From Candidatus Chloroploca sp. Khr17 (GTDB taxonomy: Bacteria; Chloroflexota; Chloroflexia; Chloroflexales; Chloroflexaceae), in contig NZ_RYFF01000034.1 of the NCBI RefSeq assembly GCF_004138165.1, forward strand, positions 1-64,000: a stretch of DNA of 64,000 nt, in the 5' to 3' direction. Positions within the stretch are counted from its first letter, which is position 1. Each line of letters starts with the position of its first letter. The notes under the pieces were generated by a model that did no database searches, had not been told where the DNA came from, and worked only from the letters and a program-made list of their open reading frames with translations. The position numbers and the translations under genes were made by a program. Shown here in pieces: positions 1 to 64,000 of this stretch.

Positions 1-76
1 GCGCACCTTCGATCGTCCGCTGCCGGTATTCTGGTTTGTGTACGTTTGACACCATAAAAAAGTGACACCTGGTGAG
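1..76. mobile_element. Possible end of an insertion element (junction)
   Basis: The solute-binding protein frame to the right loses family resemblance abruptly near position 76. The sequence to its left carries the 7-mer TGACACC twice (48-54 and 64-70) around an A-rich spacer, which resembles a transposon terminus. A short frame on the plus strand ends with a stop at about 47-49 and could be the tail of a transposase. A minus-strand frame starting at 55 also runs off the edge. Too little is visible to name a family. An assembly junction is the alternative. Confidence 0.35.
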
Positions 77-574
77 GCGCCACGGCCTTGAAGGACTCGG
101 GAATCGCGTAGAGCTTGCCATCGAGGCTCATACCCTGAATCGCGGTCGGCGAAACATTCTCGGCCTCGAGCATCGGCACATACTCGGTCAGATCGGCGAG
201 CAAGCCGGCCCGGATCTGGTCGCCGAGCGAGTCATTGGGGGCAATGAACATATCGGGGCCAGCCCCAGAAGTCACTTCATTCTGGAATTTGTTGAAAATC
301 TGATCGAAGGGGATCTGCAACATATTGATCGTTGCATCGGGATAAGCTGCCCGTGCATTGGCAATCAAGGTATTGATGGCTTCCTCTTCGGCACTGCCCG
401 TACCATAGGCATGCCAGAGGGTGACTGTGCCAGTCAAACCCGAGGGTTCTTCAGGCGTTGTCGGGGCCGATGGTTCGGTCGGGGCCGGTGGAGGAGTAGC
501 CGTCTGGCCGCCACAGGCAACCAGAAGAAGCGCCAACAAAGTTGTTAGCGCAACAAACGAGACGAACCGCTTCA
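77..574 (-). pseudogene. Truncated ABC transporter solute-binding lipoprotein (family 1, sugar type)
   Basis: This is the N-terminal part of an extracellular solute-binding protein of the maltose/cyclodextrin-binding type. It begins with a lipoprotein signal peptide ending in a lipobox (LVAC, Cys21), followed by a Pro/Thr/Ser-rich linker. The mature domain opens with VTLWHAYGTG and continues through SGAGPDMFIAPNDSLGD, YAIPESFKAVA and neighbouring family-typical segments. ATG at 574 is preceded by AAGGAG at a good distance. After KAVA the expected aromatic-rich continuation is missing and the frame enters unrelated sequence, so only about 165 of the usual 400 residues remain. Interruption by a mobile element is inferred. 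The protein would normally deliver an oligosaccharide to a membrane permease, but no permease gene is in the window. Confidence 0.7.
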
Positions 575-625
575 TGTTTTTTGCTCCTTAGCAAGGTAAC
601 TGGCCAACGTCGGCCAACGAAAGTT

Positions 626-643
626 TAGTTGCACTTGCAACTA
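626..643. promoter_or_regulatory. Palindromic operator upstream of the solute-binding gene
   Basis: TAGTTGCACTTGCAACTA is a perfect 8-2-8 inverted repeat. The half site TGCAAC recurs at 651-656 and, inverted, near 709-714. It lies between the promoter at 670-698 and the solute-binding gene start, so a bound repressor would block transcription. A LacI, ROK or GntR-type sugar repressor is a reasonable guess from position only. Confidence 0.6.
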
Positions 644-669
644 TCTAATATGCAACTTTTCGCATTGTG

Positions 670-698
670 AGTATACTACGTCGTAGGCTGCTCGTCAA
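670..698 (-). promoter_or_regulatory. Sigma70-type promoter of the solute-binding gene
   Basis: On the minus strand TTGACG is followed after exactly 17 bases by TATACT. This is the clearest promoter in the window. It lies about 95 bases upstream of the ATG at 574, with the TTGCA palindrome in the untranslated leader. Confidence 0.75.
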
Positions 699-756
699 GC
701 CTAATTTTGTTGCATATCATGCGTGGTATTATATCGCATCTATGATGCGGAATCAA

Positions 757-832
757 TGGGTTTGGGGCTACGCCCCAAACCCAACGTTATAGGGTATGTT
801 GGGCGGCTTCGCCGCCCAACATACCCTATAAC
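757..832. repeat. Two adjacent perfect hairpins
   Basis: 757-783 is a 12-base-arm hairpin around TAC. 786-832 is a perfect 22-base-arm hairpin around a TTC loop. They sit in the non-coding spacer between the solute-binding gene and the membrane protein at 1144. No T tract follows on either strand. Confidence 0.85.
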
Positions 833-926
833 GAGGCTTGGGAGCGGGGCGGCGGCGCGCCAACATGTAGGGGTGGTGCAGCGCCGATCCCGGCAACGAG
901 GCTTGGGAGCGGGGCGGCGGCGCGCC
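830..926. repeat. Direct repeat pair, 32 bp
   Basis: A 32-base GC-rich unit (AACGAGGCTTGGGAGC... ending CGCGCC) occurs identically at 830-861 and 895-926. The first copy begins at the end of the 786-832 hairpin. Reading frames across it are repeat artefacts. Confidence 0.85.
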
Positions 927-985
927 GACTCCTTGGCAGCGGCGAGGTTGCCTAGGCCCAGGCCTGCGAACCTCAAGAATCATGG

Positions 986-1038
986 GGGTGTGCTGGCGAA
1001 AACGGCCAGCGAAGCTGGCCGTTTTCGCCAGCACACCC
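986..1038. repeat. Perfect 25-base-arm hairpin
   Basis: The arms begin GGGTGTGCTGGCG and end CGCCAGCACACCC around a GAA loop. It lies about 100 bases before the membrane protein start at 1144. It may act as a terminator or RNA processing site, but has no T tract. The rest of the 575-1143 spacer shows no credible gene. Confidence 0.8.
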
Positions 1039-1143
1039 ATAAGGTTGCTGCAACTTTACGCTGGGGGCCAACGTATAACCATCAGAATGAACAACGGGTA
1101 GCACAATGGGTGCCAAATCCGCAGGATACGTGCAAAGGATATA

Positions 1144-1593
1144 ATGATGAATATCAATCAGAACCAGGCCCGTAACGCCGGCCTGATCTTGATCGTACTT
1201 GGGGTGGTGGCGATTTTTAATCTATGGGCGCTGATCCCACCAGCATTGCTTGCGTTGGGTGGCGTTGCCATCTATCGTCGCCAGAAGGCACTCGGACGGA
1301 CTGGTGAGGCTGTGCAGGGCTTGCTCTGGGGCGTTGGTTTGGCAGCCTTGTTGGGTTTCAATGTCTTTACCCTGCCAGGTGTGTTGTTGCTCGCCGGGGC
1401 AAGCCTGTTGCTCCGTGGTCGTGAGGCCGCAGCCGAGGCACGTTTGTTTGCCACCGTCGGTCGCTTGAGCCGCCGCCGCACACCAGTAACCCCGACGGCA
1501 CAGCCAACGATCGTTCAGCCGGCGCAGCCGATGCTGCCTGCCGAGCAACTGGAGCAGCCATCCCGTACGAATGAGACCGTTCGTCTATCATAG
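1144..1593 (+). CDS. Small multi-pass membrane protein of unknown function
   Basis: This 149-residue protein is not recognised. Hydrophobic stretches at about residues 11-27, 29-43, 57-75 and 76-91 predict three to four membrane segments, with YRRQK and RGREA marking cytoplasmic positive loops. The C-terminal 45 residues are polar, with Thr/Pro/Gln-rich content (TPTAQPTIVQPAQP). Two consecutive ATG codons open it (1144 and 1147), behind AAAGGAT. It is monocistronic, between a hairpin-rich spacer and a hairpin at 1608-1649. Function cannot be stated from sequence. Confidence 0.7.
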   Translation: MMNINQNQARNAGLILIVLGVVAIFNLWALIPPALLALGGVAIYRRQKALGRTGEAVQGLLWGVGLAALLGFNVFTLPGVLLLAGASLLLRGREAAAEARLFATVGRLSRRRTPVTPTAQPTIVQPAQPMLPAEQLEQPSRTNETVRLS

Positions 1594-1607
1594 GTGTTTA
1601 CCCTTGA

Positions 1608-1649
1608 GGGCGTTCCTCCCACCCGCTTCTCCCGGTGGGAGGAACGCCC
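1608..1649 (+). terminator. Hairpin after the membrane protein gene
   Basis: A perfect 16-base-arm inverted repeat (GGGCGTTCCTCCCACC and its complement) with a 10-base loop lies 14 bases after the stop. It has no T tract, so termination is presumed from position. Confidence 0.6.
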
Positions 1650-2035
1650 CGGCTTTCGCCCGCTTGAGCGCACGTTTGCATGGGCATGCGAATACTGCTA
1701 TACTACGCTCAGATGTGCGAATGCACTCGTGGTGCGCACCACGAGCCACGGTTTGCACGTTGCCAACGGAACCTTCGGGCGTTCCGGCAGGGAGCCCGCT
1801 GCCGGGTAAAAGGTTGACGGTCTGCGCCACGCATGACACCTTTCGTTGTGCAGGGCCAGGGAAAGCGGAAAGATGAAAGACGAAAGCTGAAACATGGATC
1901 ATTTTTCATCTTTCATCTTTCCGCTTTCATCTTTCCCCCGGCCTCTTGTGCTGCGTCGCCTCCGGGCGAAGGAGCGAGCACAAGCCCACCTGCTTGAGCG
2001 GTGGGTATCTGACAAGAAAGTAGAGAAGCCCTTCG
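1650..2035. other. Non-coding spacer with palindrome and imperfect inverted repeat
   Basis: No convincing gene is present. 1726-1745 is a perfect 20-base palindrome (CTCGTGGTGCGCACCACGAG). About 1857-1936 is an imperfect inverted repeat of GAAAGATGAAAG / CTTTCATCTTTC. An extended -10 sequence (TGCTATACT, 1696-1704) could drive the penicillin-binding protein gene, but is 330 bases upstream of it. Confidence 0.5.
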
Positions 2036-4600
2036 ATGGCTATGGGCGGTCGCCCATCCTACCCACCACCACCTCGCTTTCTACGCCCGTCCCGCCGCCA
2101 GCGCCGGGGCGGGCGTGGGCGTGTTCGCCATCCGATCCTGGCCTTCTTCTGGCGGCTGAGCCTGGCGTTTATCCAACTCAGCCTGCTTGCCGTGCTCATA
2201 GTTGCCGCCACTGGTACCTGGCTCTACTATCGCTACGCCCGTGACCTGCCCGATCCCCGCCGCATTAGCGAGTATCGCAGTTTTGAAACAACCCGTATCT
2301 ATGCCAGCGATGGCACCACCCTGCTCTTTGAACTCGTTGATCCCCAGGGCGGTCGTCGCACCCAAGTCGCCTTTGACCAGATTCCCCCGATGCTCAAAGA
2401 TGCGACGATTGCCGTTGAAGACGCCGATTTTTATGTCAATCCAGGCGTTGATCTACGCGGAATTATCCGGGCTGCGCTGCAAAATTATCAGAGCGGCGAG
2501 ATTGTCAGTGGGGCGTCAACGATTACCATGCAACTCGTGCGCAATCTGTTGCTCGATCCAGAGGAACGCGCTGAGCAGAGCTACGAGCGCAAGCTGCGTG
2601 AGGCGATCCTGGCCTATCGCGTGGCGCAGACCTATAGCAAAGATCAGCTTCTGAACCTCTATCTCAATGAGGTCTATTACGGTGCCCAAGCTTACGGCGT
2701 GGAAGCAGCCGCACAAGCCTATTTTTCAAAGCACGTTGGTGAATTGACCCCCGCCGAAGCCAGCCTGATCGCTGGCTTGCCTCAGTCGCCCACGACCTAT
2801 AATCCCTTCACCAATTTCGAACTCGCCCGCGCCCGTCAGCGCATTACCCTGAATTTGATGGTGCAGCAAGGCATGCTGACCGAAGCCGAGGCAGAGACGA
2901 TCTATGCCGAACCAATTACCCTCAAGCCGCCCCTAACCGATCTCGTCGCGCCCCATTTTGCCTTTTATGTGCGCGACCAACTCGAGCGGCACTATGGCCC
3001 CGAGTTGCTCTATCGAGCGGGCTTGCAGGTGATTACGAGCATTGATCTCGCCTGGCAAGCCGAGGCCGAACAGCTTGCCCGCGAGCAGATCGCCCGCCTC
3101 CGTGAGCGCAATGCGTCCAATGCCGCCGTGGTGATGCTGGCCCCCGATGGCCGTGTGCTCGCGATGGTGGGAAGCATTGATTACAACGCCCCCGATGGGC
3201 AAGTCAATGTGGCAACGGCGCTTCGGCAGCCCGGGTCAGCCCTCAAACCCTTTGTCTATGCGACGGCATTGCAGCGCGGTTGGACGCCCGCAACGGTGAT
3301 CTGGGACACACCGAGTCGCTGGGTGTCACCCGAGGGGGTAGTCTACGAGCCCCAGAATTATGATCGCCGCTTCCACGGGCCAATGCGCCTGCGCATGGCG
3401 CTTGCCAATTCGCTCAATATTCCTGCCGTCAAAGCACTTGAATACGTTGGCATCGAGGCGTTTGTCGAGCAGATGAGTCGGCTTGGGTTCACGAGTTTTG
3501 CCGACCCGAGCCGCTTTGGCCTCGCGATGGCCCTTGGCAGCAATGAAGTGCGTTTGCTGGAATTGACCGGGGCATACCATGCGCTTGGCAATGGGGGGCG
3601 ATGGCTCAATCCGGTGACGGTGCTAAAGGTGACCAATAGCAGGGGTGAGGTGCTTGAGCGCTGGCAACCCGCCCGCGGGCGACCAGCGTTTGGGCCACAG
3701 GGTGAGCAAGTTGCGTATCTGCTGACGAGCATCCTCAGTGACAACCAGGCCCGCCGTTATATGTTTGGGGCCAATAATGTGATGGAATTGCCCGAGTTGA
3801 TCGCGGCGGTCAAGACCGGCACGTCCAACGATTTTCGCGATTCGTGGGCCGTCGGATATACGACCGATGTGACGGTAGGGGTCTGGGTTGGCAATAACGA
3901 TTCATCGTCGATGCAAGAGGTCGCCGGGGCCAACGGAGCCGGCCAGATCTGGCGTGAGTTGATGCTCCGTTACCATCAAGGGCGCCCTGCGACGCCCTTT
4001 GCCCGCCCAGAGGGGCTAGAAGAGATCCCGATCTGCGCCGATACTGGCGGGCGTGCGGGGGCGGGTTGCCCACGAACGATCAACGAACTCTTTGTGGCAG
4101 GAACTGCGCCTACCGAGGTAGATGTGCTCTATCAAACGGTGCGCGTCGGGGGTGATGGCAGTTGCCTGGCGGCGTCGTATACCCCGGCCGACCAGATCCG
4201 CGAAGTATCGTTCCCCGTCTATCCGCCTGAGTTCCGTGAATGGGCGGCGCGGAACATGCCCCAGCCGCCAACAACGGTCTGTCCACCGCCAACAAGCCCG
4301 GCCGAAGCCGTAGCCCTGATCTATCCACCAGGTGCCAGCGGTGTCATCACGACCACACAAGTCTTTCTCAGTGGCATTGCGCGGGGGCCCTTTAGCCTCG
4401 AAGTCGGCCCCGGCACGGCACCAGCACAATGGCAATTGCTCGGCCAGAACAACCTGCCCGTCTTTGATGGTCTGCTGGGGGTCTGGAATACGGCAGGCTT
4501 GCCAGCAGGCGACTATACCCTGCGCCTCCAGGTAACGACGCCCGAAGGCTTTAACGTCAGTACCACGCAACTGGTGAGGTACGAACCAGGGGGGCCGTAG
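2036..4600 (+). CDS. Bifunctional penicillin-binding protein (GT51 transglycosylase + transpeptidase, class A)
   Basis: This class A penicillin-binding protein polymerises and cross-links peptidoglycan on the outer face of the membrane. An Arg/Pro-rich cytoplasmic tail (1-35) precedes one membrane anchor (about 37-66). The GT51 domain has AVEDADFY with catalytic Glu128, GASTITMQLVRN and RKLREA. The transpeptidase domain has SALK (Ser401, Lys404), SLN (459-461) and KTGTS (593-597), so all active-site motifs are intact. After about residue 690 a 160-residue extension follows. It carries several Cys and ends in an immunoglobulin-like beta domain, as in PBP1C-type proteins. ATG at 2036 is chosen because the anchor follows directly, although no strong ribosome-binding site is seen. 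It is a single-gene unit. Confidence 0.93.
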   Translation: MAMGGRPSYPPPPRFLRPSRRQRRGGRGRVRHPILAFFWRLSLAFIQLSLLAVLIVAATGTWLYYRYARDLPDPRRISEYRSFETTRIYASDGTTLLFELVDPQGGRRTQVAFDQIPPMLKDATIAVEDADFYVNPGVDLRGIIRAALQNYQSGEIVSGASTITMQLVRNLLLDPEERAEQSYERKLREAILAYRVAQTYSKDQLLNLYLNEVYYGAQAYGVEAAAQAYFSKHVGELTPAEASLIAGLPQSPTTYNPFTNFELARARQRITLNLMVQQGMLTEAEAETIYAEPITLKPPLTDLVAPHFAFYVRDQLERHYGPELLYRAGLQVITSIDLAWQAEAEQLAREQIARLRERNASNAAVVMLAPDGRVLAMVGSIDYNAPDGQVNVATALRQPGSALKPFVYATALQRGWTPATVIWDTPSRWVSPEGVVYEPQNYDRRFHGPMRLRMALANSLNIPAVKALEYVGIEAFVEQMSRLGFTSFADPSRFGLAMALGSNEVRLLELTGAYHALGNGGRWLNPVTVLKVTNSRGEVLERWQPARGRPAFGPQGEQVAYLLTSILSDNQARRYMFGANNVMELPELIAAVKTGTSNDFRDSWAVGYTTDVTVGVWVGNNDSSSMQEVAGANGAGQIWRELMLRYHQGRPATPFARPEGLEEIPICADTGGRAGAGCPRTINELFVAGTAPTEVDVLYQTVRVGGDGSCLAASYTPADQIREVSFPVYPPEFREWAARNMPQPPTTVCPPPTSPAEAVALIYPPGASGVITTTQVFLSGIARGPFSLEVGPGTAPAQWQLLGQNNLPVFDGLLGVWNTAGLPAGDYTLRLQVTTPEGFNVSTTQLVRYEPGGP

Positions 4601-4902
4601 GGCAGGGCATCTTCTGTTCGTCCGTGCCGCCCTGTGCGCGGATCGCGTGCATCCGCCCAGACCGTCGGCGTCAACGCCTCGGCTACCGTCTGCGAAGCCG
4701 ACCTTCGTCGGCTGAATCAGGCCACGCAGGTGGCCTTTGCCAACCAAAAGCCGCGCCGTTCACGGCGACGGAAAAAGATGCAATCGTCCTGGGGAGGCCG
4801 TAAAGTCGGCGGCATGTTGGCCGAAAAGTATCGTATAATGCAAGGCATGGTCGCCGGCAAGCTGTCTGCAAGGCATTCAACTGCCACTCTCCCGGGAACC
4901 AC
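4601..4902. repeat. Spacer with a REP-like hairpin
   Basis: There is no gene here. AGCCGAC-CTTC-GTCGGCT (4696-4713), preceded by CTCGGCTACCGTCTGCGA, matches the repeat family also found near 37676-37830 and 40790-40915. A TATAAT at 4834-4839 could be the -10 element for the zinc-ribbon gene; no good -35 accompanies it. Confidence 0.6.
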
Positions 4903-6009
4903 ATGACGACTGACACATCCTTACCACGCCGTGCGAAGTTTTGCCCAAACTGTGGCACCGAACTGCCCCCTGGTGAAGTCCGTTTCTGTATCGCATGCGG
5001 CAAAGCTATCGCAGGTGCCCCACCACCACCGCCACCTGACCCAACGCCCGCAAGCGGGGTTCCAACGGTGCGCCTTGCCAATGCCGGCGTCGAACAACAG
5101 GTCATTGGCGGAACCGTCAAACTACCGATGTCAGGGGCGGTTCCGCCTGGGCTCTGGGTACTTGATGAACCACCCGGGGCGATGGATGTGGTCGCGATCT
5201 ACCCACCCCTGCGCCCAGTGCGTGATGGATGGAGCGGGCTCGTTGGGCGAGGGTGGCAGGCAGCCGGAAGTGAGCCGAAAGGCCGCGCCATGGTCTTTCA
5301 CTTCCGTGCCGAGGTACCCTGGTTTGCTGCGGAAGGATGCGGCCGGGGCATGCGCCTGATCACCAAGGTAGCCGCACGTTCGCATACGCATGATGGCCGA
5401 AATCGGCGCGGATTTCGCTTTGGCCTTCACCGCGACGGGCCAATGCAGGTTCTCCAAGCCGCCTGGCAAGACGAGGATGGACAACCCGTCCCTGACCTTG
5501 CCATTCCACAGATTCAGTTGATGGCCCCACCCCGCGTCCCACGGGTTTCGGATTATCAAGAGGAGCCAGCGCTGCTTGTCGCCAGTGAGGCGACGCTCTG
5601 GGTAGAAGGATCACAGGCGTATGGAGCCTACCGGCTTATGCGGGAAACGCTGGTGCAAGAGCATACGCCGGTCGGGCGGGGGATCACGCTAATCGGGCTG
5701 CGTGAAGGGCGTGAAGGCGAACGCCCCTGGTGGGCGCGTCTCTTGCCCGGGATCACGCCCACACGCTATCGCGTGCGCATCATGAATCCGTTCCGGTGCG
5801 AATGGCGCCAATGGAAAGCTCAATTGCGTACGATCACACGGGAAGCCGCGAGTCTTGGGCTCAACCTCGAACCGGCCCTGGCCGCCGAATGGTGGCTGGA
5901 TCGTAATGGGTACGACGGAGTGATCTTTACGCAGGCGCAGGATCGTTATCAAGTCAACCAGGTTGTGATTGCCTTTCGCCGGGCGCAACTGGCGCAGATC
6001 AAAGATTAA
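4903..6009 (+). CDS. Zinc-ribbon protein of unknown function
   Basis: The N-terminus carries a double-CxxC zinc ribbon (Cys14, Cys17, Cys29, Cys32; CPNCG and CIACG). A short proline-rich linker with six consecutive Pro (about 40-46) follows, then a roughly 310-residue region I do not recognise. That region is soluble, with many Trp and Arg and no membrane segments. It ends in a segment (about 305-368) with RTITREAASLGLNLEP and QAQDRYQVNQVVIAF. Zinc ribbons of this kind in bacteria often head regulatory or scaffold proteins, but nothing here fixes a role. The gene is alone between two repeat-rich spacers. Confidence 0.75.
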   Translation: MTTDTSLPRRAKFCPNCGTELPPGEVRFCIACGKAIAGAPPPPPPDPTPASGVPTVRLANAGVEQQVIGGTVKLPMSGAVPPGLWVLDEPPGAMDVVAIYPPLRPVRDGWSGLVGRGWQAAGSEPKGRAMVFHFRAEVPWFAAEGCGRGMRLITKVAARSHTHDGRNRRGFRFGLHRDGPMQVLQAAWQDEDGQPVPDLAIPQIQLMAPPRVPRVSDYQEEPALLVASEATLWVEGSQAYGAYRLMRETLVQEHTPVGRGITLIGLREGREGERPWWARLLPGITPTRYRVRIMNPFRCEWRQWKAQLRTITREAASLGLNLEPALAAEWWLDRNGYDGVIFTQAQDRYQVNQVVIAFRRAQLAQIKD

Positions 6010-6039
6010 ACCCAATACCTTGCACATAAGGACGAGAAG

Positions 6040-6400
6040 CCCGGGGGACGGGCACCTGCACGGGGCGCCCCGACCGACCGGGGGACGCGCCCGGGGGACG
6101 GGCACCCGTCAAAGGGTTTCACTAGAGGGCGTCAAACCGCCCTGAGGCCCGGGAGGGCGTCTGGATGGCGGCTTCGTCGCGCCAAGGAAACCTGCCAGGT
6201 GGGCGCCGGGACACCGCTCCGTTCCCCCACGGATCGCGGCGGTGCCCACCTGGCAGGTTTGATGGGTTGGCACGCCGCCAGATGGCAATAGCGCGCACGG
6301 GAACGCCCGTGACCGAGCAGATGAAACCCTTTGACGATGGGCACCCCGTGCGGATGTCCCGACCGACCGGGGGACGGGCACCCGCACGGGGTGCCCCACA
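6040..6400. repeat. Repeat-rich spacer (GGGCACCC hairpin family)
   Basis: The spacer 6010-6546 contains repeated CCCGGGGGACGGGCACC and CCGACCGACCGGGGGACG units (about 6038-6110 and 6350-6396). It also has the inverted repeat CCTGCCAGGTGGGC / GCCCACCTGGCAGG (about 6189-6262). AGCTTCC/GGAAGCT palindromes lie at about 6400-6500. A related GGGTGCCC hairpin occurs at 41616-41693. No protein-coding signal is convincing. Confidence 0.65.
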
Positions 6401-6504
6401 GCTTCCGGGAAGCTCTGCGCGAAGATGTCATGGCGCACCGACGTGCCTGCTACCGATGAGCATGCTGCCACCACCGCGCAAGCTTCCCGGAAGCTTTATG
6501 ACCA

Positions 6505-6513
6505 TGCTATACT
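6505..6513 (+). promoter_or_regulatory. Extended -10 promoter for the VWA gene
   Basis: TGCTATACT is an extended -10 element about 80 bases upstream of the VWA start. No -35 is evident, which extended -10 promoters can tolerate. The same 9-mer recurs ahead of the gene at 41796. Confidence 0.4.
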
Positions 6514-6591
6514 GTAGACTTCAAACATCTGGATTAACGTTCACAAATGCTGGCGCTCGCAGATCATGTGGCGCCACCAGGAGGAAGATAT

Positions 6592-7854
6592 ATGTCGGGT
6601 GAAGTCCATGTACGTGCAACGCTCGCACGTCCCTTTCTTGCCGCTACCACAACGCCACAGGTTGCCTATGCGTTGATTGAGGTGCAACCGACGCAGGTGC
6701 TCGCCCGCGTGCGCGTACCCGTCAATGTGAGTTTCGTGCTTGACCGCAGTGGTTCGATGAAAGGTGAGAAGATCGAGCGGGTGCGCCAAGCGACGTCAAT
6801 GGCAATTGATCGGCTTGATCGCCAGGATATTGTGTCAGTGGTCACGTTTGATCATCGCACCGAGGTACTTATTCCTGCCAGCCCCGTCCAGGATCCACGG
6901 TCCATCAAAGACCGGATTAGCCGGATCCGCGATGCAGGCGGCACGCGCATTGCGCCAGCGCTTGAGCGAGGGTTGCGTGAGATCGAGAAAGACCGGAGCG
7001 GCGCGATCCGGCGGATGGTGTTGCTCACCGATGGACAGACTGAACACGAGGCTGATTGTCTGCGGCGGGCGGAAGATGCCGGACGCATGGGCGTGCCTAT
7101 TACGGCGCTCGGGGTGGGCAAAGATTGGAATGAGGATCTGTTGATCGAAATTGGCAATCGTTCTGGCGGCACTGCTGATCAGATCACCAATCCTGATCAG
7201 ATTACCACCTATTTTCAGAATACGGTGCAACAGGCCCAAAATAGTGCCGTGCAAAATAGCGTGATGAACCTACGCCTGGTACAGGGTGTGGCCCCACGGG
7301 CAGTCTGGCAAGTGCTCCCGATGATCAACAACCTTGGGTATCAGCCGATTTCGGAACGCGATGTCAGTGTGCCCCTCGGCGAGCTCGAGACGGGGCAGGG
7401 GCGTACGTTGCTGATCGAATTGCTCGTTGATCCACGAGCCGTGGGGTCATATCGCGTTGGGCAGGTGGAAGTCACCTATGATGTGCCCGTGCTCGGTTTG
7501 CTCGGTGAGAAGGCGCGGGTTGATCTGCTGCTCACCTTTACCGCCGATCAGGCACAACTCAACCAGGTGAATCCCGGTGTGATGAATATCGTTGAAAAAG
7601 TGAGTGCCTTCAAACTGCAAACCCGCGCCCTGCAAGACATTGCCCAGGGCGATGTACAGGGAGGCACCCAGAAACTCAAGAGTGCGGTCACACGCCTGTT
7701 GAGCCAGGGCGAACTGGAACTGGCCGAAACGATGCAGAAAGAGATTGCCAATCTCGAACAGAGTGGGCAACTCTCGAGTGAAGGCCAGAAGACGATCAAG
7801 TTCCAGGGACGCAAAACGGTACGCCTCAGCGATATTGAGATCCCCCCACAATAA
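6592..7854 (+). CDS. VWA-domain protein (metal-ion-dependent adhesion site intact)
   Basis: The 420-residue protein carries a von Willebrand A domain (about 45-225) with the MIDAS motif DRSGSM, the conserved Thr/Gly region GGTRIAPAL and LLTDGQTE. Those residues bind Mg2+ and a protein ligand. A beta-rich region and a helical tail (about 320-405) rich in Gln, Glu and Leu follow. There is no signal peptide or membrane segment, so it acts in the cytoplasm. The ATG at 6592 is preferred over 6547 because AGGAGGAAG lies just upstream. The stop is one base before the surE start, so the two are translationally coupled. A chaperone or signalling-scaffold role is usual for such proteins; the partner here is unknown. 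Confidence 0.85.
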   Translation: MSGEVHVRATLARPFLAATTTPQVAYALIEVQPTQVLARVRVPVNVSFVLDRSGSMKGEKIERVRQATSMAIDRLDRQDIVSVVTFDHRTEVLIPASPVQDPRSIKDRISRIRDAGGTRIAPALERGLREIEKDRSGAIRRMVLLTDGQTEHEADCLRRAEDAGRMGVPITALGVGKDWNEDLLIEIGNRSGGTADQITNPDQITTYFQNTVQQAQNSAVQNSVMNLRLVQGVAPRAVWQVLPMINNLGYQPISERDVSVPLGELETGQGRTLLIELLVDPRAVGSYRVGQVEVTYDVPVLGLLGEKARVDLLLTFTADQAQLNQVNPGVMNIVEKVSAFKLQTRALQDIAQGDVQGGTQKLKSAVTRLLSQGELELAETMQKEIANLEQSGQLSSEGQKTIKFQGRKTVRLSDIEIPPQ

Positions 7855-7855
7855 C

Positions 7856-8617
7856 ATGTATATTCTCTTGACGAATGACGACGGCTATCAGAGCGAAGGC
7901 CTGGTTGCGTTGCGTACCGCCTTGAACGAAGTTGGCGAGACCGTCGTGGTGGCCCCGGATCGGAACTGGAGTGCCGCAGGGCATTATCGGAAGTTGTTTG
8001 ATCCACTAAGGGCCTGGGAGGGAACGCTCGCTGACGGCAGCGCGGCGATCCTGTGCGATGGAACCCCTGCTGATTGCGTTGCGCTTGGCGTGATGGGTCT
8101 CTTGCCACGCAAACCAGATCTGATCGTCTCGGGGATCAATCTGGGGGCCAACCTTGGCACCGATCTGCTCTATTCGGGCACGGTCGCGGCGGCGATGGAA
8201 GGCATTATGTTTGAGATCCCTGGCATTGCCGTCTCACAGGTGCGGCCCAAAGAGGGCGACTGGGACTTTCGGGCAGCCCAGCAGGCGGTCATTCGCCTGG
8301 TGGGGCTCGCCACCAAGCATCACTTGCCGGCGGGCATTTTGCTCAACCTGAACGCCCCGGCGCGCCCACCCGAAGAGGTCTATGGGATGCGCATTGCCCG
8401 CCTGGGGCGGCGGCTCTATCGTGACGAACTCGTGGTGCGCCACGATCCGCGGGGCAAACCCTACTATTGGATTGGCGGGGCCGAGCCCGAGGATTACCAC
8501 GAAGAAGGTACCGATATTGCCGCGATTGCCGCAGGCTATGTCAGCATCACCCCGGCCCATATGGATCTGACGAGCCACCGTTGGTTGGAGGAGTTGCGCG
8601 AGTGGGGGCTTGAGTAA
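7856..8617 (+). CDS. surE: 5'/3'-nucleotidase SurE
   Basis: SurE hydrolyses nucleoside monophosphates with a divalent metal, in the cytoplasm. The 253-residue length is typical. Family signatures are visible in order: LLTNDDGYQSEG at the N-terminus (metal-binding Asp pair), APDRNWSAAGH, CDGTPADCVALG, SGINLGANLG and LYSGTVAAAMEG. The start at 7856 is set by the spacing to the preceding stop (one base) and by the conserved MYILLTNDDG opening. It shares an mRNA with the VWA gene and is followed at once by a strong hairpin, so the pair probably forms a two-gene operon. Confidence 0.95.
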   Translation: MYILLTNDDGYQSEGLVALRTALNEVGETVVVAPDRNWSAAGHYRKLFDPLRAWEGTLADGSAAILCDGTPADCVALGVMGLLPRKPDLIVSGINLGANLGTDLLYSGTVAAAMEGIMFEIPGIAVSQVRPKEGDWDFRAAQQAVIRLVGLATKHHLPAGILLNLNAPARPPEEVYGMRIARLGRRLYRDELVVRHDPRGKPYYWIGGAEPEDYHEEGTDIAAIAAGYVSITPAHMDLTSHRWLEELREWGLE

Positions 8618-8662
8618 CGAGCAAACGTGCGCGGGCCGTCCGGCCCGCGCACGTTTGCTCGT
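8617..8662 (+). terminator. Hairpin terminator after surE
   Basis: A perfect 21-base-arm inverted repeat with a 4-base loop (GTCC) begins at the last base of the surE stop. It is very GC-rich and has no T tract. Confidence 0.65.
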
Positions 8663-8722
8663 ACGGTTGCAAGGACAACTGGCGCTTTGCGCTGGTCAAC
8701 GTCGCATAGGAGGAGTTGCGGT

Positions 8723-9286
8723 ATGGTACGAGGACGACGGCAGGATCGGCGTGAAGAGCGCCGCGAAGAACGGGCGACCTTTGGGCGCCGAGGGACGGCG
8801 ACACGCTACCGGGTGCGTCAGCGGATGCTGGCGATTGGTGATGATTTCTGGATCGAAGATGAGTCTGGCCGGCGGGCCTTCAAGGTTGATGGCAAAGTCT
8901 TGCGCATTCGCAAGACCCTTGTGCTACAGGATGCCCAGGGCAATGATCAGTGCCGGATTCAAGAGCGTATGCTGCGGGTGCGCGATACGATGCAGATCGA
9001 AAGCCCCACCGGCGAAGTAATGGCAACTGTCCGGAAAGCGTTGATCACGCCGATCCGCGACCGCTGGACGGTAAAAATCGGCAATGCGCCGGATCTTGAC
9101 GTGCGCGGCAATGTGCTCCATCACGAATATACCATTGGTGAAGAGGGACGGCGCGTTGCCGAGGTCTCGAAGAAATGGTTTCGGGTACGCGATACCTATG
9201 GTGTCGCCATTGAGCCATCGCAGAATGATGTGCTGATCCTCGCCGTGACGATTGTGATTGATATGATGGCCCATGGTGGAAGGTAG
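8723..9286 (+). CDS. LURP-one-related (Tubby-like fold) protein
   Basis: The 187-residue protein matches the LURP-one-related family. Its repeating beta-strand phrases are typical: YRVRQRMLAIGDDFWIEDESG, FKVDGKVLRIRKTLVLQD, QERMLRVRDTMQIES and AEVSKKWFRVRDTYGV. The family folds as a beta barrel around a central C-terminal helix (ILAVTIVIDMM here). An Arg/Glu-rich N-terminal tail (MVRGRRQDRREERREERAT) is unusual and may bind nucleic acid or a membrane surface. GGAGGAG precedes the ATG at 8723, so an upstream in-frame start at 8627 inside the hairpin is rejected. It is followed after 28 bases by the DUF6325-like gene and probably shares its mRNA. Biochemical function in bacteria is unknown to me. 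Confidence 0.8.
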   Translation: MVRGRRQDRREERREERATFGRRGTATRYRVRQRMLAIGDDFWIEDESGRRAFKVDGKVLRIRKTLVLQDAQGNDQCRIQERMLRVRDTMQIESPTGEVMATVRKALITPIRDRWTVKIGNAPDLDVRGNVLHHEYTIGEEGRRVAEVSKKWFRVRDTYGVAIEPSQNDVLILAVTIVIDMMAHGGR

Positions 9287-9314
9287 CCCTGAAACAGCAA
9301 GAGGAGTCACGCAG

Positions 9315-10142
9315 ATGAAAATTGGACCAATTCAGGTGCTTGCCTTCGAGTTTGAGAGCATTGACAAATTCAAGGGCCAGATCCAGGAAGAACTCGATCA
9401 CTTGCGAGGACATGGCCTCATCCGGATCATTGATCTGCTTTTTATCTTGAAAGAACATGATGGATCGACCCATAGCCTCCAGATGAGCGATCTGCTCCCC
9501 TACGAAGAGGCCGATTTTGGCGCACTGCTCGGGCACATGCTCGGGCTTGATTTGAGTGAAGAAGAAGAGGCGCTGGCAGGTGAACTGATTGCGGATATCG
9601 TTGGTGAGGCCCCAGGCCAAGGGATGGGGATCGCCGAGATCCGTGAGGCAGCAGCGACCATCCCGCCGGGCAAAGCTGCGGCGTGGCTGATGGTAGAGCA
9701 TACGTGGGCGATGGGCCTGAGTGCGGCGATCAAGGGGGCCGATGGCTATCTGGTCGCCCAGGGTTTCCTGACGCGTGATGCGCTGCTGGCCGTCGGGCGC
9801 GAGATGCACGCCATTGTTGAAGCCGAAGTGAGCATCGAGCGTGCCGAAGCACTCCGCGGGGCTGCGATGCTTGATGCACTGAGCACCGTGGCGGCCGCTG
9901 AGCAATTAGAGCAAGCCGCGATCAATCAGGCCACCGCAACGATGGTCGGGGTGGAAGCCTTCCGTACCGCCATTGCCGCCGAGGCCGTGCGTGCGCTTGT
10001 TGTGGCCGGCCTGCTCGAAGAAGCTGACGCCCCCGAGGCGATTGAGACATTGGTGGCAGCCGAACTGATTACCGAAGCGGCCCTCGATGAAGCGCTTGAG
10101 GCAGCGGATATGGCGGCGGCTGAATTGGCAACTGAGTGGTAG
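9315..10142 (+). CDS. DUF6325-like protein with an alanine-rich helical extension
   Basis: Residues 1-160 resemble DUF6325: an opening strand (MKIGPIQVLAFEF), FKGQIQEELDHLRGHGLIRIIDLLFILKEHDG, and a late TIPPGKAAAWLMVEHTWAMGLSAAI segment. This is the same general plan as the DUF1269 domain at the head of the next gene. The C-terminal 115 residues are helical and very rich in Ala and Glu, with a VVAGLLEEADAPEAIETLVAAELITEAALDEAL stretch reminiscent of short helical repeats. There is no signal peptide. ATG 9315 is chosen from the conserved N-terminal strand. A hairpin (10151-10187) separates it from the kinase-fusion gene. Role unknown; a membrane-stress function has been guessed for relatives. 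Confidence 0.75.
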   Translation: MKIGPIQVLAFEFESIDKFKGQIQEELDHLRGHGLIRIIDLLFILKEHDGSTHSLQMSDLLPYEEADFGALLGHMLGLDLSEEEEALAGELIADIVGEAPGQGMGIAEIREAAATIPPGKAAAWLMVEHTWAMGLSAAIKGADGYLVAQGFLTRDALLAVGREMHAIVEAEVSIERAEALRGAAMLDALSTVAAAEQLEQAAINQATATMVGVEAFRTAIAAEAVRALVVAGLLEEADAPEAIETLVAAELITEAALDEALEAADMAAAELATEW

Positions 10143-10150
10143 TTTTTGTA

Positions 10151-10187
10151 CCGTTGGGGGAACTGCTGTGGGCGGTTCCCCCAACGG
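10151..10187 (+). terminator. Hairpin between the DUF6325-like and kinase-fusion genes
   Basis: The arms CCGTTGGGGGAAC and GTTCCCCCAACGG are perfect over 13 bases with an 11-base loop. It starts 9 bases after the stop and ends 28 bases before the next ATG, so it may attenuate rather than end transcription. Confidence 0.5.
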
Positions 10188-10215
10188 CACGGATCTGTAA
10201 GGAAGGAAGCCTTGG

Positions 10216-11598
10216 ATGAGCCATCTCACCGCTATTGCCTTTCAGGATAAACATCAAGCCGGACGGGTGCTGGACTCGTTGCGACAGTTTGAGAAAGACA
10301 AGCTTGTCGAGCTTGATGAGGTTGTCGTACTCGTTCGCGATGAAGACGGGACGCTCCGGCGGATGCACGGCCTCGATGAAACCTTGCCCCAGGTTGGTTC
10401 GGCAGCAACGGGGGTGGGCCTGGGCTTGCTGGTTGGCGCACTTGCTTCGCTGCCGATTGTTGGCATGGCCGCCGGGGGGCTACTCGTCAACCGGTTTATG
10501 TCACGCAAGCAACTGGCGCGACGGGTACGCCAATTCAACGATGCGATCGAACCCGGGATGTCGGCGCTGTTTGTGGTTGGCAAAGCCGCCAATGCAGAAG
10601 AACTGCTCAGCCAATTACAACCATTTCTCGTTGGGGCGACCTTTCTTCAGACCAACCTGCCCGACGAACTGCTGAGCAATCTGAGTGAATCGGTTCAAAC
10701 CCCGGTGACAACCCTTGATGGCACCGCGCTGAAACGAGTCAAAGTCATCATCAACCCGGCGTCAGGCGTTGAGCGTCCGATCCTTCGTCCGCTCAACCGG
10801 ATCTTGAAGGAGGCACCTTTCACCTGGGACATCGCTCTGACCCATCGCAGCGGCGATGCGCAACGGCTGGCCGCTCATGCCGCGCTTGATGGCTACGATG
10901 CCGTGATAATTTACGGAGGCGACGGTGCCGTCATGGAGGCAGCCAGTGGTCTGACGGGCACCGGCGTGCCGCTGGCGATCATTCCTGGTGGCACGGGCAA
11001 TGTGATGTCGATCGAACTTGGGATCGAAAACAATATCGAAACGGCGGCTGCGCTCTTGACCCGTGACGAGATTCCTGTCCGCGACATTGATATGGGCGAG
11101 GTTGGCGAGCAGCGTTTCGCGTTGCGCGTCGCAACCGGTTACGAAGCACGCTATGTCAAAGAGACAACGCGTGAGTCAAAAGAGCGGCTCGGCAAACTGG
11201 CGTATGCACTGACGGCCATCAAACAGGATTTGGAACTGGTACGCTACCAACTGGTGATTGACGGTGAAGCTGTCGAAACCGAGGGCTATACCTGCATGGT
11301 AGCCAACTCGGGCAACATCGGCATCGCCGGGTTGCCCTTGCTCTCGCGGATCAGCATCAGCGACGGCTTGCTTGATCTGGTCATCGTGCAAAACCTGAAC
11401 TACCTCTCGCTCTTGCGCCACAACGTCTCGGCAGATGAAGCAGCCGAGCGCAACAAAATGGTACGTCACTGGCAAGCCCGCGAAATAACAGTGACGACCG
11501 AGCCAACCGAAACGCTCATTGGCGACGGTGAAGTTTGGGGCGAGACCCCGTTTACCGCAAAAGTCTTGCCGGGGGCCGTGCGGGTGATCGTGCCGTGA
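10216..11598 (+). CDS. DUF1269 domain fused to a diacylglycerol/lipid kinase domain
   Basis: Residues 1-165 form a DUF1269-like module. It has a FQDKHQAGRVLDSLRQFEKD start, VVVLVRDEDGTLR, then a glycine-rich hydrophobic hairpin (about 65-95) that may insert into the membrane. Residues 170-460 are a DAGK-type lipid kinase. They carry KVIINPASG, the nucleotide-binding GGDGAVMEAASGL (GGD at 234-236), IPGGTGNVMS, the metal region around DIDMGEV, and a C-terminal ETLIGDGEVWGETP segment. Such kinases phosphorylate diacylglycerol or a sphingoid-like lipid at the inner membrane face using ATP. The DUF1269 module would tether or regulate it (inference). The neighbouring upstream gene encodes a domain of the same plan. 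Start supported by AAGGAAG upstream of 10216. Confidence 0.88.
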   Translation: MSHLTAIAFQDKHQAGRVLDSLRQFEKDKLVELDEVVVLVRDEDGTLRRMHGLDETLPQVGSAATGVGLGLLVGALASLPIVGMAAGGLLVNRFMSRKQLARRVRQFNDAIEPGMSALFVVGKAANAEELLSQLQPFLVGATFLQTNLPDELLSNLSESVQTPVTTLDGTALKRVKVIINPASGVERPILRPLNRILKEAPFTWDIALTHRSGDAQRLAAHAALDGYDAVIIYGGDGAVMEAASGLTGTGVPLAIIPGGTGNVMSIELGIENNIETAAALLTRDEIPVRDIDMGEVGEQRFALRVATGYEARYVKETTRESKERLGKLAYALTAIKQDLELVRYQLVIDGEAVETEGYTCMVANSGNIGIAGLPLLSRISISDGLLDLVIVQNLNYLSLLRHNVSADEAAERNKMVRHWQAREITVTTEPTETLIGDGEVWGETPFTAKVLPGAVRVIVP

Positions 11599-11604
11599 CG
11601 GTTG

Positions 11605-11675
11605 ACCTGTAGTGACGCAAAGGCGCAAAGGCGCAAAGCACGTCGCACGCTTGGCGAGACGCCAAGCGTGCGACG
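11605..11675. repeat. GCGCAAAG tandem repeat followed by a 16-base-arm hairpin
   Basis: About 11612-11640 holds GACGCAAAGGCGCAAAGGCGCAAAG, the core of the small dispersed element. 11641-11675 is a perfect hairpin (CGTCGCACGCTTGGCG, loop AGA). It terminates the kinase-fusion gene or marks a truncated element copy. Confidence 0.7.
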
Positions 11676-11697
11676 GATGACTGGGCCAGAGGTGGAG

Positions 11698-12099
11698 ATG
11701 GAAGCACAAGCCAGTGGCAGTTTGAAATTACTCCTGCTCGAATGGACCGAGTTTGTCGCGCTAGGGATCGAGCTTTTGGCCGTCACGATTATTCTGATCA
11801 GCACAATCGTGAGCACTGCGATCTTTCTGCGTGGTTTCATCAAAGGACAGTCACGCGTCGCGATCTACGAAGCCTACAAAGTCCAACTTGGGCGTGGCCT
11901 GCTGTTGGGGCTCGAACTATTGGTTGCAGCCGACATCGTGCTGACCGTTGTCCTTGAACCAACCCTGGCCAACGTCGCGGTGCTCGGCATCTTAGTTCTG
12001 ATTCGCACCTTCCTGAGCTGGTCAATCGTGGTTGAAATCGAGCACCGCTGGCCGTGGCAACAAGCATCGCGCCATCCAAAGAGCGACAACAGCGCTTAA
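11698..12099 (+). CDS. DUF1622 family membrane protein
   Basis: This small integral membrane protein of about 133 residues has three hydrophobic segments (about 17-40, 67-85 and 88-108). It matches the DUF1622 plan: a FVALGIELLAVTIILIS opening helix, then VQLGRGLLLGLELLVAADIV and a closing helix ending TFLSWSIVVEIE. The family has no assigned function. ATG at 11698 follows AGAGGTGGAG. An in-frame start at 11602 would translate the repeat DNA and is rejected. The stop overlaps the convergent glutamine synthetase stop by 4 bases, so no separate terminators exist between them. Confidence 0.8.
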   Translation: MEAQASGSLKLLLLEWTEFVALGIELLAVTIILISTIVSTAIFLRGFIKGQSRVAIYEAYKVQLGRGLLLGLELLVAADIVLTVVLEPTLANVAVLGILVLIRTFLSWSIVVEIEHRWPWQQASRHPKSDNSA

Positions 12100-13520
12100 A
12101 AGAGACTCCAGAGTTGCTGGTTGGTTACTTCGTGGTGGAACTGCACCTCGGCGCGTTTGATCACGTTGCCAAGCAACCGCGGGCAGCGCTCAGCCGAGGC
12201 CAGCTTTTGCTCGAGGTAGCGGGCTTTGGCCGCTTCGCCCAGCAGGTCAGACATATACGTGCTCGCCCGGAACCGCTCGAGGGCGTCATAGATATTGGCT
12301 GGCAAAAAGTCGTTGGTAAAGGGGGTCGAAGCACGACGACTGCCATGCAAGCCGGTACGGAGCAACGCATAGATCGCCATGTACGGATTGGCATCGGGGG
12401 ACATTGAGCGAACTTCGATCCGAGCCGAGCGAGCATTGCAGAGCGGAATGCGGATCATTGAACTCCGATCAATCGCCGAGGTCTTGACCTGATTTGGAGC
12501 CTCGTAGTGAGGATCAAGGCGGCGATAGGCATTGACACTGGGGTTCAAGATCAGACAGAGATCCTGCGCCGCTTCGAGGATGCGCTCGACAAACTGCCAG
12601 CCGAAGGTAGAGAGGTCGTGGTGCCCATCGGCGTCATAAAAGAGGTTGGTATCAGCCTGGCTCACGGAAAGGTTGGTATGCATGCCACTGCCATTCACGC
12701 CAGTGACCGGTTTGGGCAGAAAACTTGCCGTCATCTCGAGGCGATCGGCGATCTGGCGACAGATAAGCTTATACAAGAGCACCTGATCAGCGGCAAGCGT
12801 GGCCTCGGCATACGAATAGTTCATCTCGAACTGGGAAGGGGCCACCTCAGGATGGTCTTTTTCATTATCAAAGCCCATCGCCCGCTGCACCTCGGCGGCA
12901 CTGTCAATAAAGAGGCGTAACGGATCATTGGGCAGCGTATGATAATAGCCACCGGGGCTCACAAATTCAAAGCGATCCGTCTCGCGGAAGCGCTGCTCGG
13001 CATTGCGCCCCTTGAAGAGAAAGCCCTCGATCTCATTGGCGACATTGCAGATCAACCCCTCACGGGCATAGAGATCGCCCGTAAAGGCCTTGAGGCGAGC
13101 CCGCATATCAGCACTATAGGGCATCCCATTGGGTTCTAACACATCACCAAAGACGAGCACCTTGCCTGGCCCAAAGACATCAGCAGGGAGCCAATAAAAG
13201 GCGGGCCAATCAACGGCAAGGCGCAGGTCACTCTCGGCCTGCCGCGAGAAGCCACGGATCGACGAGCCATCGAAGGTAAGATTATCGGAAGAGGAGAGGA
13301 GAAACTTCTTATCATAGTCGAGCATATGCAAGCGACCTTCGAGATCGGCAAAGCAGACCGTCACGGCCTTGATGCGTTTCTCATCAGTCAGATAGCGGAT
13401 GCGCTCTTCGCGAAGCTCATCAAAAGGCCTTCGCGCCATCCGCTTGCGCTTCACCTCAAGGTTCAGTTGCTCGAGTTCATCATACGGAATTTCCAGAAAA
13501 TCGCGGAGTGGGGTATGCAT
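12096..13520 (-). CDS. Glutamine synthetase family protein (GSI type)
   Basis: This ATP-dependent amidoligase condenses glutamate and ammonia in the GlnA reading. At 474 residues it fits type I. The beta-grasp domain includes FDGSSIRGF (83-91). The catalytic domain has NEIEGFLF, EVAPSQFEMN, VNGSGMHTNLS with the active-site His, NPSVNAYRRL and IEVRSMSPDANPY with the conserved ExR. The usual adenylation-loop Tyr motif is not seen, and the C-terminus is HEVTNQQLWSLF. An N-terminal 45-residue lead (PYDELEQLNLEVKRKRMARR) is longer than in classical GlnA. GlnA-like paralogues using other amines cannot be excluded. It stands alone and converges with the DUF1622 gene. Confidence 0.88.
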   Translation of the reverse strand: MHTPLRDFLEIPYDELEQLNLEVKRKRMARRPFDELREERIRYLTDEKRIKAVTVCFADLEGRLHMLDYDKKFLLSSSDNLTFDGSSIRGFSRQAESDLRLAVDWPAFYWLPADVFGPGKVLVFGDVLEPNGMPYSADMRARLKAFTGDLYAREGLICNVANEIEGFLFKGRNAEQRFRETDRFEFVSPGGYYHTLPNDPLRLFIDSAAEVQRAMGFDNEKDHPEVAPSQFEMNYSYAEATLAADQVLLYKLICRQIADRLEMTASFLPKPVTGVNGSGMHTNLSVSQADTNLFYDADGHHDLSTFGWQFVERILEAAQDLCLILNPSVNAYRRLDPHYEAPNQVKTSAIDRSSMIRIPLCNARSARIEVRSMSPDANPYMAIYALLRTGLHGSRRASTPFTNDFLPANIYDALERFRASTYMSDLLGEAAKARYLEQKLASAERCPRLLGNVIKRAEVQFHHEVTNQQLWSLF

Positions 13521-13691
13521 GGATTGCCTCGTCTTACAGGACTTCTACCATATAAGGAAACTTTGTTGACAGACTATTGAGTAGGTCGTATTGTCACCCT
13601 GAGGACTACATGGGCTTTGGGGCAGTGCTGCCGTGAGCAACAGGGTGAGCACTCGTCAGACCTCACAGGTCTGTGTAGCATAAAGATGCCT

Positions 13692-13997
13692 TCAGCGCCG
13701 CGCCAACTCTTCGCGGAGAGAGAGCACCTCGTGATGGGCATCGAGCAGTTGACGACGCAACTGAATAATGACTTCGACGCCGGCCAGATTGACGCCGAGG
13801 TCATCAACGAGGCGCTTGATAAAACGGATCTGTTCAATGTCGCGATCACTGAAGAGGCGAATATTGCCCTTGCTACGAGCGGGACTGATCAGGCCGCGAC
13901 GCTCGTACATCCGCAAACTCTGCTCGTGCAAGCCAGTCAACTCGGCAGCGACCCGAATGGTATAGGTTGGTTGCACACGCCTCAACTCACCGTTCAT
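13692..13997 (-). CDS. hspR: HspR-type MerR family heat-shock regulator
   Basis: The 101-residue protein has a MerR-type winged-helix DNA-binding domain. It includes [46 protein letters not shown], followed by a short helical dimerisation tail (about 70-100). The Leu-His-Glu-Gln-Ser-Leu-Arg signature of helix 2 is that of HspR, which represses the dnaK/dnaJ/clpB regulon with DnaK as co-repressor. It overlaps the upstream dnaJ by 4 bases (ATGA), and a dnaJ-hspR arrangement is common. There is no dnaK or grpE in the window, so this is a secondary chaperone locus. No classic HAIR inverted repeat was identified with confidence upstream of dnaJ. Confidence 0.88.
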
Positions 13998-14872
13998 GAT
14001 GCAGCTACCTCCCGAAGCTGGCGCAATTGCAGAACGAGTTCGCGTTCTTGAGGGGTCAAACCAGTCGGCAACTCGGCGCTGACCGTGACATAGAGATTGC
14101 CACGACGGTCAGAGCGCATCGTTGGCATGCCCTGCCCACCGAGGCGAAAGACACGCCCATTCTGGGTCTGCTCGGGAATAGTCAGGTTGAGCGTCTTGCC
14201 TGCTAGCGTCGGGACAGTCACCTGACCCCCAAGCATCAACGTATAGAGATCGGCTTTCACTGTGATGTGAAGATCATCACCACGACGCTCGTAGCGCGGA
14301 TGCGGCTGCACCTTGACGACCATATAGAGGTCGCCACGATTGCCCCCATTCAAACCCGGGGCACCTTCACCGGGGACACGCACACGATTGCCGGTATCGA
14401 CCCCAACAGGAATTTTGACCGTCACCGTACGCGGGGTTCCGTTGCTATTCGAGAACTGCACACTACGCTGCGTACCACTGAACGCCTCTTCGAGGGTCAA
14501 TTCGACTTCCTGGTCAATATCGTGACCATTCATACGGACATTGAAGCCCGAGCTGCCAGCACGTCGCCCTGATCCACCGCCAAACAGCGTCTCGAAGATA
14601 TCGGCAAAATCGGTACCGCTAACATCAGGCCCAGGGCCGCCTGCTTGCTCGTAGCGGCGCCAGTCGCTGCCAAAGCGGTCATATTTCTCACGCTTTTCGG
14701 AATCCGAGAGCACCTCATAAGCTTCATTTATTTCTTTGAAACGCGTCTCGGCCTGTTTATCCCCAGGATTGATATCCGGGTGATAGGTACGGGCCAATTT
14801 ACGATACGCCTGTTTGATCTCTTCCTTCGAGGCGCTACGATTCAAGCCGAGGACTTGATAGTAATCTTTCAT
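13994..14872 (-). CDS. dnaJ: DnaJ-class co-chaperone without zinc finger (CbpA/DnaJ2 type)
   Basis: The 292-residue J-domain protein stimulates the ATPase of DnaK. Residues 1-70 form the J domain with HPD at 31-33 and [21 protein letters not shown] Gly-rich linker (about 78-110, [16 protein letters not shown]) follows, then two C-terminal substrate-binding beta domains (from [16 protein letters not shown]). The CxxCxGxG zinc-finger repeats of canonical DnaJ are absent, so it is the CbpA type. It is the first gene of a two-gene operon with hspR. A promoter is visible at 15044-15073 and a hairpin lies in the leader. The symbol is used in the broad sense; cbpA would be equally fitting. Confidence 0.93.
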
Positions 14873-14926
14873 TATTTGCCTTGCCTTGCTTGTAGCAGGC
14901 TATCACCTGCACACCGGTTCTTGTGC

Positions 14927-14963
14927 TCAGCATAGCAACCCGCTTTGCGGGCTGCTATGCTGA
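14927..14963 (-). promoter_or_regulatory. Hairpin in the dnaJ leader
   Basis: TCAGCATAGCAACCCGC and its near-perfect complement (one G-U pair) form a 17-base stem around TTT. It lies between the predicted promoter and the dnaJ start. It could be an RNA thermosensor-like or mRNA-stabilising element, or merely a dispersed hairpin; position is the only argument. Confidence 0.4.
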
Positions 14964-15043
14964 ACAGACAAGCGCGCTTGCTGGGGGCGCAGCCCCAAAA
15001 CCCACCATCTTGTACCAATTCTCTTGATATTACACCCACACGT

Positions 15044-15073
15044 ATTGTACAAACTTGATAGGATCATTGTCAA
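15044..15073 (-). promoter_or_regulatory. Promoter of the dnaJ-hspR operon
   Basis: On the minus strand TTGACA and TACAAT are separated by 18 bases. ATCAAG occurs inside the spacer and again just downstream, a possible regulator half-site. The transcript would have a leader of about 165 bases. Confidence 0.6.
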
Positions 15074-15196
15074 GGTTTTTCTGTTAGAACGGTGTTAAGA
15101 AGATCAAACCCATGCGGCAGGCGCGAGGGAGCGCACAAAAAAAACCTCTGGCATAAGGGCCAGAGGGAACGACCATTGCCGGATTATTACCGCAAA

Positions 15197-15580
15197 TCAA
15201 GCGACCTGTGTCTCCCAGACATTGGTATGACGAAAGATCGCATAGGCAGCAAGGTCACGAATCGAATGGTGGAGCAGATCACGTTCCATCGGGTCATCAT
15301 ACCGTGAGACAAGTTGATCGATCGACTCAAGCCGTTCTTGCACCGGGTCGTAACGATAGACCGGCTCACCATTCGAGACTGCGGAAATCAACATAATTCC
15401 GTCGTGCGCCATCTCGCTCAACGCTTGCGAAACACTCCATATATCGCGACAGACACGGTCGGCAATAGCGCGTGCTGTTGCTTCCATACGGGGATTTTCG
15501 TAAAACATCATGAGAAGATGTAGTTTCACAGGCGAGTCAATTGCCTGTTCAAGTAATTCCTGAACCATTGGATCAACCAT
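15197..15580 (-). CDS. Winged-helix-like small protein, putative transcriptional regulator
   Basis: This soluble 127-residue protein begins MVDPMVQELLEQAIDSPVKLHLLMMFYENP. The segment ARAIADRVCRDIWSVSQALSEMAHDGIMLISA looks like the helix-turn-helix and wing approach of a winged-helix domain, with YRYDPVQERLESIDQLVSRYDD as the following strand-helix. The start at 15580 is chosen because GAGGAGG lies 7 bases before it. An in-frame ATG at 15586 is only one base from that site. The protein may sense a signal or act as a two-component accessory; the ligand is unknown. It is a single gene. Confidence 0.65.
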   Translation of the reverse strand: MVDPMVQELLEQAIDSPVKLHLLMMFYENPRMEATARAIADRVCRDIWSVSQALSEMAHDGIMLISAVSNGEPVYRYDPVQERLESIDQLVSRYDDPMERDLLHHSIRDLAAYAIFRHTNVWETQVA

Positions 15581-15586
15581 TGCCAT

Positions 15587-15932
15587 GCCTCCTCAAACGT
15601 GTGATCGCCAGTGACCACAGGGGCACCGGGGGGAACCCTCATTTCACACTTCGATTTTTGCTACTCTAAGGGAAAGCAGGCTCCTGCAAGCAGGGGAGGA
15701 GCAAGAACCTGGAGGACTGTACTCAGCTTATTCGTGATAACGCGGAGATGAATGTTCTGTAAGCTGAACACAGTATACACGAATTATCTGTATTTTGCTA
15801 GAGGGCATTGTTGGTACGAAAGTACCGGCTACAGGGTCTGGGGCGGTGTTGCGGGCGTTGCCCGTGACACCACCCCATAGGCACCGAGGCGTAGTAGGCG
15901 CACAACGTGAGGGTTGACGCGCTGACCCGCCC
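15587..15932. other. Non-coding spacer with imperfect hairpins
   Basis: 15840-15876 is an imperfect 17-base stem (GGGGCGGTGTTGCGGGC) that may terminate the hydrolase gene. GGTACGAAAGTACC at about 15812-15825 is a short tetraloop hairpin. No gene is credible. Confidence 0.5.
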
Positions 15933-16799
15933 TTACCCCTGATCGGCGGCGAGAAAACCGAGGAGGAGGCCGTGGAACGTTGCTTCGGCTTCGATCATGG
16001 GGAAGTGGCCGCAGTTGGGGATGACGACCAGTTGCGCACCTGGGAGGGCCTGGTGAGCAAGTTGAGCATACTTCACGGGAAACATGCGGTCTTCGGCCCC
16101 CCAGATGATCAGAGTTGGCTGTTTGATCTCGGCCAGGTGCGCCCAGAGGCCACTCGCTTTGAGGTCAGTGGAGGCATAGCTGCGACTCAGGGCGAGCATC
16201 GTCTGACGCACACCAGGATCGCTGAGCGTTTGCCGCCCCCGTTCGATCAATTCAGGGGTCACGTACTGATCCGGATTGGCAAAAGCCGCCTTAAGTTGCA
16301 TACGAATAAGCCCCGGTCGCGAGGTCAGCGACAGAATGGCTTCACCGAGCCAGGGCAGCGTACCACCTTTGCGCATAAAGAACGGGATCTGCATAAAGCC
16401 TTCGCTGTCGGCAATAAGCAGGCGCGTGATCCGCGTCGGATGCAAGATGGTGGTCGCCAGAGCCAGTTTGCCCCCCATCGAATGGCCCACGAGAGCAACC
16501 TGATCAAGACCAAGGGCATCGAGCAAGCCAGCGTGCAGATCGGCATAATGGTGCAGGCTATAGGCCGCCCCACCTGGTTTATCAGAGCGGCCAAAGCCGA
16601 GCAAGTCGAGCGCAATGGCCTGGTAACCTGCCTTGACCAGACGTGCAATCGTTGGACGCCAATCATCCGCATTAACGGCAAAACCGTGCAACAAGAGCAC
16701 AGGCGGGCCTTCGCCAGCCATCAGCACACGGAGCCGCAGCCCATCAACGGTAACCATTGTTTCATCAATGCTGAACTCATCCGCGATCAGCGACGACAT
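15933..16799 (-). CDS. Alpha/beta hydrolase
   Basis: The 288-residue alpha/beta-hydrolase-fold enzyme has an intact triad. The nucleophile Ser lies in the elbow GHSMGG, the acid in WGAEDRMFP and the His in NCGHFPMIEA. The oxyanion region HGFAVNADDW and LLGFGRSDKPG are typical of the epoxide hydrolase / haloalkane dehalogenase / lipase-like branch. A cap domain of about 65 residues with FFMRKGGTLPWLGEAILSLTSRPGLIRM follows the elbow. Substrate cannot be read from sequence. The ATG at 16799 follows AAAGGAGAACCGT; the upstream in-frame start at 16877 lacks such a site. No signal peptide, so cytoplasmic. Confidence 0.88.
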   Translation of the reverse strand: MSSLIADEFSIDETMVTVDGLRLRVLMAGEGPPVLLLHGFAVNADDWRPTIARLVKAGYQAIALDLLGFGRSDKPGGAAYSLHHYADLHAGLLDALGLDQVALVGHSMGGKLALATTILHPTRITRLLIADSEGFMQIPFFMRKGGTLPWLGEAILSLTSRPGLIRMQLKAAFANPDQYVTPELIERGRQTLSDPGVRQTMLALSRSYASTDLKASGLWAHLAEIKQPTLIIWGAEDRMFPVKYAQLAHQALPGAQLVVIPNCGHFPMIEAEATFHGLLLGFLAADQG

Positions 16800-16914
16800 A
16801 CGGTTCTCCTTTCGTTCGTCGCCATGTTCCTTATGCCACAATGCCACAACGAAACGCCATGACACAACGCAGCACAAGCTATTGTACTACAGGTACCGAT
16901 TAGCCTCACCAGGC

Positions 16915-19900
16915 TTACGCATCGGGATAGCGCTGGCGCAGCACCGAGCGCGTCTGCGCATAACAACGACGCAGTTGGTCAATCAGTGTCGGCACATCGT
17001 TATCAGAGCGAACATCCTCAATTTGCTGGCAAATAGACCCCATTGCCTGCGCACCCATCTGGCGACTGCCCCCACGTAAGCGATGGGCTTCAGCCTGAAG
17101 CCGAGCGCGATCGTGTTCGACGGCGGCTGTTTCGAGGGCAGCGATCTGGGAGGGGATGCTCTCTTCAAAGAGATCAATCATGGTTGCAATAGCTTCGGGG
17201 CCATCCGAACCAAGGGCCGCCTGCAATTGATCAAGGATCTTCCAATCAAAGATTGCCTCGTGCGGCTGAGGGCAAAGGGGTAAGGCTTCAGGTTCAGGCT
17301 GATTGCCGAGGGGCGCATCACCAAGCACTCGTTTGAGATCACTCAATTGCACTGGCTTGCAGAGGTAGTCATCCATCCCGGCCTGCAGAGCGCGCTGACG
17401 GTTGGCCTCAAGGGTATCGGCGGTAAGTGCAATAATGCGAGGCTGGTTGATCGTGGTACCAAGCTCACGAATCATACGGGTCGCTGTTTCACCATCGAGT
17501 TCAGGCATCTGCATATCCATCAGGATGACATCATACGGATGCTGCTTGACGGCTTCGAGCGCTCGTTGACCATTGTTGACCATGGTCACCTGATGGCCCA
17601 TCCGACGCACAACGCGATCAATCACCTGCTGATTGATCGGGTTATCTTCGGCGATCAGGATCTGCAAGGGATGATCAAACTGAACGTGGAGTTCTACTGG
17701 CTGTGGTAACAGATCTTCGGTGGCAAGCGCAAAGGGCACACGCACCGTAAAGGTGGTGCCAACTCTGGGGCTACTCGCGACCTCAACGGTACCGTGCATC
17801 AAATCAAGCAACTGCCGCGTAATCGCCAGACCAAGGCCAGTCCCCCCATACCGACGCGAGGCATTGTTGTCGACCTGCACAAACGGCTCAAAGATATGTT
17901 CCGACTGCGCAGCAGTCATCCCAATGCCCGTATCGCGCACCTCAAAGGTTATCAGCACGGTCCCGTCAGCACAGGGGAACGCATCAGCCGTGAGCGTCAC
18001 TTTGCCCTGATTGGTAAATTTCACCGCATTGCCGAGCAAATTCAGCAGCACCTGGCGAAGGCGAGCTTCGTCGCCGACGAGCACGCGGGGGAGATCGGGG
18101 GTATAGGTATAACCGACGGTCAAGCCTTTCGCCTGGGCGGTATGTTTCACGAGATCGACCGTCGCGGCGAGCGAGGCATAGAGGTCAAACGGTGCCAGAG
18201 CGAGTTCGAGGCGGCCCGATTCGATCCGTGAGAGATCGAGGATATCGCTGAGCACAACGAGCAAGGCCTGGCCACCTGTATTGATCGTATCAGTCAAGAG
18301 GCGTTGCTCAGCGGTCAGTTCACTATCACGCAGCAAGGCAGTCATCCCAAGGACCGCATTCAGGGGCGTGCGAATTTCGTGGCTCATATGGGCAAGAAAA
18401 GCGCTTTTGGCCCTGGTCGCGGCCTCGGCGGCATCACGGGCCTGGGCAAGCTCGTGGGCGGCCTGCTGGCGCTCGGTAATATCAAGCGACAGACCATCCC
18501 AGACGATACTCCCATCGGCCTCACGGCGCGGGCGCGACGAAATATAGAGCCAGCGCTCGGTGCCATCGGGCAAGATGAAATGCACCACTTCGTTAAAGAG
18601 GCTCATCGCTTTGAACGAATGCAATTGAGCTACCAAGACGCGTTCACGTTCATCAGGGCTGATCAGATCATGCAATACCGACGAATCAACAAAGACCTCC
18701 TCAGGAGCAACGCCAAGCACCTGTTGCACGCCACCGCTAATGAAGAGATAGGAGGGTTGCATCGTCTGATCATGACGGTATTGATAGATGAACCCATTGG
18801 GCAAATTGTCACCCACAGCGCGTAGTTGAGCCTCACGTCTGCGCAGGTCACTCGACATCTCCCACTGTTGGAGAAACGCTGAGATCATCTCAACCGCCGT
18901 ATGCAACAAGCGTATGGTTGGTTCATCCCATGGCCTGGTTGCGTCACGATCACTCGCGACCAGATAGCCACGCCAGATACCATTGATGAAAACACCGGCA
19001 AGGCAGAGATTTGGGCGCTGATTGGCGTGGAAATAGGCGTAGAGCGAAGAATCGGGGGGAACGAGGTCATCAATTAGGCCAGTAATAGATTTGCCTCGTT
19101 GCAGATGCTCAAGGAGTTCTGGAGGAATATCGACAAATTCAACCGGACAAGCCTGATAGGGTGATGCAGCTTGATCCTGAGCGACCAGTTTGTGCTCGGC
19201 AATGCGAAAGGTTTCATCGGCGACCGGAAAGAGATTGATGCTCAAGCGGGTACAACCAATCGCCTGACGCAGAAGCGCAATAGCCTGTTGCACGACTGGT
19301 TGCCAGTCAGCAACATCCGTACTGGCGACAAGCAACATCCGTGAGCACTGTTCGAGGACTTCGGCATAGCGCAACTCGCGTGCGAGGGCCAACTCAGCTT
19401 CTTTACGCACGGTAATTTCCTGCACCGTACCGCTAAGTTGCACCACAACCCCCTCACGGATCACCGGTTGCCCCTGCGCACGCACCCAGATCCGGCGGCC
19501 CTGCGCCGTAATGAACGGCAACTCGAGATCCCAGGGGGTACCATGTTCCAGACCTTCATTGATCGCCGCCTGCAAGACGGGGCGAGCTTCGGGGGCATAG
19601 AAATTGATTGCCTCGTCAAGAGGAGGAGGTTCGCCCACGGGCAGATCGTGGATAGCATAGACCTGTTCCGACCACTGGACACGCCAGGTCGGGCAATCAA
19701 GCGTCCAACCGCCAACGCGGGCGATCTGGCCCACCTCGCGCAACAACGCTTCACGTTCTTGAAGCGCCCGAGCAGCCTCCCAACCCTCCACAAAGGTCAC
19801 GATCATCTCAGCAGCCGTACGCAGCAGTTGCAGCGCACCGGCATCCCATGAACGGCACCGCTGGTAGTCGAAGAGCATAATGTGACCCCACCAGCGCTCT

Positions 19901-21357
19901 TGCAGTTGCACCGCCTGAATGCAGAGTGATTTGAGGCCGCTGGACTCACAGGCACCCTGATAGATGGGATGGTCAGGAAACTGGCCTGCCACCGGGCCAT
20001 TGTACATGCCACCACCCTGTTGCCACACATTCAACACAGGAGGCAAATCCCGAACCGCTTCGGCAGGAAAAGGGCGCGCTGGCGGCAAACCAGGCCGATC
20101 ATTGCCAGCCAGATTCTGAAATGCGCGCTTCAATGTTGCTTCACCCAGCGCATAATGAGGATACCGGGCGAGCGAAATACGATCCGCGTCTACCGCTTCA
20201 CGGACAATGCCCAGCGCCTCATTCAAGGTCTGCTGCAAGGCTTGCTCGTTCTCCACCGCGATCAACAAGATCCGCGAGCACTGCGCCAGCGCCTCGGCAT
20301 ACTGCAACTGCCTGGACATCCGCTGCGCGGCCTGCTTGTACGAGGTAATATCCTGGACAGCGCCAGCATAATGCGGCACACCAGACGAGGCCTCGATCTT
20401 GCCGAGCAGACGAACCCAGATCGGTCGCCCGGCCAGCGTGAGGCTCGGAAGTTCCAGATCATACGGCTCACCGGTGGCCTCGAGCCGATCACATGCCTGG
20501 CGGAGGGTCGCCCAGGCTTCTGGGGGATAGAGTTGCTGCAACAACGCTTGATCAATCACCGTACCCAGGGGCACCTCGTGGATCCGGTACAACTCATCAG
20601 TCCAGGTAATCAAGCCATCGCGAGGGCCATAGGCCACCCCACCGACACTGGTGATATGCTGCGTCGCCTCAAGAAGAGAGAGCGCACGGCGCACCTCAGC
20701 CGTACGCTGGTCAACCTTGGCATCAAGGGAGGCATTGACCCGTTCTAACTCGGCGAGCGTCGCACGGGTCGTCTGGAGACTCGTTTGCAGCGCGGCAAGC
20801 AGGGAATTGACCATCAAGCCCAGGCCGGCGGCGATCGCAATGATCAACAACACATTATTGGTCAGCACGCGGGGATCAGTCACGTTACTCAGCGCAACAT
20901 AGGGATACGGCAAAAAGCCAGAGGCAAACCCGGCAAAGACGAGGGCGACCCCCATACTCCCCAGAATCCCAATCACGAGCGCCGGGCGTGAACCGAGCAA
21001 CAAGACCGCGAGCACAACATTGAGGGCAAGCAGGGCGGCATTGATCCCATAGAAGCCCATCGTCGCGAGCGCAAGCAGACACCCGAACAAAAAACTCCCG
21101 AGCAAGAGAAAGCTGCGCAGCCGATCATCAAGGCGAGGCAAGAGCGCCAGCACCACAACCAGCACCGCAAAACAAAAGCTCCACACGGCCATCGGCCAGC
21201 GTCCAAACTGGAGATGCAGAAAGGCATCAAAGAGCAGGACGGGAATCCCAATGAAGGCAAAGATCTTGAGCAGCAGGCTGATCGTGCGCTGACGCCAGAC
21301 AACGAGCGGATCATCACGCAAAGTTTGTTGAGAAGTTGAGTGCGATGCAGGTACCAT
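16915..21357 (-). CDS. Large hybrid sensor histidine kinase (TM, PAS/GAF array, HisKA, HATPase, REC, Hpt)
   Basis: The 1480-residue tripartite kinase carries a complete phosphorelay in one chain. About six membrane helices (30-190) are followed by a coiled coil (ATLAELERVNASLDAKVDQRT). A PAS/GAF array spans about 225-960, with two near-repeated PAS modules (GGVAYGPRDG... and GGWTLDCPTW...), two GAF-like modules (YAEALAQCSRILLIA and YAEVLEQCSRMLLVA) and a final PAS-PAC. HisKA has phospho-acceptor His993 (HMSHEIRTPLN). HATPase has LLNLLGNAVKF, DTGIGM and GGTGLGLAI. The receiver has Asp1281 (LMDMQMPELDG), and the Hpt has His1425 (AHRLRGGS). The output is probably the GGDEF regulator encoded 18 bases upstream. 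The sensed signal is unknown. Confidence 0.93.
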   Translation of the reverse strand: MVPASHSTSQQTLRDDPLVVWRQRTISLLLKIFAFIGIPVLLFDAFLHLQFGRWPMAVWSFCFAVLVVVLALLPRLDDRLRSFLLLGSFLFGCLLALATMGFYGINAALLALNVVLAVLLLGSRPALVIGILGSMGVALVFAGFASGFLPYPYVALSNVTDPRVLTNNVLLIIAIAAGLGLMVNSLLAALQTSLQTTRATLAELERVNASLDAKVDQRTAEVRRALSLLEATQHITSVGGVAYGPRDGLITWTDELYRIHEVPLGTVIDQALLQQLYPPEAWATLRQACDRLEATGEPYDLELPSLTLAGRPIWVRLLGKIEASSGVPHYAGAVQDITSYKQAAQRMSRQLQYAEALAQCSRILLIAVENEQALQQTLNEALGIVREAVDADRISLARYPHYALGEATLKRAFQNLAGNDRPGLPPARPFPAEAVRDLPPVLNVWQQGGGMYNGPVAGQFPDHPIYQGACESSGLKSLCIQAVQLQERWWGHIMLFDYQRCRSWDAGALQLLRTAAEMIVTFVEGWEAARALQEREALLREVGQIARVGGWTLDCPTWRVQWSEQVYAIHDLPVGEPPPLDEAINFYAPEARPVLQAAINEGLEHGTPWDLELPFITAQGRRIWVRAQGQPVIREGVVVQLSGTVQEITVRKEAELALARELRYAEVLEQCSRMLLVASTDVADWQPVVQQAIALLRQAIGCTRLSINLFPVADETFRIAEHKLVAQDQAASPYQACPVEFVDIPPELLEHLQRGKSITGLIDDLVPPDSSLYAYFHANQRPNLCLAGVFINGIWRGYLVASDRDATRPWDEPTIRLLHTAVEMISAFLQQWEMSSDLRRREAQLRAVGDNLPNGFIYQYRHDQTMQPSYLFISGGVQQVLGVAPEEVFVDSSVLHDLISPDERERVLVAQLHSFKAMSLFNEVVHFILPDGTERWLYISSRPRREADGSIVWDGLSLDITERQQAAHELAQARDAAEAATRAKSAFLAHMSHEIRTPLNAVLGMTALLRDSELTAEQRLLTDTINTGGQALLVVLSDILDLSRIESGRLELALAPFDLYASLAATVDLVKHTAQAKGLTVGYTYTPDLPRVLVGDEARLRQVLLNLLGNAVKFTNQGKVTLTADAFPCADGTVLITFEVRDTGIGMTAAQSEHIFEPFVQVDNNASRRYGGTGLGLAITRQLLDLMHGTVEVASSPRVGTTFTVRVPFALATEDLLPQPVELHVQFDHPLQILIAEDNPINQQVIDRVVRRMGHQVTMVNNGQRALEAVKQHPYDVILMDMQMPELDGETATRMIRELGTTINQPRIIALTADTLEANRQRALQAGMDDYLCKPVQLSDLKRVLGDAPLGNQPEPEALPLCPQPHEAIFDWKILDQLQAALGSDGPEAIATMIDLFEESIPSQIAALETAAVEHDRARLQAEAHRLRGGSRQMGAQAMGSICQQIEDVRSDNDVPTLIDQLRRCYAQTRSVLRQRYPDA

Positions 21358-21375
21358 AAGCTACCAACCATATGT

Positions 21376-22320
21376 TCAGGTCTGTCTAAGATGGGCATAA
21401 CAGACAACCCGATTACGGCCACGATGTTTCGCCGCATAGAGCGCATGGTCGGCAGCGGCAACCAGAGCATCGAGATCAGGTAACTCGGCAGAAGTGTTGG
21501 CAACCCCAATGCTCATTTGGAGCGCAATCTGTTGATGATTGGGCAACACAAGCGGCTGCGTCGCGATCTGTTCACGCATCCGCTCGGCGATACAACACGA
21601 AGCTTCAACACTAGTTCCAGGCAGCAGCACCAGGAACTCTTCACCACCCCAGCGTCCCACGCGGTCATACGAACGCAAGACACTGCGCAAAAGTGACGCA
21701 ACATGGATCAGGGCCTGATCGCCAATAATATGACCATAACGATCATTCACCTGCTTGAAGTGATCAATATCAAGCAAGGCAATCGCCAGCATCTGACCGG
21801 TGCGTTTGGCACGATTCAATTCGAGATGGGCCTGACTCACCACGCCCTGACGATTAAAGAGCCCGGTCAGCGGATCATGATCAGCCTGATACTGAAACTC
21901 ATTCGCCAGTTCTTGCAGACGAGTATTGGCCTCACGCAGATCTTGTTCAAGGCGAAAGATCCGGGAGGCAACCGCGAGGCGCGCCCGCAATTCATCGGGG
22001 TCAACCGGTTTGACCAGGTAATCGTCGGCGCCGGCATCGAGACCGTGGATGCGGTCGGTACGCTGATCGCGCACGGTCAACAAGAGGCACGAGATATAAT
22101 GAGGCAAAGGAGCAGCGCGAATGCGGCGGATCAGGCTGGGGCCATCGAGTCCGGGCATTTGCCAATCGGTAATCAACAGCGCAATATTTTCGCGCTGGAT
22201 CACCTCCCATGCCTGCAACCCATCTTCGGCAATCAGAACCTCATAGCCAAAGGCGCGAACAAGCGCACACACCGCATGACAGACGAGGGGATCGTCATCG
22301 GCAACCAGTACGCGCATCAT
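21376..22320 (-). CDS. Response regulator with GGDEF diguanylate cyclase output
   Basis: Residues 1-120 form a receiver with the acidic pocket VADDD and phospho-acceptor Asp52 (LLITDWQMPGLDG), plus Lys in YLVKPVD. A short coiled-coil linker (EQDLREANTRLQELANEFQYQ) leads to a GGDEF domain with the active GGEEF signature at 225-229. The inhibitory RxxD (RSYD, 216-219) lies exactly five residues before it, so product inhibition by c-di-GMP is expected. DHDPLTGLFNR and DIDHFKQVNDRYGH are canonical. It makes c-di-GMP from two GTP when phosphorylated. It is first in an operon with the 1480-residue hybrid kinase, its likely partner. Confidence 0.94.
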   Translation of the reverse strand: MMRVLVADDDPLVCHAVCALVRAFGYEVLIAEDGLQAWEVIQRENIALLITDWQMPGLDGPSLIRRIRAAPLPHYISCLLLTVRDQRTDRIHGLDAGADDYLVKPVDPDELRARLAVASRIFRLEQDLREANTRLQELANEFQYQADHDPLTGLFNRQGVVSQAHLELNRAKRTGQMLAIALLDIDHFKQVNDRYGHIIGDQALIHVASLLRSVLRSYDRVGRWGGEEFLVLLPGTSVEASCCIAERMREQIATQPLVLPNHQQIALQMSIGVANTSAELPDLDALVAAADHALYAAKHRGRNRVVCYAHLRQT

Positions 22321-22353
22321 TGCTTTTCCTTCACCCCACGAGACAAGTTTTGC

Positions 22354-22368
22354 TATAGCACTGCTATA
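22354..22368. promoter_or_regulatory. Palindrome in the promoter region of the GGDEF regulator operon
   Basis: TATAGCA-C-TGCTATA is a perfect 7-1-7 palindrome, 34 bases upstream of the regulator start. It overlaps possible -10-like TATA sequences and could be an operator. AAGGA precedes the ATG. Confidence 0.4.
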
Positions 22369-22407
22369 TCGTCTAGGGCTACTATAGCTGCAATACCTTA
22401 ATCATGA

Positions 22408-22656
22408 TACCATGAATATGTATCGAGAGAACTACCACTCAATGAACGCGATACGGTCGTCAAGCGCAACGACTACGCCGAGGCCGCCATCCCCGAGTAC
22501 TGGATTGTCGATCCTACGAGCGAGACGATTACGGTGCTGACCCTGGTTGGTTCATCGTATCAGGAATACGGTCTGTTTGCCCGCGGCACCACGGTTAGGT
22601 CGGCCTTGCTGGAGGGGTTGGCCTTGTCGGTTGATGCTGTGTTTGACGCAAACTGA
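22408..22656 (+). pseudogene. Uma2-family (DUF820) C-terminal fragment
   Basis: Translating from 22408 gives a frame with EYVSRELPLNERDTVVKRND and then YAEAAIPEYWIVDP, followed by TITVLTLVGSSYQEYG and a terminal GLALSVDAVFDAN. This is the distinctive C-terminal half of a Uma2 family endonuclease-like protein. The N-terminal half is absent and a stop codon stands at 22405-22407, so this is a remnant. A complete Uma2 gene is at 62743. The fragment ends in a strong hairpin. Confidence 0.75.
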
Positions 22657-22687
22657 GGCAATGGCACGTTGCCTCAGTTTGCGTCAA
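22643..22687 (+). terminator. Hairpin at the end of the Uma2 remnant
   Basis: TTGACGCAAACTGAGGCAA and its exact complement form a 19-base stem with a 7-base loop, overlapping the last codons and stop. Confidence 0.6.
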
Positions 22688-22710
22688 GATCAGGTTTTGC
22701 GCCCTAGAAC

Positions 22711-22789
22711 CAGTATCTTGCAAAGAAGGCGTTTGTTTTGACGCAAAGGCGCAAAGGCGCAACGTTTTTCGCGTAGGTGAGCGAACCCT
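22711..22789 (+). repeat. Truncated copy of the GCGCAAAG element
   Basis: CAGTATCTTGCAAAGAAGGCG, then TTGTTTTGACGCAAAGGCGC, then GCGTAGGTGAGCG follow the element at 58784-58908 closely. The right end is replaced by the 3' end of the glycoside-hydrolase gene. Confidence 0.7.
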
Positions 22790-24718
22790 CTACGGGGCGA
22801 GGCTTACACCAAGGCGACTGAGTTGGACGCGGTTGGCCGGCGGTAGATCGGGGTGGTCTTCGAAGCGGGCACGTTCGAAATATTGCACGCTCAGGGTGCG
22901 TCCGTTTTCGACGGTTTCGCTGGCTGGTTCGCTGATGGGGAAGCCAAAGGTCGCGAGGCCACCATTGCGTTCCCAGTAGGCCCGAAAGGGTGGGCAGAGG
23001 CTGTGGCGGGTTTCGGGGAAGTAGCGACAGCCTGCGGGTGCCCCGTCAACGGTGGGGAGGTTGCGCCAATCAACCCCCTGGCGAGCGAGGTATTCAACCC
23101 CGACGAGGCCAATCAGTACGTCGTTGGGCGACCGGTGCTGAGGATGGCTCTCGAAGCGGGTGCGTTCGAACCATTGCACGATCCGTTCGACCCCGTCGCT
23201 GCCGCGTTCGAGGCGTTCGGGGGTGATGGGCAAACCGTAGATCGCCAGTCCGCCGCCGCGCTCCCAGGTGCGCAGGAAGCTGCCGCGGATGCTCTGCCCG
23301 GTTTCGGCAAAGCTGCGACTGCCGCCAGTGACCTGACGGATGTAGATCGGGTGTTCGGTGATGGTCAACCGGGCCACACCTCCGCCAAGTTCGCGCAGCC
23401 GTCCATCGCGTTCGATTAGGGTTGCACTCAGACCGGCAGCTAGCGGGAAGTCGACCGTGCGCTGACCGCTGATTGTCCAGAGCACGTCAACGACGCCGCC
23501 GTCGGGCAGGGTGAAGCGATGGTTCGCGAGTACACCCTGGCGGTGGAGTGATCCGGTGCCCTGGTAACGGGCAAATTGAAGTTGCGAAACCATCGTGCCA
23601 TAGGCTTGATAGGCGGGTTTGGGGCTCAGGTCATCATTGAGAATAGCGGCAGGCCCCCAGGGTTGCTGGCCGCCCTTGAATTTATCGCTGAATTGAAAAT
23701 AGCTGACGTGTTCGATACCCGCAGCCGCGGCGAGCACAAAGGTGCGTACCATATAGTTGGCCTGTTCTTCGCCATTCTTGGCAAACTGGGGCGGACACGC
23801 ACTCCCGCAGGTGCTCCAGCCTACTTCGGTAATCCAGATCGGCTTGCCGCCACCGCGGGCGGCGACCCAGCGCTTGGCCAGTTCGAGGCGCCCGGGGATG
23901 GTGACGTCGAAGCGTTCACGGGGATTGATGAGGGCGGGATTGTCGGGGGCGTGGTCGATGAGCCAGGGATGGATCGAGAGCACATCAAAGCTGTCCCACC
24001 CGGCAAGGTCAACCACCCGATCGAGGAACCCCTTTTCGCCGACGGCATCGAAGACATAGACGCCACCGACAAGCACCAGGGCAGTCGGATCGGCGGCTCG
24101 GATGGCCGCTGAGGCTTTGCGAAGCATTTCGGCGTAGGCGACAGGATCGGCCCTGGGCAGCCATGTTCCGTCCATATCGGGTTCATTCCAGATTTCCCAG
24201 GCGGCGATCCGTGGTGAGCCAGGGGCATCTTGGGAGCCATCGCCATCGTAGCGTTCGACGACCTGGCCGACCCAGCGGGCAAAGGCGTCCATATCAGTTG
24301 GCGCACACCAGTACGCGGGTTCGTTGACGCGGCGAGCGTGCGCGACACAGGCGGGATCGCGGTACTCTTCAGGAGTTGTAAGGAGCATGCCAATAATGCC
24401 AATGCCAGCCTCGGCGAGCATCGCGATCCGGCGGTCATAGAAATCGTTCCGGGCCTCACGGCCCCAGCATGCCCAGCAGATCTCTTCACGCGTCCAGCGT
24501 GCGCCAATTGTCCCAGCGAGGCGGACGAGTTGGGCAGCTTCGGCTTCAGAGCGTTCGCGCCCGGTGATATACATATTGAGGCCAAAGAGTGAAGGTGGCA
24601 ACCCTGGCTGGCGTGCTGCGAGTGGGGCTGCCTGGACGATTGGGGTAGCGGGGGGTAACAGGCCTATGGTAATCAGGATCATTATGACAATGATCATCAG
24701 TGGAGACAAACGCATCAT
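22790..24718 (-). CDS. Secreted glycoside-hydrolase-like TIM-barrel protein with two C-terminal LGFP-like repeats
   Basis: The 642-residue exported protein has a signal peptide ending near AAPLA (about residue 31-34). A TIM-barrel of the GH5/GH39 clan (about 40-400) has the acid/base Glu in WEIWNEPDMDG and the nucleophile Glu in PIWITEVGWSTCG. A beta segment (400-465) follows. Two tandem repeats of about 75-80 residues (470-545 and 563-640) end it. Each reads F..TG/TRHS...F..WE+.GGLA.(Y/F)G.PI followed by VQ(W/Y)FER.RFE.HP. These resemble cell-wall-associated LGFP-type repeats. Cys pairs (CWACW, CGSAC) may form disulfides. It is expected to cleave a beta-linked glycan outside the cell; the substrate is unknown. 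Confidence 0.82.
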   Translation of the reverse strand: MMRLSPLMIIVIMILITIGLLPPATPIVQAAPLAARQPGLPPSLFGLNMYITGRERSEAEAAQLVRLAGTIGARWTREEICWACWGREARNDFYDRRIAMLAEAGIGIIGMLLTTPEEYRDPACVAHARRVNEPAYWCAPTDMDAFARWVGQVVERYDGDGSQDAPGSPRIAAWEIWNEPDMDGTWLPRADPVAYAEMLRKASAAIRAADPTALVLVGGVYVFDAVGEKGFLDRVVDLAGWDSFDVLSIHPWLIDHAPDNPALINPRERFDVTIPGRLELAKRWVAARGGGKPIWITEVGWSTCGSACPPQFAKNGEEQANYMVRTFVLAAAAGIEHVSYFQFSDKFKGGQQPWGPAAILNDDLSPKPAYQAYGTMVSQLQFARYQGTGSLHRQGVLANHRFTLPDGGVVDVLWTISGQRTVDFPLAAGLSATLIERDGRLRELGGGVARLTITEHPIYIRQVTGGSRSFAETGQSIRGSFLRTWERGGGLAIYGLPITPERLERGSDGVERIVQWFERTRFESHPQHRSPNDVLIGLVGVEYLARQGVDWRNLPTVDGAPAGCRYFPETRHSLCPPFRAYWERNGGLATFGFPISEPASETVENGRTLSVQYFERARFEDHPDLPPANRVQLSRLGVSLAP

Positions 24719-24833
24719 GTGGGGGAAACCTCATTGGGCCTAAGAGAAGGCTTTAGGAAATAGGAAATAGGACGAAGCGGCACGTTTCGTCGTCGGACTA
24801 AGCGGTCTGTAACCTAAGTTTTCTGGGGTCGTT

Positions 24834-24921
24834 CGCCGACCACGAATGGGGGCACGAATAAACGAAGAGCGCATGGGGCAGCCCATCTTCGTTTATTCGT
24901 GCTCAGTATTCGTGGTCGGCG
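24834..24921. repeat. Long composite hairpin
   Basis: Outer arms CGCCGACCACGAAT (24834-24847) and ATTCGTGGTCGGCG (24908-24921) enclose inner arms GCACGAATAAACGAAG (24852-24867) and its complement (24887-24902). It sits in the 24719-25082 spacer between divergent genes, which also has ACGCAGAGGCGCAGAGGCGC tandem units at about 25012-25047. Confidence 0.8.
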
Positions 24922-25082
24922 GCGCGACCGGAAAACTTACTTCACAGACTACGAAGCGGTGCGGTTGAGCAGTCGGGTCATAGGATACCATATCTCGGCG
25001 TTTCGTTTTAACGCAGAGGCGCAGAGGCGCAGAGGCGCAAGGGACTTGACGCCAGAGCTAGATTCGGGGTACCCTCAATAGT

Positions 25083-26018
25083 ATGAACACAACAAAACGC
25101 ATCATTCTCACTGGGGCAACCGGGTTGGTCGGACGGAAGCTTTTTGCGGCGCTACGCGAGCGCGGCTATGCGGTCGTTATCTTTTCGCGCAATCCTGATG
25201 CGGCGCGTCGGGTCTTGCCAGGGGCGGCGGAGTATATCGCGTGGTCGCCGGCGGAGGATGGCCCCTGGGCGGCGGCGATTGATGGGGCGCATGCCATTAT
25301 CAATTTAGCCGGGGCACCGATTTCGCAGGGGGTGATCGGTGTGCGGTGGACACCGGCGTACAAAGAAGAGATTCTGAGTAGTCGGGTGATCGGGACACGC
25401 GGATTGGTGAAGGCGATTGCTGCGGCACAAAACCGCCCGACGGTACTGGTCAATGCCTCGGCGGCGGGCTTTTACGGGTATAGCACCACGGCCACCTTTG
25501 ATGAGGACTCGCCGGCAGGCAGCGACTTTGTGGCCAAGGTGAGCATCGCCTGGGAGCGTGAGGCGCAACGGGCGAGCGAGTATGGGGTGCGGGTGGCCTT
25601 TATTCGTACCGGCATTGTGCTTGATCCTGACGCCGGGGCGCTTGGGCAGATCTTGATCCCGTTTCGGGTGCGCGCTGGCGGCCCGATTATGCCGGGCGCG
25701 CAATACTATTCGTGGATTCACCCTGATGACGAGATCGGGCTCTTTCTCTTTGCGCTTGAGAACGAACAGATCAGTGGCCCGCTCAACGGTACAGCCCCAA
25801 ACCCCGAGACCAACCGCGACTTCTCTGAGATTCTCGGCAAAGTGATCGGGTCGCCCTCGTGGCTGGCGGTGCCCGAATTCAGCCTGCGGCTCACGCTTGG
25901 TGAAATGGCCGATCTGGTAGTCAAAGGCCAGCGCGTCGTACCGAACCGGGCGCAAAAACTCGGGTATACCTTTGCGTATACGGAATTGCGTCCGGCGTTG
26001 CAGGATCTGCTCGGGTAG
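25083..26018 (+). CDS. TIGR01777 family NAD(P)-dependent epimerase (YfcH-like)
   Basis: This 311-residue short-chain dehydrogenase-type protein has a Rossmann motif at its start (ILTGATGLVGRKLFAAL). VIFSRNPDAARR and HAIINLAGAPIS are family signatures of TIGR01777 proteins. The C-terminus (ELRPALQDLLG) fits the short DUF1731 tail. NASAAGFYGYS replaces a classic YxxxK. The substrate is unknown; relatives are cytoplasmic sugar-nucleotide-epimerase homologues, some implicated in cell division. No strong ribosome-binding site precedes ATG 25083. It is a single gene, divergent from the glycoside hydrolase and convergent with the oxidase cluster. Confidence 0.9.
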   Translation: MNTTKRIILTGATGLVGRKLFAALRERGYAVVIFSRNPDAARRVLPGAAEYIAWSPAEDGPWAAAIDGAHAIINLAGAPISQGVIGVRWTPAYKEEILSSRVIGTRGLVKAIAAAQNRPTVLVNASAAGFYGYSTTATFDEDSPAGSDFVAKVSIAWEREAQRASEYGVRVAFIRTGIVLDPDAGALGQILIPFRVRAGGPIMPGAQYYSWIHPDDEIGLFLFALENEQISGPLNGTAPNPETNRDFSEILGKVIGSPSWLAVPEFSLRLTLGEMADLVVKGQRVVPNRAQKLGYTFAYTELRPALQDLLG

Positions 26019-26029
26019 GTTCAGGCTCT

Positions 26030-26098
26030 GCGCCTTTGCGCCTCTGCGTTAAACTCAAGCACCCTTTTTAACGCAGAGACGCAGAGGCGCGGAGAGCA
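26030..26098. repeat. Inverted pair of GCGCAGAG-type tandem units
   Basis: GCGCCTTTGCGCCTCTGCGTTAA and AACGCAGAGACGCAGAGGCGCGG face each other around a short spacer, giving a potential hairpin between the convergent epimerase and oxidase genes. It may be their shared terminator. Confidence 0.65.
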
Positions 26099-26102
26099 AG
26101 GT

Positions 26103-26483
26103 TTAGGGAAGCGGGCCGCTTGATGGAGGCCAGCCGCGTGCAAAGTAGTCACCCATGACAATAATGAAGAGGATCGCGAGGCCAATAAAAGCTGCGGCAG
26201 CATAGAGTTGGGTAACACGATTGCTGATCTTGATATGCATAAAATAATAGATGATCAGCACCGTCTTTGATGAAGCAATTGCCATAGCGATGAGCACACC
26301 CAGGACACGCGGGATCTCCATAAACCCTTCGATCCACCAGGCGCCCACCGTCAAAACCATCAGCACCATCAGGGCGGCAAAGACCCGATAGTAAGTGTCG
26401 CGTCCGATATGGCCGTGGCTATGATGGTCGCTTGCCGCTGCGTGCCCATCGGTGCCAGGCATGGTGTTGCTGTGTTCTGCCAT
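26103..26483 (-). CDS. Cytochrome c oxidase subunit IV (prokaryotic, caa3 type)
   Basis: The 126-residue protein has a His-rich N-terminus (HAAASDHHSHGH) and three membrane helices (about 33-52, 57-80 and 88-112). WWIEGFMEIPRVLGVLIAMAIASSKTVLIIYYFMHI is the hallmark of the small fourth subunit (COX4_pro). It stabilises the caa3-type oxidase in the membrane and binds no cofactor. The ATG at 26483 overlaps the stop of subunit III by one base (TGATG), so the pair is coupled. It is the last gene of the oxidase operon, which ends at the hairpin near 26030-26098. A longer reading frame upstream is antisense noise inside subunit III. Confidence 0.85.
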   Translation of the reverse strand: MAEHSNTMPGTDGHAAASDHHSHGHIGRDTYYRVFAALMVLMVLTVGAWWIEGFMEIPRVLGVLIAMAIASSKTVLIIYYFMHIKISNRVTQLYAAAAFIGLAILFIIVMGDYFARGWPPSSGPLP

Positions 26484-27331
26484 CAGTGTACCAAATAAAA
26501 GAGCGGAAACAGAAAGACCCAGATAATATCGATCAGGTGCCAGTAGAGGCCCCCGATCTCGACTGGTGTGGAATAGACCGAGGTGAAGACCCCGCGTGCG
26601 GCCATAAAGGTCAGCATGCCGACGATGCTCAACCCGATCAGCATGTGGACAGCGTGCAGCCCGGTGGCGATAAAGTAGAGCAGGTAAAAGAGTTGATAGG
26701 GACTGCTCTGGCCCGGCGTGACTTCGTGGTGCGCATCGGCGGCAGCTTCGCCGTGGGCCGCGGGGAAGACAAAAGCCCGCCCGGGCACAAGACATTCTGT
26801 TTCGCCGAGGGGTGCGCCACTGGTGGCCCAGGCGATCGGCGTTTCATAGCCAGCGCAGTGGGCAAACTTCTCGCTATACTCATAGCCTTTGATGCCCAGG
26901 AAGGCCACGCCGAGCACCATTGTCACCCCAAGCAGGCGAATGAGGCGCTGTTTGCGTCCCTCTTCGGCGGCATTGACGGCAAGGGCGACGGTGAGGGAAC
27001 TGACGAGCAAGACGACCGTATTGAGTGCGCCGAGGGGCGTATTGAGGTGATGGGCTGCCTCGGCCCAGATATCGGGAAAGGCCCAGCGATAGACCGTATA
27101 GGCCATAAAGATCCCGCCAAAGAGCATCAACTCGGTCACCAGAAAGACCCACATCCCCAGGGTAGCGGCCTCTTTCTGCTGTTGGGCCGTCTCAAAATGG
27201 TGCTGCAACTCGCGGCCGTGGCCGGCGTGACCGTGGTCAGCGTGTGCCCCGTGGCCCTGTACCTCTGATCCTTGCGTTGTTGTTGTTGTCGCCAAGGTTT
27301 CGCTCCTCAAACCTTTGCGCGGGGTAGGCAT
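26483..27331 (-). CDS. coxC: Cytochrome c oxidase subunit III
   Basis: This integral subunit of the heme-copper oxidase has about five to six helices. Recognisable segments are TLGMWVFLVTELMLFGGIFMAYTVYR, LNTPLGALNTVVLLVSSLTVALA, LFYLLYFIATGLHAVHMLIGL and VEIGGLYWHLIDIIWVFLFPLFYLVH. The conserved TGLHAVHM and WHxxDxxW motifs are intact. The N-terminus (1-55) is Thr/His-rich (TTTTT, HGAHADHGHAGHGR) and the middle loop holds Cys at CAGYETP and GETECLVPG. A TTG at 27295 with GAGGAG eight bases before is a better-placed start than ATG 27331. It lies between subunits I and IV in the operon. Confidence 0.9.
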   Translation of the reverse strand: MPTPRKGLRSETLATTTTTQGSEVQGHGAHADHGHAGHGRELQHHFETAQQQKEAATLGMWVFLVTELMLFGGIFMAYTVYRWAFPDIWAEAAHHLNTPLGALNTVVLLVSSLTVALAVNAAEEGRKQRLIRLLGVTMVLGVAFLGIKGYEYSEKFAHCAGYETPIAWATSGAPLGETECLVPGRAFVFPAAHGEAAADAHHEVTPGQSSPYQLFYLLYFIATGLHAVHMLIGLSIVGMLTFMAARGVFTSVYSTPVEIGGLYWHLIDIIWVFLFPLFYLVH

Positions 27332-27400
27332 ACCACCGCGAGAAACGGGCAGAGGTTGGGGCGCAGGTGAGCCTGCACACGACCTCTGCGACTGACCAGT

Positions 27401-29059
27401 CTACAGAGGTGAACCAGGGCGCCACGCAGCCGCGTCGCGCTCGGCGGCCTCGGGCGGGTAGGCATACGCCTCGGTGGTCACCACCGGGATCTCATCGAAA
27501 TTGTGGGCTGGCGGCGGTGACGAAACCGTCCACTCAAGCCCGGTGGCATCCCACGGATTATCGCCGGCGAGCTTGCCCTTCCAGAGCGAAAGCGTCAGGT
27601 AGATCAAGGGAATAATGAAACCAATCGCCAGCACGGTCGAGCCTGCCGACGAGAGCACGTGGAGCACCTGGAATTCCTGGGGATAGACGTGATAGCGGCG
27701 GGGCATGCCCATATAACCAAGCACAAACTGGGGGAAGAAGGTCATATTGAAGCCAACGAAAATGATCAGGGCCGAAATCCCACCCCAGACCTCGTTGTAC
27801 ATCCGGCCGGTCATCTTGGGCCACCAGAAATGGATACCGCCGAGGTAGGCCATAATTGTGCCACCGACCATCACATAGTGAAAGTGAGCCACGACAAAAT
27901 AGGTATCGGTGACGTGGATATCAATCGCGACCACCCCGAGGAAGATACCGGTGAGCCCGCCGATCACAAAGAGCCCGATAAACCCAAGGGCATAGAGCAT
28001 CGGGGTGCGATAGCTAATCGAACCCTTATAGAGCGTCGCGGTCCAGTTAAAGACTTTGATGGCGGAAGGAATAGCGACGAGCATCGTAATGAAGCTGAAG
28101 ACCAGGCCAGAATAGACCGACTGCCCGCTCACGAACATATGGTGGCCCCAGACAAGGAAGCCAATGATGGCAATCGCCATACTGGAGAAGGCAATGAATT
28201 CGTAGCCAAAAATGCGTTTGCGTGAGAAGGTTGAGATCAGTTCCGAGATCACCCCGAACCCGGGCAAAATCATAATGTAGACGGCAGGATGGGAATAGAA
28301 CCAGAAGAGATGCTGAAAGAGCAACGGATCGCCACCGAGGGCCGGATCGAAGATGCCGACGCCCCAGATGCGCTCGATGGCAACCAGCAGCAGCGTAATG
28401 CCGACGACCGGCGTTGCCAGCACGATAATCAGACTGGTGGCATAGCTTGACCAGACAAAGAGCGGCAGACGGAACCAGGTCAAACCGGGGGCGCGCATCG
28501 TATGGGTCGTCACGATGAAATTCACACCGGTAGCGATGGACGAAAAGCCCATCACAAACGCCCCGGCAATGGTCAGGATCACATTTGAATTAGAATAGGT
28601 CGAACTAAAAGGCGTATAGAAAGTCCAACCGGTATCCACGCCACCAAAGACAGCGGCAGAGAGGGCAAAGAGCCCACCGATCATATAGAGATACCAGCTA
28701 AAGAGATTGAGGCGGGGAAAGGCCATATCGCGCGCCCCGACCATCAGCGGGATCAAAAAATTGCCGAGCACCGCAGGAATACCCGGGATCAAGAAAAAGA
28801 AGACCATGATGATCCCGTGCAGCGTAAACGCCCGGTTGTAAAGATCTGAGGAGAGCAGATCGCCCTGCGGGGTAATCAACTCGATCCGGACGACTGACGC
28901 AGCCAGACCACCCAGGAGGAAGTAAAAATTGATCGCAAGGAGATAAAGAATCGCAATGCGCTTGTGATCAACCGTGAAGAGCCAAGACTTGATCCAGGCC
29001 CAGACGGTTGGAGTATCATCTTCGAGATAGCCACGTGACGGAAGGGCTGTGGTTGCCAT
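27401..29059 (-). CDS. coxA: Cytochrome c oxidase subunit I, A2-type (caa3)
   Basis: This catalytic subunit reduces O2 to water and pumps protons. Twelve membrane helices are expected in the 552 residues. Ligands are His81 (FTLHGIIMV, low-spin heme), His257 and Tyr261 (FYSHPAVY, CuB and cross-linked Tyr), His306/307 (GHHMFVSG, CuB) and His392/394 ([10 protein letters not shown]). The YSHPxVY form, with Ala where mitochondrial-type enzymes have the proton-channel Glu, marks the A2 subfamily. The C-terminal 60 residues after the last helix are Pro-rich and soluble. It lies 31 bases downstream of subunit II in the operon. Confidence 0.96.
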
Positions 29060-29090
29060 AATGCATCTTCCCTGGATAGTTCTATACGGT

Positions 29091-30146
29091 CTACTTCAAT
29101 TCGTCAGCAACGACACCGGCGATCTGGTCATTCGAGAGGCGAGTGCTAGCGCTCCCACTATCCGAGAGCGACTTGATATACGCGACCAACTGATTCAACT
29201 GATCCTCGCTGAGTTGCCCATCGTACGACGGCATCACATTCGCATAGCCAGCGACAGTCTTGGCCCCAGGATTCAGGATCGACTCGCGGAGATAATTTTC
29301 ATCGGCGGTCACCAGGCTGCCATCCTGCATCCGTGTCTCGACGTTATAGAGCCCCACCAAGCTTGGCCCAATGCCGGCCCCATCATCGCGATGACAACCG
29401 ACGCACCCCAGGCTCGTAAAGAGTTGCGCGCCGGCGAGCGCCATGGGATCGCCGATCGACGGAATCAAAGTTGAACCACTACCTCCCGCGCCGGCGCTGC
29501 CATCGGGGAGAATAATCTCGCCGGGGGTGGTCAACCAGCGCTCATAATCGGCGAGGCTCATGGCAACGACACGTCCAACCATGCGGGCGTGTTCAGTGCC
29601 ACAATATTCGGCACAGAAGAGATGGTACTCGCCGGTCTTTGTTGCTTCAAACCACATCGTGGTATAGCGCCCCGGCAAGACATCCTGTTTGACGCGGAAG
29701 GCGGGAATATAGAAACTGTGGATGACATCCTGCGAGGTCATAATCAACTTGACCGGCTGGTTAATGGGCACGTGCAACTCGTTATTTTCGCGCTTGCCAT
29801 TGGAATGCTGGGTATGCCACATCCACTGCTTGCCAATCACATAGATCTCAAGGTTGCGTGCGGGTGGGGTGCGGATATCAATATAGAGGAACGCGCCCCA
29901 GAAAAAGACGGCCAGCACAAGCACCAGCGGAATGATCGTCCACGTCAATTCGAGCGGCAGGCTTCCCTCGGGTTGGTTTCTCCGGTCAGCCTTCTGGCTG
30001 CGATGGTAGCGCACCATCAGATAGAGAATAATGAACGGCAGGATGCCGCCAAAGATCAGGCTGAGCGCGATCAAAACACCATAGAGGGCATCAATTGGCC
30101 CGGCAAAGGTTGAGGCCTGTTCAGGAAATAAAGGGAAGTCGGGCAT
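29091..30146 (-). CDS. coxB: Cytochrome c oxidase subunit II with fused cytochrome c (caa3)
   Basis: Two membrane helices (about 20-45 and 65-90) precede the CuA cupredoxin domain. Its ligands are in [10 protein letters not shown] and [12 protein letters not shown] (two Cys, Glu carbonyl, His, Met). After a Gly/Ser linker ([11 protein letters not shown]) comes a mono-heme cytochrome c domain with CVGCH and a distal Met candidate in [10 protein letters not shown]. The fusion defines the caa3 type: electrons pass from the outer cytochrome to heme c, CuA and then subunit I. ATG 30146 follows GAGAGGAAG and is preferred to 30161. Confidence 0.95.
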
Positions 30147-30157
30147 AGTGCTTCCTC

Positions 30158-31009
30158 TCAATCTGCGCTGGCAGCTGACCCGGGAGGTGCGCCACGTTGC
30201 TGAGAACTACGGCTTAGGAAAAAGATCGAGCCAAGGATGAACATCACGGTGATGGTTCCGGCGATGCGAGTGATGGTCATGACCAGACCGGTGTACTTGC
30301 CAGTCGAAGGGTCAAAGTGATAACAGAGCAACAGTAATTGGTCAACCGGTGTGCCAATCTTGTTCCCCGACGCCTCAACGAGCCCGAGGCGCAGGTCACT
30401 GGCGTTGTACTCGATGCCATAGAAATAGCGGGCCAGAACACCCCCAGGGGTGAGCACGAGAATGCCGGCGGCGTGCGCATACTGGTCAATCGTTTCGTCA
30501 TAGAAGTAGCTAAAGCCTACTGCGTCAGCCAGTTGCTTGATGCTATCCTGGGTTCCGGTCAGAAAGTGCCAGCCCTCTTCGCTGCCAGGGCGAGCATAGC
30601 GTGACACGATCGCAGCTTTGGTATTGGCCGCGTGCATCGTCGTCTCGGTGGGATCAATGCTGACATTGACAACGTGGTAATCAATGCCTGCGGTAAGGCG
30701 CACATCACTCAAGCCGTCGACCATGCCATTGCGCACCAGCGAACAGAGCATGGGGCATTCATAGTAGCCCAATGCGAGCACCACTGGCAAGTCACCGAAG
30801 TAATCACCCAGAGCGACGGTTTCGCCATGTTCGTTGACAAACGGCAGATCGAGCGGCACCTTGTCACCGAGACGTTGCTCGAACGAGATATTCTCGAGAA
30901 GATGGGCCCCACTCTGTGCCTGCACGACTGTGGGGGCGAGGCTGAGCATCAGCATGATCGCAAGCAACATGGCTGAGAACCAGCGGAAACGGGGAGTGTA
31001 GATCGTCAT
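30158..31009 (-). CDS. SCO1/SenC copper chaperone for CuA assembly
   Basis: This thioredoxin-fold membrane-anchored protein delivers copper to the CuA site of subunit II. The signal/anchor (about 10-32) precedes a domain with CPMLC (the CxxxC copper ligands), the conserved His in DQYAHAAGILVL, and VVNVSIDPTET. Unusually it also has a C-terminal membrane helix (about 248-268, IAGTITVMFILGSIFFL), so it is anchored at both ends. The length of 283 residues exceeds the usual 200-220. It starts in a 4-base overlap with the gene before it and lies 12 bases before subunit II, which fits its assembly role. Confidence 0.92.
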   Translation of the reverse strand: MTIYTPRFRWFSAMLLAIMLMLSLAPTVVQAQSGAHLLENISFEQRLGDKVPLDLPFVNEHGETVALGDYFGDLPVVLALGYYECPMLCSLVRNGMVDGLSDVRLTAGIDYHVVNVSIDPTETTMHAANTKAAIVSRYARPGSEEGWHFLTGTQDSIKQLADAVGFSYFYDETIDQYAHAAGILVLTPGGVLARYFYGIEYNASDLRLGLVEASGNKIGTPVDQLLLLCYHFDPSTGKYTGLVMTITRIAGTITVMFILGSIFFLSRSSQQRGAPPGSAASAD

Positions 31010-31440
31010 GGTCTTGTCCCGCCCTCGGGTTGAGTTGCTGCAAAGGGAGCGATACCCTGCTCAAGCAACAATTCCTTGGCCCGATCGATAGGAATATGGG
31101 CAACGCCGGTACGCTGATTGACCCAGCCGTAGCTCTCGATCTGTTCCGTTGCCTCGCGCACAATGCGTGCCCCATCAATATTCGGGTTCTGTTCGAGGCG
31201 CGGCGAAGGGGGCAACTGGGCGAGTTCGGGCGGGGCCAGGTTATGGCTGACATCGCCAAGTTGCCCCTTGGTTGCGCCAAGCATAATGAAGATAACGACA
31301 ATTGCCAGCGGCAAGAGACTGACACAAGCAATCGTGAGGATCAAGACCGGACGCATGCTCCAGTCGCTCACCTCATAACCTTTCGCGCGACTCTCTGGCG
31401 AGGGTTCTCTAATGGTGTGGCTGTCTGACGTATGGCTCAT
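31006..31440 (-). CDS. Small membrane protein of the Act/cox operon (ActG position)
   Basis: The 144-residue protein has one clear transmembrane helix (about 31-55, VLILTIACVSLLPLAIVVIFIML) after a polar N-terminus. A periplasmic-side domain of about 85 residues follows, containing PPELAQLPPSPRLEQNPNIDG and GVAHIPIDRAKELLLEQG. The IDRAKELL phrase with a preceding short-helix region resembles accessory proteins of cytochrome oxidase and alternative complex III clusters. It is translationally coupled to SCO1 by a 4-base overlap and lies 13 bases after ActA. A place equivalent to ActG is an inference from gene order, not from recognised homology. Confidence 0.7.
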   Translation of the reverse strand: MSHTSDSHTIREPSPESRAKGYEVSDWSMRPVLILTIACVSLLPLAIVVIFIMLGATKGQLGDVSHNLAPPELAQLPPSPRLEQNPNIDGARIVREATEQIESYGWVNQRTGVAHIPIDRAKELLLEQGIAPFAATQPEGGTRP

Positions 31441-31453
31441 TGGGTTCCCTCTA

Positions 31454-32116
31454 TTAACGGTGACACGTATAACAATGGGTCAGCCGACCATCAACTGGAA
31501 TCTGATACTCTTGAACCAGCGCGAGCCGATCAGCAATCGGCATCATCTGTGGTTCGTAGGCCATATTGAAGACCTCATCACGTGGACGAATATGCTCTTC
31601 GGGAGCGCGGTGGCAGCCGAGGCACCAGCCCATATAGAGTGGTTGAGCCTTTGCCGTCAAGTGTTGCTGGTCAATCCGTCCGTGGCACGATGCGCACCCG
31701 ATGCCCTTGGCAACGTGGACACTATGGTTGAAATAGACAAAATCGGGCAAATCGTAGACCCGATTCCAGAGCACGGGTTCACCGGTCTGATAGCTATCGC
31801 GCACTGGTTGCAAAAGCGGGCTATTCGTCCAGATCTGCGAGTGGCACGACATACAGGTATCGGTCGAAGGAATGCCTGCGTGGGCAACCCGTTCGACAGT
31901 CGAATGGCAATAGCGGCAATCAATCATCAATTGATCAACGTGGTGTTTGTGGCTAAAAGGCACTGGTTGCTCGATCGCATCACCGACCCCGGTATACCAG
32001 GGTGACAGGTAGAGCCCGATCAGAGCTGAGATAATGCCGACAATGAGCAGCACAATCGCAGCGATACTCACCAGCAGGATTGCATTGGCGTTGCGCGAGA
32101 AGATCTGTGCAGACAT
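31454..32116 (-). CDS. actA: Alternative complex III subunit A, pentaheme cytochrome c
   Basis: The 220-residue protein is anchored by one N-terminal helix (about 11-38). It carries five CxxCH heme-binding motifs in order: CRYCH, CMSCH, CASCH, CLGCH and CYTCH, the last at the C-terminus. The spacing and the FSHKHH and FNHSVHV distal His segments match ActA of alternative complex III, a quinol:cytochrome c/HiPIP oxidoreductase unrelated to bc1. It moves electrons on the periplasmic side to the mono-heme ActE or to the oxidase. It is third of the Act genes here (B, E, A), and the whole operon continues into SCO1 and cox. Confidence 0.93.
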   Translation of the reverse strand: MSAQIFSRNANAILLVSIAAIVLLIVGIISALIGLYLSPWYTGVGDAIEQPVPFSHKHHVDQLMIDCRYCHSTVERVAHAGIPSTDTCMSCHSQIWTNSPLLQPVRDSYQTGEPVLWNRVYDLPDFVYFNHSVHVAKGIGCASCHGRIDQQHLTAKAQPLYMGWCLGCHRAPEEHIRPRDEVFNMAYEPQMMPIADRLALVQEYQIPVDGRLTHCYTCHR

Positions 32117-32140
32117 GACGGAAGCTCGCTCTCTATACCG

Positions 32141-32710
32141 TTACGGCCCACCAAGCAGGGCACGCTCTTCGGCGGTCAGGGTATCAGCGTCAACATTCTG
32201 GCTCAACTGCAGGGCGCGCACATACGCGGCGACGGCCCAGCGATCCTCGGGTGGAATGCGATGCGCATAACTATACATCCGGTTGATGCCATTGGTGATG
32301 ACGTCAAAGTAGTAGCCAATGGCAACCGTGCGGAGGCGGTCATTGTGCAAGGTTGGCACCTGAAGCGGCCCGCGATAGGCGATCACGCCGTTGCCGTCGC
32401 CGGCCAGACCGTGACACGGCGCACAGAAGGCCTCGTAGCGGGTCTGCCCACGTTCAAGCAGATCGGCGGTCAGTTCCATGGGCAAGTCGACCGCCAATTC
32501 ACCATTGAGACGCCCAGTAAAGAGCGCCGAGTCGGCTTCGAAACTCCCCATTGCGACCGTATTTTCGACGGGTGGGCGCATCGAGCGGCCATCCTCAAAA
32601 AAATCACTCGGGCGATTGGGCCGATACTTGGGCTGATCGTACATATCGATATGACATCCGACCAGCACGAAACAGAGGGGCAACCAGGCAAACCGGGCCA
32701 GGAGGCTCAT
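32141..32710 (-). CDS. actE: Alternative complex III subunit E, mono-heme cytochrome c lipoprotein
   Basis: The signal peptide ends in a lipobox (VLVGC, Cys19 from ATG 32710), so the protein is a membrane-tethered lipoprotein. CAPCH binds one heme c. The neighbourhood YEAFCAPCHGLAGDGNGVIAYRG and the distal Met candidate in INRMYSYAHRIPPEDRWAVAAYVRALQ are typical of ActE/cytochrome c class I. The start at 32710 is chosen because the lipoprotein signal begins there and AGGAAG lies upstream. The longer frame to 32845 would run into the ActB gene. It hands electrons from the complex to the oxidase or another acceptor. Confidence 0.88.
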   Translation of the reverse strand: MSLLARFAWLPLCFVLVGCHIDMYDQPKYRPNRPSDFFEDGRSMRPPVENTVAMGSFEADSALFTGRLNGELAVDLPMELTADLLERGQTRYEAFCAPCHGLAGDGNGVIAYRGPLQVPTLHNDRLRTVAIGYYFDVITNGINRMYSYAHRIPPEDRWAVAAYVRALQLSQNVDADTLTAEERALLGGP

Positions 32711-32753
32711 CACGGTTGGCTTCCTACGGAGGGATGGGGCAACAGGCTGCATC

Positions 32754-35700
32754 TCAGGCCTCGCCTTCTTCGCCAGCCAGGGCTTCATTAGGATTGCGTA
32801 CACGGGCCATATAGCTTGTCCGTGGGCGGACATTGAGCAGACCAAAGACCGTATAGTTGTGCGGCTCGGCCTTGCGCTGGGTCACGAGGCTCTGGGTATC
32901 CCTGATATCGCCAAAGACGATGGCCTGCGTCGGGCAGGCTTGCTGGCAGGCGGTGAGGACTTCACCATCGCGAATAGGGCGATTACCTTCAACCTTGGCC
33001 TTGATCCGCACGGCACTGATGCGCTGGATACAGAAACTGCACTTCTCCATAACCCCCCGATTGCGTACCGTCACCTCGGGGTTGCGCCCGAGTTTCAGGC
33101 TTGGCTCGTTGAGATCTTGATACTGGAAGAAGTTGAACCGGCGCACTTTGTACGGGCAGTTGTTTGAGCAATACTTGGTGCCGACACAACGATTGTAGAT
33201 CATATTATTGATGCCTTCGGCATCGTGAACGGTTGCGATGACCGGGCAGACCAGTTCGCACGGAGCACGCTCGCAGTGCTGGCAGAGCATTGGCATCACA
33301 TAGGTTTCAGGGTTATCGAAGTCGTGGCCAGCAAAGTAGCGGTCGATGCGGATCCAGTGCATCTCGCGCCCGCGGGCGACTTCTTCCTTACCGACGATGG
33401 GGATGTTATTCTCGGCCTGGCAAGCGACCACACACGCATTGCAACTGGTACAGGCGGTCAAGTCAATGCTCATCCCCCATTGGGGGCCGGTCTTGAAGTC
33501 GTTGGGGGCGGGCAGTTCATCAGGAAGCAGACTGATGTAGCCGTCGGTGCCGGGGCCGGGTTTATCTTTGCCGTACTCTTCCTGATAAATTTCACGCGAG
33601 ATATACTTGGGGTCTTCTTTGAAGCGGGCGAAGGCCCCGACGCGCACAATATCGCGTGCCTCGAGCGTCCAATGGTTCTGGGTACTTGCCAGCGCATAGG
33701 TGCCACCGGCGAGGCTCACTTCAAGCGGGCCAAACCAGGGAGCGTCACTGGTGCGCAACTGATACGTATTGAAGCCCGTTCCGTCTGAGACCCGTCCACC
33801 GCGTGGGCCGTGCCCATAGCCGAGCGTCACCGTGACGGTTCCCTCGGCGTGGCTGGGCACAACCCAGATCGGCATCGTCAGCGTCCGCCCAGCGTGTTGG
33901 AGTTCGATCAGCGTGCCATTGGCCTTGATCAACTGTTCGAGGGTGCGCTGGGCGGTAAGATTATCTTCAGCCGCAAGATCTTCGGGGTTGATGCTGAGGT
34001 TAAGCAGGCTAATCGCCGTACGCGGACTGATCAGCGCCGCATTATCCCAGGTCAGCTTGGTGGTGGGCCGGGGAACCTCTTGGAGCCAGCCATTATTGGC
34101 ATAGCGCCCATCATAGATGCCCGGATCGGGTCGGAAGTTGAGCTCAAGCCCGGCGGGGGCTGGCGCGGGCGGTTGGAAGGTGAGCCCACTGCGCAGGGTG
34201 ACAGTGCGGGCGGGCAGGCTGGTGTCCGGCACCACACCATTATTCAGACTGCTCTTGAAGAACGGCTCAAAATCGGCGTTATCTTCAAAGCCGCTTGCCT
34301 GCTGCCAATAGCCACTCACGACCGAATAATCCGTCTGCCCACTCTGCCCGAGCATCACCGCGAGCAGATCGTGCGGCGTGCGCCCGCCATAGAGCGGCTC
34401 GATCAAGGGTTGAATGATCGTAGTGGTGCCATCGAAGGCACGCACATCGCCCCAACTCTCTAGGGGATGCGCGGCGGGCACAAACCAGGTACTAAGGGCA
34501 GCGGTCTCATCATCGTAGTAATTGAGCACCGCGCTAAAGCGGGCCTGAGCCATCGCGTTCGCAAAATCGAGATCGGCAGGCGCGGTAAAGACCGGATTAG
34601 AGTCGAGAATGATCAAGGCTTCAACGGCCCCGCTCTTCAACTCATCGGCCAGGGTACGGAGGTCAGCGAGTTGATTGGTAGGGGCAACGGCGACAGGATC
34701 GCTATAGGTCACGGTTGTCCCGACGGCACCAAGGGCCACATTGATCACATGGGCGAGGGCATGCACCTCGGGCGGCTGCGCCTCACCGGCGATCACCAAG
34801 CCTTGCCCACCGGCGGCCCGCAGATCCGCGACGGCGGCCGCAACGAACGCGGTTGCCGGCTCGGCGAGCGAAGGTGGTGCCCCGTTGAGGCCTGACACAC
34901 CCAGGCCACTTGCAAGCGCATACGCGAGACTAGCGACGTCACCAGCCTTGAGGGGCAAGCGATGATCGGCCACAATCCCGGTTGGGGAGAGCGCCGGTTC
35001 GACGCTATAGAGGCGACTCACCTCGGTACTAGTGCCGAGCACACGGCGACCGGCGGCCCAATCGCGGGCATAACGCACCCGGCCTGGCCCCTCGCTGAAC
35101 ACATCAGCATCGAGGGTCACGATCACCCTGGCGAGATCCAGGCGATACCGTGGCTCGAGCGGCTCACCAAACGCCAGTTCGGTGCCACCATAGGTCTGCG
35201 AGCGCCCGATGGGGTCATACTGCACCCAGCGCGCATTGGGCAGGCTCGCCAGCAACTCATTGATCTGGGCGGCCAGGCTTGGTGACGTAACCGTCGGCGT
35301 CAACAGACGCAACCCCTGGCCCTCCAGTGCCCGTTGTAACTGCATCACCTCGCTCAACGCGACCACAAACTGATCCCATGTCCGGATCGTATTGCGGCTC
35401 AGCACCGTCTCGGGGCGATCGGGATCATAGAGGGAGAGGATTTCGGCCTGGGCAAAGAGATCGGTTGCGCCGAGGCTGGCAGCGTGGTTCGGATTGCCCT
35501 CGATCTTGACCGGGCGGCCATCGTAGCTCTTCACGGCCACCCCGAGCCCAAAGCCATCGAGGGGCAAGGCCGTCGCATAGTACTGAGGAAGGCCGGGGAC
35601 GCGATCATGCGGAGCACGCGCAAAGGGTGCGATCTGCTCTTGCGGTTGCCGGATTGCCATCGTACAGCCTGACAGACCGGCAAGGGCAAGCGACGCGCCC

Positions 35701-35906
35701 ATCAGTTTCAAAAAGGTACGGCGCGTCACCGGGTCGTTCAACTCGGACGCACCCGCAGGGAATTCGCGATTCAGAAATTCGTGAAAGGTCGGGTTATCAG
35801 CCAGTTCATCAAGCGAACGCCAGAACTTCCGCCCTCGTGAGGATTGGAGGCGGGAGCGAATTGCTTCAAGCTCGTGCTCGGAAGCGTGGAGAGTGATCTC
35901 ACTCAT
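32754..35906 (-). CDS. actB: Alternative complex III subunit B, molybdopterin-like/iron-sulfur fusion
   Basis: The roughly 1050-residue protein begins with a twin-arginine signal (TRRTFLKLMGASLALAGLSGC, about residues 60-80), preceded by a 55-residue cytoplasmic stretch. Residues 80-740 form a molybdopterin-oxidoreductase-like domain that in ActB proteins carries no molybdenum. The C-terminal 240 residues are a ferredoxin-like subunit with cysteine groups CTSCNACVVACQ, CQHCERAPCELVCP, CVGTKYCSNNCP and CSFCIQR plus CQQACP, enough for three to four Fe-S clusters. The start at 35906 was chosen as the likely MSEITLHASEHEL opening; 35936 is an alternative. It is first of the Act/cox operon, behind the extended -10 at 36027. 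Confidence 0.92.
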   Translation of the reverse strand: MSEITLHASEHELEAIRSRLQSSRGRKFWRSLDELADNPTFHEFLNREFPAGASELNDPVTRRTFLKLMGASLALAGLSGCTMAIRQPQEQIAPFARAPHDRVPGLPQYYATALPLDGFGLGVAVKSYDGRPVKIEGNPNHAASLGATDLFAQAEILSLYDPDRPETVLSRNTIRTWDQFVVALSEVMQLQRALEGQGLRLLTPTVTSPSLAAQINELLASLPNARWVQYDPIGRSQTYGGTELAFGEPLEPRYRLDLARVIVTLDADVFSEGPGRVRYARDWAAGRRVLGTSTEVSRLYSVEPALSPTGIVADHRLPLKAGDVASLAYALASGLGVSGLNGAPPSLAEPATAFVAAAVADLRAAGGQGLVIAGEAQPPEVHALAHVINVALGAVGTTVTYSDPVAVAPTNQLADLRTLADELKSGAVEALIILDSNPVFTAPADLDFANAMAQARFSAVLNYYDDETAALSTWFVPAAHPLESWGDVRAFDGTTTIIQPLIEPLYGGRTPHDLLAVMLGQSGQTDYSVVSGYWQQASGFEDNADFEPFFKSSLNNGVVPDTSLPARTVTLRSGLTFQPPAPAPAGLELNFRPDPGIYDGRYANNGWLQEVPRPTTKLTWDNAALISPRTAISLLNLSINPEDLAAEDNLTAQRTLEQLIKANGTLIELQHAGRTLTMPIWVVPSHAEGTVTVTLGYGHGPRGGRVSDGTGFNTYQLRTSDAPWFGPLEVSLAGGTYALASTQNHWTLEARDIVRVGAFARFKEDPKYISREIYQEEYGKDKPGPGTDGYISLLPDELPAPNDFKTGPQWGMSIDLTACTSCNACVVACQAENNIPIVGKEEVARGREMHWIRIDRYFAGHDFDNPETYVMPMLCQHCERAPCELVCPVIATVHDAEGINNMIYNRCVGTKYCSNNCPYKVRRFNFFQYQDLNEPSLKLGRNPEVTVRNRGVMEKCSFCIQRISAVRIKAKVEGNRPIRDGEVLTACQQACPTQAIVFGDIRDTQSLVTQRKAEPHNYTVFGLLNVRPRTSYMARVRNPNEALAGEEGEA

Positions 35907-36026
35907 TGGCAGCAGCCAGACTAGCCAGACAGGCACATAGCGGCGACGCGTACTTTGTGAAGAAAAACACTAGTTTGAGGAGTAAAGCAGATACATTGTG
36001 AAAACAGGCACTAGAATTGCAAGGCT

Positions 36027-36035
36027 ATTATAGCA
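36027..36035 (-). promoter_or_regulatory. Extended -10 promoter of the actB-cox operon
   Basis: TGCTATAAT on the minus strand lies about 120 bases upstream of the actB start, with no strong -35. The spacer 35937-36118 holds no gene. Confidence 0.55.
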
Positions 36036-36118
36036 GACAGCAAGCGTTTTCAGGCATCAAGAAAGATATCTGTTAGACCTGAAAGATCGTACCTTTAGGA
36101 ATAGAAGATCTAGGATAC

Positions 36119-36164
36119 TTGCCGTGCTGGGGCAGCGGCCAGTGCCGCTGCCCCAGCACGGCAA
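36119..36164 (-). terminator. Strong hairpin downstream of glcF
   Basis: A perfect 21-base stem (TTGCCGTGCTGGGGCAGCGGC) with a CAGT loop lies 7 bases after the glcF stop. It separates the glycolate-type gene from the actB promoter, so the two units are transcribed independently or with partial read-through. Confidence 0.7.
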
Positions 36165-36170
36165 AGATCG

Positions 36171-37571
36171 TTACACATGGCCCATCTTGCGGCGATAGCT
36201 CTCATCGAGCAACTCGACGATATAACGCACCTGAACCTCTTCGCCGCGGCGGCGCAGTTCACCGGCGAGTTGCAGGGCGCAGCCCGGATTGGCCGTTGCG
36301 ATCACCTTTGCGCCGGTGGCGAGGGCGTTCTTGACCTTACGTGCGCCAAGCTGGGCGGCCATCTCGGGTTGAGTCACATTATAGACACCAGCACTGCCAC
36401 AACACAACGAACTTTCGTTCATTTCGCGCAACTCAAGTTCAGGAATCGCCCGTAAGAGTTGACGCGGTTCGGCGGTAATGCGTTGTGCATGCGCCAGGTG
36501 ACAGGGTTCCTGATAGGTGACCGTAATCGGCAGTGGAGCTAACCCAGCCTTGTTCATGTCGATACTGGTCAGAAACTCGTGGATATCCTTAATTTTCTCG
36601 CTGAAGGCTTCGGCGCGGGCGTGCCAGATGGTATCGTCGTGCAGCAGATGCCCATATTCTTTGAGCGTGCTGCCACAGCCAGCCGCATTGATGACAATTG
36701 CATCTACACCCAGGTGCTCGAAGGCGGCAATATTGCGCCGGGCCAGCGCGCGTCCGCCGTCGAGATCGCCGCCGTGCGTATGCAGAGCCCCACAGCACCC
36801 CTGGTCGGGCGGCAAAATCACTTCACAGCCATTCTGTTGCAGCACCCGGATCGTGGCCTCGTGAACGTGAGAAAAGGCTGTCCCCATAATGCATCCGGTC
36901 AGCACGGCCACACTATAGCGCCGCTCGCCAATGGCCGGGAAGATCTGCCCCTGGGGAACCGTAAAACTACTGCTGATCGGCGGCAGCATCGTCTCGGTTT
37001 CGTCCATCCGGATCAGTTTGAGGATGCCGCTGTTGCGGGCAAACCACTGCAACCCGCTGCGTTGATAGAGCCGCATTGACCATGAGAAGGTACGGAAGGC
37101 CCGCATATCCTGGAAGAGCAGATCAAACACCCCCCGTCGCAACCCTTCCTGCCAGAGTGGTCGCGGGGGCAACACAGGCTGCGCGGCGATAGACGTTGGT
37201 GCCTCGGCGCTGCGCCCGGCATCACGCGCCTGCTCGATCTGCGTCCGGCTTGCTTCGAGAATGGCCCCATACTGCACTCCCGAAGGACAGACGGCCTCGC
37301 AGGCGCGACAGTTGAGGCACTGGCTCATCTGCTCTTGAAAGACCTCGCTATCAATGCCGATGCGGCCTTCATCAACGGCCTTCATCAAATAGATGCGCCC
37401 GCGTGGCGACGACATTTCCAGGCCCGTCTCGCGATAGGTCGGGCACGACGAGAGACAAAGCCCGCAGTGGACACAGGTATTGATGATCGCGGTGCTGGGG
37501 CGATCCTTATTGCCAAATCCAACCAGGGGAATGTCGACCTTTGTTCTTGCTTTGGTAGGCTCACTCGTCAC
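36171..37571 (-). CDS. glcF: Glycolate oxidase iron-sulfur subunit GlcF-like
   Basis: The 466-residue protein has an N-terminal pair of [4Fe-4S] motifs (CVHCGLCLSSCPTY and CLNCRACEAVCPSG). Two CCG domains follow (CCGALHTHGG and CCGSAGVYN, each with partners such as GCIMGTAF and QEPCHLAHAQR). This is the electron-transfer subunit of glycolate/D-lactate oxidases (GlcF type), soluble and associating with the FAD subunits. The latter are fused in the next upstream gene (37888-40683). Electrons would go to quinone. The hairpin at 36119 follows. LutA/LldE relatives are shorter, so the GlcF assignment fits the length. Confidence 0.9.
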   Translation of the reverse strand: MTSEPTKARTKVDIPLVGFGNKDRPSTAIINTCVHCGLCLSSCPTYRETGLEMSSPRGRIYLMKAVDEGRIGIDSEVFQEQMSQCLNCRACEAVCPSGVQYGAILEASRTQIEQARDAGRSAEAPTSIAAQPVLPPRPLWQEGLRRGVFDLLFQDMRAFRTFSWSMRLYQRSGLQWFARNSGILKLIRMDETETMLPPISSSFTVPQGQIFPAIGERRYSVAVLTGCIMGTAFSHVHEATIRVLQQNGCEVILPPDQGCCGALHTHGGDLDGGRALARRNIAAFEHLGVDAIVINAAGCGSTLKEYGHLLHDDTIWHARAEAFSEKIKDIHEFLTSIDMNKAGLAPLPITVTYQEPCHLAHAQRITAEPRQLLRAIPELELREMNESSLCCGSAGVYNVTQPEMAAQLGARKVKNALATGAKVIATANPGCALQLAGELRRRGEEVQVRYIVELLDESYRRKMGHV

Positions 37572-37675
37572 AGTTGCTGCTCCTCTAGATATAGTTTCAC
37601 AAGGCCTTGATTGCGCGGGCTATCGTTAATATTCTGGTTAGGCAAGGTTTCAGAAGGGCCGGATCAGTTTGACCC

Positions 37676-37830
37676 TCGCCGCGGAGTGCCGACTTCAGTC
37701 GGCTGAGCCGGAAGCCGACTGATGGTCTTTCAGTAAATGATCCGCTATGCGCCTGATGCCGTCGGGCTAAAGCCCTCGGCTAGGGACTGCGAAGCCCACC
37801 TTCGTGGGCTAGAGCGGATTAATTTCTTGA
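37676..37830. repeat. REP-like hairpin cluster
   Basis: The 37572-37887 spacer holds no gene. It contains GCCGACTTCAGTCGGC, then GCCGGAAGCCGACTGATGG, and CTCGGCTAGGGACTGCGAAG followed by CCCACCTTCGTGGGCT. The last arrangement repeats at 4677-4713 and 40866-40900 with base-paired changes. Such compensating changes suggest selection for the stem. Confidence 0.65.
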
Positions 37831-37887
37831 AAACCATAAGCCGGCACTCCGATGAACGTAAGCGGCACCGCATCCTGGAACCTTGTC

Positions 37888-40683
37888 TTAGGGCACAAAA
37901 CGCACCGAAGGATGCATGCATCCCTGGGGATCGAGTTCGGTCTTCAGCGTGCGCATCAGATCCTGGGCAGGCACGAACCCCCAGGGGTGGAGGCCCGCCC
38001 GTACGGCAGGTGTGGCGTCAAGCAAGTGGACATGCAGCCAGCGTTCGGCGAGGAGTGTATAGAACTGGCGGAGATCTTCCGTGGCACCGGTGGCGTGCAG
38101 ATACGCGACGCCATTGAGGGCGCGTGCGTTGAGGCGCAGGCCAAGGCGACACTGCACCGCAAGCTGTCCGGCATCTTCCACCGCCTCACACAGATCGGCG
38201 GGTGGCACGGCCAGGCGTATGCGGGCAGTGTGCGGGTCAGAGCCAGCGCTATCAAGGGCAATGAGCTCGTGCCACAGGGCGCTTTCGGCTTCACCCTCCA
38301 GGTGCTGGCTCACCATCAGGGAGGAGCCTGCCATCAGCGCAAGTTCACGCAGATGGCGTTCAACCGCAGCGGGATGGCCTTCAGCACGTATATAGAGCAG
38401 CGGAAGAGGGGAGAGTACGGTCTGGGATGAAGGCGATCCTGCTTCGATGGTTGGGATATGTTCAGGAACCTGGAGTGAGACCGCGGCGGCAGCAGCCTGG
38501 AAGGCCTCGACATATTCAACGGCAGTTGGCTGCAAGCGACTGGCGGCCAAGTGATCAACCAGCGCAAAAGCACTGGCACGATCAGGGCAGGTCAGGACGA
38601 GCGTCGCCGTAGTAGGTGGTTGTGGAAAAACCTTGAGGCTGACGGTGGCAATAATGCCCAGGGTACCACGGCTCCCGACAAAGAGCTTGGGCAGGTCATA
38701 GCCGCTCACATTCTTGACCACCTGAGCGCCGAGGCGCACGAGGGTGCCATCGGCTTCCACGACCGTCATGCCAAGCACCCAATCGCGCAGGGTGCCATAG
38801 CCTGTGCGGCGCGGCCCATCGACGGCGGCAGCCACGAGGCCCCCCAAGGTCGCCTGCTCTGCCCCGGCGACGTCGAGGGGGAGTTGTTGCCCATTCGTGG
38901 CGAGCAACCGGCGCAATGCGGCCAGCGTCATCCCTGCCTCGACGCCAATGGTGAGATCATCGGGAGCATAGGTGCAAACCCGGGTCAAGCGTTGCGTCAG
39001 AATGACAACCTGCACGTCGGTGCTTGTGTGGTCAAGCTCAGGTGGTGTACCGCCACCGAGAGGCACAACGGCGACCCCGGCGCGATAACAGACGGCGACA
39101 CTCGCGGCCAGTTCCTCGACAGTACCGGGTTGGATCGTCACCTGCGCGTCGTGCGCGCTGACATAGGCAGAGCCGAGCAACTGGCGGAGCGTGTCGGCCA
39201 GAGCTGCGACGGGCAACTGCGGCTCGCGTGCGGCGTGCAAGCGTGCGCGTCGCTGGGCAGCCAGGTCAAGCGGCGGCATCGCCGTCGGAAAAATCTTGGC
39301 CGGATTGAACTGATTGGTCGGGTTAAAGACCGCAAAGACAGCGGCGTGCAATTGCAGATCAGCGAGACTCATCAAAAGGGGCAAAAAATCCTGTTTTTCC
39401 AACCCAATGCCGTGCTCACCACTAATCACGCCGCCCTGCTCGATGCTCAACGCAAGCACCGCCTCGGCGATCGCGTGGGCGCGATGGGTCTGGTCGGCAT
39501 CGCGGGGATCATAGAGCACGAGGGGATGCAAATTGCCATCGCCGGCATGAAAGACATTGCAGACCTCCATGCCATATTCTTGGCGCAGACGCTCGACATG
39601 CTCCATCATCAGGGGCAAGCGAGTCCGCGGCACCGACGTATCAACGAGCAAATAGGCGGGCGCGAGGCGGCCAATCGCCCCGGCAAACGCCTTGCGCGCC
39701 GCCCAAACGCGGGCCTGTTCAACGGGCGTACGGGCCGGGCGCAGTTCAAACGCGCCCTGGTCACGACAGATCTGCAGGATCTGCTCGAGCAGATCATCAA
39801 GCCCATCCTCGACCCCATCCACCTCAATAATCAGGAGGGTCGTACCCTCGGCTTCGGGCAAGCCGAGGCCATAGGCCCCATTGACAGCCCGAATGCCATT
39901 ATGGTCCATCACCTCAAGCGACGTGGGAAGCGAACCAGCGGCAATGACGGCGCTCACCGCTGCCGAGGCGGCAATCACACTGGGGAAGAGGGCGAGCACG
40001 ACGCGATTCGCCTCGGGCAATGGTGTCAGGCGAACAATCGCCCGCGTCACCGGCCCAAAGGTTCCTTCGCTACCGACGATCACGCCGGTCAGATCATAAC
40101 CAGACGCCTCGGCAACCCCATCGCCAGTCCAGACCAGCGTCCCATCGGGACGCACGAGTTCGACAGCGAGAATATGATTGGTTGTCACCCCATACTTCAG
40201 ACAATGAGGCCCGCCGGCATTGGTCCCGAGATTGCCGCCAATGGTACTGGCGCGTTGGGAGGAAGGGTCGGGGGCAAACTGAAAACCGAGGGGGGCGAGG
40301 TAGGCATTCAACTCAGCATTGACCACGCCTGCTTGAACAACCGCGAAGCGTGAGCGCGTTTCAACCTGCTCGATCTGCTCCATCCGGGCGAAGCTCAGCA
40401 CAAGCCCACGACGGACGGGAACAGCGCCACCGGCAATACCCGTCCCGGCACCACGGGCGACAATCGGATAGCCGGCTTGCAGCGCGAGGCGCACCGCAGT
40501 TGCCGCCTGCTCAAGCGTCGCAGGCACAGCCACGAGATCGGGTATGCAAGCCACAATCATGCTCGCATCTGCATCGTAGGTACGCAGTGCATCAAGCGAG
40601 GTCACAACAGCGTGTGAACCGAGTGCCTGGCATAATGCGGCAACCAGACCATCAGCGGGGGCAACGTGATCCATTGGCACCAT
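37888..40683 (-). CDS. GlcD-GlcE fusion: two FAD-linked oxidase domains in one chain
   Basis: The 931-residue protein joins two FAD-binding type 4 domains. Residues 1-475 match GlcD. They have VARGAGTGIAGGAVPVRRG, ASTIGGNLGTNAGGPHCLKYGV, GSEGTFGPVTRAIVRL and the C-terminal GDGNLHPL and GEHGIGLEK. Residues 495-931 match GlcE, with VPLGGGTPPELDHT, ATLGGLVAAAVDGPRRTGYG, VKNVSGYDLPKLFVGSRGTLGII and a divergent tail. GlcD oxidises glycolate or D-lactate with FAD; GlcE is its partner. With GlcF downstream the set makes a complete GlcDEF-type complex. Genes are usually separate, so the fusion is unusual. It may start at 40683 or at an inner Met at 40674. Substrate not provable from sequence. Confidence 0.92.
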   Translation of the reverse strand: MVPMDHVAPADGLVAALCQALGSHAVVTSLDALRTYDADASMIVACIPDLVAVPATLEQAATAVRLALQAGYPIVARGAGTGIAGGAVPVRRGLVLSFARMEQIEQVETRSRFAVVQAGVVNAELNAYLAPLGFQFAPDPSSQRASTIGGNLGTNAGGPHCLKYGVTTNHILAVELVRPDGTLVWTGDGVAEASGYDLTGVIVGSEGTFGPVTRAIVRLTPLPEANRVVLALFPSVIAASAAVSAVIAAGSLPTSLEVMDHNGIRAVNGAYGLGLPEAEGTTLLIIEVDGVEDGLDDLLEQILQICRDQGAFELRPARTPVEQARVWAARKAFAGAIGRLAPAYLLVDTSVPRTRLPLMMEHVERLRQEYGMEVCNVFHAGDGNLHPLVLYDPRDADQTHRAHAIAEAVLALSIEQGGVISGEHGIGLEKQDFLPLLMSLADLQLHAAVFAVFNPTNQFNPAKIFPTAMPPLDLAAQRRARLHAAREPQLPVAALADTLRQLLGSAYVSAHDAQVTIQPGTVEELAASVAVCYRAGVAVVPLGGGTPPELDHTSTDVQVVILTQRLTRVCTYAPDDLTIGVEAGMTLAALRRLLATNGQQLPLDVAGAEQATLGGLVAAAVDGPRRTGYGTLRDWVLGMTVVEADGTLVRLGAQVVKNVSGYDLPKLFVGSRGTLGIIATVSLKVFPQPPTTATLVLTCPDRASAFALVDHLAASRLQPTAVEYVEAFQAAAAAVSLQVPEHIPTIEAGSPSSQTVLSPLPLLYIRAEGHPAAVERHLRELALMAGSSLMVSQHLEGEAESALWHELIALDSAGSDPHTARIRLAVPPADLCEAVEDAGQLAVQCRLGLRLNARALNGVAYLHATGATEDLRQFYTLLAERWLHVHLLDATPAVRAGLHPWGFVPAQDLMRTLKTELDPQGCMHPSVRFVP

Positions 40684-40789
40684 CGCCTATCCAGGAAGTC
40701 TCAAGCGGAAACGGCCTTATTGTAACATGTTCTTATCTATTTGTGGCACTCTGCACGCCCTAAATAGTGTATGAAATAAGTTTCCTATG

Positions 40790-40915
40790 CTGGAGTGTCG
40801 GCTTTAGCCGGCTGAAGCCGGCACTCCCTTCGGCAGCAGGGCAGAAAACGTACGTTGCAGATCACTAAGGTGATGCGAAGCCCATCTCGTGGGCTTGCGC
40901 GGATTCATTTCTGGA
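40790..40915. repeat. REP-like hairpins near the glcDE promoter
   Basis: GTCGGCTTTAGCCGGCTGAAGCCGGCACTCCC (split: GTCGGCTTTAGCCGG and CTGAAGCCGGCACTCCC) and GCGAAGCCCATCTCGTGGGCT, then GCGCGGATTCATTTCTGGAA, parallel the cluster at 37676-37830, including the downstream GCGGATT-ATTTCTTGAAA tail. No gene is present from 40684 to 41008. Confidence 0.6.
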
Positions 40916-40936
40916 AGATCATAAAGCACGCACACC

Positions 40937-40983
40937 TAAACCGTGAAGCCTCTGGGGCTGTGCCCCAGAGGCTTCACGGTTTA
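40937..40983 (-). terminator. Perfect 22-base-arm hairpin after the RRM gene
   Basis: Arms TAAACCGTGAAGCCTCTGGGGC and its complement are exact around TGT. It lies 25 bases beyond the RRM protein stop and has no T tract. Confidence 0.7.
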
Positions 40984-41008
40984 GATCGTATGAAGGGCCT
41001 AGGCTGCT

Positions 41009-41296
41009 TTAGTAACGAGGACGCCGATCGTAGCTACCTCGACCAGACGAGGACTTCTCCTCGGCCTGGTTCACCCGCAGGTTACGACCATCAACCTCGT
41101 GACCATCAGTCGCCTGGATCAACGCACCGATGTCATTTGTTTCCATCTCGACAAAACCAAAGCCGCGTGAACGGCCAGTATCACGGTCGCTAATGACACG
41201 TGCGCTCTGAACATCGCCGTGATCCGCAAAGATCTGCGTCAACACGTCATCATTCACGCTCCAGGGAAGATTTCCGACAAATAATTTGACCTGCAT
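41009..41296 (-). CDS. RNA-binding protein with a single RRM domain
   Basis: The 95-residue protein is an RNA recognition motif over its first 80 residues. RNP2 is KLFVGNLPW and RNP1 is RGFGFVEME, with the aromatic pair positioned to stack on RNA bases. A short Arg/Ser/Gly tail (EKSSSGRGSYDRRPRY) follows. Bacterial single-RRM proteins of this size are often cold-induced RNA chaperones, as in cyanobacterial Rbp proteins. AGGAGTG precedes the ATG. A leader of about 230 bases with a stem near 41329-41349 (GATGACAGCA/ GCTATCATC) might mediate temperature control, but that is inference. It is a single gene with a terminator hairpin. Confidence 0.92.
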   Translation of the reverse strand: MQVKLFVGNLPWSVNDDVLTQIFADHGDVQSARVISDRDTGRSRGFGFVEMETNDIGALIQATDGHEVDGRNLRVNQAEEKSSSGRGSYDRRPRY

Positions 41297-41615
41297 TCCA
41301 ACACTCCTCTGCGCGACTGCGCAGGCTTAGATGACAGCATTGCTATCATCACGATACATCCGTCGACAACTCGAATCGCCGATGGCCAGGCATATGCCTG
41401 ACGCGCTCGCTCCGGCAAACACAACAACAGCATACTTCGAGCGACGAAGGGTATCCGTGGAACCAGGAACTAAGAGGTAAGTAAGGTCTCACAGCAGGTG
41501 ATGTTGGCTAACCTATCCATTATACCAAGCCTTGAGCTAAAAAGCAACCGTGATCGAGAAGCTAGATAGGGCGATGGCATCATACGAAACCGGAGACAAA
41601 AAGACGCTCTCTCAG

Positions 41616-41693
41616 GGCACCCGCAAGGGGTGCCCCTACCGGCCGGGGGCCGGACCCGGTGTACGGGCACCCCTTGTGGGTGCCCTGGCGGGG
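41616..41693. repeat. GGGCACCC hairpin
   Basis: CAGGGCACCCGCAAGGGGTGCCCC and GGGCACCCCTTGTGGGTGCCCTG pair imperfectly around a GGCCGGGGGCCGG core, relatives of the 6040-6400 repeats. The surrounding 41297-41795 spacer has no credible gene. Confidence 0.7.
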
Positions 41694-41759
41694 TGCATAC
41701 ACGGAAGATGCAAGCGCCCTATACCCGCCATCCACCGGCTATCCACAACGGCTTTCTGG

Positions 41760-41768
41760 TGCTATACT
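41760..41768 (+). promoter_or_regulatory. Extended -10 promoter
   Basis: TGCTATACT lies 27 bases before the start at 41796, giving a very short leader with AAAGGAG. Confidence 0.5.
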
Positions 41769-41795
41769 GAGTAGAGAAGAACAAAGGAGTTTCCG

Positions 41796-42269
41796 ATGCA
41801 AAAACGCATTCTTGGTTCAGAAGCTGTCATCGGCACGGATGATACCAGCACCTGGCTCGACCTGGAGTCACTCGCCAGGGTTGAGCTTTCTTCCGAGGAC
41901 CCTGACCACCCGATCGAAGCCGCCTTCCGTCCTGGGTCCGGGTCAGGCTGGCGCGCAGCTTCCCCCGGGCGCCAGATCATTCGGCTTATCTTCACTGTGC
42001 CCCAGGCCCTTCGGCGCATACGTCTTGTCATTGATGAAGCTACGCATCAGCGCACGCAGGAGTTTGCGCTCACCTGGGCAGAGGCAATGGGCGCACCGCA
42101 GCGCGAGATCGTGCGCCAGCAGTTTACGTTCAGCCCACCCAACACGACTCAGCAGGTCGAGGATTACCATGTGGAACTGGCTGGCGTGAGCATCATTGAG
42201 TTACAGATCATTCCGGACATCAGCGGAAGCCCGTTGCTAGCCTCGCTGGCAACATTCCAGCTTGCGTAG
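41796..42269 (+). CDS. Conserved hypothetical, beta-sandwich (carbohydrate-binding-like)
   Basis: The 157-residue soluble protein begins MQKRILGSEAVIGTDDTSTWLDLESLARVELSSEDPDHPIE. Its pattern, with strand-rich FTVPQALRRIRLVIDE, QTFSPPNTT-like QFTFSPPNTTQQVEDYHVEL and LQIIPDISGSPLLASLATFQLA, fits a galactose-binding-like jelly roll seen in a conserved hypothetical family of cyanobacteria and Chloroflexota. AAAGGAG lies 7 bases before the ATG and a promoter 27 bases upstream. It is followed by an unrelated small gene 32 bases later, so they may share mRNA. Ligand unknown; no signal peptide, hence probably cytoplasmic. Confidence 0.72.
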   Translation: MQKRILGSEAVIGTDDTSTWLDLESLARVELSSEDPDHPIEAAFRPGSGSGWRAASPGRQIIRLIFTVPQALRRIRLVIDEATHQRTQEFALTWAEAMGAPQREIVRQQFTFSPPNTTQQVEDYHVELAGVSIIELQIIPDISGSPLLASLATFQLA

Positions 42270-42301
42270 GGCTTGGCAGCTTAATGAAGGAGTCCAGAGC
42301 A

Positions 42302-42559
42302 ATGCCTGATCGCACATTATCAGTCTACGAATCCGCTGATTGGTGGGCACGCCTCGCCGGTGTCGCCCATGTTCACTATGATGCTCGAGGCATCCTGTTG
42401 GTCAATGAGGTAGCCGTTGAGTCGACGCGCAAAAGCGGGCACTTCACGGTGCTGAGTTGCGTGGATGGAAGTACGACTGTGGTCTTGAGTAGTTTTCTCC
42501 GTCTGGTGCCTGATCAAGACCATCAGGATGTGCCAGGTGATCCGCTGCTCAAAATCTGA
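42302..42559 (+). CDS. Small protein of unknown family, paralogue of the gene at 49024
   Basis: This roughly 85-residue soluble protein opens MPDRTLSVYESADWWARLAG and continues through VHYDARGILLVNEV and TRKSGHFTVLSCVDGSTTV to LSSFLRLVP. It is not a family I recognise. The protein at 49024 is about 80% identical to it over most of its length, and the DNA around the start is identical for about 30 bases. The start at 42302 is set by that match and by GAAGGAGT nine bases upstream; an in-frame ATG at 42284 is outside the conserved region. Predicted strand-rich and compact. Convergent with the KefC gene. Confidence 0.65.
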   Translation: MPDRTLSVYESADWWARLAGVAHVHYDARGILLVNEVAVESTRKSGHFTVLSCVDGSTTVVLSSFLRLVPDQDHQDVPGDPLLKI

Positions 42560-42573
42560 ACGTCCCCAGTGCA

Positions 42574-44475
42574 TCAAGCACTCAACCCGGCTTGCTGGCG
42601 CACCTCTTCGCGCAGCGAGTCGGGATCCCAGCCGGCATCGCGGTCGAGGTCGGCATCGGCGAGATCGGCCAGCAGCAGTTGCTCGAGATCGGCAATGCGG
42701 CGGCGAGCGTTGGTGAGATAGGCGGCCTGATCATCGCGGTGTGCGACCAATTCATGCATTGACTGTTCATCGTGGTGCAAGAAGGTCTGGGTTGCGCGGC
42801 GGGCCTGATACGCCCGAAAGCCCATTGTCTGCATCACCTCGGCCCCCATGCGCAGCGCCGTATCAACACTCTCACGGTAGACGTGGTGTGCCCCCGCACG
42901 CACGAGATCCTGGGCGTCATTCCAATCAAAGGCACGAGCATAGATCGTCAGATGCGGAAAATGTTTCTTGGCTGTGTGGACGAGGGCCATCGTCTTTTCG
43001 GGGGTGTCAAGGGCGATCACAAGAATTTTCGCGTGGCCGGCCCCTGCCGAGGCGAGCAGATCGTAGCGTGAGGCATCGCCATAGTAGACTTTTAGCCCCA
43101 GCTTTCGCAAGAGATCGACCCGATCCGAGTCGATATCGAGCACGGTGGTACGGATATTATTGGCCTTGAGCAAACGACCGACGGTTGCGCCGAAGCTGCC
43201 AAAACCAACGATCAAGACCGCATTCTCCTCATCAATTGCGTCAGCGGGGCGGGCTTCGGCTTTACGGGTGCCAAAGCGCGGCTGCACAAAACGCTCGTTG
43301 ATGACGAGCAAGAGCGGCGTCAACGCCATTGAAAGGGCCACAGCGGCCACCAGCGGATCGGTCAGCGCCGCCGTCAACACACCCTCCTGGCGGGCAAAGG
43401 AAAAGAGCACAAAGGCAAACTCGCCCACCTGCGGCAACGAAAACGCCACCAGCGCACTCTGATCCATGCTCAGGCGGAAACTCCGGGCCAGCCCAAAGAG
43501 AATGGCAAATTTGACGGCAATGATCGCGACCACAAGGCCGACGATCAAGAGGGGTTGCGCGAAGAGCAAGCCAAAATCAATCGAGGCCCCTACCGCAATG
43601 AAAAAGAGGCCAAGCAACAGACCCTTGAAGGGATCAATATCGCTTTCGAGTTCGTGGCGATACTCGCTATTGGCGAGCACAACCCCGGCGAGGAAAGTCC
43701 CGAGGGCGGGACTCAGCCCGACGGCGCTCATCAGCAGGGCAATGCCGATCACCAGCAAGAGCGCCGCAGCGGTGAAGATCTCGCGGAGGCGGGTCTGGGC
43801 GATGGCACTGAGAGCGGGGCGGACGAGGAAGCGACCAAACACAATAATCGCGGCCACAGCCCCGATCACGGCCAGCGTCTGCGCCCAGGGCGGCAGGGAT
43901 GCGATCAACGTCGTGCTTGCGTGGCCCTCATCGTGATGTTCAGCGGCGGCACTGCCCCCGGCGGCAAGCAGCGGGAAAAGCGCGAGCATCGGGATCACCG
44001 CAATATCCTGGAAGAGCAGCACCGCAAAGGCACTCTGGCCGCCCTCAGTTTTGAGCAACCCACGTTCAGCGAGCGATTGCAGCACAATCGCGGTTGACGA
44101 GAGCGAGAGGGTCATGCCGATCGCGACTGCTTCTTGCCAGGTCAGGCCGACGACGATGCCGAGGCCCGCAAAGACAAGTGACGTCACGAGCACCTGCAAA
44201 CCACCGAGCCCCAGAATCGGCTGACGCAAGCGCCAGAGCAGACTCGGCTCGAGTTCGAGGCCGACCACAAAGAGCATCATCACCACGCCAAACTCGGCGA
44301 AGTGCATCACATCTTCACCCTCTTGCCCCACCAACCCGAGCATAAACGGGCCGATCACCACTCCGGCGAGCAGATAGCCCAGAACGGAACCGAGCCCAAG
44401 GCGTTTGGCAATGGGCACCGCGATCACGGCGGCGGCAAGATAGATGAACGCCTGAAAGAGCAGACTCCCATTCAT
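42574..44475 (-). CDS. Glutathione-regulated-type K+ efflux antiporter KefB/KefC
   Basis: The 633-residue monovalent cation:proton antiporter-2 family protein has about 12 helices (residues 1-385). AGVVIGPFMLGLVG, GVVMMLFVVGLELEP, TLSLSSTAIVLQSL and LLFQDIAVIPMLAL are signatures of the Kef/CPA2 core, the latter holding the ion-binding Asp. Residues 400-530 form a TrkA-N/RCK nucleotide-binding domain (VLIVGFGSFGATVGRLLKA, GDASRYDLLASAGA). A helical tail follows. It exchanges K+ for H+ across the membrane, gated by redox or metabolite binding to the RCK domain. It overlaps the KefF-like gene by 4 bases, which supports the Kef assignment. Confidence 0.92.
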   Translation of the reverse strand: MNGSLLFQAFIYLAAAVIAVPIAKRLGLGSVLGYLLAGVVIGPFMLGLVGQEGEDVMHFAEFGVVMMLFVVGLELEPSLLWRLRQPILGLGGLQVLVTSLVFAGLGIVVGLTWQEAVAIGMTLSLSSTAIVLQSLAERGLLKTEGGQSAFAVLLFQDIAVIPMLALFPLLAAGGSAAAEHHDEGHASTTLIASLPPWAQTLAVIGAVAAIIVFGRFLVRPALSAIAQTRLREIFTAAALLLVIGIALLMSAVGLSPALGTFLAGVVLANSEYRHELESDIDPFKGLLLGLFFIAVGASIDFGLLFAQPLLIVGLVVAIIAVKFAILFGLARSFRLSMDQSALVAFSLPQVGEFAFVLFSFARQEGVLTAALTDPLVAAVALSMALTPLLLVINERFVQPRFGTRKAEARPADAIDEENAVLIVGFGSFGATVGRLLKANNIRTTVLDIDSDRVDLLRKLGLKVYYGDASRYDLLASAGAGHAKILVIALDTPEKTMALVHTAKKHFPHLTIYARAFDWNDAQDLVRAGAHHVYRESVDTALRMGAEVMQTMGFRAYQARRATQTFLHHDEQSMHELVAHRDDQAAYLTNARRRIADLEQLLLADLADADLDRDAGWDPDSLREEVRQQAGLSA

Positions 44476-45089
44476 ACCAGCACCTCCGGCGCAAGCGTCG
44501 ACATGGCCTCATTCATCGTCGCATAGCTTTGCGTCGCTGAACCATCGAAGGGAAGTTGATTGTTATGCACCCACTCGAGCAAGCGTCGGTACGCAACCGC
44601 CTCCCTAACAAGATCGTCCTCGTTCAGACGATGCGTGCCATAGATCACATAGGGGGCAAGATAGTCCATCCGGCAGAGCCGTGCGGTCTGCTCAATCGGC
44701 AGCAAGAAATCACGGAGCGTATGCTTCTGGAAGCCTTCATGCATGTATGAAGAGGCTGGGCCACCCACCGTTATGATCTGAAAGACCTGTTTGCCACGTA
44801 GCGCCTCGCCGCGCAGACCATACGCCCAGCCATGCTCAAGCACGAGATCCATCCACTGCTTGAGCAAGGGTGGCACACTGTACCAATAGAGTGGATGTTG
44901 CATGATGATCGTATCGTGGTTGGTCAGCAACTCTTGTTCATAGGCAACATTGAGGTGGAATGAGGGACAGTGCTCATAGAGATCATGGAAGGTGAGACCA
45001 GGAAGCTTCGGTAGCGCCTTGAGCAGGCGACGATTGACCCTGGATTTCTCCAGGGCCGGATGAGCGAAGAGTACCAGCACACGTGCCAT
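44472..45089 (-). CDS. kefF: KefF-type NAD(P)H quinone reductase (ancillary subunit)
   Basis: The 205-residue flavodoxin-fold protein matches the NQO1/KefF family. It has VLVLFAHPALEKSRVNRRL at the start, IIMQHPLYWYSVPPLLKQWMDLVLEHGWAYG in the middle and QIITVGGPASSYMHEGFQKHTLRDFLLP near FMN-binding positions. KefF binds the cytoplasmic domain of KefC and is required for its full activity; it can also reduce quinones. It is first in a two-gene operon with the antiporter, overlapping by ATGA. This pairing fixes its likely role as a regulator rather than a free reductase. Confidence 0.92.
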   Translation of the reverse strand: MARVLVLFAHPALEKSRVNRRLLKALPKLPGLTFHDLYEHCPSFHLNVAYEQELLTNHDTIIMQHPLYWYSVPPLLKQWMDLVLEHGWAYGLRGEALRGKQVFQIITVGGPASSYMHEGFQKHTLRDFLLPIEQTARLCRMDYLAPYVIYGTHRLNEDDLVREAVAYRRLLEWVHNNQLPFDGSATQSYATMNEAMSTLAPEVLV

Positions 45090-45222
45090 ATCATCTCGCT
45101 TGACTAGGCTAAGGGAATTTTACTTGGTGACGAGAGGGTATTATACACGACGGGGTCTTTTTTTGCGCTCAAAAAGCCAGCGACGCTGCCTTTTTGGGCG
45201 CAAAGGCGGGGATTTTCAGCCC

Positions 45223-45492
45223 CTACCCAAGGAGATCAAGCAACTCACGCACGGCGAAGCCCTGTTGGGCAGGATGGCGCATCGGCGCGTCAGCGTGGAT
45301 TTGGTAACGATTGGTGCGCCCATCACGGGTGTGGCTAAGATAACCGCCCTCATCAAGATCACGCAAAATACGTTGCACCGCACGCTCGGTGATGCCAACT
45401 TGACTGGCAACTTCACGCGCCGTGACGCTCTGATTACGGGCAATGCACAGCAACACCTGGGCGTGATTGGTCAAAAATGTCCAGTGAGCCAT
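45223..45492 (-). CDS. Winged-helix transcriptional regulator (MarR/ArsR-like)
   Basis: The 89-residue protein is almost entirely one winged-helix domain: AHWTFLTNHAQVLLCIARN, TAREVASQVGITERAVQRILRDLDEGGYLSHTRDGRTNRYQIH, and a short tail ending RELLDLLG. The GITERAVQRILRDL segment is the recognition helix region and the TRDGRTN loop the wing. Effector and targets are unknown. It lies 134 bases upstream of kefF on the same strand, separated by a stem (about 45164-45201), and is divergent from crtI, so either could be a target. Length fits a stand-alone DNA-binding domain. Confidence 0.82.
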   Translation of the reverse strand: MAHWTFLTNHAQVLLCIARNQSVTAREVASQVGITERAVQRILRDLDEGGYLSHTRDGRTNRYQIHADAPMRHPAQQGFAVRELLDLLG

Positions 45493-45659
45493 AGCTATTC
45501 CTAAGCGCTACAGTGAGAGAGGGTCTTGTCTGCGTATTCTATAATGAAAGTAGCCGCTCTTGCAAGACAGGCTCAAGCAGATAAAGGTCCTTGGGGTTGC
45601 ACCCCAAACCCCAGTTTTTGGTTCGTTTTGGCGGCTACCCTCCGCAGGAGTCCCTCTCA

Positions 45660-45668
45660 TGTTATACT
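45660..45668 (+). promoter_or_regulatory. Extended -10 promoter of the carotenoid desaturase gene
   Basis: TGTTATACT lies about 60 bases before the GTG start. A hairpin TTGGGGTTGCACCCCAA lies upstream (about 45592-45608). Confidence 0.45.
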
Positions 45669-45727
45669 ACTTATATCGTACGAAAGCGATAAAATAAAGA
45701 GAGATCTAATCTAACTGGAGGAAGCGC

Positions 45728-47242
45728 GTGTCACAGAAGATTTTGATCGTCGGGGCTGGCCCTGGGGGCTTGTCAACGGCGATGCGGTTGGCAGCAGCAG
45801 GCTATGAGGTGAGCATCTATGAGGCTGCTGACCGGGTGGGCGGGCGCATGCGCGGGCTCAGTGTTGGTGATTACCATTTTGATACTGGCCCGACGATTTT
45901 GCAGGTGCCCCGTGTCTATGAAGAACTCTTTGCGGCCTGCGGGCTCAATTTTTATGATTATGTAACCTTGACTCGGCTCGATCCAAATACGCGGATAAAA
46001 TTCTGGGATAATACACATCTCGATTTGAGTTCAGATCTTGCTTCTTTCAAGCAGCAGTTGGCGACTTTTGGGGCTGATCTGCCCGAGGCGTTTGACCGTT
46101 GGTATATTGAGCATCTACGCAAAGATGTTATTGGGTATGGCCCCTATCTTGGCTCGCCCGTGCGTTCGCCGCTGGGCTATCTGAAGCCGACCGAGATTGC
46201 GGCAGCGCTGCCTTTTCGCCCGTGGGAGACGCTCTATCAGCATTTTGAGCGCTTCTTCCCCGATGAGCGCTTGGTCTATGCGATGGGCTATCAGGCCAAG
46301 TATCTCGGCATGCACCCGACGGCCTGTTCGAGTGTCTTTAGCCTCGTCACGTTTCTCGAATTCCACTATGGTATTTGGCACCCCAAGGGTGGCTTCCGCG
46401 CCCTGGCTGGTGGCCTTGCGCGCGCCGCCCAAGATCTGGGTGTGCAGATCCATCTGAATAGTCCGGTGCGCCAGGTTGTCGTTGAAGAGGGCAAGGCCAA
46501 GGGGTTGTTGCTGGCTGATGGCACCAGGGTGATGGCCGATGCGGTGGTGATCAATGCCGACTTTGGCCATGCCGTCCAGAACCTGTTGCCCGCGCACGCA
46601 CGCGGCCCGTACACCGACCGCAAGCTCGACAAGATGGAGTTCTCGTGTTCGACCTTTATGCTCTATCTGGGCGTGGATCGGCGCTGGGAGGATCTGCCGC
46701 ACCATCAACTCTATCTCTCGGAGAATATCCGTCGGCACGATCCGATGTGGGCGAAGAGTGCGGTGCTTGACGAGGAAAATCCTTCGTTCTACGTGTGCAA
46801 TCCGACGATTGTTGATCCTGCCAATGCCCCCGAGGGCCACAGTACGCTCTTTGTACTGGTGCCGATCCCGAATTTGCGCCATGGAATTGACTGGTCAACC
46901 AAGCAGGCCCCGTACCGCGAGCGGATTCTGCGCCAGATGGCGAAGCTTGGCTACGAGGATATCGAGCGTCATATTGTGGCCGAGCATTGCTACACTGCCG
47001 AATCGTGGCGCGACGAGCACCGGACGCACCTGGGCGCGGTCTTTAACCTAATCCACAGTTGGAACCAACTCGGCCCGTTGCGCCCGCACATTCGCCACAA
47101 CGGGGCCAAGGGGCTCTATTGGATCGGCGGGGCCGTGCATCCTGGCAGTGGTTTGCTGACGATTCTTGAAGCGGCGAAGAGTGCCGCCCACTTTATCGGC
47201 GAAGATCTGCCGACCCTCCAGCGGACAGCGCATCTTGTGTAG
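45728..47242 (+). CDS. crtI: Phytoene desaturase-like FAD oxidoreductase (CrtI/CrtN family)
   Basis: The 504-residue flavoprotein begins with the dinucleotide fold ILIVGAGPGGLSTAMRLAAAGYEV and ADRVGGRM. FDTGPTILQVPRVYEEL is the substrate-side signature of carotenoid desaturases. The C-terminus YWIGGAVHPGSGLLTILEAAKSAAHFIGEDL is the family FAD clamp. It would introduce double bases... that is, double bonds, into phytoene or a related C30-C40 polyene at the membrane. GTG at 45728 follows GGAGGAAG. It is not next to other crt genes, so CrtD or CrtO-like activity on another carotenoid is possible. Promoter at 45660. Confidence 0.85.
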   Translation: MSQKILIVGAGPGGLSTAMRLAAAGYEVSIYEAADRVGGRMRGLSVGDYHFDTGPTILQVPRVYEELFAACGLNFYDYVTLTRLDPNTRIKFWDNTHLDLSSDLASFKQQLATFGADLPEAFDRWYIEHLRKDVIGYGPYLGSPVRSPLGYLKPTEIAAALPFRPWETLYQHFERFFPDERLVYAMGYQAKYLGMHPTACSSVFSLVTFLEFHYGIWHPKGGFRALAGGLARAAQDLGVQIHLNSPVRQVVVEEGKAKGLLLADGTRVMADAVVINADFGHAVQNLLPAHARGPYTDRKLDKMEFSCSTFMLYLGVDRRWEDLPHHQLYLSENIRRHDPMWAKSAVLDEENPSFYVCNPTIVDPANAPEGHSTLFVLVPIPNLRHGIDWSTKQAPYRERILRQMAKLGYEDIERHIVAEHCYTAESWRDEHRTHLGAVFNLIHSWNQLGPLRPHIRHNGAKGLYWIGGAVHPGSGLLTILEAAKSAAHFIGEDLPTLQRTAHLV

Positions 47243-47253
47243 ATGCGCAATGG

Positions 47254-47336
47254 ATTTTGACGCAAAGGCGCAAAGGTTTTTGCGTAGGTGAGCGTAACCC
47301 TTCACGGCTTCGCGTGAGCTTATTTGAAAAGTATTG
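47254..47336 (+). repeat. Shortened copy of the GCGCAAAG element
   Basis: TTTTGACGCAAAGGCGCAAAG, then GTTTTTGCGTAGGTGAGCGT and GCGTGAGCTTATTTGAAAAGTATTGG reproduce the core and right end of the element at 58784-58908. The left inverted end is missing. Confidence 0.7.
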
Positions 47337-47376
47337 GATCTAGCCGAAGCTTGCTGCGCTTCACACCGCGATGTCC

Positions 47377-47580
47377 CTAGATCGCTAGCCAGAAGTTATT
47401 ACGCTGAATAGCATGCTCGCTGCGCACGACCAGGCCGCCGATGTTGGCCTGGTCGTCGTTATGAACGAGAACCAGCTGTGGTATGCGGGCAAAGCGGGCC
47501 TGATAGGCCACGCTCGCTTCGTGAATCTTCTCAGCCGCAGTTTTCAGTGTGCTCTCATCGTACCAGACAAAATAGTCCAT
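47377..47580 (-). CDS. Small conserved-looking hypothetical protein
   Basis: This 67-residue protein begins MDYFVWYDESTLKTAAEKI and ends SEHAIQRNNFWLAI. It reads as a soluble alpha/beta mini-domain, with a helix (KTAAEKIHEASVAYQARF) and strands PQLVLVHND and IGGLVVRS. GGAGAGG is well placed before the ATG. It lies next to the PAS histidine kinase gene on the same strand, 64 bases downstream of its stop. I do not recognise a family; coding status rests on the clean start site and composition. Confidence 0.55.
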   Translation of the reverse strand: MDYFVWYDESTLKTAAEKIHEASVAYQARFARIPQLVLVHNDDQANIGGLVVRSEHAIQRNNFWLAI

Positions 47581-47644
47581 ACCTCTCCTTTGCGAATTTG
47601 CCTTGTCTTAGGGCGCTTATGGTGTTTTACAGGCTGCGTTGAGT

Positions 47645-48868
47645 TCAGTCCTGCCAAGCGTGCTGGACAGGGATGCGAGAGAGCAATAAGGTGACAGTGC
47701 AGCCCTCGCCCTCAACGCTCTGCACGCGAATGCTGCCCTCGTGGAGATCCATAATCGCCTTGCAGAGATAGAGCCCGAGGCCAAGCCCTGCGGCTACGCG
47801 TCTATCCTCGGCTTTGGCCCGAAAGAAGCGCTGGAAGAGATACGGCTGAACCTGTGCTGGAATCCCGATCCCCGAGTCGCATACGTCGATCTGCACCTGA
47901 CCATCATGGAGCATCGTGCGGATCACGATTTCGCTGCCACCAGGGCTATACTTGACCGCATTCTCGATCAGATTAAGCAGCACTTGCTCTAAGCGGAGCG
48001 CATCGCCCTTAATCCAGAGCGGTGACGGATCAGGGTCTAGCCTCAAGGTGTGAGCACTCAGGGTAGGCGCGAACGACTGTGCGACGCGCTCGACGAGGGC
48101 ACCAAGGTCAAGGGTGGTCTTGCAGAGTTGCAATTCGCCATAGTCGAGTTGGGTCGCGTCCAACAATGTGCTCATGAGATCTTTGAGGTGAATGGTCTGC
48201 GCGACCAGGATTTCGGCCATGCGGTGGGTATTTGGCTCAATACCCTCGTGGTTGTTCAGTCTTCGTTGCAGCAACGTGCTCTGGCCTAGCAGCACGGTCA
48301 GCGGCGACCGAAGCTCGTGGGCGATAAAAGCAAGCATGCAGTCGCGTTCGGCAGCCGCCTGTTCGGCCTTCTGGCGCAACATTTGCTCGTTTTCCAGTTG
48401 GTGTTCACTATCAACTGACACGGCAATGCCTGTCCAGCCGATGAGGGTTCCCGTCGCATCGAGTTGAGGCGTGCATTGAGTGCGAAACCAATGGTAGATG
48501 TCGTCAGCCCCGCAGAGCCGGTATTCGATCTGGAACGACGCGCTATGCCTGATGGCGGTTTGCCACTGTTGGAGCGTGATGGGTCGCTCATCGGGATGTA
48601 CAAGTTCCACCCAGCCGAGATCCGTGAGTGCCTCTGCGGGCGTGCCAGTATAGGTGCAGAAGGCCGGATTGACGTAGTTCCAGGTGCCGTTTGGGTGGCA
48701 GGTGAAGATGAGGCCCGGAATGATTGCAAGCAACTGGTGATCGGCAGGCAACTCGGCACCTTGCACTACGCCGTTGGTCGTGCCTGCAGCATGCATTGCA
48801 ATTGATGTGGGCGGGATGTGCTGCTGCGAATGCCCATTGGCGCGGGACAAAGCGGTTTTCTCAATCAT
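47645..48868 (-). CDS. PAS-domain sensor histidine kinase
   Basis: The 407-residue kinase has no membrane segment, so the sensor is cytoplasmic. After a low-complexity N-terminus, residues 40-155 form a PAS-PAC domain (IIPGLIFTCHPNGTWNYVNPAFCTYTG, VHPDERP, EYRLCGADDIYHWFRT). HisKA holds His184 in FIAHELRSPL. The HATPase has LLNLIENAVKYS (N box), DSGIGIP (G1) and GLGLGLYLCK (G2). No receiver or regulator gene adjoins it, so it is an orphan kinase. The ligand of the PAS domain cannot be read. Its 3' end is followed by the small gene at 47377. Confidence 0.92.
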   Translation of the reverse strand: MIEKTALSRANGHSQQHIPPTSIAMHAAGTTNGVVQGAELPADHQLLAIIPGLIFTCHPNGTWNYVNPAFCTYTGTPAEALTDLGWVELVHPDERPITLQQWQTAIRHSASFQIEYRLCGADDIYHWFRTQCTPQLDATGTLIGWTGIAVSVDSEHQLENEQMLRQKAEQAAAERDCMLAFIAHELRSPLTVLLGQSTLLQRRLNNHEGIEPNTHRMAEILVAQTIHLKDLMSTLLDATQLDYGELQLCKTTLDLGALVERVAQSFAPTLSAHTLRLDPDPSPLWIKGDALRLEQVLLNLIENAVKYSPGGSEIVIRTMLHDGQVQIDVCDSGIGIPAQVQPYLFQRFFRAKAEDRRVAAGLGLGLYLCKAIMDLHEGSIRVQSVEGEGCTVTLLLSRIPVQHAWQD

Positions 48869-48949
48869 AATGGGTGTCCCTTTCGCAAGACAGAACTAGG
48901 ACTTCATTGTAATTGTAGCAGCGAAGATTTGCGTTCTCTAGCAGGCAGA

Positions 48950-49014
48950 GCTTGATATCTGAATACGGGAAATACCTGACAGTGTCAGGTATTTCCCGTA
49001 TTCAGATATCAAGC
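48950..49014 (-). terminator. Perfect 31-base-arm hairpin
   Basis: The arms begin GCTTGATATCTGAATACGGG and run without mismatch to the loop AGT. It lies 10 bases after the stop of the small gene at 49024, is less GC-rich than other hairpins here, and is the longest perfect stem in the window. Confidence 0.75.
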
Positions 49015-49023
49015 ATGGCAAGA

Positions 49024-49287
49024 TCACCCACAGACCTCCATCAGGGCTTCGCTCTGTGCGCCTTGGTGGCGGAGAGTTGGTACCAGACGGAGAAAACTGC
49101 TCAACACCACGCTCGTACTTCCGTCCACGCAGTTCAGCACCGTGAAGTGCCCACTTTTGCGGGTCGTCTGGACAGGCACTTCATTGACCAGGAGGATGCC
49201 ACGCGCATCATAGCGGACGAGGGCGACACCGGCGAGTCGTGAACCCCAATGAGCGGATTCGTAGACTGATAATGTGCGATCAGACAT
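49024..49287 (-). CDS. Small protein of unknown family, paralogue of the gene at 42302
   Basis: The 87-residue protein opens MSDRTLSVYESAHWGSRLAG and shares YDARGILLVNEV, TRKSGHFTVL and VVLSSFLRLVP with the 42302 product; the C-terminal 15-20 residues differ. AGGAGTTCAACTCA precedes the ATG and parallels the leader of its paralogue. The near-identical DNA at the 5' end implies a recent duplication or gene conversion, while the second halves have drifted. It is followed by the perfect 31-base hairpin. Function unknown. Confidence 0.68.
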   Translation of the reverse strand: MSDRTLSVYESAHWGSRLAGVALVRYDARGILLVNEVPVQTTRKSGHFTVLNCVDGSTSVVLSSFLRLVPTLRHQGAQSEALMEVCG

Positions 49288-49398
49288 TGAGTTGAACTCC
49301 TTCGTATAGATCTTGCCCTGGATGAACCAGGGCTGCCCGTGCGTTCACATCATCCCAGCGGACTTCGTCCTGCCAGTTGCGCCTGTGCGATCTCCTCC

Positions 49399-49458
49399 TG
49401 GGAGCGCGGGCGGCCCGCCCGCAAGCGCACGTAGGCGGGCGGGCCGCCCGCGCTCCCA
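49399..49458. repeat. GC-rich 24-base-arm hairpin
   Basis: Arms TGGGAGCGCGGGCGGCCCGC(CCGC) and its complement enclose a 12-base loop. It lies in the 49288-49508 spacer, 51 bases after the GH130 stop on the minus strand, so it may be the terminator of the glycan operon. No gene is present there. Confidence 0.75.
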
Positions 49459-49508
49459 GCGGCAAAGCTCACCGCAGATGTGAACAGTCACTCCGTTGCT
49501 TGCGCTGA

Positions 49509-50519
49509 TTATTCGCTCGCTGCCCTCGCAATCTGGCTTTGCGCATAAGCCGGTCGGCGGCGGTCGACCAGCGGCCCGGAGCCATGCGTGCGGAGCCATG
49601 CGAGCAATTGCTTGATGCTGGCCGTGGCCAGAGCGATGCAACTGTCGGCACCACCGTAGTACATATGCAAGGTGTCACCGTCGTCTGCGACCGTCACCCC
49701 GCAGGGAAAGACGACGTTGCCTACGTCCCCCGTACGTTCGTAGACCTCCTCTGGGCCAAAGACCCAGGTGTCGCCGCGGAGCAGGCAGTGCTCTGGTGTG
49801 TCCAGGCTGAAGAGTGCCAACCCGAGCCGATAGAGGCAGCCCGCCGGGGTGTGACGTACCCCGTGATAGATCATCAGCCAGCCCTCGGGGGTCTCGATCG
49901 GCGGTGGTGACATGCCGATCTTGTTGGCGTCCCACCAGGCACCCAGGCGTGCCTCGAGCATCACCTGGTGGCTCCCCCAGTGGCGCAGATCTGACGAGTA
50001 GGAGATCCAGATATGGGCTCCGGACGGTCCCACTGGTCGGTGGATCAGCGCCCACGAATCGCCGATGCGGTGCGGAAGCAAGGCCGCATCCTTATCCTCG
50101 GGCTGCATCACCACCCCGATACGCTCGAAGCTGCGGAAATCGCTGGTGAGTGCCATCGAGACCCCGGGCCCGCCACGGGCATACGAGGTATAGACCACCA
50201 CGTAGCGCTCTAGCTCGGGCACATAGGTGATGCGGGGATCTTCGACACCCCAGAGTTCCTCGGGCCGGTGCTCTGGGTCACCAAGCAGGGTTGGTTCTGG
50301 ATCGATCTGCCAGCCATCGAGTCCGTTGGCCGAGCGTGCAGCGCACAGGTGCGAGTGTCCACGTCGGTCTTCTACCCGGCAAAGCAGCAGGGTGGTGCCG
50401 TCGGCCAGCCGAGTTGCGCCCGGGTTAAAGACCGTGTGGATTGGGTATGGCCAGTCGGCTGCAGTCAGGATCGGGTTGCCCAGGTAGCGATGAAACAGGG
50501 TTGGGTAGTGCTCACTCAT
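49509..50519 (-). CDS. GH130-type beta-mannoside phosphorylase/hydrolase
   Basis: The 336-residue five-bladed propeller enzyme resembles GH130. Motifs are NPILTAADWPYPIHTVFNPGATRL, LCRVEDRRGHSHL, LWGVEDPRITYVPELERYVV, and KIGMSPPPIETPEGWLMIYHGVRHT with FGPEEVYERTGDVGNVVFPCG near the end. GH130 enzymes phosphorolyse beta-1,4- or beta-1,2-mannosides, or hydrolyse beta-1,2-oligomannosides; the conserved Asp in VEDPR is the acid in phosphorylases. It overlaps the preceding small remnant frame by ATGA, giving translational coupling to the glycosyltransferase fusion upstream. Phosphorylase versus hydrolase cannot be decided here. Confidence 0.88.
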   Translation of the reverse strand: MSEHYPTLFHRYLGNPILTAADWPYPIHTVFNPGATRLADGTTLLLCRVEDRRGHSHLCAARSANGLDGWQIDPEPTLLGDPEHRPEELWGVEDPRITYVPELERYVVVYTSYARGGPGVSMALTSDFRSFERIGVVMQPEDKDAALLPHRIGDSWALIHRPVGPSGAHIWISYSSDLRHWGSHQVMLEARLGAWWDANKIGMSPPPIETPEGWLMIYHGVRHTPAGCLYRLGLALFSLDTPEHCLLRGDTWVFGPEEVYERTGDVGNVVFPCGVTVADDGDTLHMYYGGADSCIALATASIKQLLAWLRTHGSGPLVDRRRPAYAQSQIARAASE

Positions 50520-50653
50520 AAAATGCCTTTGTAGAGCTGAAGCTCGTTGTCCACCATCCGCTCGCGGCTAAAGCGCTTTGCGACCGTGGCGCGGATCTGC
50601 GCCCGGTTCAAGGTGCGAACAATTGAGACTGCCGCAACGGCGTTGAATCTCAT
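50516..50653 (-). pseudogene. Remnant C-terminus of a second GT4 glycosyltransferase
   Basis: A 45-residue frame is coupled by ATGA overlaps to the GT4 fusion (at 50650-50653) and to the GH130 gene (at 50516-50519). It ends RATVAKRFSRERMVDNELQLYKGIL, exactly the C-terminal helix pattern of GT4 enzymes (RFS.ERMV..Y..LY). The rest of such an enzyme is missing. An internal deletion of an ancestral GT gene, leaving start and tail in frame, is the simplest explanation. It could still serve to couple translation. Confidence 0.65.
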
Positions 50654-52974
50654 CGTACCCTGCCCTCGCGTGCCCTGCCGTTCCGTGACACCGGTACCAC
50701 CGGTGGGGTGAGCACCACGTGCTCTGCGGCTATGAGTACAGACGATGGTAGATCCGTCACGCGCCCAAGCGCCAGTCGGGTGAGCAGATAAGCCAGAGTT
50801 GATTCGGCACCCTGGTTCTGGTTCACCCGATCCATCAGCAGCCCGTCGTGGCAACCACCGGTGATCGGGTCGTAGAGGGCCAACCCCAGGTCGTTGCGGC
50901 CCAGGAACCAGTCGAACGCACGATGGGTCTCGGCGAGCCAGGTGTCGTCGCCAGTAATCCGCCAGGCGTCGAGGGTAGCCAGTGCCATGGCGTGAGCCTC
51001 CAATGGCTGCTGGTCGAAGCGTGCCCTTGCTGTTCCGCGCTGGGCAAAGCCGTGGCAGCCTATCGGCACCATGTGGCCCGCTTCGTCCCGTTGGAGCGCT
51101 GCGAGCCACGCGAGGGCCTCTAGCCCTACGGCGGACATATCAGTTCGACCGAGCGTGCTGCCACTCAGCAACAGGGCGTGAGGCAAGATCGCATTGTCGT
51201 AGGTGAGCTCAGGGCTAAACCAGCGCCAGTCATCGGTGCGATGCTCAGCATAGCGCGCCAGCAAGTTCGCAGCGAGGGTGGCCTGGGTCTGCTGAGCGAG
51301 GCGATCGCCGGGGAAGCACTGCAGATACTCGTAGAGGCCAAGCAGGGCAAAAGCGATGGGCCGCGGATGCGTAAAGGCCAATGCTGCGGGCAAGGCGTTG
51401 ATGAACAGCGCGTCGGCGACACCGATCAGATCCGGGCGGGCCGAGCAGTGCAGGGTTGTCCCCAAGGCCCAGAGCGCCCGGGCGTGACTATCCTCCGAGC
51501 CGGCCTCTTCAAGCCAGTGGCGGTCGTAGCGCATAAAGTTACGGAAACGACCCTCGTTCGGGTTAAAGGCATGCCACAGGAAGGCTAGGTAGCGTGTCGC
51601 TAGATCTGCGGCCCCCGGATGTCCCAACTCCTCCAGTTTTACGGCGGCGATCAGTGCGCGTGCATTATCATCAGTGGTATAACCCTCGTTCGTATTCGGC
51701 ACGGCCATCACGGCATGCTGAAGCATCCCGGTGTCGTCGGACATGCGCCGCAGGTGATCCAGGTTGATGGGAGGCAAGACTCCCCTGTGCCAGTCTGCCG
51801 CCCTGAGGCGTGTACCTACACGCTCGCTCAGCCGGTGCTCGACCCGGGCGCGTTGGAAAGACGCCATATAGCGCTCGGCGACCCGCGGCCAGATCATCGC
51901 ACGCCCCAGCAGATAGGCCCGCTTGCGCATCGCGTGGCGCTCGGCTTCATTGTCAAGCAAAGCCTGAACGCGCTCGGCGATCGCGGCCGGATCAGCAAAG
52001 GGTACCAGCATCCCGCGCCCATCGGCCAGCAATTCCTCGGCGTACCAATAGGGGGTCGAAATCACCGCTTTGCCGGCCCCGACGGTGTAGGCCAGGGTGC
52101 CCGAGACGATCTGGGCCTCGTTGAGATAGGGCGTGATGTAGATATCGGCCGCGCCGATGAACTCGACCAAACGATCAATCGCAACAAATTGATCGTAGAA
52201 AATCACCTGCTCGGCCACGCCGAGGCTGCGGGCGAGCGCCTTGAGACTCGTACGGTAGGCTTCGCCCTCGTGCTGGCGAACGTGGGGGTGGGTTGTGCCA
52301 AGCACAAAGTAGACCACATGCGGGTGATGGGTGAGGATAGTTGGCATTGCCGCGATGACGTGTTCGAGGCCCTTGTTCCGCGAGAGCAACCCAAAGGTCA
52401 GCAGCACCTGCTTGCCCTCGGCGTGAAACTGATCCTTGTGAAAACTCGGGTCGAGGAATGGGATGTCAGGGATGCCATGGGGAATGACATCGATTTTATC
52501 GGCGGCCACGCCATAGATCTCGCGCAGGAAGGTGCCGCCCCGCTCGCTCATGACCACCAAGCGATTCGAGAGTTGGGCCAACTCGACGAGCACACGGCGC
52601 TGTTCCGCACTGGGCTCACGGAGAACGGTGTGCAGGGTGGTGACGATCGGGGCGCGCAGATCGCGCAAGAGGTCAAGCAGATCGCCGCCGGCGGATCCGC
52701 CGTAGATGCCGTACTCGTGCTGTACACAGACGACATCGGCATTGCTCAGGTTGATGCTATCGGCGGCACGGCGATAAGCACTCAGATCGTATTGGTCAAG
52801 CGTGAAGCGTACCCGTTCTGGGTAATCATAGTCCTCAACACCGTCGTTCATCGCCAGCGCGAAGACCGCAGTGCGCGGGAACACATGCGCAACTGCCGCA
52901 CAGAGGTCGGCAGTGTACGTGGCGATCCCGCACTGGCGCGGCAAGTGATTGCCGATCACGACCAGCGTATTCAT
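50650..52974 (-). CDS. GT4 glycosyltransferase fused to an alpha/alpha-barrel glycosidase-like domain
   Basis: Residues 1-385 form a GT-B glycosyltransferase. The N-terminal opening VVIGNHLPRQCGIATYTADL, VVCVQHEYGIYGG, LLTFGLLSRNKGLEHVI and the donor-site region EAQIVSGTLAYTVGAGKAVISTPYWYAEELL identify GT4. Residues 400-770 are all-helical, with NTNEGYTTDDNARALIAAV, YDRHWLEEAGSEDSHARALWALGT, and ELTYDNAILPHALLL typical of (alpha/alpha)6 sugar-active domains. Such fusions accompany GH130 enzymes, as here, and are taken to make or trim mannose-type glycans. ATG 52974 is inferred from the conserved opening; 53013 is possible. First gene of a three-part coupled operon. Confidence 0.87.
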   Translation of the reverse strand: MNTLVVIGNHLPRQCGIATYTADLCAAVAHVFPRTAVFALAMNDGVEDYDYPERVRFTLDQYDLSAYRRAADSINLSNADVVCVQHEYGIYGGSAGGDLLDLLRDLRAPIVTTLHTVLREPSAEQRRVLVELAQLSNRLVVMSERGGTFLREIYGVAADKIDVIPHGIPDIPFLDPSFHKDQFHAEGKQVLLTFGLLSRNKGLEHVIAAMPTILTHHPHVVYFVLGTTHPHVRQHEGEAYRTSLKALARSLGVAEQVIFYDQFVAIDRLVEFIGAADIYITPYLNEAQIVSGTLAYTVGAGKAVISTPYWYAEELLADGRGMLVPFADPAAIAERVQALLDNEAERHAMRKRAYLLGRAMIWPRVAERYMASFQRARVEHRLSERVGTRLRAADWHRGVLPPINLDHLRRMSDDTGMLQHAVMAVPNTNEGYTTDDNARALIAAVKLEELGHPGAADLATRYLAFLWHAFNPNEGRFRNFMRYDRHWLEEAGSEDSHARALWALGTTLHCSARPDLIGVADALFINALPAALAFTHPRPIAFALLGLYEYLQCFPGDRLAQQTQATLAANLLARYAEHRTDDWRWFSPELTYDNAILPHALLLSGSTLGRTDMSAVGLEALAWLAALQRDEAGHMVPIGCHGFAQRGTARARFDQQPLEAHAMALATLDAWRITGDDTWLAETHRAFDWFLGRNDLGLALYDPITGGCHDGLLMDRVNQNQGAESTLAYLLTRLALGRVTDLPSSVLIAAEHVVLTPPVVPVSRNGRAREGRVR

Positions 52975-53013
52975 AGGTGAAACGGATACCAAACTCATTG
53001 ACGTTACTTTCAT

Positions 53014-53512
53014 TGGTATTATTGCTATAGAGCAATCCTAGACGATGTGTGTCTCAGTGGTGCCGACGTATGGTTTTCAAGAATTACATCAGGTAGGTAG
53101 TGCCGATGTAATACTGAATATTCATTAGCCAGCTAAAGCACGCCTGTAGACAACCCAGATAGGACTGCTAGAGCAATCCGAGTGCTCACCAGAGGGCGGG
53201 GAGAAGAGGCAGTTCTCGTGTGGGAGGCGCAAACATGGATTCTCTCCTCAGCCTAGCACCAGGAGGCCGCTGCGGGAAGCGGGTAAAACAGCGTTGTCGT
53301 GTCAGGTCAATCCTGTCAGAGTCAGGGTTTGAGGTCGCAACACCCTTTGCGCCAAATCATCAAAAAGCTTCGTTGACAGACTAATAGTAGTGTGTCACGT
53401 ACGTGGCACCCTCGCCCTAGGTAAAAAACCTCGCCTTATAGACCACGGCAAGCGACAATGGTATAATGAACATATAGGTTTAGGAAGTTGACCCGTTTTC
53501 AGGAGGTTTACG
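53014..53512. other. Non-coding spacer between divergent genes
   Basis: No gene is convincing. TATAAT at 53462-53467 is a -10 candidate for the CheB-CheR kinase, with AGGAGG before its start. GTTGACAGACTA (53372-53383) also occurs at 13565-13576, upstream of the glutamine synthetase gene. TGTCACGTACGTGGCA is a short palindrome at about 53393-53408. Confidence 0.45.
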
Positions 53513-56500
53513 ATGCCTAATGATCCCGGTTCAGCACCTGGCCTGGATACCCCTCGCTCACCGCTCCCAGAAGAGAGTAGAGTGCCCAAGGCAAGCCCCA
53601 GAGTTGTCGGCATCGGCGCTTCAGCTGGGGGTCTGCAGGCTTTCACCGAGTTTCTCCAGCACATGCCCCCCGACAGTGGGCTGGCCTTTGTGCTGATTCA
53701 GCATCTCGACCCTCAACAGCCCAGCTATCTCCCAGAACTGCTCAGTGCGCAAACGCAGATGCCCGTAGACCAGATCAGTGACCTGACCCTGGTTGAGGCC
53801 AACCACGTCTATCTGATTCCGCCAAATACCGCGCTCACCATCAAACAGGGTCAACTCCACCTGGAGCTGCCCGCCGCCGAACGCGGGCAACGCTTGCCAA
53901 TTGACCATTTCTTTCACTCGCTGGCCGTCGACCAGGGGGCGCAGGCTGTGGGCATCGTGCTTTCGGGCACCGGCGCCGACGGCACCGAGGGTCTGACGGC
54001 GATTCGCGAGCACGGCGGGCTCACGCTTGCCCAGACGCCGACCTCGGCAGCCTATTCAGCGATGCCACAGGCGGCGATCGAGCGCGGCGTGGTTGATCAC
54101 ATCCTCGAGCTTGCCGCGATGCCTGCGCTGCTGCTTGCAAGCAACCCTTCCACAGCCTCGCCGCCACCCGTCGCGCCACCCGTCGATACGTTCCGTCTGA
54201 TCGTGGCGCTCCTTCACCAAGCCTCTGGTCACGATTTCAGCCACTACAAACGTACTACCCTCCAGCGCCGCATCGATCGCCGTATGCAGTTGCTCCATCT
54301 GCCCAGCCTCGAAGCATACTTTGTACGCCTTCAGCAGGATCGCGATGAGGGCGCTCTGCTTTTCCAGGATCTGCTCATTGGCGTAACCGAATTCTTCCGC
54401 GACCCAGCCGCCTGTGAGGCGCTGGCACCAAACGTGATTGCTGGCCTGTTGCGCAGCAGAGATGCCAGCGCGCCGCTGCGTGTCTGGGTACCCGGCTGCG
54501 CTTCTGGCGAGGAAGCCTACTCGATCGCCATCATCCTGCGCGAGCAACTGGCGCAACTCGATACGCCGCCACCCATTCAGATCTTCGCCACCGATATTGA
54601 TGAGGCCGCCCTCGCCGTCGCACGGACGGGCTGGTACGATGCGCGGATTGTCGCCCACGTCAGCCCCGAGCGCCTGAGCCGGTACTTTGTGCCAGAGGGC
54701 GCGGGCTACAAGGTGAACAAAGCCCTTCGCGAATTGTGCCTCTTCTCGGTGCATAATTTGATTAGCGACCCGCCGTTCGGGCGGATGGATCTGATCACCT
54801 GTCGCAATCTGTTGATCTACTTTGACACCGACCTCCAGCGCCAGTTGATCCCGGTTTTTCACTATGCCCTGTCGCCGGGTGGCTATCTCTTCCTGGGTTC
54901 AGCCGAGAGTGCCGTCGGCGCGATCGATCCGTCCGAACTCTTTCGGGTCATTGATAGCCGGCACCGCATCTACCAGCGCAAAGAACGGAGCGTGCATCCG
55001 CAGATTGCGCTGCCCTGGGCCAGCGCCCGCCGCCCCCCTATGCGCATCTCTGGCACGACGGTGCATCAGCAAACCATGGCTCCGAGCAATCTTGGTGCCA
55101 CAATTGAGCGCATCCTGATGCAGGATTATACGCCGACGGCACTCGCAGTTGATCCGCAGGGGATCGTCGCGTACCTCAGTGGACAGGCCTATCCGTACCT
55201 CAGTGTCCCCCCGGGCGAACCCACCGCAAACCTGTTCGAGATGGCCCATCCCGACCTCCGCCTCCCCCTGCGTACAACAATCCGTGCGGTCAGCCAAACC
55301 CTCACACCGGTGGTACGCGAAGATCTGACGCTGAGAACTGCCGAAGGGCAACGGCAACTGACCCTCACGGTGCAACCCTTTCCCGAGACGAGATCGGAAG
55401 GGGGCTTGCTCTTGGTCGTGCTGCAGGCGAGTCGGGTTGCCCTGCCACAACTCTCCCCCGTCGACCAGACATCTTCACCCATGACGCCTGCTGATGCGCT
55501 CACCCAGGAGTTGCAACGCACCCGCGAAACCCTAGAGTCAACGATCAACGAGCTCCAGGAGACCAACGTCGACTTGACCGCAGCGAACGAGGAACTGCGC
55601 TCACTCAACGAGGAGCTTCAGGCAACCAATGAGGAACAGCAGACCGCGAAGGAGGAAATCCAGTCGATCAACGAGGAGTTGCAAACGGTCAACGCCGAGC
55701 TGAGCAGCAAGATCATCGAGCTCGATCGGGCCAATGCCGACCTTGCCAACCTCTTTGCGAGTGCCCAGATCCCGGCTATTTTCCTGTCCCAAGATAGTCG
55801 GATCACGCGCTTCACACCCCAGGCAACCGAACTCTTCGCGTTGATCGAGAGCGACATCGGGCGTCCGCTTAGCGACCTGCGCACATATTTCCACCACGAC
55901 AATCTCCCCCTCCTGATCACCCGGGTTCTCCAGACCGTCACGGCCATTGAAGAGGTGATCCACCAACCCGAGCGGGATCGCTGGTGGAGTATGCACATCC
56001 GTCCGTATCATACCCTTGCGGGTACCGTGGACGGGGTCGTGCTTACCTTTGCCGACATCAGCACGCTCAAACAGGCTGAGGCGGTGCTCCAGAACGCTCG
56101 GAATGATCTGGAGAAGCGTGTGACTGCCCGCACCGATGAGCTCGCGCTTACCAATGTAGCGCTCCAGGCCCAGGTAGCTGCGCGAACACGCGGTGAGCGA
56201 ACCCGCCAGCGGCTGCTCCAACAACTGCTGATGGCGCAAGAAGAAGAGCGGAGCCACATCGCACGCGAGCTCCACGACCAGATGGGGCAGGATCTCACCG
56301 CTTTGATCCTGGGCCTCAAGGCCCTCCAGGATCGCCTATCAACCGATAACCCCTCGGCAGAGCGCGTTACGCAACTTCAAACAATGGCGATGCAGATCAG
56401 CCAGGAGATCCGCAATCTGGCGGTGCAGTTGCGTCCCTCGGTGTTAGACGACTTAGGGATAATTCTGGCGCTGCGCAACTACGTCGAGCAATGGTCGGCC

Positions 56501-56908
56501 CGTACGCATGTCGCTGTGGATTTGCACACCAGTGGGCTCGACGAAAGTCGCCTGCCTCTGGCGGTCGAGACAACAATCTACCGCTTGGTTCAGGAGGGCC
56601 TGACGAACGTGCTCAAGCACGCCAAGGCCTCCGAGGTAAGCATCATCATCGAGCGGGACGCCGACCGGGTGCGTGTGATTATTGAAGACGACGGGCTTGG
56701 TTTTAATATACCAGCAAACTGGGATACCCTCGTCGGAACACAGCAGTTGGGGCTGATCGGGATGCGAGAGCGGGTGAAGCTACTGGGTGGCAATATGACG
56801 ATCGAGTCGGAACCCGGCAGCGGCACCAGAATTTTTGCCCTCATCCCATTGCCCGCCGCCATAGAAGGAGACAGCGATGATGCCGATCTTGATCTTCCTG
56901 GTCAATGA
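53513..56908 (+). CDS. CheB-CheR-PAS-histidine kinase fusion
   Basis: The 1131-residue protein joins four activities. CheB methylesterase (30-205) has the triad Ser37 (GIGASAGG), His65 (QHLDP) and Asp157 (GADGTEG). CheR methyltransferase (215-475) has FFRDPAACEAL, VPGCASGEEAYSIA and the typical DLITCRNLLIYF. A long coiled coil (about 655-735, LNEELQATNEEQQTAKEEI) leads to a PAS domain. A NarL-partner kinase ends it, with HisKA_3 His921 (ARELHDQMGQD) and HATPase DDGLGFNI and GLIGMRERV. There is no receiver before CheB. It probably senses a signal linked to glutamate methylation and phosphorylates the adjacent regulator. AGGAGG precedes the ATG. Confidence 0.93.
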   Translation: MPNDPGSAPGLDTPRSPLPEESRVPKASPRVVGIGASAGGLQAFTEFLQHMPPDSGLAFVLIQHLDPQQPSYLPELLSAQTQMPVDQISDLTLVEANHVYLIPPNTALTIKQGQLHLELPAAERGQRLPIDHFFHSLAVDQGAQAVGIVLSGTGADGTEGLTAIREHGGLTLAQTPTSAAYSAMPQAAIERGVVDHILELAAMPALLLASNPSTASPPPVAPPVDTFRLIVALLHQASGHDFSHYKRTTLQRRIDRRMQLLHLPSLEAYFVRLQQDRDEGALLFQDLLIGVTEFFRDPAACEALAPNVIAGLLRSRDASAPLRVWVPGCASGEEAYSIAIILREQLAQLDTPPPIQIFATDIDEAALAVARTGWYDARIVAHVSPERLSRYFVPEGAGYKVNKALRELCLFSVHNLISDPPFGRMDLITCRNLLIYFDTDLQRQLIPVFHYALSPGGYLFLGSAESAVGAIDPSELFRVIDSRHRIYQRKERSVHPQIALPWASARRPPMRISGTTVHQQTMAPSNLGATIERILMQDYTPTALAVDPQGIVAYLSGQAYPYLSVPPGEPTANLFEMAHPDLRLPLRTTIRAVSQTLTPVVREDLTLRTAEGQRQLTLTVQPFPETRSEGGLLLVVLQASRVALPQLSPVDQTSSPMTPADALTQELQRTRETLESTINELQETNVDLTAANEELRSLNEELQATNEEQQTAKEEIQSINEELQTVNAELSSKIIELDRANADLANLFASAQIPAIFLSQDSRITRFTPQATELFALIESDIGRPLSDLRTYFHHDNLPLLITRVLQTVTAIEEVIHQPERDRWWSMHIRPYHTLAGTVDGVVLTFADISTLKQAEAVLQNARNDLEKRVTARTDELALTNVALQAQVAARTRGERTRQRLLQQLLMAQEEERSHIARELHDQMGQDLTALILGLKALQDRLSTDNPSAERVTQLQTMAMQISQEIRNLAVQLRPSVLDDLGIILALRNYVEQWSARTHVAVDLHTSGLDESRLPLAVETTIYRLVQEGLTNVLKHAKASEVSIIIERDADRVRVIIEDDGLGFNIPANWDTLVGTQQLGLIGMRERVKLLGGNMTIESEPGSGTRIFALIPLPAAIEGDSDDADLDLPGQ

Positions 56909-56967
56909 TCATATGGAAGGAGACAGCAATGACGCCAATCTTGGTATTCCTGGTCGATGATCATATG
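56864..56967 (+). repeat. 52-bp tandem duplication at the kinase-regulator junction
   Basis: 56864-56915 and 56916-56967 are two copies of GAAGGAGACAGC(G/A)ATGA.GCC followed by ATCTTG.T.TTCCTGGTC and ATGATCATATGG, with only a handful of differences. Each copy has the regulator's ribosome-binding site and first codons. Copy 1 is read in another frame as the kinase C-terminus and stop. Confidence 0.88.
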
Positions 56968-57582
56968 GTATTACGTGAAGGGCTCAAGACGCTAATCGCC
57001 GCCCAGGCCGATATGACGGTGATCGGCGAGGCGAGCGATGGAGAGGATGCCTGGGAGCAGATCGCTGAGACCCGCCCAAATGTGGTAATCATGGACATCT
57101 CGATGCCGGGGGGAAACGGCATCAAGGCCACCGAGCGGATCAAGCAGACCTACCCAGAGGTCAAAGTGCTGGTCCTGAGCATTCACGACGATACGAGCTA
57201 CCTGCGCCAGATGCTTACTGTTGGGGCCTCGGGCTATATCCTCAAACACACCGCAGCAGACGCCCTCATCCGGGCCATCCGCATCGTCGCGGCGGGAGGC
57301 GTCTACCTCGAACCATCGCTCGCCGAGCATGTGGTGAGCCGGTATGTGCAACGACCCTCAGCCGCCTCTGATCTGCTGGGTGCCGAACTCAGCGAACGCG
57401 AGCGCGAGGTCGTACAAGGCGTCGTGCAAGGTTACAGCAACAAGGACATTGCCAACCAACTCAGCTTGAGCGTAAAGACGGTTGAAACCTACCGGGCGCG
57501 CGCCCTCGAGAAACTCGGGCTGACCAGCCGGTCAGCCCTGGTGCGCTATGCCCTCGAACGCGGCTGGCTCGAGACAAACTAA
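56929..57582 (+). CDS. NarL/FixJ-family response regulator
   Basis: The 217-residue regulator has a receiver (1-120) with the acidic pair LVDDH and phospho-acceptor Asp56 (VVIMDISMPGGNG), plus Lys in GYILKHT. A LuxR-type helix-turn-helix follows (about 150-212, LSEREREVVQGVVQGYSNKDIANQLSLSVKTVETYRARALEKLG). Phosphorylation would promote dimerisation and DNA binding. Start 56929 is set by AAGGAGACAGC and by the conserved MTPILVFLVDDH opening; 56905 lies inside the duplicated copy. It directly follows the CheB-CheR kinase, whose HisKA_3 type fits this regulator class. Confidence 0.95.
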   Translation: MTPILVFLVDDHMVLREGLKTLIAAQADMTVIGEASDGEDAWEQIAETRPNVVIMDISMPGGNGIKATERIKQTYPEVKVLVLSIHDDTSYLRQMLTVGASGYILKHTAADALIRAIRIVAAGGVYLEPSLAEHVVSRYVQRPSAASDLLGAELSEREREVVQGVVQGYSNKDIANQLSLSVKTVETYRARALEKLGLTSRSALVRYALERGWLETN

Positions 57583-57636
57583 TGGATGTTGTCATCGTGG
57601 CCGGACGCAAGGAACGTGAAGCGTGCCCCCTTGCTT

Positions 57637-58062
57637 CTAGGCACTCACCTCGGCTTGCCCAACGAGGTGCGTTATTTGAATGCGCACCAGTAGTTCACCG
57701 GGTACGCCATTGCGTGCGCCGTAAGCGGCGGCCTGTTCCGGCCCCATATAGCGCCCGGCAATGCGCGTTGCCCAGGTCTTCAGGGCGACCGGATCTTCAC
57801 TGAGCGTGGCAAGGCCCTCGATGATGACGAAGCTAAACGGTGGGGCATCGTCGTCCACACAGAGGCTCACCCGTGGGTCGCGCCGCAGATTAGCGGCTTT
57901 GACGCTGGTATGCCAGGTGGTGAAAACTACGTCGTCGCCTTCCAGGTCGAACCAGATTGGGGCGACGTGTGGCCGCCCATCGGCACGTACCGTCGCTAGC
58001 TTTGCCGTGCGCGCCCGCGTGAGCACAAAGTCACGCGCCTCGGTGGAAGTCATAGGACGCAT
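57637..58062 (-). CDS. PPOX-class (pyridoxamine oxidase fold) F420/FMN-type oxidoreductase
   Basis: The 141-residue split-barrel flavoprotein is recognised by LTRARTAKLATVRADGRPHVAPIWFDLEGDDVVFTTWHTSVKAANLRRDPRVSLCVDD and the closing strand ELLVRIQITHL. Proteins of this size and pattern bind F420 or FMN and reduce small acceptors; Mycobacterium-type relatives use F420. ATG 58062 follows AAAGGAGATCCA; an in-frame start at 58104 has no such site. It is followed (upstream on this strand) by the 2H protein with a 13-base gap, so the two form an operon. Substrate unknown. Confidence 0.85.
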   Translation of the reverse strand: MRPMTSTEARDFVLTRARTAKLATVRADGRPHVAPIWFDLEGDDVVFTTWHTSVKAANLRRDPRVSLCVDDDAPPFSFVIIEGLATLSEDPVALKTWATRIAGRYMGPEQAAAYGARNGVPGELLVRIQITHLVGQAEVSA

Positions 58063-58075
58063 TGGATCTCCTTTT

Positions 58076-58756
58076 TCAGTACCCTGCTGTCTCAAGCGGG
58101 ACAAAGTTGCTCATATCATCAAAGCGGCAGAGTTGCGGCGGTGGCAAAACAAGCGCTGCCCCGGCTGCTTGTAACGCAGGTCCCCAATTATGACACACCT
58201 TCGCGAGTACCTGCGCTTCCGCTGGCGTTACCTCGATCAGGCGATAGGCCAGAGAGAGGTGAAAGCCATACGTGTCGTGATCGGGAAATCGAATGCCGGT
58301 CGCTGCCGCAACCGACGCACGATAGGTATGCAAGGCCGTGCGGGTCGCTTCGTCGGCAGGTTCGAGCGTCAGCATCAGGTTGTTGCCGTAGAAGATGCCG
58401 ACGACGCGCATAACAAGCTCAGCTGGTGGCACAAGCGGCTGCACGCGTGCATAGACAAAGGCATCAGCCTCGGCCATCGTACTCTCACGCGGCAAAGCGT
58501 GGGCCCAGTGCGCGGGATCGCGAGCCTGATCACACAACAGATCCATCACCGTCATGTGAAAGCTCGCTGGTGGCAAAAAAGCAAACTTTGCCCCAACGCT
58601 CGTCTTGCCAAGCGCCGCCTGAAAGGCGCTGGCTACCTGAAACAGCGGCTGGGTCGGGCTAAGCATGCAGATGATCGTATTGCCGGGAAAGGAGTGCGGG
58701 GTGCCATCCGCATAAAATTTACGGCCCACTTCGCGTGTATAGCGCGGCATGGTCAT
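58076..58756 (-). CDS. 2H phosphoesterase-like protein (DUF1868)
   Basis: The 226-residue protein has the two H-x-T/S motifs of the 2H phosphoesterase fold, SFHMTVMDL and YGFHLSLAY, each on a paired strand. DUF1868 features include the N-terminal GRKFYADGTPHSFPGNTIICML. The usual reaction of the fold is hydrolysis of cyclic phosphodiesters such as 2',3'-cyclic nucleotides or ADP-ribose cyclic phosphate. ATG 58756 has GAGGAG six bases before; an upstream TTG at 58762 is less likely. Cytoplasmic. First gene of a pair with the PPOX flavoprotein. No substrate clue is in the context. Confidence 0.82.
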   Translation of the reverse strand: MTMPRYTREVGRKFYADGTPHSFPGNTIICMLSPTQPLFQVASAFQAALGKTSVGAKFAFLPPASFHMTVMDLLCDQARDPAHWAHALPRESTMAEADAFVYARVQPLVPPAELVMRVVGIFYGNNLMLTLEPADEATRTALHTYRASVAAATGIRFPDHDTYGFHLSLAYRLIEVTPAEAQVLAKVCHNWGPALQAAGAALVLPPPQLCRFDDMSNFVPLETAGY

Positions 58757-58783
58757 GTTCAACTCCTCGGTGTTGCTCTAGGC

Positions 58784-58908
58784 ACAATACCTTGCAAAGA
58801 AGGCGGTTGTTTTGACGCAAAGGCGCAAAGGCGCAAAGGTTTTTGCGTAGGTGAGCGTAACCCTTCGCGTCTTCGCGCCTTCGCGTGAGCTTATTTGCAA
58901 AGTATTGT
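58784..58908 (+). mobile_element. Small inverted-repeat element (MITE-like), intact copy
   Basis: Left end ACAATACCTTGCAAA (58784-58798) and right end TTTGCAAAGTATTGT (58894-58908) are inverted with one mismatch. CTCTAGGC flanks both sides (58776-58783 and 58909-58916), as a target duplication would. The 125-base body carries TTTTGACGCAAAGGCGCAAAG tandem units on the left and TTCGCGCCTTCGCGTGAGC on the right. It has no coding capacity, so it would need a transposase in trans. Confidence 0.7.
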
Positions 58909-59040
58909 CTCTAGGCATGTCTTTTGTTTGTACCTTCAGTATACGATCAAAGCTGATCTTTTTGCTATCGCCGGTGGTATGATTGAGACGGAGGATTGCC
59001 AGGTCTGGCATCGGGCGGTTGTGCCGTCAGAAAGGGTACC

Positions 59041-60549
59041 ATGAGCGATAATTTGTGGTTCTTTCTTGCCAATGAGTCGTTCCGTCAACGGGGTGAGGGT
59101 TTTCAACGGGAGTGGTCGTTTCATATGTTGGCCGCAAAACGTGGTTTGGGGATGCCACTTGCGCGGTCGCTGCCTTTTGCAGAGCAAATTCGGATTGGTA
59201 ATCAGACCTATGGGCATCAGCCTTTTGCGCGGGATCTGCTCTTTAATCCCTCAACGTTCTGGTTGAATGTTCGTAGTCTCAATGATGAGTTGCAGGACAA
59301 GCCACCTTCCGCAACTTCGCTGGCTTTCCACCTGATCCGCCATGCTTATCCACGCTCGATTGGGGCAAGCAATCCGCCCGAAGGCATTGCCACCCACACG
59401 GCTTTTGAACGCGATTGGACGTTTCATCAAGAGGCCATCCGGCTCAAGCTGGGGATGGCGCTCAGTGGCAATTATGGAATTTCGCCAGGACCCAATCTCC
59501 TCGTGCAGTTGCAGGTTTTTGCCGGCGATACGCTCTACAGCACCGAGCCGCCTTTCCGCGATGCCCTGCGCTTGAGCGATCTCGCGCCCGATGATCCGCT
59601 CTACCATCCGCTCTGGTTCGAGACCTACAAAGTGGCCCAGGCGCTTTTTGGCAATGAGACCTTTGGCTTCAATCCCCATTTCCACAATGCCGCACGTGAA
59701 GCCAGGCTCGGTGCCCCACTCAGTGGCTGGTATCGCACGAGCCACGAGGGTGTCCCCTACGATGTGCAGGTCTTTGCCTTCGATACACTCTATTCGCCGC
59801 TTGCCGGACCAATTCTGCGCTGGAGTCAGCTTGATCTGCCGCAAGAGGTACGCGATTTTCCCGAGCCGTCGGGCGATGAGACGATTCCTGTGACGGGTGA
59901 CGGCAAAATTGCGGGCACCCAGTTTGTCTCGCAGTGGCTTGAGGCTCAGCCAGCAACACCCGATCCGATCCGTAAACTGATCCGTCTGGCCCTCCGCGTG
60001 CTCTATGAGATGAGCGATAGCCGTGTGCTGGCGATCTTGACCGCCAAGCAGCGCGCCCAGATGCGCGGTTCAACGGATATTGTCTGTGCCGATCTGGTTT
60101 CGATGTGTCTCAAAGAGGCCGGCGTCAATACGCTCTGGAATGTCACGCAGCCTCCGGGCACCAACTTTCGCTGGGATCGTGCCGCCAACTACTTCCGCCC
60201 CGAACCAGACCATCCCCTGCTGCGCTACGTCGCCGACCATGAAGCGTGGCTCCCTGGAGATATTCTGGTCTACAAGGATTTTTTTCAGGCGGTTGCGGGT
60301 TGGCTGCCTGGCGAATACCATCATGTTGTCATCTATGTTGGCCCGTTTAGTGGGAAAGACCGGGGAGGACGCGTCTACCCGGTGTCGCGTACCTACAGTG
60401 TGGTCAGTTCAAGCATCTACAGCCCGTACACCAGCGGAGCGACCCGCGACAACGCAGCGCGGGCAAGCTATTTTGGCTACGGTTCGGTCGTCCGGGTGCG
60501 TCACCGCGACATCGAGCAACTCTATCGTGACGCGGGGATCGTTGGGTGA
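59041..60549 (+). CDS. Repeat-bearing protein with a C-terminal NlpC/P60-like cysteine peptidase domain
   Basis: The 502-residue protein has three N-terminal repeats of roughly 70-90 residues (about 1-90, 95-190 and 190-270). Each has a short F..(E/A)....A....LG.PL....  core (REWSFHMLAAKRGLGMPLA, RDWTFHQEAIRLKLGMALSG, FHNAAREARLGAPLSG) followed by a Y..Q.FA.DTLY strand. Residues 290-500 look like a papain-like domain. A candidate nucleophile Cys349 lies in TDIVCADLVSMCLKEAG and His427/428 in YHHVVIYVG. No signal peptide is visible despite a likely cell-wall substrate. I do not recognise the repeats as a named family. Single gene. Confidence 0.68.
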   Translation: MSDNLWFFLANESFRQRGEGFQREWSFHMLAAKRGLGMPLARSLPFAEQIRIGNQTYGHQPFARDLLFNPSTFWLNVRSLNDELQDKPPSATSLAFHLIRHAYPRSIGASNPPEGIATHTAFERDWTFHQEAIRLKLGMALSGNYGISPGPNLLVQLQVFAGDTLYSTEPPFRDALRLSDLAPDDPLYHPLWFETYKVAQALFGNETFGFNPHFHNAAREARLGAPLSGWYRTSHEGVPYDVQVFAFDTLYSPLAGPILRWSQLDLPQEVRDFPEPSGDETIPVTGDGKIAGTQFVSQWLEAQPATPDPIRKLIRLALRVLYEMSDSRVLAILTAKQRAQMRGSTDIVCADLVSMCLKEAGVNTLWNVTQPPGTNFRWDRAANYFRPEPDHPLLRYVADHEAWLPGDILVYKDFFQAVAGWLPGEYHHVVIYVGPFSGKDRGGRVYPVSRTYSVVSSSIYSPYTSGATRDNAARASYFGYGSVVRVRHRDIEQLYRDAGIVG

Positions 60550-60670
60550 TGCTGCTGTTCCCAATGAGATAGAGGGTGCAGCAGTAGCTGCGTAAGGCGA
60601 TAGCATCTCACAGGTCTGCTCATTCGCATTGGGACGCCATGATCAAGACCTGTGAGGGCTCTTCTCGTCC

Positions 60671-60790
60671 TTCTTTGCCAAGAAGCTCACGCGAAGGCGC
60701 GAAGGCGCGAAGGGTTCGCTCAACTACACAAAAACCTTTGCGCCTTTGCGCCTTTGCGTCAAAACAAGCGCCTTCTCTGCAAGCTATTGG
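60671..60790 (-). repeat. Inverted copy of the GCGCAAAG element
   Basis: Read on the minus strand: CCAATAGCTTGCAGAGAAGG, then TTGTTTTGACGCAAAGGCGC, CAAAGGTTTTTGTGTAGTTG and CCTTCGCGTGAGCTTCTTGG. The whole body is retained with diverged ends. CTCACAGGTC / GACCTGTGAG (about 60608-60655) forms a further inverted pair in the spacer. There is no gene in 60550-60951. Confidence 0.7.
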
Positions 60791-60869
60791 TCTTAGGCCG
60801 GTTTTGTTGCTTAGGATCGGAGCGAAGGTCGCAGGGAGGGCTGGCCCTGCCTAACTTGAACGATTGTGC

Positions 60870-60897
60870 TTCACAGCCTGCAAAATTATCGTATAAT
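60870..60897 (+). promoter_or_regulatory. Promoter of the restriction-modification operon
   Basis: TTCACA (60870-60875) and TATAAT (60892-60897) are 16 bases apart, 55 bases before the methyltransferase start. Confidence 0.55.
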
Positions 60898-60951
60898 GGA
60901 ACTGTCTTACATTGCTAAAGCCCTTGAAGAGACGAAATCAGGAGAAAACCG

Positions 60952-62001
60952 ATGGCGCAGGTTGTAAAAAAATATAACGAGGTTTCCGATGAACCACAAC
61001 TATATCTTCCATTCACTGAAAAGCCCACCCTACCTCTAGGTGATGATATTCTCGAATTTCCACCTGAAGACAACACGACTGAAGGGCTTCAGGCACTATT
61101 GAATGCGAACTCTCTCTACCGAAAACGTCCTTGGCCCGCACCTTTTGATAGGACGACGCATAAGATTAAACTTGGAGATGCACGAGATTTATCCTGGATC
61201 GATAATGAGAGTGTTGATCTTATTGTCACCTCCCCACCTTATTGGAATCTTAAGCAATATAAAGCGGATCGCGATGGACAAATGGGAGATATAGAAGATT
61301 ATGAAGCCTTTCTTACCGAGCTAGATCAAGTTTGGCGTGAATGTGCTCGCGTACTTGTGGGTGGTGGGCGTATTTGCTGTGTTGTAGGAGATGTTTGTAT
61401 TCCGCGGCGGAGAGGTGGAAAGCATTATGTTATGCCTCTGCATGCCGATATACAAGTTCGAGCACGCTCATTAGGGCTTGATTGCCTTACACCTATCATT
61501 TGGCATAAAATCGCAAATGGCGCAACAGAAGCTGAGGGTAACGGTGCCGGGTTTTATGGCAAACCATATCAGCCAGGATCGATCGTAAAAAACGACGTTG
61601 AGTACATTCTCTTTATGCGAAAAGGAGGCAAATACCGTTCCGTAAGCTCAATGAAAAAAGCTCTCTCGATGCTTACGAAAGAAGAAATACAGACCTGGCT
61701 TCGCTCTATTTGGACTGATGTTAAGGGTGCCTCTACTCGTGCTGGTCATCCTGCCCCTTATCCTGTAGAAATTGCCGACCGGCTTATTCGCTTGTTTTCT
61801 TTTGCAGGTGATACTGTGCTCGATCCATTTATGGGAACAGGAACAACATCTATTGCTGCTCTCCTTGCTGGCCGAAACTCGATTGGAAATGAAATAGAAC
61901 CTGCGTATCTCGCACAGGCTTACGAGCGCCTAGAAACCATGAGTATGCGCAAGCGAGACGTTGGAGCTATCAGGAGTACCGTGTGGCGTATCGACTCTTA
62001 A
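60952..62001 (+). CDS. Site-specific DNA methyltransferase (amino-methyltransferase, beta class)
   Basis: The 349-residue enzyme methylates an exocyclic amine in DNA using AdoMet. The catalytic motif IV is TSPPYWNL (SPPY 94-97), near the N-terminus. The AdoMet-binding motif I is DPFMGTGTT (from Asp291) near the C-terminus, an order that defines the beta class. SPPY rather than DPPY favours N4-cytosine as product. Motif X-like RLIRLFSFAGDTVLD precedes. The gene is richer in A+T than its neighbours, suggesting recent acquisition. The endonuclease-like gene overlaps its last 19 bases. Target sequence unknown. Confidence 0.9.
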   Translation: MAQVVKKYNEVSDEPQLYLPFTEKPTLPLGDDILEFPPEDNTTEGLQALLNANSLYRKRPWPAPFDRTTHKIKLGDARDLSWIDNESVDLIVTSPPYWNLKQYKADRDGQMGDIEDYEAFLTELDQVWRECARVLVGGGRICCVVGDVCIPRRRGGKHYVMPLHADIQVRARSLGLDCLTPIIWHKIANGATEAEGNGAGFYGKPYQPGSIVKNDVEYILFMRKGGKYRSVSSMKKALSMLTKEEIQTWLRSIWTDVKGASTRAGHPAPYPVEIADRLIRLFSFAGDTVLDPFMGTGTTSIAALLAGRNSIGNEIEPAYLAQAYERLETMSMRKRDVGAIRSTVWRIDS

Positions 62002-62699
62002 CCGAATTCGAGAACCTCTTTGCTGGGAATGTCTACCGTCATCGTGATTCGAGCCTTGGCGACTTTGTTGCAATGCAGCTGTACGAAGATCTTGTGAGCC
62101 TCAACCGATCTACGAAATTATCCGAGCGAGTAGCCTCGCACGATTGGATCCTAAACACAGCAAACAAACGTCAAGGTATTCGAGCTCGACGTGGAGATGG
62201 TACGTTTGGCGAAATTGTTCCTGGCGAAAAACCAATCGTTGATCCAGGTTATCAGGTCGCTCGTGGGAAAGTAGCTACGGTAGAGATTGGCGCAGAGGTT
62301 AAAATTCTCGCCAAAGCTATGATCAAGCAGATTGATCGAGTGATTGGCGATTTGCAGAAGCAGGTAACCGAATTTAAGCGGGGTGGTGGAAGTAGCTCGC
62401 CGATATGCATCGGTATTGTAGGCCTTAATCATGCAAGTGTCTATACCAGCTTCGAAGGGACTCGCTCCTTCAAAACAGATGGGCGCGGTACGTATCGCCA
62501 TCCATTTCAAGAGGCCCCAGAAGCAGAACGACGGTTATTACAGCTTGCTGCTCCGTACTACGATGAATTTATCATTCTCCATTTTGAAGCCTCTAATGAA
62601 TCACCATTTCCATTTTCTTGGGTGAATTTGACCCTAACTTCCCAGAATTATGGTTCAGCACTGCTTCGTATAAGTAGAGAGTATGATAGACGTTTTTAG
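61983..62699 (+). CDS. Putative type II restriction endonuclease
   Basis: A 238-residue soluble protein starting at a GTG inside the methyltransferase gene. It is not recognised as a named family. A PD-(D/E)xK-like arrangement is possible: Asp in IVDPGYQVARGKV, then VEIGAEVKILAKAMIKQ, where EVK supplies the catalytic Glu and Lys. The N-terminus ENLFAGNVYRHRDSSLGDFVAMQLYEDL and the Arg-rich RQGIRARRGDGTFG suit DNA contact. Its gene overlap and coupling with a DNA methyltransferase, and the shared A+T-rich base composition, make a restriction partner the best reading. It would cut the sequence its methyltransferase protects. Confidence 0.72.
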   Translation: MAYRLLTEFENLFAGNVYRHRDSSLGDFVAMQLYEDLVSLNRSTKLSERVASHDWILNTANKRQGIRARRGDGTFGEIVPGEKPIVDPGYQVARGKVATVEIGAEVKILAKAMIKQIDRVIGDLQKQVTEFKRGGGSSSPICIGIVGLNHASVYTSFEGTRSFKTDGRGTYRHPFQEAPEAERRLLQLAAPYYDEFIILHFEASNESPFPFSWVNLTLTSQNYGSALLRISREYDRRF

Positions 62700-62742
62700 G
62701 ATAGCGAATTAGACAGATCTCGGACATGCCGAGGAGACACCG

Positions 62743-63360
62743 ATGACGGCTCAGCCACGGTCATATCTTACGGAAACAGAATACCTTGAGCGTGAGCGTG
62801 TGAGTACGATCAAGCATGAATATTATGCTGGTGAGCTTTTTGCCATGTCAGGCGCAAGTGAGGCGCATAATTTGATTGCGAGTAATGTAAACGCGAGCCT
62901 ATACGCTCAAATCCGTGGACGAGGCTGTCGGATTTATCCAAGTGATATGCGCATTCGAGTGGTAAAAACTGGCTTATATACCTATCCTGATATGACGATT
63001 GTCTGTGGGACGCCTGAGTTTGCTGATACGACGAAAAGAGATACGCTGCTTAACCCTACGATTATTATTGAAATTCTTTCCCCATCAACAGAGCGTTATG
63101 ACCGTGGCGTTACATTTCAAAATTATCGTACCATTCCATCCCTGAAAGAGTATATCCTTATTGCGCAGAACAAACATCACATTGAGCGCTATATACGCCA
63201 TGAAGAACATACATGGCTTCTAACTGAAGCCGTAGGTCTTGATGCGACCATTGTCCTTGCATCAATCCAGTCTACGCTTGCACTTGCGGATGCCTACGAG
63301 CTTGTCGACCTTGCTCCAGGCTCGCCTGCGGAAGACCGAGCGGGTAGTGATGAGGCGTAG
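62743..63360 (+). CDS. Uma2-family endonuclease-like protein (DUF820)
   Basis: The full-length 205-residue Uma2/DUF820 protein has a restriction-endonuclease-like fold. Family signatures: LTETEYLERERVSTIKHEYYAGELFAMSGASEAHNLIASN, RIYPSDMRIRV, YTYPDMTIVCG and IIEILSPSTERYDRG, where Asp of YPD and Glu of IEIL are the putative catalytic acids. It is followed by the usual SLKEYILIAQ. It lies 43 bases after the endonuclease gene with its own A+T-rich leader. The biological role is unclear; copies are abundant in phototrophs and often mobile. The C-terminal tail (SPAEDRAGSDEA) is unconserved. A truncated relative is at 22408. Confidence 0.9.
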   Translation: MTAQPRSYLTETEYLERERVSTIKHEYYAGELFAMSGASEAHNLIASNVNASLYAQIRGRGCRIYPSDMRIRVVKTGLYTYPDMTIVCGTPEFADTTKRDTLLNPTIIIEILSPSTERYDRGVTFQNYRTIPSLKEYILIAQNKHHIERYIRHEEHTWLLTEAVGLDATIVLASIQSTLALADAYELVDLAPGSPAEDRAGSDEA

Positions 63361-63402
63361 GCCAAAGCCTCGCCCTCATAGCGGGCGGGACTTTGGCCTA
63401 CG
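63356..63402. terminator. Bidirectional hairpin between convergent genes
   Basis: CGTAGGCCAAAG (63356-63367) pairs with CTTTGGCCTACG (63391-63402), extended by CCTCGCCC / GGGCGGGA. It overlaps both stop regions, ending Uma2 and the binding-protein gene. Confidence 0.7.
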
Positions 63403-64000
63403 TCTCTTCCCCCATGCGACTCACGTCGTAGCCGCCGAGCGCCGCCACGGCGGCTTGGTACGCCGGATCCGCCAGGGTGCGCCGCAGTGGCTCGCAGAGC
63501 TCGCTCTCCCAGTGGCGTCGCGGGATGGCGAGGTCGTAGCGCTCGCTGAAGAGCGGCACAAAGTCGAGGCCTAGCGCACGCGCTGCGGCGAGGATGCCCA
63601 GGCCGACCTGGGCCGAGCCGCTCATCACGGCGGCGGCCACCGCCATATGCGTGAATTCTTCGCGCTCGTAGCCGATGATCTGGTCGCTGCTGAGGCCAGC
63701 CTGGTTTAGGTGATAATCGAGCAGGACGCGGGTGCCCGAGCCTTTCTGGCGGTTGGCAAAACGCACGTCGGGGCGCACCAGATCGCGCAATTCGCTCAAG
63801 CCCTGTGGGTTGCCGCGTGGCACCAGAAAGCCCTGTTCGCGGTAGGCAAGATGCACAAGCACAATCGCTTCGTCGGGCAAGAGGCGCTCAATAAAGGGGC
63901 GGTTGTAGCTGCCGGTTGCTTCGTCAAGCAGGTGCGTGCCGGCGAGATGCGCGTCGCGCCGTTTGAGCGCAAGCAAACCACCGAGGCTGCCTACGTTGGC
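63398..64000 (-). CDS. PBP-like binding protein (molybdate/tungstate-type), partial
   Basis: The frame is open to the window edge, so the N-terminal part is missing. The visible 200 residues match the PBP_like domain found in molybdopterin-related regulators and substrate-binding proteins: VGSLGGLLALKRRDAHLAGTHLLDEATGSYN, LVHLAYREQGFLVPRGNPQG, RFANRQKGSGTRVLLDYHL, and VMSGSAQVGLGILAAARALGLDFVPLFSERYDLAI. The domain follows a helix-turn-helix in ModE-like regulators or stands as a secreted binding protein. Which applies cannot be decided without the rest. It converges with the Uma2 gene on a shared hairpin. Confidence 0.85.
   Translation of the reverse strand, partial: ANVGSLGGLLALKRRDAHLAGTHLLDEATGSYNRPFIERLLPDEAIVLVHLAYREQGFLVPRGNPQGLSELRDLVRPDVRFANRQKGSGTRVLLDYHLNQAGLSSDQIIGYEREEFTHMAVAAAVMSGSAQVGLGILAAARALGLDFVPLFSERYDLAIPRRHWESELCEPLRRTLADPAYQAAVAALGGYDVSRMGEET

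Follow-up and report, generated by a model that had tools for sequence, protein, structure and literature searches.

The YegS/Rv2252/BmrU lipid kinases are represented by several solved structures, and the best solved relatives of the kinase described here are BmrU (3t5p) and the diacylglycerol kinases 3s40 and 4wrr, to which alignment begins only at about residue 169. We take GGDG, GT.N, DG.LD and DGE..TP to be the motifs of this group. LURP-one-related (LOR) proteins have a Tubby/scramblase-like fold and, judging by the titles and first lines of abstracts among the matches listed, have been described mostly in plants. The titles and abstract openings returned by our literature searches give no function for DUF1269 (PF06897) or DUF6325 (PF19850), and the mentions of DUF1269 are incidental by title; the searches for PF06897 and for DUF6325 returned no paper. 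Members or relatives of all these families are encoded side by side in the window, the stretch of 64,000 nucleotides of Candidatus Chloroploca sp. Khr17 that was analysed.

Three open reading frames on the + strand, at 8723-9286, 9315-10142 and 10216-11598, encode a LOR protein of 187 residues, a middle protein of 275 residues and a lipid kinase of 460 residues, respectively, and each has a plausible ribosome-binding site as judged by eye. The span 8723-11598 given in the earlier note takes in all three genes, position 8723 being the start of the LOR gene, which lies 5' of both other genes as that note had it. VWA and SurE genes are located 5' of the LOR gene, and a DUF1622 gene is located 3' of the kinase gene (Pfam). 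The frames and the gene order of this row are conserved in Ca. Chloroploca mongolica and Ca. Chloroploca asiatica, and the kinase is 97% identical to that of Ca. C. mongolica M50-1 and 95% identical to that of Ca. C. asiatica B7-9. Two relatives (L040 and L041) carry about 77 extra bases 5' of the LOR gene that are missing from the window at 8669-8670. Elsewhere in the window, a perfect 32-base inverted repeat with arms 1 base apart occupies positions 48950-49014. No tRNA gene was found in the window, and Rfam gave zero matches at gathering scores.

The kinase (10216-11598, + strand) is assigned to the YegS/BmrU type by its domains, score and motifs, and its phosphorylating activity is predicted. 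Counterparts are found in two Chloroploca genomes and in G214, a genome of the same family but another genus. The protein scores 129.4 bits against TIGR00147, over the cut-off of 118.65. Its catalytic part consists of the PF00781 DAGK_cat domain (residues 175-295; 10738-11100, +), with the motifs GGDGA and PGGTGN, and the PF19279 YegS_C domain (residues 305-459; 11128-11592, +), with SDGLLD and DGEVWGETP, the latter being the DGE..TP motif. The lipid-kinase motifs are therefore largely retained. The Thr position of GGDGT is occupied by Ala in the window kinase (GGDGA) and by Ser in the G214 protein (GGDGS), so that kinase activity is not assured. N-terminal to the catalytic part is a DUF1269 domain (PF06897, residues 63-159; 10402-10692, +), which contains a hydrophobic Gly-rich segment and scores 38.9 bits against a cut-off of 26.9. 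The peak 19-residue hydropathy of the kinase is 2.07, starting at residue 67, and that of the middle protein is 1.50 at residue 216.

The LOR protein (8723-9286, + strand) passes the PF04525 cut-off of 24.5 with 63.4 bits (E 2.8e-17), and its sequence matches the solved plant protein At5g01750 (1zxu) with an E-value of 1.2e-4. Its N-terminus is rich in Arg, and its net charge is +10. Structure predictions reached mean pLDDT values of 46 and 36 from alignments of only 3-4 sequences, and no conclusion is based on them. The middle protein carries a net charge of -34 overall and matches zero Pfam families at E <= 1; the PF19850 DUF6325 cut-off is thus not reached directly. One of its relatives, L034, exceeds the cut-offs for both PF19850 (33.1 bits) and PF06897 (34.3 bits), and among its relatives in other Chloroflexota some match both DUF6325 and DUF1269 and others match DUF6325 only or neither.

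Profile comparison by hhalign relates the middle protein to a DUF6325-like set (100%, E 2.7e-41) and to a DUF1269 set of which the kinase N-terminus is a member (96%, E 3.6e-9, 146 columns), and the DUF6325-like and DUF1269 profiles match each other with E 2.6e-13; each of these E-values refers to a single comparison between shallow profiles. The claim of homology is based on these separate, uniterated alignments, whose members were picked from search matches, together with Pfam. Iterated DUF6325 and DUF1269 profiles converge on the same proteins, so that they act as one detector for the superfamily and cannot separate the two. The "same domain plan" that the earlier note saw in the middle protein and the kinase N-terminus turns out to be homology, and its three components, a YegS-type lipid kinase fused to DUF1269, a soluble homologue of DUF1269 and a LOR protein, are confirmed by domain matches and profile comparison. 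By these profiles, DUF6325 and DUF1269 are one superfamily, of which the soluble branch has apparently lost a hydrophobic hairpin. The aligned sequences show two conserved halves that are separated, in the DUF1269 branch, by a hydrophobic stretch rich in glycine; at that place the middle protein is acidic and non-hydrophobic. The hairpin-free DUF6325-like domain spans about residues 1-175 of the middle protein (9315-9839, +). It is followed by a C-terminal helical extension of about 100 residues (9840-10142, +), which the family orthologues and G161 share and the five shorter DUF6325-like proteins in the alignment lack.

The middle gene and the kinase gene are separated by a hairpin (10148-10190, +; z -5.6), the position of which is kept in two relatives with some changes and one lost base in Ca. 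C. asiatica. A 22-bp perfect hairpin lies between SurE and LOR (8617-8662, +; z -8.1) and differs in relatives by a paired change on both sides, and a 16-bp perfect hairpin lies 3' of the kinase gene (11641-11675, +; z -5.2). Among the 25 longest of the 32 hairpins listed in the window, none falls in the gap between the LOR gene and the middle gene. A T-run is absent after all three hairpins, and so a terminator function is a guess; the hairpin at 10148-10190 is possibly a terminator or a processing stem. If the hairpins do terminate, the pair of LOR and middle genes and the kinase gene would be separate transcription units, in line with the comparative data. Long perfect hairpins also follow genes elsewhere in the window and may be terminators of this lineage.

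The unit that is conserved beyond the genus is the LOR gene with the DUF6325-like gene and without the kinase, a pair that the earlier note overlooked. LOR was found in 49 of 301 Chloroflexota genomes (60 matches), including 6 of 19 listed members of the window's family, and the neighbourhoods of 42 of the 60 matches were examined, 9 in the family and 33 elsewhere, several of the latter being cut by contig ends. A DUF6325-like gene directly follows LOR at all nine loci of the family, the window and eight others from six genomes in all, and lies near LOR at one of the 33 loci outside it (G116). Each Chloroploca genome has two such pairs, type A, to which the window's pair belongs, and type B (G000:C9 and its counterparts, also in G198). 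The tree of LOR is compatible with that of the DUF6325-like proteins, and both show the same split into two types; the grouping of type B apart from type A has support of 87/93 in the LOR tree, below the 95 mark, and 100/100 in the DUF6325-like tree. The G214 pair is placed firmly with neither type in either tree and is, by path, the nearest row to the window's outside the genus.

At four loci (L031, L032, L105 and L107) the type-B pair is followed by Radical_SAM/SPASM, sulfatase, HAD phosphatase and sulfate permease genes. Such surroundings of the second pair indicate that the pair has no fixed association with lipid kinases. They also raise the alternative that the pair serves an arylsulfatase, for example by maturing, placing or regulating it at the membrane, and that the kinase-side copy arose by duplication and relocation. 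That four type-B pairs stand with Sulfatase, Radical_SAM/SPASM, HAD and Sulfate_transp genes fits this alternative, as do the DUF6325-like genes that lie near sulfatases in G196, G092 and G161. However, G230 has retained the pair together with the HAD and permease genes, the sulfatase giving no more than a remnant match and the radical SAM gene none, and no such sulfatase occurs near the type A pairs or the G214 pair within the regions compared. We regard a role centred on the sulfatase as very improbable.

DUF1269 shares an open frame with the kinase in only 4 of the 301 Chloroflexota genomes, three of which are Chloroploca (G000, G222 and G260) and the fourth G214, where the fusion is 42% identical to the window kinase across its full length. 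Kinase N-termini were read at the fetched loci and among the paralogues of the own genome, the remaining genomes being covered by the DUF1269 search; at the other Chloroflexota loci read, the kinases lack DUF1269. A single-sequence search of genome contigs, a method that finds close relatives only, matched just two Chloroploca genomes. Among plasmids, none of the 114 records with a kinase match reaches 80% query coverage, and no plasmid record matches the middle protein. At one of the 33 LOR loci outside the family (G300, L115:5930-8135, a distant lineage of Chloroflexota), an unfused YegS-type kinase of 519 residues is followed 16 bases on by the start of the LOR open reading frame.

Of the four fusion genomes, the three from Chloroploca have all three genes side by side. 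The G214 kinase and LOR pair are on separate contigs, and neither of the fetched regions (16 and 13.8 kb) contains the other. A LOR pair is nevertheless present in all four fusion genomes, and G198 and G230, which carry only the other pair type, have no fusion. The lack of co-occurrence in other genomes that the earlier note named as refuting its proposal was thus not observed, with the reservation that three of the four genomes belong to one genus. The co-occurrence of the fusion with a type A or G214 pair is suggestive only, as it represents at most two lineages.

To the earlier note, the LOR protein, the DUF6325-like protein and the kinase looked like one module for membrane-lipid sensing or remodelling, which as a gene unit would be a single operon. 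The shared strand and the order conserved in three Chloroploca genomes agree with this, as do the LOR family membership and the lipid-kinase domains, whereas the kinase is unlinked in G214, is missing beside the second pair and from G198 and G230, and has a hairpin 5' of it. A single operon is accordingly quite unlikely. What stands of the proposal is its parts and the row kept in three Chloroploca genomes; linkage beyond the genus was not found among the fusion genomes. The architecture is real, well-formed and rare, and a three-gene module beyond one genus is without support.

In the nine pairs of the family, net charge ranges from +3 to +6 for the LOR core (the last 165 residues) and from -23 to -36 for its DUF6325-like partner. 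Of the 33 LOR cores from elsewhere, 31 are negative and two are at +3. The opposite charges fit a putative LOR/DUF6325-like complex held together electrostatically, all nine pairs being from one clade.

We tentatively prefer, at somewhat short of an even chance, a reading of the row as two neighbouring units. In the first unit (8723-10142), the basic LOR protein of Tubby/scramblase fold and the very acidic soluble relative of DUF1269 would probably bind each other. In the second (10216-11598), the DUF1269 domain of the kinase would enter the cytoplasmic membrane with its hydrophobic, glycine-rich hairpin, and the catalytic domain would presumably act at the inner face on diacylglycerol or a similar lipid. 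Because DUF6325 and DUF1269 belong to one superfamily, the anchor domain of the kinase could be a docking site through which the soluble pair regulates the enzyme. Several observations count against this reading: the pair is linked to the kinase in one genus only, a strong hairpin intervenes, the second pair is kinase-free, and a single clade supplied both the charges and the trees.

An alternative is that a membrane-anchored lipid kinase happens to stand, in one genus, beside an unrelated LOR/DUF6325-like pair, the common ancestry of DUF6325 and DUF1269 then reflecting the abundance of the superfamily and no joint function. Adjacency in Chloroploca only, pairs that stand with sulfatase genes elsewhere, the hairpin between pair and kinase and the five DUF1269 matches in four proteins of the own genome all suit such a chance neighbourhood. 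It does not readily account for the presence of the pair in all four fusion genomes when genomes with only the other type lack the fusion, or for the independent LOR-kinase neighbourhood in G300. We regard chance as a substantial possibility, slightly less likely than the preferred reading.

One of the four DUF1269 proteins of the own genome (L212:1258-3450, G000:C1) has 730 residues and carries two DUF1269 matches followed by a C-terminal alpha/beta hydrolase domain (Abhydrolase). A DUF1269 match in a 751-residue open frame of G094:C123 may represent the same architecture. DUF1269 is fused to DUF1254/DUF1214 in G116 and accompanies a PRC domain in G161. No kinase was found in the other long DUF1269 frames read (G000:C1, G116:C6 and G161:C70), G094:C123 and G161:C391 (484 residues, below the cut-off) standing outside this set. 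As its fusion partners are such different enzymes and domains, DUF1269 looks like a general attachment module, a membrane anchor for enzymes, and not a part of lipid kinases. On the side of DUF6325, a gene for a small SHOCT-type protein adjoins the Pfam DUF6325 gene at 15 of 23 loci (L192-L209, L036 and L108; tables read by eye).

The two-unit reading may be extended to an adaptor superfamily, in which the membrane branch, DUF1269, would anchor interchangeable enzymes (lipid kinase, alpha/beta hydrolase, DUF1254/1214), and the soluble branch, DUF6325, would carry a membrane-responsive partner, LOR here and a SHOCT-type protein elsewhere, dock and switch the enzyme. This extension is unlikely; if true, it would amount to modular control of lipid enzymes at the bacterial membrane. 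Short of that, DUF1269 on an assayable enzyme offers a direct handle on whether the domain anchors or regulates, and the conserved, oppositely charged pair provides a concrete candidate binding partner for a bacterial LOR protein.

Compared with the YegS/Rv2252/BmrU kinases (TIGR00147; BmrU 3t5p, 3s40, YegS 2bon/2jgr and DgkB 2qv7), the window kinase has both catalytic domains and most motifs in common, differs in having GGDGA in place of the GGDGT of the known family, and has an additional N-terminal DUF1269 domain. The hairpin and the second half of PF06897 DUF1269 proteins match in the window kinase over the cut-off; in the Chloroflexota search, DUF1269 matches are mostly in open frames under 340 residues and hence free-standing, whereas in the window the domain is fused to a kinase. 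The middle protein is homologous to PF19850 DUF6325 by profile through intermediates, is itself below Pfam detection, and adds the C-terminal extension of about 100 residues. The neighbour of DUF6325 differs as well, being a SHOCT-type protein at most of the Pfam DUF6325 loci and LOR in the window's family. Within the LOR/Tubby-like superfamily (PF04525, At5g01750), the window protein is over the cut-off and matches the solved plant protein, and it differs in being bacterial, basic and partnered with an acidic DUF6325-like protein.
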